Shown in pieces: positions 1-13,566 of a DNA stretch of 13,566 bases. Numbering within the stretch: the stretch's first letter is position 1; every line of letters begins with the position of its first letter. The stretch covers positions 1 to 13,566 of the forward strand of contig JAKJFB010000033.1 of NCBI GenBank assembly GCA_022705125.1, given 5' to 3'. Origin of the DNA: Pseudomonadota bacterium (lineage in GTDB: Bacteria; Pseudomonadota; Gammaproteobacteria; Pseudomonadales; UBA5518). Below the pieces are notes generated by a model. The model had not been told where the DNA came from, ran no database searches, and worked only from the letters and a program-made list of their open reading frames with translations. The position numbers and the translations under genes are program-made.

Positions 1-1102
1 CCACCATCGAGGCCGACGGCACGCCGGCAACGCCGATCGAGGTGATCAGCGCGCTCACCACGATCAGGAACTGCGTGGCAAAGCCGAGCTCCACCCCGTA
101 GGCCTGGGCGAGGAACATCACCGCCATGCATTCGTAGAGCGCCGTGCCGTTCATGTTCACGGTCGCACCCAGCGGCAGCACGAAGCTCGAGATGCGGTTC
201 GAGATGCCGGCATTCTTCTCCATGCAGTCCAGCGTGACCGGCAGCGTGCCAGAGGACGAGGCGGTGGAAAACGCCGTTAGCAGCGCCGGCGACATCGCGC
301 GGTACAAGCGCCATGGGTTCACCCGCGCCAGCAGCCAGACCAGCAGCGGCATCACCAGCAGCGCGTGCGTCAGCAGCGCCGCCACCACCGTGAGCGCGAA
401 CACGCCGAGCGGGCGCACTGCATCGAAGCCCGTTTCCGCGACGACCGAAGCCACCAGCCCGAACACGCCGATCGGGGCGAAGCGCATGATGAGCTCGGTG
501 ATCTTCATCATCACCGCGAACACCGCGTTCCAGAAATTGAACAGCGGCTCGGCGTGCTCGTCGCCGACGCGCGCGATGAAGAAGCCGAACAGCAGCGCGA
601 AGAAGATCAATGCCAGCAGATCGCCGTTGCTGGAGGCCGTGGCGACCACGTTCTCCGGCACCATGCGCTCGAACATCTTCACCAGTTCGCCGAAGCCGCC
701 GCTGGACTCGAGGTTCTGCCGCACATCCTGCGCGCCGGCCTGCAGCGCGAGCTGCGCGCCGACCGGCGCTCCATTCTCGAAACCCGGTCGCACCGTGTTC
801 ACGAAGGCCAGCCCGACCAGCACCGCGAGCAGCCCCGTGACCAGGTACAGGCCGATCGTCTTCGCGCCCAGCCTGCCGAGGTCCTCGGCGCGCCCGATGC
901 CGGTGATGCCGACCACGATCGAGGAAAAGATCAGCGGCACGATGATCATCTTCAAGGCCTTGATGAAGATCGTGCCGATGAATTCGTAGACGCCGTGGAA
1001 GGTGAGCGACCCGATTCCCGCCTCGGTGCCGCTCAGCGAACCGGCGATGGCGGCCAGCACGATGGCGATCAGGATCTGCCAGTGCAGCGCGATGTTCTTC
1101 AT
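1..1102 (-). CDS. Dicarboxylate/amino acid:cation symporter (DAACS, GltP/GltT/DctA type), C-terminus cut by window edge
   Basis: Inner-membrane secondary transporter that would take up glutamate, aspartate or C4-dicarboxylates with Na+ or H+. The 367 visible residues begin MKNIALHWQ; family members usually have about 410-450, so TM8 and the end lie beyond base 1. The HP1 re-entrant loop is present (S282-S283-S284-G-T-L-P), as is the TM7 motif in the form [13 protein letters not shown], residues 312-324. Position 318 is Asn where the family usually has Asp (NMDGT). The HP2 region ([11 protein letters not shown]) is at the edge. The substrate-selecting TM8 residues are not visible, so the exact substrate is open. 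The start is supported by a Shine-Dalgarno (AGGGGA, about 1111-1116) 8 nt upstream. It is transcribed away from the cytochrome-porin gene and shares a 143-bp intergenic region with it. The family call is secure; glutamate versus dicarboxylate is not. Confidence 0.93.
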
Positions 1103-1182
1103 GCATGCTTCCCCTTTGAGCGCCATAAGCATACACAAGGGCCTGCGACGCGACGAACCCGCGTCGGCTTGATCAATCGGGA

Positions 1183-1209
1183 TTGACAGATCCGGAGCCT
1201 TTCCATAGT
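1183..1209 (+). promoter_or_regulatory. Probable sigma-70 promoter of the cytochrome-porin unit
   Basis: A perfect -35 hexamer TTGACA lies at 1183-1188. Candidate -10 hexamers are CATAGT (1204-1209, 15-nt spacer, 4/6 to consensus) or TAGTTT (1206-1211, 17-nt spacer, 3/6). Transcription would begin near 1216, about 30 nt before the ATG at 1246. The in-frame upstream TTG at 1183 is part of this -35 box, which argues against translation starting there. Confidence 0.5.
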
Positions 1210-1231
1210 TTTCGGTCACATGACGAAATGC

Positions 1232-1237
1232 AGGGGG
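1232..1237 (+). promoter_or_regulatory. Ribosome binding site fixing the cytochrome-porin start
   Basis: AGGGGG lies 8 nt before ATG 1246, the codon that opens a well-formed signal peptide. An alternative ATG at 1228 and the TTG at 1183 lack such a site. Confidence 0.65.
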
Positions 1238-1245
1238 CAACAGGC

Positions 1246-2550
1246 ATGACAACGCGCAGCTTCAGCATTATCACGGGCACTCTCGTGGCACTGCAGGCCG
1301 GGGCGCTCTGGTTGGCGGGCACGCAAACGGCCGCGGCGATGCCTGAGTTCGCGCGCCGCTACAACATGAGCTGCGCCGCCTGCCATGCCGCCTTCCCGCG
1401 CCTGAACAAGTTCGGCGAGGAGTTCGCCGCCAACAACATGCGCCTGCCGCACTGGAAGGACAGCACCGTCAAGACCGGCGACAGCCGCCTCGCGCTGCCG
1501 GCCTATCCGCCGCTCGCGGTGCGCGCGCAGGCCTACGCGCAGGCGCGCGACGGCGAGTCCGTGGACCCGATCACCGGCGCGACCGACTCGGCCACCACCG
1601 ACTTCCAGTCGCCCTACCTTGTGAAGCTGCTCTCGAGCGCGCCGCTCAGCGACAACATCACTTACTACTTCTACGCCATTCTCGCCGAGAAGGGCACCAA
1701 CGGCGAGGCGCTGGTCGAGGATGCCTGGTTCCGCCACGCCGACATCTTCGGCACCGGCATCGGCATGCAGCTGGGGCAGTTCCAGCTCTCCGACCTGATG
1801 TTTCCGCGCGAGGTGCGGCTCAGCTTCCAGGACTTCATGCCCTACCGCATGGCCGGTATCACCTACGACCGCGGCGTGCTGTTCGACCGCGACCTCGGCC
1901 CGCTCGAGCTCGCGCTCGGTCTCAGCAACGGCAATGGCATCGAGGACAACCTGAACATCAACAGTCCCGGCTACCGCCGCCCGGACAAGATGTTCGACAA
2001 TGACAGCTCGAAGTCGGTGTTCGGTCGTGTCGGTACCGAGCTCGGACCGGTGGCCGCAGGGGTGTTCGGCCTGAGCGCCGAACAGCCCAGCGTGGCAACA
2101 GGCAACGCCGGAACGATCAGCGGCGATCGCGACACCGACAAGCGTGTCGTGGGCCTCGATCTCTCCGGGGATTTCGGCGGCAAGACATACTGGTACGCGC
2201 AGTACCTGTGGAATTCCTGGGACGGCTTCCTCGACGCAGACCCCGGCGAGGACTACCGCTGGGACGGTGGCTTCGCCGGCGTCGACTACATCCCCAACGA
2301 GCGCTGGGCGTTCTCGCTGCTCTACAACTATGCCGATGCCGGCGATCTCGCCGATACCGACACCATCTACGAAGGCATCGACATCAACAGCCTCAGCTTC
2401 ACGACCTCGTACTACTTCATGCGCAATGTGAAGGGCGTGATCGAGCTCAACTACGACTTCCTCGATCAGATCGATAAGGACGGCGAATTCTGGACCGGTC
2501 ACCTGAACAAGGAGAACTACATCCTGTTCGGCTTCGACACCGCGTTCTGA
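1246..2550 (+). CDS. Cyc2-like outer-membrane monoheme cytochrome-porin fusion
   Basis: A 434-residue preprotein. Residues 1-31 form a Sec signal peptide with a hydrophobic core and cleavage after TQTAAA. The mature protein opens MPEFARRYNMSCAACHAAF, with one c-type heme site, C43-A-A-C46-H47, only about 11 residues after cleavage, followed by PRLNKFGEEF. The remaining ~370 residues contain no further CXXCH and are rich in alternating aromatic/polar strands and acidic turns. The chain ends in Phe (GFDTAF), the usual end of an outer-membrane beta-barrel. A single N-terminal heme fused to a porin is the arrangement of Cyc2, the Fe(II)-oxidising outer-membrane cytochrome. The PxFAR...CxxCH...PxLxxFGxxF spacing matches that family as I know it. 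Iron oxidation itself is not shown, since related heme-porins occur in heterotrophs. It is the first gene of a two-gene unit. Confidence 0.75.
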   Translation: MTTRSFSIITGTLVALQAGALWLAGTQTAAAMPEFARRYNMSCAACHAAFPRLNKFGEEFAANNMRLPHWKDSTVKTGDSRLALPAYPPLAVRAQAYAQARDGESVDPITGATDSATTDFQSPYLVKLLSSAPLSDNITYYFYAILAEKGTNGEALVEDAWFRHADIFGTGIGMQLGQFQLSDLMFPREVRLSFQDFMPYRMAGITYDRGVLFDRDLGPLELALGLSNGNGIEDNLNINSPGYRRPDKMFDNDSSKSVFGRVGTELGPVAAGVFGLSAEQPSVATGNAGTISGDRDTDKRVVGLDLSGDFGGKTYWYAQYLWNSWDGFLDADPGEDYRWDGGFAGVDYIPNERWAFSLLYNYADAGDLADTDTIYEGIDINSLSFTTSYYFMRNVKGVIELNYDFLDQIDKDGEFWTGHLNKENYILFGFDTAF

Positions 2551-2551
2551 G

Positions 2552-3100
2552 ATGCATCGCCCCCCTTGCGCCGCGCGGCTGCGCGCCGGCGTCGCCGGCC
2601 TGCTCGGCGCGCTGCTCGCGCTGCCCGCCCCGGCGCAACAGCCGAGCCTGCAGCAGCTGCGCATCGAATCCGATCCCCCCGGCGCCGAAGTGCTGCTGAT
2701 CGGAGGCAGTGCCGGGCACACGCCGCTCAGTGTGGGCGAGCGCGCGATCTACCCCAACGACTACAGCGACGAGCAGGCGCCGCTGTACGGCCTGGTGACG
2801 CTGCGCCGTGCCGGCTGTGCCACCCATGTGCAGCGCGTCACGCTCGAGGACATCGAGCGCGGCATGCATGTGACGTTGGACTGCGACCCTGCAGTCGCCA
2901 CATCGGCGCCCGACGGCCAGGCGTCACCGGTGGCGACGGGCAAAGCCGGTCCGGTGCACGCCACTGCTCCCGTCGCCAGCGAATCGGTTTCCCAGCGTCG
3001 ACTGAGACAGCTGCAGGTGCTGCAGGAACTGCTCGACGAGGGATTGCTCAGCGCCGCGGAGGAACAGCGAATCCGGCGCGAGTTGCTGCGATCGCCGTAG
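2552..3100 (+). CDS. Secreted PEGA-like domain protein with C-terminal SHOCT-like motif
   Basis: 182 residues. An N-terminal signal peptide (hydrophobic residues 13-25, cleavage near APA-QQ at 28-30) has no lipobox Cys, so a soluble periplasmic protein is expected. Residues 37-110 resemble a PEGA domain (IESDPPGAEVLLIGG, then TPL). Cys89 and Cys111 could form a disulfide. A Pro/Ala/Ser linker (112-146) leads to a short helical tail (148-181, LQVLQELLDEGLLSAAEEQRIRRELL) that reads like a SHOCT motif, a short oligomerisation or anchoring helix pair. The ATG is one base after the stop of the cytochrome-porin and no good Shine-Dalgarno precedes it, so translational coupling is likely. It could be an assembly or accessory factor for the barrel, an inference from the coupling alone. 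Confidence 0.7.
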   Translation: MHRPPCAARLRAGVAGLLGALLALPAPAQQPSLQQLRIESDPPGAEVLLIGGSAGHTPLSVGERAIYPNDYSDEQAPLYGLVTLRRAGCATHVQRVTLEDIERGMHVTLDCDPAVATSAPDGQASPVATGKAGPVHATAPVASESVSQRRLRQLQVLQELLDEGLLSAAEEQRIRRELLRSP

Positions 3101-3103
3101 CGC

Positions 3104-3532
3104 TCACAGCAACTGACGACTCTGCTCGACCAGTCCGCCGAGTTCACGGCGCAACTCAGCCCACACCTGCAGTTCCGGACCGTTCCCGGGCGGAATCGTC
3201 GCGACGATGACATCGATCGTCGCATCCACCAGGCCCGCGTACCATTCGGGTGGCACACGGAGCGTGTCGTTGTGATGCAACACGGACCCGCCGAGCATGA
3301 TCTCGATCTCGCCCGGCGATTCGAACCAGTACATCAGGCAGTACAGAGCCCGCTCGACCATTTCGCCCTCGAGCTGCGCGTGGTTTCCCGGCCAGAGCCT
3401 CTCGAACGCTTCCATGGCAGCCGGGAAGCGTCCGTAATACCGCGCCATCGTGGGCCGGGTGATATCGCCGACATGCTCGACCACTCGTTCCAGGCTTTGT
3501 TCGAGCAGCCGCTTTTTTTCCTCGACCTGCAT
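3104..3532 (-). CDS. Divergent single-domain globin-like hemoprotein
   Basis: 142 residues, the length of a single-domain globin, with no signal peptide (cytoplasmic). The helix pattern fits a 3/3 globin. An amphipathic A helix (2-20) comes first, then a B/C segment MARYYGRFPAAMEAFERLW (29-47) comparable to the FYGRLF...LRPLF stretch of bacterial globins. Next come E helix ~51-69, an F segment VLHHNDTLRVPPEWY (84-98), G helix 98-112 and H helix ELQVWAELRRELGGLVEQ (120-137). Spacing from His87 to Val93-Pro94 equals that from His F8 to Ile-Pro in myoglobin (HATKHKIP), so His87 is the probable heme-iron ligand. The CD1 position, normally Phe, appears to be Trp47; Gln53 or Leu54 sits near E7. AGGAGGG at 3538-3544 supports the start. 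It is the last gene of the minus operon and may handle O2, NO or redox signals. No ready-made annotation was recognised; the call rests on pattern. Confidence 0.65.
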   Translation of the reverse strand: MQVEEKKRLLEQSLERVVEHVGDITRPTMARYYGRFPAAMEAFERLWPGNHAQLEGEMVERALYCLMYWFESPGEIEIMLGGSVLHHNDTLRVPPEWYAGLVDATIDVIVATIPPGNGPELQVWAELRRELGGLVEQSRQLL

Positions 3533-3598
3533 GACCGCCCTCCTCGTACCGGGTGATGTGGACGTGCCCGATGGTATCTGCCGGCGCCCGGCCGATCG

Positions 3599-4555
3599 TC
3601 ACGTCGTGCCGGGCGCCGTGCCTGCACAGCCGAATATCCTGCGCAGGAACCCGATCCGGCTCTGCATTGCCGCCTTCGAGACCTCGCTGTCCGCTGCCAG
3701 CAGATCGAAACCGTGCACCGCGCCCTTGATGTCGTTCCGCGCCACCTCGACCCCGCTGGCGATCAGGGCCTCGGCATAGGCGTGGCCCTGGTCGTGCAAC
3801 ATGTCGAATTCCGCCGTCTCGACGTAGGCCGGGGCAAGGCCGGCCAATTCGCCATGGATGGGCGATGCGTAACGCGGTACGCCGGCCGCCAACGGATCCC
3901 TGAAATACACCTCCCATAGTGACGCAAGCGATGCCGCCTTGAATGGCGGCACATCGACGAAGGCCGAGGTCGAGGGCCGCGTGCATGCCACGTCGGCGAC
4001 CGGGTAGATCAGCATCTGCCCACACAACTCGATACCGTCCTCGTGCCGCGCCCTTTGCGCCACCGCGGCGGCCAGTGCGCCGCCTGCGCTGTCGCCGCCC
4101 ACCGCCACCCGCCGCGCATCGATGCCGAGTGTCCCGGCATTGGCCAAAGCCCAGCGCAAAGCCGCGTGGCAATCGTCGAATCCCGCCGGAAACGGGTGCA
4201 CGGGTGCGAGCCGGTATTCGACGAAGATCACGCAGCAGCCCGCTTCGCGCGCGTAGCGCACGGCATTCTCGAGATGCTGCGGCGCATGCTTCATCACGAA
4301 TGCGCCGCCGTGATAGTAGATCAGTGCCGGGCACGGGACGGACGGGTGCTCCGGCCGGATGATCTGCACCGGGATGCGGTGGCCGTCGGGACCATCGATC
4401 CGCTCGCGCGACACGATCGCCTTGTACTTGCGGCGATGCAGCGCGTTCACGGCGGCCAGCAGATTGCGCATCAGAGCCAGCGCCCAGCGTTTCAGCGAGA
4501 GCGTGCGCGCCTTGATCGACTGGAAATCGGGGTGGATGTCGAAGGGGTTGTTCAC
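3599..4555 (-). CDS. Alpha/beta hydrolase, hormone-sensitive lipase (HSL, family IV) type esterase
   Basis: 318 residues, typical length for bacterial HSL-family carboxylesterases. The oxyanion-hole motif HGGAF is at 82-86. The nucleophile elbow GDSAGG at 154-159 gives catalytic Ser156, with Asp251 (EFDMLHDQG) and His281 (VHGFD) completing the triad in family order. An N-terminal helical cap of about 50 residues is present. No signal peptide is seen, so it is cytosolic and probably hydrolyses short- to medium-chain acyl esters. The start is GTG: an in-frame TAA three codons upstream excludes any longer start, and the next Met is at residue 29. The Shine-Dalgarno is weak, so translation may depend on readthrough from the upstream kinase-like gene (32-bp gap). 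Third gene of the SDR operon. Confidence 0.92.
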   Translation of the reverse strand: MNNPFDIHPDFQSIKARTLSLKRWALALMRNLLAAVNALHRRKYKAIVSRERIDGPDGHRIPVQIIRPEHPSVPCPALIYYHGGAFVMKHAPQHLENAVRYAREAGCCVIFVEYRLAPVHPFPAGFDDCHAALRWALANAGTLGIDARRVAVGGDSAGGALAAAVAQRARHEDGIELCGQMLIYPVADVACTRPSTSAFVDVPPFKAASLASLWEVYFRDPLAAGVPRYASPIHGELAGLAPAYVETAEFDMLHDQGHAYAEALIASGVEVARNDIKGAVHGFDLLAADSEVSKAAMQSRIGFLRRIFGCAGTAPGTT

Positions 4556-4575
4556 TTGCCGTTACCGTGATGAAT

Positions 4576-4597
4576 GTAGGTCGGCATTCATGCCGAC
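4576..4597. repeat. REP-type element: GTAG head plus hairpin
   Basis: GTAG (4576-4579) is followed directly by GTCGGCAT-TC-ATGCCGAC, 8-bp arms with a 2-nt loop. A GTAG tetranucleotide followed by a short palindrome is the layout of REP elements linked to RAYT transposases. The loop contains the stop codon of the kinase-like gene (TCA on the plus strand at 4588-4590), so the repeat supplies that protein's end and fills most of the gap to the esterase gene. A degraded copy is at 7051-7068. Confidence 0.6.
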
Positions 4598-5886
4598 GGG
4601 TGCCCATGCCTGCTCAGCAGGCGATCCAGACTGCCACCAAAGTCCTGCGTCTGCCACAGGTGCAGGAACACCGTGAAGATGTGCAACTGGTTGCGTGCGG
4701 TCTCGCTCCTGCGAAAGACCGGATCGCGCGGCCCGGACGCGCCGGCCGCTTCCGGAAGGCGGAACAGGATCCGCGCCGGCGCCTCCAGCATCCACGCGAG
4801 ACCCATCGTCGCGACATACAACTGCAGGTGGAGCTTGAGTTCCTCCACATCCAGGCGCGGTCCGCCGTGCGCGTGGAACTCGCGCGCGAACAGCTCCAGG
4901 AACTCCTGCAGGTGCCGATCCCAGACCTCGGGAGTGGCCCCGCTCAGGCTCCCCCACAGCGCGTAGGCGACGTTCATCTGCCTGACCCGCCCCCAGTCGA
5001 TCAGCCCGCACTGCAGCGCGCCCGCCGCATCGCGCCAGAACCATGCGTTGTCGATATGGGCGTTCCAGTGGCACAGCGCGACGAGGTCGCGATTGCCCTG
5101 CAGGAAGCGCTTGATCACCGCTTCGTGCGCGAGGAAGCGGCAGGCGTCGTGTTCCAGCCTCGCCAGGAAACCGGGCGCGCGAACATTGGCCGGCAGGAGC
5201 TGTGGATACTTCGTCGCGAACTCCGCGTACGCGGCGAGCAGCTCGCGCAACTGGCGCTCGTCGTAGCGAATCCGGTCGGCCGCGGCCGCCGCCTGCGCAT
5301 CGAAGGGAAACTGCACATCGACATCGGCCGTCAGGCGGCCGCCCTTGTGCGCGCCGGCCAGGCGGGCCAGCGCCCGGACAATCGCTCGGTAATAGCTCGC
5401 CGGGTCGGCCAGCTCGTGGTCGAGACACTTCTGGTGCTGCGGCTCTATGCCGTCCACGCCGAAGGGAATGCGCTGCGAGATCAGCACGCCGGTACCGGAG
5501 TCCTGATGGTAGTCGGCGTAGTAGGTCTTTGGCACGCTGACCGGAAAGTGCGCCAGCCGCGACAGGGCGGCGAAGCGCACCTCCGAGGCCATCTCGAACC
5601 TGCCACGGTCGCGCAGCGGATCGTTGAAATCACGCGAGAACTTGACGAAGAGATCGGTATGCAGATGCGGCGCGGGCGGATCGTAATCGACCGACAGGAA
5701 CAGCTTCTGGCCCGTGCTGCCGCCCGGGCAATTCTCCAGGCGAGTGATCCGCGCCACGCGCGTACCGGGATCGAGCGAGCCGAAGGCCTGGAACGCCGCG
5801 CTCAGAAAGACTGCACCCGCGGCGCGCAGCGCCTCGGCGTGCGCCGGGATCACCAGGCCCGTGACATCGCCGCGCTCGATCGCCAC
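4588..5886 (-). CDS. APH/choline-kinase-like phosphotransferase family protein with altered catalytic loop
   Basis: 432 residues from the GTG start. Fold features of the aminoglycoside-phosphotransferase/choline-kinase superfamily are visible: an N-lobe Lys82 (DLFVKFSRD) and Glu102 (SEVRFA) as candidate ATP-site pair, a catalytic loop at 273-280, and the metal-binding Asp297 in CGLIDWGRV. The catalytic loop reads HWNAHIDN where the family consensus is HGDxxxxN, so Asn275 stands at the place of the catalytic base Asp. The protein may be a poor or non-canonical kinase or bind a phosphorylated ligand; substrate unknown. The GTG at 5886 has GGAGGA 4 nt upstream and is preferred. An ATG at 5931 would add 15 residues and overlap the SDR gene by 20 bp without a good Shine-Dalgarno. 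The stop codon lies in a REP-type hairpin. Second gene of the operon. Confidence 0.8.
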   Translation of the reverse strand: MAIERGDVTGLVIPAHAEALRAAGAVFLSAAFQAFGSLDPGTRVARITRLENCPGGSTGQKLFLSVDYDPPAPHLHTDLFVKFSRDFNDPLRDRGRFEMASEVRFAALSRLAHFPVSVPKTYYADYHQDSGTGVLISQRIPFGVDGIEPQHQKCLDHELADPASYYRAIVRALARLAGAHKGGRLTADVDVQFPFDAQAAAAADRIRYDERQLRELLAAYAEFATKYPQLLPANVRAPGFLARLEHDACRFLAHEAVIKRFLQGNRDLVALCHWNAHIDNAWFWRDAAGALQCGLIDWGRVRQMNVAYALWGSLSGATPEVWDRHLQEFLELFAREFHAHGGPRLDVEELKLHLQLYVATMGLAWMLEAPARILFRLPEAAGASGPRDPVFRRSETARNQLHIFTVFLHLWQTQDFGGSLDRLLSRHGHPSA

Positions 5887-5890
5887 TGAA

Positions 5891-5896
5891 TCCTCC
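5891..5896 (-). promoter_or_regulatory. Ribosome binding site favouring the GTG start of the kinase-like gene
   Basis: Read on the minus strand, GGAGGA is 4 nt before GTG 5886. The competing ATG at 5931 lies inside the SDR coding end and lacks a recognisable site. Confidence 0.5.
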
Positions 5897-5911
5897 ACGG
5901 CTGGCAGCAAA

Positions 5912-6730
5912 TCAGATCGTCTCTCCCGCATCCACGAGCAGCGTGCTGCCCGTCATGAAGACAGACATGTCCGAGGCGCAGAACAGGACCGCACGCGCCA
6001 CATCGTCGGGAACCCCCACGCGCCCCAGGCGGCTACTGAGCATCGCGGGGATCTGCTCTGCCGTGATCGCGACGTCGGTGTGCTCCGACATGGCCAGCAG
6101 ATTGCCCTCGGTCACGCAGAAGGTGGGCGCCACGCCGAGTACGCGGATCGCATCGGGCGCCAGCTCCAGCGCCAGCTGGCGGGTCATTCCGCGCACGGCG
6201 TGCTTGGACGACACGTAGGCCGCGAGCCCGGGCGCCACGCCCTTGAAACCGGCGGTGGACGCCACGTTCACGATGACTCCACCCCGCGCGCCGGCCCGCA
6301 TGCAGCGAGCGGCCTCGCGTGCGCCGGCGAACACGCCCCGGGTATTGACGGCCAGCACCCGGTCCCACAGTTCGTCGCTCATTTCCGGCAGCGGGACACA
6401 GGGAAAAATGCCCGCGTTGTTCACCCATATGTCCAGGCCGCCGAACTCCCGGACCGCGCGATCCGCCGCGACCTTCACCGTCGCCGAATCGGTGACATCC
6501 ATGACCGCGCCGAGCACCCGCGCTGAGCCGCTCGCATCCAGCTCCTCCGCCGCCGAGCGTGCCAGCGCTGCGTCGATGTCTCCGACCAGCACATTGGCAC
6601 CGGCCTCCGCCAGGCGCCGCGCGATGGCCTTGCCCAGACCGCGCCCGCCCCCCGTGACAACCGCGCTGCGGCCGGCGAGGGAGTTGAGTTCGGTGATGGA
6701 TCGGCTCGAAACATCGGCTACTGATGGCAT
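5912..6730 (-). CDS. Short-chain dehydrogenase/reductase (classical SDR), probably NAD-linked
   Basis: 272 residues with every classical SDR mark. The cofactor loop TGGGRGLG is at 26-33. Asp51 at the end of beta-2 (VGDID) favours NAD(H) over NADP(H). NNAG is at 104-107, and the catalytic residues are Ser158, Tyr172 and Lys176 (AYVSSKHAV). The C-terminus (TGSTLLVDAGETI) is the usual SDR dimer end. It oxidises an alcohol or reduces a ketone in the cytosol; steroid-, terpenoid- or fatty-type substrates are common in this family but cannot be assigned. The start has GGAGAG 7 nt upstream (6738-6743). As first gene of the minus operon it is preceded by a candidate promoter at 6867-6895 and a leader of about 130 nt. 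Confidence 0.95.
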   Translation of the reverse strand: MPSVADVSSRSITELNSLAGRSAVVTGGGRGLGKAIARRLAEAGANVLVGDIDAALARSAAEELDASGSARVLGAVMDVTDSATVKVAADRAVREFGGLDIWVNNAGIFPCVPLPEMSDELWDRVLAVNTRGVFAGAREAARCMRAGARGGVIVNVASTAGFKGVAPGLAAYVSSKHAVRGMTRQLALELAPDAIRVLGVAPTFCVTEGNLLAMSEHTDVAITAEQIPAMLSSRLGRVGVPDDVARAVLFCASDMSVFMTGSTLLVDAGETI

Positions 6731-6866
6731 GTGAACGCTCTCCGTGAATATCGGGATCCGTGATTGAGCCGACCGGGCGTGGAACGCGGAATCGCCAGCG
6801 CGCTGTCAGTTCCGGTCCCTTGCCGTGGTGGCAGTGGTGCCACTCCTGCAGCGCGCCATGGCTGCT

Positions 6867-6895
6867 ATCATACCGCACAGCACCTGAATTTTTAA
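6867..6895 (-). promoter_or_regulatory. Candidate sigma-70 promoter of the SDR-kinase-esterase-globin operon
   Basis: On the minus strand TTAAAA (6895-6890) and TATGAT (6872-6867) are separated by 17 nt, matching 4/6 and 5/6 of the consensus. It lies in the AT-richest stretch of this gap and points towards the SDR gene. The predicted start near 6860 gives a leader of about 130 nt. Confidence 0.45.
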
Positions 6896-6938
6896 TGCCC
6901 TCGACTCATAAGCACTTATGTCGTGGAAAATGGCATTA
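6893..6938. promoter_or_regulatory. Nested palindromes upstream of and overlapping the operon's -35 box (possible operator)
   Basis: The outer arms TAATGCC (6893-6899) and GGCATTA (6932-6938) enclose an inner perfect dyad CATAAG-CA-CTTATG (6907-6920). The two centres differ by only 2 nt. The left outer arm overlaps the candidate -35 box, suiting a regulator-binding site; a cruciform or structured RNA is the alternative. Confidence 0.4.
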
Positions 6939-6946
6939 TTCGGGTC

Positions 6947-6972
6947 ATATGCTGTTCATTAGCTCAGCATAT
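6947..6972. repeat. Inverted repeat, 8-bp arms
   Basis: ATATGCTG (6947-6954) and CAGCATAT (6965-6972) are perfect complements around a 10-nt loop. A smaller dyad CTGAG-G-CTCAG (6973-6983) and GCGGCC-GT-GGCCGC (6992-7005) follow. No coding sequence is seen in 6731-7108; this gap holds palindromes, the candidate promoter and REP-like hairpins. Confidence 0.45.
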
Positions 6973-7050
6973 CTGAGGCTCAGGCGCGACAGCGGCCGTG
7001 GCCGCCGCACCATGCCCGCAGTCACTGATAGCTGCTGCCATTCCGCGCAG

Positions 7051-7068
7051 GCCGGCATTCATGCGCAC
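7051..7068. repeat. Degenerate copy of the 4580-4597 REP-type hairpin
   Basis: GCCGGCATTCATGCGCAC matches GTCGGCATTCATGCCGAC at 15 of 18 positions, including the whole central CGGCATTCATGC. The mismatches break the outer pairing and no GTAG head is present, as expected for a decayed copy. Confidence 0.45.
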
Positions 7069-7078
7069 AGGCGCCCTT

Positions 7079-7097
7079 GCCGGGCTGAAGCCCGAGC
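7079..7097. repeat. GC-rich hairpin just past the sulfotransferase gene
   Basis: CGGGCT-GA-AGCCCG (7081-7094) forms a 6-bp stem that extends by two pairs across a bulged A. It begins 14 bases past the sulfotransferase stop when read on the minus strand. With no T-run it is not a standard intrinsic terminator; it resembles other REP-type hairpins and may protect the 3' end. Confidence 0.4.
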
Positions 7098-7108
7098 TGC
7101 AGGGAGGT

Positions 7109-8344
7109 TCAGTCCTCCAGCGCGATACCGTAGTGATCGGTGTAGAAGCGGAACGCCTCGCGGATGCCCGCGTTGCTGAGTCCGTAATCCTCTGCGGCGT
7201 AGCGGTGCTTGCCGAACCGGTCGCGCGGCTTCTTCGCGAGGTAGTCGCCAATCGCCTCGGCGAAGGCGGCCGTGAACGGCAGCCCCAGCGCATCGTAGGT
7301 GCGCTCCACCGTGCCCACGGGGTCGTTCATGAGGTCCTTGAAGTGCACGTCCGTGATCTGTCCCGGCGGGATCACGCCGCCGCCGCGCTCCTCGATCACC
7401 TTGCGCAGCATCCCGCCGTAGCCCATCACCACCATCTGACCGAGCAGGTTCGCATCCACGCCGTTGGCGCGACTGGTGCGCATCAGCGTGGACAGGCTCA
7501 CGGTGGACGGAACCGAGCGCACCGGGTCGCGGTGGGTGTGGATGATGCGGATGTCCGGGTACTGGCGCAGCAGCCGGTCGAGGTTGCCCAGATGCGCCGG
7601 CGATTTCAGCAACCAGCGCCGCGCGTCGCCATGCCCGTATTGCAGCAACTGCAGCACTCGACGATGCCAGCGATACGGCGCGTCCGTCGGGTGCTCGGCG
7701 CGCCACTTCAGCCAACCCCACGCGGCGTAGAGCATCGCCCACCAGTCGGAGCTGAACTCGCTGTCCATGAAGCGAATGCACTCCACCGGCAGGTCCCAGC
7801 GGTGCTCGTGCGCCGCGCGGATCGCCGGCTGCACGTCGGAGAGGAACTCGTTGACGGTCTCGGCGATCTGCTCGCGCGTGATGCCCTCGGCGAGCGTCGC
7901 GCCCGGCGGCGCCGCGGGGCTCGCGGCCTCCCAGGCGAGCGGCGCGCGGCTGTTCGTGTCCAGCGCGAGCAGCTCGAAGAGGATCGAGGTGCCGGTGCGC
8001 CCCTGCCCCGCGATCAGCAGCGGCGCGACGACCTGCTCATGGCGTATCGCCGGCTGCGCGCGGCAGGCCTCGGTGACCAGCAGGCGGTTGCGCAGGCCGC
8101 GCAGCAACTCAGCGCGCGTCACTAGCCGCCCGATCGTGTGCAGGTCCACCTCGGTCTGCAGCGATTCGACCAGCGCGCGAAAGGCGTCCTCCCAGCCCGG
8201 CTCGCCGAAATCCGCCAGGCCGGTGCTCGCGCGCGCCTCCTCGATCAGCTCCTCTGGCGCGAGGCTCACCAGCCGGCGCGAGCCACCCACCATCGCCCCG
8301 AGGTAGTTCAGTCGCCGGACCCAGTCGGGTTGCTCGATATCCAT
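7109..8344 (-). CDS. PAPS-dependent sulfotransferase family protein (Sulfotransfer_3 type)
   Basis: 411 residues, no signal peptide. The 5'-phosphosulfate loop of PAPS-binding proteins is present as GQGRTGTS (113-120). The 3'-phosphate-binding region is HTHRDPVRSVPS (269-280), preceded by WLLKSPAHL (244-252), a signature of the large bacterial sulfotransferase group. An N-terminal helical region of about 100 residues precedes the core, as in related proteobacterial and actinobacterial proteins. The expected reaction is transfer of sulfate from PAPS to a hydroxyl; the acceptor is unknown. On the minus strand GGGGAG about 5 nt before the ATG supports the start. It is divergent from the DUF1214-like gene, sharing a 166-bp region. 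In it I saw no convincing promoter: a TTGACT at 8449-8454 lacks a matching -10. Confidence 0.9.
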   Translation of the reverse strand: MDIEQPDWVRRLNYLGAMVGGSRRLVSLAPEELIEEARASTGLADFGEPGWEDAFRALVESLQTEVDLHTIGRLVTRAELLRGLRNRLLVTEACRAQPAIRHEQVVAPLLIAGQGRTGTSILFELLALDTNSRAPLAWEAASPAAPPGATLAEGITREQIAETVNEFLSDVQPAIRAAHEHRWDLPVECIRFMDSEFSSDWWAMLYAAWGWLKWRAEHPTDAPYRWHRRVLQLLQYGHGDARRWLLKSPAHLGNLDRLLRQYPDIRIIHTHRDPVRSVPSTVSLSTLMRTSRANGVDANLLGQMVVMGYGGMLRKVIEERGGGVIPPGQITDVHFKDLMNDPVGTVERTYDALGLPFTAAFAEAIGDYLAKKPRDRFGKHRYAAEDYGLSNAGIREAFRFYTDHYGIALED

Positions 8345-8510
8345 GTCTCCCCCCTGCCGAAAGCCGGATGCAATGCCGGCGGCAGTGTAGCGCCCTCTTC
8401 CCGGTCAGGGCATGAAGAGAACGTAACGCCTCAGCCACCTCGACCCGGTTGACTCGGCCCGGGTGCGCTGAGACCCTGCGCGACACGACGCAGAAAAGAC
8501 AGGAGCCCCG

Positions 8511-9614
8511 ATGACCGAGTCACGCCGTGCATTCCGCGAGCTTCTCGAACTGCTCGGCCAGATCGACGCGCAGTACGTCGGGGAGACCGGCGAATACAAA
8601 TCGGCGCTCGACGTCGCCGACGGCCACCGCTTCATCCTGCACGGGCTGCGCCGCGCGCTCGGCTCGCAACTCGAGGCCGACACGCGCCGCCCGGTGTTCC
8701 AGCGCGCGGTCACCCCGACGACGAAGTTCGGCGGCGACAGCCCCGATGCGATCTACCACGAGTGCAACGTGAGCGCCGATTGCAGCTACCGCATCCGCGG
8801 CGACATGGCCGGCGCGGTCTACGTATCGCTGTCGGTGCAGTCCGGCGGCGGCGAAGCCGAGGGCGTAGGCGCCAGCATCAACAGCGAACAGTTCGAGGTG
8901 CGGCCCGATGGCTCCTTCGAGATCCTGCTCTCGCGCGCGCCGCCCGCCGACTCACGCAACTGGGTGCGGATGCCCGAGGGCGCGCTCAACGTGCTGACGC
9001 GGCACTACTTCGAGGAGGCCGGCAACGTGATGGCCGACACCGCGCGACGGCTGGACCTCGAGATCGACGCGCTCGGCGACTTCCCCGCTCCGCGCGAACC
9101 CACCGTCGAGAGCATCACCGCGGGCATCGAGCGCGTTTCGCGCTGGATGCGCAGCCGCACGCTGGAGGAATCGAAGGGCCGCACGACGATGCCCGCCTGG
9201 GTTTCCGTCGTGCCGAACCGCTTCAACGAGCCCGAGAAGCCCGGCGCCGACATGGCCTATGCCGCGCTCGACATCGCCTACGCGATGGCGCCCTTTCACG
9301 TGCCGCCGGGCAAGGCGCTGGTGATAAGCGGCCGCTTCCCCGCCTGCCGCTACGCGGGCGTGGTGCTGTGGAGCCGCTTCCGGCAGAGCTTCGATTACAT
9401 GAACCGGCGCGTCTCGCTGAACCGCGCGCAGACCGTCACGGACGGTGCAGGGAATTACCGCATCGTGCTGGCCGAGCGCGACCCCGGCGTACCCAACTGG
9501 CTGGACACCGGCGGCCGCGCGAGCGGATTCATGTACTGGCGCTTCCTGTTGCCCGAGGAGCCCATCACGGCGCCGCAGTGCGAGCTGGTGGATATCGATT
9601 CTCTGCTCAGGTGA
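8511..9614 (+). CDS. DUF1214-like domain protein with an internal repeat
   Basis: 367 residues, no signal peptide. Two related segments carry the DUF1214-type pattern, a DG... strand followed by Asn-Trp. These are DGSFEILLSRAPPADSRNW (133-151) and DGAGNYRIVLAERDPGVPNW (311-330), followed by Arg/aromatic strands (LTRHYFEE and MYWRFLLPEE). A Gly/Ser-rich strand region (97-122) and a helical N-terminus (1-60) surround the first. The molecular function of DUF1214 is not established; such genes often sit beside lipid or steroid catabolism and sulfotransferase genes. AGGAG at 8501-8505, 5 nt before the ATG, fixes the start. Its 3' end converges on the esterase gene with a 13-bp gap. The DUF1214 label is by motif and could be a sister family. 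Confidence 0.72.
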   Translation: MTESRRAFRELLELLGQIDAQYVGETGEYKSALDVADGHRFILHGLRRALGSQLEADTRRPVFQRAVTPTTKFGGDSPDAIYHECNVSADCSYRIRGDMAGAVYVSLSVQSGGGEAEGVGASINSEQFEVRPDGSFEILLSRAPPADSRNWVRMPEGALNVLTRHYFEEAGNVMADTARRLDLEIDALGDFPAPREPTVESITAGIERVSRWMRSRTLEESKGRTTMPAWVSVVPNRFNEPEKPGADMAYAALDIAYAMAPFHVPPGKALVISGRFPACRYAGVVLWSRFRQSFDYMNRRVSLNRAQTVTDGAGNYRIVLAERDPGVPNWLDTGGRASGFMYWRFLLPEEPITAPQCELVDIDSLLR

Positions 9615-9627
9615 CGCGCTGGCGGGC

Positions 9628-10845
9628 TCATCCGCTCGCGCCGAGCGCGTGGTAGAGCGGCTCCAGCAGCGCATCGGTGCGCGCGCTCTCGAAACGCTTG
9701 CCGGGCCGGTTGGTCACGTAGGCGAAGGCGACACCGCTCGCGGGATCGGCAAAGCCCAGGCTGCCGCCGTAGCCGAAGTGCCCGTAGCCGCGCTCGCTGC
9801 CGCCGATGCGCCGGCCCGCTCGCGACAACTGGAAGCCCAGCCCGAAACGCGAGTGCTTGCCGAGCACGCGGTCCGGACCGTCCGACTGGATGCTGCATGC
9901 TTCGGCGCGCAGCGCCGGCCCCACGATGCCGCCGGCAGCTGCGTCGCGGTGCATGAACACGTCGTAGAGCAGCGCCACCGCACGCGCCGTGGCGTGCGCG
10001 TTCGTCGAGGGAATCGCCGCGCTGCGCCATTGGGGCCGGTTGACGATGCCGAAGCCGGAGATGCCCGGCGGGTTGAAGTACACGCTGGCCAGCATCGCGT
10101 CGGTCGCCGGATCGCCCGAGGCGAGATGCGCGCGCACGGCCGATTGCCCATCGGTGATCGGGGCGGCGTCCGCCTCCACGATCGCGGCCACGCGCGCGTG
10201 TTCGCGCAGTGGCAGCCCGACGTGGTAGTCCGCCTCCAGCGGGCCCGTGAGGCGTTCGCGCAGGGCGGCGGCGAAGGGCATCCCGAGCCGCCTCACCACG
10301 GGCTCGCCGATCAGGAATCCGTGCGTGTTGACGTGGTAGCCGTGCGCCGCATCGGGCTCCCAGTACGGCGCCTGCGCCGCCAGTGCCGCCGTCATCGTCG
10401 ACCAGTCGTACATGGCATCGGGCGGCAACGGACGCCGCACGCCGGGCAATCCACCGCGATGCGCGAGCAGCATGCGCAGCGTCAGCTTCTCCTTGCCTGC
10501 GGCGGCGATCCCGGGCCAGATCCCGCGCAGCGGGCGATCGAGCGCGAGCTCGCCGCGCTCGACCAGGGCGAGCACCAGCATCGAGGCGATGCCCTTGCCC
10601 ACGGAGTAGACGTTGACCAGCGTATCGCGCTGCCAGGTCTCGGTGCGGCCCGCGTCGCGATGGCCGCCCCACAGGTCGATGACCACGCGCCCGCCGATCC
10701 GCACGCAGGCCGCGGCACCGAGTTCGTTACGCGTGCGGAAATTCTCGCGGAAGGCGTGTTCTACTTCCGCGAAGGCGGGGTCGCAGAATCCGGCGACGGG
10801 CACATCGTCGGTACGGGGGTGATCGGTGTTCGGGGGATTCGACAT
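9628..10845 (-). CDS. Serine hydrolase of the beta-lactamase/EstB (family VIII esterase) fold
   Basis: 405 residues from ATG 10845. The SxxK nucleophile motif is S81-V-G-K84 (VYSVGKGIASML). Tyr170 in HGYHVNTHG is the YxN-type catalytic tyrosine. HFGYGGSLGF, His356 onwards, replaces the KTG motif, as in class C-like esterases rather than true beta-lactamases. LLAHRGGLPG and RPLRGIWPG are further family signatures. No signal peptide is present, which also argues for an intracellular esterase and against antibiotic resistance. The frame stays open upstream to 10980, but ATG 10845 has GAGG 8 nt before it and gives the usual short N-terminus. ATG 10866 is the main alternative. It is convergent with the DUF1214-like gene. 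Confidence 0.9.
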   Translation of the reverse strand: MSNPPNTDHPRTDDVPVAGFCDPAFAEVEHAFRENFRTRNELGAAACVRIGGRVVIDLWGGHRDAGRTETWQRDTLVNVYSVGKGIASMLVLALVERGELALDRPLRGIWPGIAAAGKEKLTLRMLLAHRGGLPGVRRPLPPDAMYDWSTMTAALAAQAPYWEPDAAHGYHVNTHGFLIGEPVVRRLGMPFAAALRERLTGPLEADYHVGLPLREHARVAAIVEADAAPITDGQSAVRAHLASGDPATDAMLASVYFNPPGISGFGIVNRPQWRSAAIPSTNAHATARAVALLYDVFMHRDAAAGGIVGPALRAEACSIQSDGPDRVLGKHSRFGLGFQLSRAGRRIGGSERGYGHFGYGGSLGFADPASGVAFAYVTNRPGKRFESARTDALLEPLYHALGASG

Positions 10846-10909
10846 GGCGGGTGCCTCGTGTGCGTACATACTACGCCGCATCTGCGCGGGAAGTACTGAC
10901 ACTGGCGTC

Positions 10910-10946
10910 CGACGCAAGCTGACGCTGCCTCGGTCAGCCTGCGTCG
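10910..10946. repeat. Long imperfect hairpin, 14-nt arms
   Basis: CGACGCAAGCTGAC (10910-10923) and GTCAGCCTGCGTCG (10933-10946) are complementary at 13 of 14 positions around a 9-nt loop. It lies in the palindrome-rich gap between the esterase start and the degraded HNH gene. No T-run follows on either strand. Confidence 0.55.
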
Positions 10947-10963
10947 CGCCATCGTATGCATCG

Positions 10964-10990
10964 AAAAATTGATCGCCCAAGGGTGATCGA
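10964..10990 (-). terminator. Possible intrinsic terminator reading leftwards
   Basis: On the minus strand a 10-pair stem (10969-10990, arms around an AA/TT loop, core GGGCGATC) is followed by TTTTT at 10968-10964. The two-base loop is too tight for some of the inner pairs and only part of the stem is GC. It would stop leftward antisense transcripts before the esterase promoter. Confidence 0.3.
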
Positions 10991-11070
10991 ATGGCACTGT
11001 CACCGGCTCGTAATTTCCCATCTCGACCCAGGGCGACAACGCGTAATCAAATCGAATGTCTCCACCTTCC

Positions 11071-11084
11071 CTTGTAACTACAAG
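11071..11084. promoter_or_regulatory. Short perfect dyad CTTGTA-AC-TACAAG
   Basis: 6-bp arms with a 2-nt spacer, 44 nt upstream of the first recognisable codon of the HNH remnant. It has the same 6-2-6 geometry as CATAAG-CA-CTTATG at 6907-6920. Function unknown; possibly a protein-binding site. Confidence 0.25.
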
Positions 11085-11127
11085 TTCCTTCCGTCAGCAG
11101 TCGCGCACGAATGGAATACTGTTCGTA

Positions 11128-12108
11128 GTGCGCGTCGCCTCCGCGCTGTTCGACCTGCCGCGCATCTCGCGCGCATTTGCGTCGGATGAATTGTCGTAAT
11201 CGAAAGTTCGCTCGCTGAGCCGCGTGGCCACACCGCAGAACGAGGCGCAGTTGCTCGACTACGCGCAGCAGGCCACCGCCGAGCAGGTGCAGCGGCGTTG
11301 CCAGCAGATGCACAACGCCGACCGTGCGGCGTCAACGCACGACGTGAACGAGATCCACCGCGGGCGTTTCCTGCGTCGCTCGGTCGACGGTTGCGGGCGC
11401 ATGACGATTTCGGTCGAACTCACCGAGGAAGCCGGCGCGCTGGTGATGGCCGCGCTGGAGCGCGCGATGGCGGAGGCGGACGCATCACGTGATGCATCGA
11501 CTGCGGAAGACGAGGCGTCATTCCCCGCGCGACAGGCCGATGCGCTGGTCGATATGGCGCGGGCGTACCTGGCCGGTGAATCCGCGAAGAGCGCGTCACC
11601 CGCGGATCATTACCAGGTGGTAGTGCACGTCGACGAGGCGGCGCTGCGCGCGGAACCCGTCGAGGGGGCGCGCAGCGACCTGCCGATCGAGAGCGTGCGG
11701 CGCCTGTGCTGCGACGCAGGCGTCGTGGTCGTTACCGAGGACGACAAGGGCAATCCGCTCGACCTCGGTCGCAAGCACCGCGTGGTGCAGCCGGCGCTGC
11801 GCCGCGCGCTCATCGCGCGCGACCGGCACTGCTGTTACCCCGGCTGCGCGCATACGCGCTGGCTGGAGGCGCATCACGTGATGCATTGGATCGATGGGCG
11901 AGCCGCGCCCGGACCGCGCATGCGCGGTCAGCGGCGAGCGCCATTCGCCTGCCGGCGAATGGCCGGAGGGAAGACCAGCCTCGACAACACGCTGTTGCTC
12001 TGTTCAGCGCATCACCGCCGCCTGCACGAGGGCGGTTTCCGCATCCGCACCAACCACGCCGGCGAATGGTACTTCGAGACGGCAGCGGGAAAACGGATGT
12101 CGAACTGA
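11128..12108 (+). pseudogene. Degraded DUF222/HNH endonuclease (13E12-repeat family)
   Basis: The C-terminal part is typical of the family: residues equivalent to RVVQPALRRALIARDRHC, then CCYPGCAHTRWLEAHHVMHW (HNH first His pair), SLDN (the Asn) and LLLCSAHHRRLHEGGF (the last His). In the same frame upstream, 11128-11223 reads VRVASALFDLPRISRAF, then ASDELS-stop-SKVRSLSR, continuing into VATPQNEAQLL. This is normal DUF222 sequence interrupted by TAA at 11197-11199, where relatives have Tyr (LSYSKVR). The ~100 N-terminal residues expected before VRVA are absent. A remaining frame could start at GTG 11224 (294 residues) but that codon is an internal Val of the family. A 69-bp palindromic insertion interrupts the HNH motif. 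Full-length relatives are about 400-480 residues. A relic of a mobile or multicopy family. Confidence 0.8.
11898..11966. mobile_element. In-frame palindromic insertion (~69 bp) inside the HNH motif
   Basis: Family members read HWxDGGxTSLDN here. This copy has 23 extra codons between HWID and GGKTSLDN. The extra DNA contains a perfect 18-nt palindrome GACCGCGCATGCGCGGTC (11912-11929) and a hairpin GCCATTCGCC-TGCC-GGCGAATGGC (11940-11963), plus a direct repeat GGCGAGC (11897-11903 and 11933-11939). The exact edges are ambiguous by a few bases. It resembles palindromic elements that insert within coding frames (compare rickettsial RPEs), but I do not recognise it as a named family. Confidence 0.6.
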
Positions 12109-12159
12109 GTCGTACGTCTTCTTGCGGAAGCGGAGGCGGTCGCGGACACGCTCGATCGC

Positions 12160-13566
12160 TCACCCCAGCACGCGATCGACCTCGAGCCCGCAGTTGTAGC
12201 CGGGCAGGAAGGTGACGCCCGGACCCGGGTGGCAGGCGGAGCCGCACATCCACAGGCCCTCGATCGGGGTGCGGTGCGCGGAGCCCGGCACCATCGCGCG
12301 CTCGCCGAGCATGTTCTCGGGATGGATCAGGCCATGGGTGAAATCGCCCTCGGTCGCGCCGTGCATGCTCGCGAAGTGATCCGAGGAAAACACCGCCCGG
12401 TCGAGGATGCGCGCGCGGAAATCGGGCAGGTAGCCGCAGATGGTATCGATGACCTTGTCCGCGGCCGCATCGCGCAGGCGCCCGCGCTCGCCCTTCGGCG
12501 CCTTGCACGGGAAGCAGAAGCCATAGGCGCTGGCGACATGCTGGCCCGCCGGTGCCAGGCTCGGGTCCATCACCGAGGGGAACTGGAATGCGACCGGCAT
12601 CGTGTCGGGCAACTGGCCGGCATCGCAGGTCTCGAAGCTGCGCTGCAGTTCCTCGGGGCTCGCGACCATCGCGCCACCAAAGCGGTTGTGGACGTCGCTG
12701 TTGAGCCACGCCCACTCGCCGCCGTAGGCAGGCAGCCCGTCGAGGCGAAACAGCATGTGCACCCAGGCGCCGCGGTGCTCGGCCGCTGCCACCTTGTTCG
12801 CGATGGTCTCATCGAGGTGGCGCTCCCCGACCAGGCGCTGGAAGGTGGCGGGACGATCGAGGTTCGACAGCACGACGCGCGCGCGCAGCGTCTCGCCGCC
12901 CTTGAGCACCACGCCGGTGGCGCGTCCGTCCTCGAGCAGCACCTGATCGACCGTGGCGCCGAGGCGAACCGTGCCGCCAACGGCCTCGATGCTGCGCGCC
13001 AGCGCCTCGCTGAGCGAACCCATGCCGCCCTTCACGCGCCGCATCAGTCCGCTGTCGCCGCTCTGCGCGAAGGTATAGACCAGGCACAACGCGGAGCCCG
13101 GCGTGTACGGTCCCTTGTAGGTCGACTGGATCGCGGCAAAGGCCAGCAGCGAGCGGAAGGTGTGGTGCTTGCGCGGGTCCGGGAAGAAGCGGTCGATCAC
13201 GTCCATCGCCGAACCGGTGAACGCGAGCCGCAACTGTTCGCGTCGGGCCTCGTCCGGAGCCCCGCTCAGCAGCTCGTCGAGGCTGCGCGGCGTGCAACCG
13301 GGGTTGAAGCGGTCCATGACGCTCGCGGGGTAGGCGACGAACTTCGCAAATTTCGCGAAGCCCGCGAGCGCGGCGGGCCCGTGGTGGCGCAGCAGGTGCC
13401 ACAGCTGCCGGCGCGGCGAGCGGTAGAACATGATCGGCTTGTGCCCGGGGCCGGCAAGGTTGATCGCCATGACGGGCAGCTCGATGAACTCCACGCCGTG
13501 GCGCTCGAACTGCAGGAAGTCCAGCACTTCGGGAGCGATCGGGAACAGCGCGCTGGCGCCGACCTC
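12160..13566 (-). CDS. FAD-dependent oxidoreductase, phytoene desaturase/PYROXD2-like, N-terminus cut by window edge
   Basis: 468 visible residues; the frame is open to the right edge and begins EVGASALFPIAPEVLDFL. The missing part, perhaps 60-70 residues, would hold the GxGxxG FAD loop. GGMGSLSEALA (visible 180-190) and VVLSNLDRPATF are typical of the CrtI/PYROXD2 group. The C-terminal FAD motif GLWMCGSACHPGPGVTFLPGYN (from visible residue 437) matches the family's GxGTHPGGGV...PG.N pattern. Family members desaturate or isomerise carotenoids, retinoids or other hydrophobic polyenes; the substrate here is unknown and no other carotenoid gene is in view. The 51-bp gap to the convergent HNH remnant shows no clear terminator. 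Confidence 0.88.
   Translation of the reverse strand, partial: EVGASALFPIAPEVLDFLQFERHGVEFIELPVMAINLAGPGHKPIMFYRSPRRQLWHLLRHHGPAALAGFAKFAKFVAYPASVMDRFNPGCTPRSLDELLSGAPDEARREQLRLAFTGSAMDVIDRFFPDPRKHHTFRSLLAFAAIQSTYKGPYTPGSALCLVYTFAQSGDSGLMRRVKGGMGSLSEALARSIEAVGGTVRLGATVDQVLLEDGRATGVVLKGGETLRARVVLSNLDRPATFQRLVGERHLDETIANKVAAAEHRGAWVHMLFRLDGLPAYGGEWAWLNSDVHNRFGGAMVASPEELQRSFETCDAGQLPDTMPVAFQFPSVMDPSLAPAGQHVASAYGFCFPCKAPKGERGRLRDAAADKVIDTICGYLPDFRARILDRAVFSSDHFASMHGATEGDFTHGLIHPENMLGERAMVPGSAHRTPIEGLWMCGSACHPGPGVTFLPGYNCGLEVDRVLG

What the first reader, a model, noticed from the sequence alone, without database searches (positions are those of the whole stretch)
1246..2550. Cyc2-like cytochrome-porin in an apparently heterotrophic gene setting
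The sequence shows a signal peptide, a single CAACH heme site about 11 residues into the mature chain, a CXXCH-free barrel-like body and a C-terminal Phe. That is the fused monoheme cytochrome-porin architecture known from Cyc2. None of the surrounding genes is an iron-oxidation or multiheme partner. It may be a Cyc2-related branch with another electron donor, or a heme-dependent porin.
Basis: partly seen in the sequence, partly recalled or inferred. Interest (0 to 1): 0.72.

Follow-up and report, generated by a model that had tools for sequence, protein, structure and literature searches.

The report
Heme-tipped outer-membrane pore protein
The gene encodes a probable pore of the bacterial outer membrane that carries one heme at its front end, resembling a known iron-oxidising pore protein but belonging to a separate, apparently unstudied family that may pass electrons into the cell from a still unknown donor.

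The parts
1246..2550 (+). Monoheme cytochrome-porin, 434 aa (P0001)
   Evidence: 1193 homologues at E<=0.001 among the 7996 candidates scored
1246..1338 (+). Probable signal peptide (residues 1-31)
   Evidence: read from the sequence; helix 3-25 in the model
1339..1515 (+). Short cytochrome domain (residues 32-90) with MPEFARRYNMSCAACHAAFPRL; heme site C43-H47 at 1372-1386
   Evidence: invariant positions in 102 sequences; model confidence low here (residues 27-37 and 40-54 under 50)
1516..2550 (+). Predicted 16-stranded beta-barrel (residues 91-434), C-terminal Phe
1786..1863 (+). Stretch between strands 5 and 6, residues 181-206 (position of porin loop L3), among the most conserved; holds M185 (99%) and invariant D183, R188, E189, R191, D196, R201
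   Evidence: loop name given by position in the 16-strand model, an inference
1522..1524 (+). Codon of invariant Arg93, aligned with the PLxxM methionine of Cyc2-type proteins
   Evidence: one search aligns that Met one residue earlier, with V92
2552..3100 (+). Adjacent secreted 182-aa protein: PEGA-like part, two invariant Cys, C-terminal SHOCT-like helix pair; ATG 1 nt after the TGA of the porin gene

Best explanation
The protein is an outer-membrane 16-stranded beta-barrel whose N-terminal, covalently bound single c-type heme sits at or in the periplasmic mouth of the pore. A small soluble reductant enters the pore from outside and gives one electron to the heme, and the electron goes on to a periplasmic carrier encoded elsewhere in the genome. 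It works like Cyc2 but belongs to a separate family with probably different heme ligation, so the donor need not be Fe(II). In the subclade of the window a secreted PEGA/SHOCT-like protein, encoded 1 nt downstream, probably docks at the periplasmic face as an accessory or assembly factor. Shown by calls: sequence, conservation, predicted fold, family limits, adjacency. Inferred: heme position, electron transfer, inward direction, heme ligation, role of the partner.
For: Exactly one CXXCH in 77 of 77 clean loci; 16-strand model and porin matches; homology to Cyc2-type proteins over the heme region; profile similarity over the whole length to another cytochrome-porin family with a similar heme motif; conserved charged, Met-bearing stretch between strands 5 and 6; partner next to the porin in 21 of 79 loci with room; of 62 genomes searched, 13 have a strong partner match, and 13 of 13 of those matches lie beside the porin gene.
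Against: I know of no redox assay of any member of this family (searches: judged by titles and starts of abstracts). No redox gene recurs next to it: 8 of 78 loci have a secreted CXXCH ORF within 2.5 kb, one of them a fragment of itself (L044) and one a second cytochrome-porin (L073). The heme segment of the model has pLDDT under 50, so the plug position is unproven. The PLxxM methionine is absent in 39 of 39 family members of the tree set. The partner is not next to 58 of 79 loci, so it cannot be essential for the family.
Confidence: 0.55

Rival explanations
1. It is an ordinary Fe(II) oxidase, that is, a divergent Cyc2 that oxidises dissolved Fe2+ for energy or detoxification.
For: Same architecture and nearly the published Cyc2 motif; 46 of 77 family members match my strict pattern for the motif of Keffer et al., a lower bound since some ranges start late. 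The Cyc2 tree of PMC7029218 (passages) already includes organisms not known to oxidise iron.
Against: Similarity to my Cyc2-type sets was found only over the N-terminal part; separate clade in a quick tree; invariant Arg for the PLxxM Met; fewer c-type cytochrome neighbours than Cyc2-type loci.
Confidence: 0.3
2. It oxidises a reduced sulfur species (for example thiosulfate, sulfide or polysulfide) at the cell surface and feeds the Sox or a related chain.
For: SoxB over cut-off in 11 of 14 carriers against 137 of 355 non-carriers in a class sample (Fisher p 0.004; p 0.008 without the centre genome G002). Several named carriers bear names of sulfur oxidisers (Thiobacillus, Thiohalobacter, Thiohalophilus).
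Against: Only 6 of 15 further carriers have SoxB over cut-off; pooled, 17 of 29 against 137 of 355 gives p 0.047. The carriers without it include both Rhodanobacter genomes, a Lysobacterales and a Wenzhouxiangella genome (G005, G006, G004, G008). The test is not corrected for kinship or genome size. No sulfur-oxidation family appeared among the 10 recurrent neighbour proteins scanned with Pfam.
Confidence: 0.15
3. The heme is a redox sensor or gate: a porin whose opening or stability depends on the heme state, moving a solute rather than electrons.
For: General-porin fold; conserved charged stretch at the position of constriction loop L3; no recurring cytochrome partner.
Against: The heme motif is shared with Cyc2-type proteins, and PMC8406198 (passages and sections 12 and 13) reports biochemical evidence of iron oxidation for one member of each Cyc2 cluster. 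I know of no heme-gated porin (recall).
Confidence: 0.15
4. Outward electron transfer: the heme discharges periplasmic electrons to an extracellular acceptor or shuttle.
For: The architecture is in principle reversible; three Rhodanobacter loci (L011, L012, L014) have a COX1-family oxidase gene downstream, in two of them behind a gene for a protein with two CXXCH.
Against: A single heme suits soluble partners more than solids (inference); cytochrome b561 lies near the gene in only 6 of 81 loci and no other quinol-linked partner was seen among the 10 neighbour proteins scanned.
Confidence: 0.1

Closest known systems
Cyc2 (fused cytochrome-porin; clusters 1-3 of McAllister 2020 and Keffer 2021)
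   Same: One CXXCH behind an AxPxFAR motif, PxL after it, over 365 aa, predicted 16-stranded porin
   Different: Own clade in a quick tree; homology detected only over the N-terminal part; Arg in place of the PLxxM Met; fewer neighbouring c-type cytochromes; PEGA/SHOCT-like partner in the window's subclade; activity untested
Unnamed sister cytochrome-porins of about 520 aa (L118, L119, L124)
   Same: Heme motif VPAF[AG]RK[YF] and profile similarity over 399 columns
   Different: About 90 residues longer; no Pfam match for L118 and no functional name found here
General porins OmpC/OmpF and phosphate porins OprO/OprP
   Different: No heme domain; about 10-16% identity
MtrCAB/MtoAB/PioAB porin-cytochrome complexes
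   Same: Outer-membrane barrel combined with c-type heme (PMC8406198, passages)
   Different: Separate decaheme protein and 26-strand barrel there; one heme fused to a 16-strand barrel here

Membership tests
Cyc2 | Signal peptide plus exactly one CXXCH heme site | tested here: met
   one CXXCH in 77 of 77 clean loci; signal peptide judged by eye only
Cyc2 | AXPXFAR[Q/K][T/Y] motif upstream of CXXCH (PMC8406198) | tested here: not met
   Window reads AMPEFARRY: Arg at the Q/K position, all else fits. 46 of 77 family members fit my strict pattern, which also asks for the spacings and PxL
Cyc2 | PXL 4 residues after CXXCH | tested here: met
   CAACHAAFPRL; P51 and L53 invariant in 102 sequences
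Cyc2 | Length of at least 365 aa | tested here: met
   434 aa
Cyc2 | 16-stranded outer-membrane porin | tested here: met
   By prediction only: 16 long strands, pLDDT 79.3; porin matches
Cyc2 | Falls in Cyc2 clusters 1-3 (published tree or FeGenie HMMs) | tested here: inconclusive
   Outside my Cyc2-type sets in a quick tree, but the published tree and HMMs were not available, my labels rest on motifs, and cluster 3 is very diverse
Cyc2 | Fe(II) oxidase activity | not testable with these tools
   No assay possible
Cyc2-type (feature noted here, not a published criterion) | PxxM pattern (P[LPFV]xxM) starting 26-43 residues after CXXCH | tested here: not met
   14 of 14 cluster-1-type and 5 of 7 other Cyc2-type sequences have it (the other two read PIAAM and PLSLVM); 0 of 39 of this family; also 0 of 3 in set M, which falls on the Cyc2 side of the tree, 0 of 3 and 0 of 2 in the sister families
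16-stranded general porins | 16-strand barrel fold | tested here: met
   Predicted model only
PEGA / SHOCT (partner gene) | Pfam gathering score | tested here: not met
   Window protein: PEGA 19.8 bits against a cut-off of 20.8, no SHOCT match listed; at E<=0.1, PEGA in 13 and SHOCT in 9 of 16 members

The most novel reading that the evidence does not exclude
A functionally distinct class of monoheme cytochrome-porins, with heme ligation unlike Cyc2 (candidate distal ligands Met392 or Met185 instead of the PLxxM Met), an electron donor other than Fe(II), and in one subclade a dedicated PEGA/SHOCT-like partner encoded 1 nt downstream. It would mean that single-heme electron conduits across the outer membrane serve more metabolisms than iron oxidation, including those of bacteria regarded as heterotrophs.
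Probability: 0.33. Interest if true: 0.75.

Novelty: new variant of a known kind. Interest (0 to 1): 0.5.

Why it matters
Cyc2-type genes are proposed as markers of iron oxidation. A look-alike family that meets most published recognition rules (one CXXCH, near-identical motif, predicted 16-strand porin, over 365 aa) but is separable by its barrel, by Arg93 for Met and by its gene neighbourhood could be miscounted as an iron oxidase. It also offers a test of whether fused cytochrome-porins can use other donors, because few carriers show a Cyc2-type gene beside it (1 of 14 at E<=1e-10, with at most 4 candidates scored per genome; 1 of 15 with all candidates scored).

Tried and rejected
Pfam and NCBIfam: no family reaches its cut-off for the window protein. 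This says nothing against Cyc2: three Cyc2-type proteins and one sister-family protein have no Pfam match at E<=0.01 either. PDB sequence searches with the protein, the family profile, the Cyc2-type profile and the partner profile gave no credible relative. The first AlphaFold2 job with 30 close sequences was too weak (pLDDT 60.7) and was replaced. The 50 rows shown in each are porins and other outer-membrane barrels; absence of another fold there excludes nothing.

Conserved operon beyond the partner: rejected. Among 81 loci the most frequent other neighbour clusters occur in 8 (two-component kinase, and its regulator, at varying positions), 7 (MBL-fold ribonuclease) and 6 loci (cytochrome b561). 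My gene caller missed genes (it did not call the window's 2552-3100), so searches used six-frame scans. A first caller chose antisense frames and was dropped.

The rule also misses real cytochromes: the two-CXXCH proteins of L011 and L012 were not flagged. By the cruder rule, 17 of 514 neighbours within four genes hold a CXXCH. With the unnamed Cyc2-type loci alone the contrast is 7 of 17 against 8 of 78 (p 0.005). Of the six plasmid loci six have a cytochrome, but they may not be representative.

Mutual exclusion with Cyc2: considered and rejected. Of 369 genomes 14 carry this family and 27 (my count from the list at E<1e-50) a Cyc2-type gene; one has both (G442), about what chance gives.

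Greater conservation than Cyc2: considered; mean column identity is 61% in 102 family rows and 57% in 27 Cyc2-type rows, no real contrast. The difference lies in where it falls: heme core 0.83 against rest 0.66 in the Cyc2-type set, 0.77 against 0.74 here.

Promoter: none found by the scan. Organism of the window: not resolved; the few names among sulfotransferase homologues are mixed. Careful tree: unfinished after two runs; only the quick tree is reported, and it carries a long-branch warning. Heme position in the barrel could not be measured (no coordinates given, low confidence there).

Literature: searches listed no paper that singles out this family, judged by titles and starts of abstracts; but the 1,593-sequence Cyc2 tree of PMC8406198 was not visible, and its [Q/K][T/Y] motif suggests that FARKY-type sequences, perhaps some of this family, are in it. 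The Cyc2 structure paper of Jiang 2021 was not held. Papers seen: PMC8406198, passages and sections 12 and 13; passages only of PMC10654088, PMC12442345, PMC7029218, PMC5371394, PMC13322032 and PMC10937671; others search listing only.

Full report
What is there. The ORF at 1246-2550 (+) starts with a probable signal peptide and reads on as MPEFARRYNMSCAACHAAFPRLNKFGEEF. The ORF list gives a TTG start at 1183, but the signal peptide and the aligned relatives fit the ATG at 1246. One nucleotide separates its stop from the ATG at 2552. Upstream and divergent is a sodium:dicarboxylate-type symporter; downstream of 3100 on the other strand is a 142-aa ORF without a family match.

Relatives. A protein search gave 1193 homologues at E<=0.001 among the 7996 candidates that were scored; in the 120 listed, every name shown is 'hypothetical protein'. 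A genome scan kept the best 80 of 99 confirmed loci, labelled mostly Gammaproteobacteria, some Beta- or just Proteobacteria; single loci labelled Arcobacter, Persephonella and Deltaproteobacteria are metagenome bins and may be mislabelled. Each of 18 genomes reached through such loci has one full-length copy. Sampling whole genomes: 14 of 369 in the class of a Thiobacillus genome, that centre genome included (E below 1e-160; the next matches are at 1e-16); 3 of 100 in its family, two of them already known carriers and one match cut short, apparently by a contig end; 2 of 398 in the phylum at E<=1e-20, one of them the centre. In the class and phylum searches at most 4 candidates per genome were scored, so these are lower bounds. 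The distribution is patchy.

Conserved sites. In 102 sequences the stretches 119-143 and 182-207 are the most conserved windows of 25 residues; the latter (SDLMFPREVRLSFQDFMPYRMAGIT) lies between strands 5 and 6, where general porins fold loop L3 into the pore (loop assignment is inference). Apart from the CXXCH His, the Met and His residues conserved at 95% or more are M185, M392 and H419. In the cluster-1-type set (27 sequences) the only ones are the CXXCH His and M85 of PLSGM. A PxxM pattern there is found in 14 of 14 cluster-1-type and 5 of 7 other Cyc2-type sequences, but 0 of 39 of this family, where invariant R93 is aligned with it (one search puts V92 there). Three M-type sequences on the Cyc2 side of the tree and the five sister-family sequences also lack it, so the Met does not mark every cytochrome-porin outside this family. 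That it is a heme ligand is my inference; no source that I read states it.

Relation to Cyc2. The Cyc2 recognition rules were taken from PMC8406198 (passages, sections 12 and 13). The window protein meets the sequence rules except for one letter (Arg for Gln/Lys). The cluster-1 label on my reference set A4 (L104 and 26 homologues) rests on motif (recall) and on names such as Thiobacillus, Azoarcus, Niveibacterium and Magnetococcales, not on the published tree; relatives of that query include plasmid loci of Acidithiobacillus ferrooxidans and Acidiphilium. Profile comparison of this family with A4 aligns 115 N-terminal columns (E 3.8e-10), with a second Cyc2-type set of three sequences 72 columns (E 2.7e-13), but with a sister family of about 520 aa 399 columns over the whole length (E 2.2e-17). 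In a quick maximum-likelihood tree of 68 sequences this family is one clade (SH-aLRT 100) and, with two sister families, is split from the Cyc2-type and M sequences (99); long branches are flagged and the careful tree was not finished. The A4 profile matches the family gene over the heme region only, with about 20-27 bits, in 13 of 15 genomes and misses it in 2.

Partner. The 182-aa product of 2552-3100 has a probable signal peptide, a weak PEGA match (19.8 bits, cut-off 20.8), two invariant Cys and a C-terminal helix pair matched by SHOCT in 9 of 16 members at E<=0.1. Iterated HMM searches find it directly downstream in 21 of 79 loci with enough sequence: the window, L001-L008, L011-L015, L017-L021, L023 and L044, that is, in 20 of the window and its 23 best-scoring loci and in one further locus. 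In 62 genomes (29 carriers, 33 non-carriers) 13 have a match below 1e-50; 13 of 13 are carriers and have it beside the porin gene (coordinates). Weaker homologues occur in 3 of the 33 non-carriers and as a second copy in one carrier; the one inspected (L130) is a likely lipoprotein with no cytochrome-porin beside it; L131-L133 were fetched but not inspected.

Other context. With one rule for both sets (secreted ORF of 70-450 aa with CXXCH within 2.5 kb), 8 of 78 loci of this family and 13 of 24 Cyc2-type loci are positive (Fisher p 2e-5). Three of the 81 loci given had too little flank; the script did not print which. Kinship is not corrected for, and the rule misses some real cytochromes. SoxB over cut-off: 11 of 14 carriers against 137 of 355 non-carriers in the class sample (p 0.004; 0.008 without the centre genome), but 6 of 15 further carriers; pooled p 0.047. 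A full-length Cyc2-type match exists in 1 of 14 (G442) and 1 of 15 (G012) carriers.

Mechanism. Best reading: single-electron relay across the outer membrane. Shown: covalent-heme motif, barrel prediction, conservation, gene pair. Inferred: heme at the periplasmic mouth as proposed for Cyc2 in PMC8406198, soluble donor reaching it through the pore, inward flow, accessory role of the partner. The donor is open; Fe(II) is possible, but the missing Met, the separate clade and the scarcity of cytochrome neighbours weaken a direct transfer of the Cyc2 function.

Verdict. It is a new variant of a known kind, more interesting if the donor proves not to be iron.

Noticed in passing
L118:1471-3036, L119:571-2133, L124:550-2136: Sister family of monoheme cytochrome-porins of about 520 aa; L118 has no Pfam match; profile similarity to the window family over the whole length
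   Followed up: partly
L122:488-1702, L123:610-1803: Another small cytochrome-porin-like family of about 400 aa (AVPSFARKYEKKCSACH), on a long branch
   Followed up: partly
L073:4755-7447: A window-type cytochrome-porin followed by a second, different cytochrome-porin (PAFARQTGQNCTACH) on the same strand
   Followed up: no
L011:8807-13962, L012:9788-14979, L014:9824-14927: In Rhodanobacter the porin and its partner are followed by a gene of one COX1-family cluster (Pfam tested in L011 only), in L011 and L012 with a two-CXXCH protein between, unlike the other loci
   Followed up: partly
L096:3924-6941: Caballeronia plasmid with the order HiPIP, Cyc2-type cytochrome-porin, c-type cytochrome: a compact possible electron-uptake operon
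   Followed up: no
L143:2929-4622: Plasmid of the lichen-associated Polymorphobacter megasporae with a Cyc2-type gene overlapping a c-type cytochrome gene
   Followed up: no
window 3104-3532: 142-aa ORF on the minus strand with no Pfam, NCBIfam or PDB match
   Followed up: partly
window 11224-12108: DUF222 plus HNH endonuclease, a domain pair that I associate with Actinobacteria (recall)
   Followed up: no
window 4588-5931: 447-aa ORF without Pfam or NCBIfam match at E<=0.1; it looks like a phosphotransferase by eye
   Followed up: no
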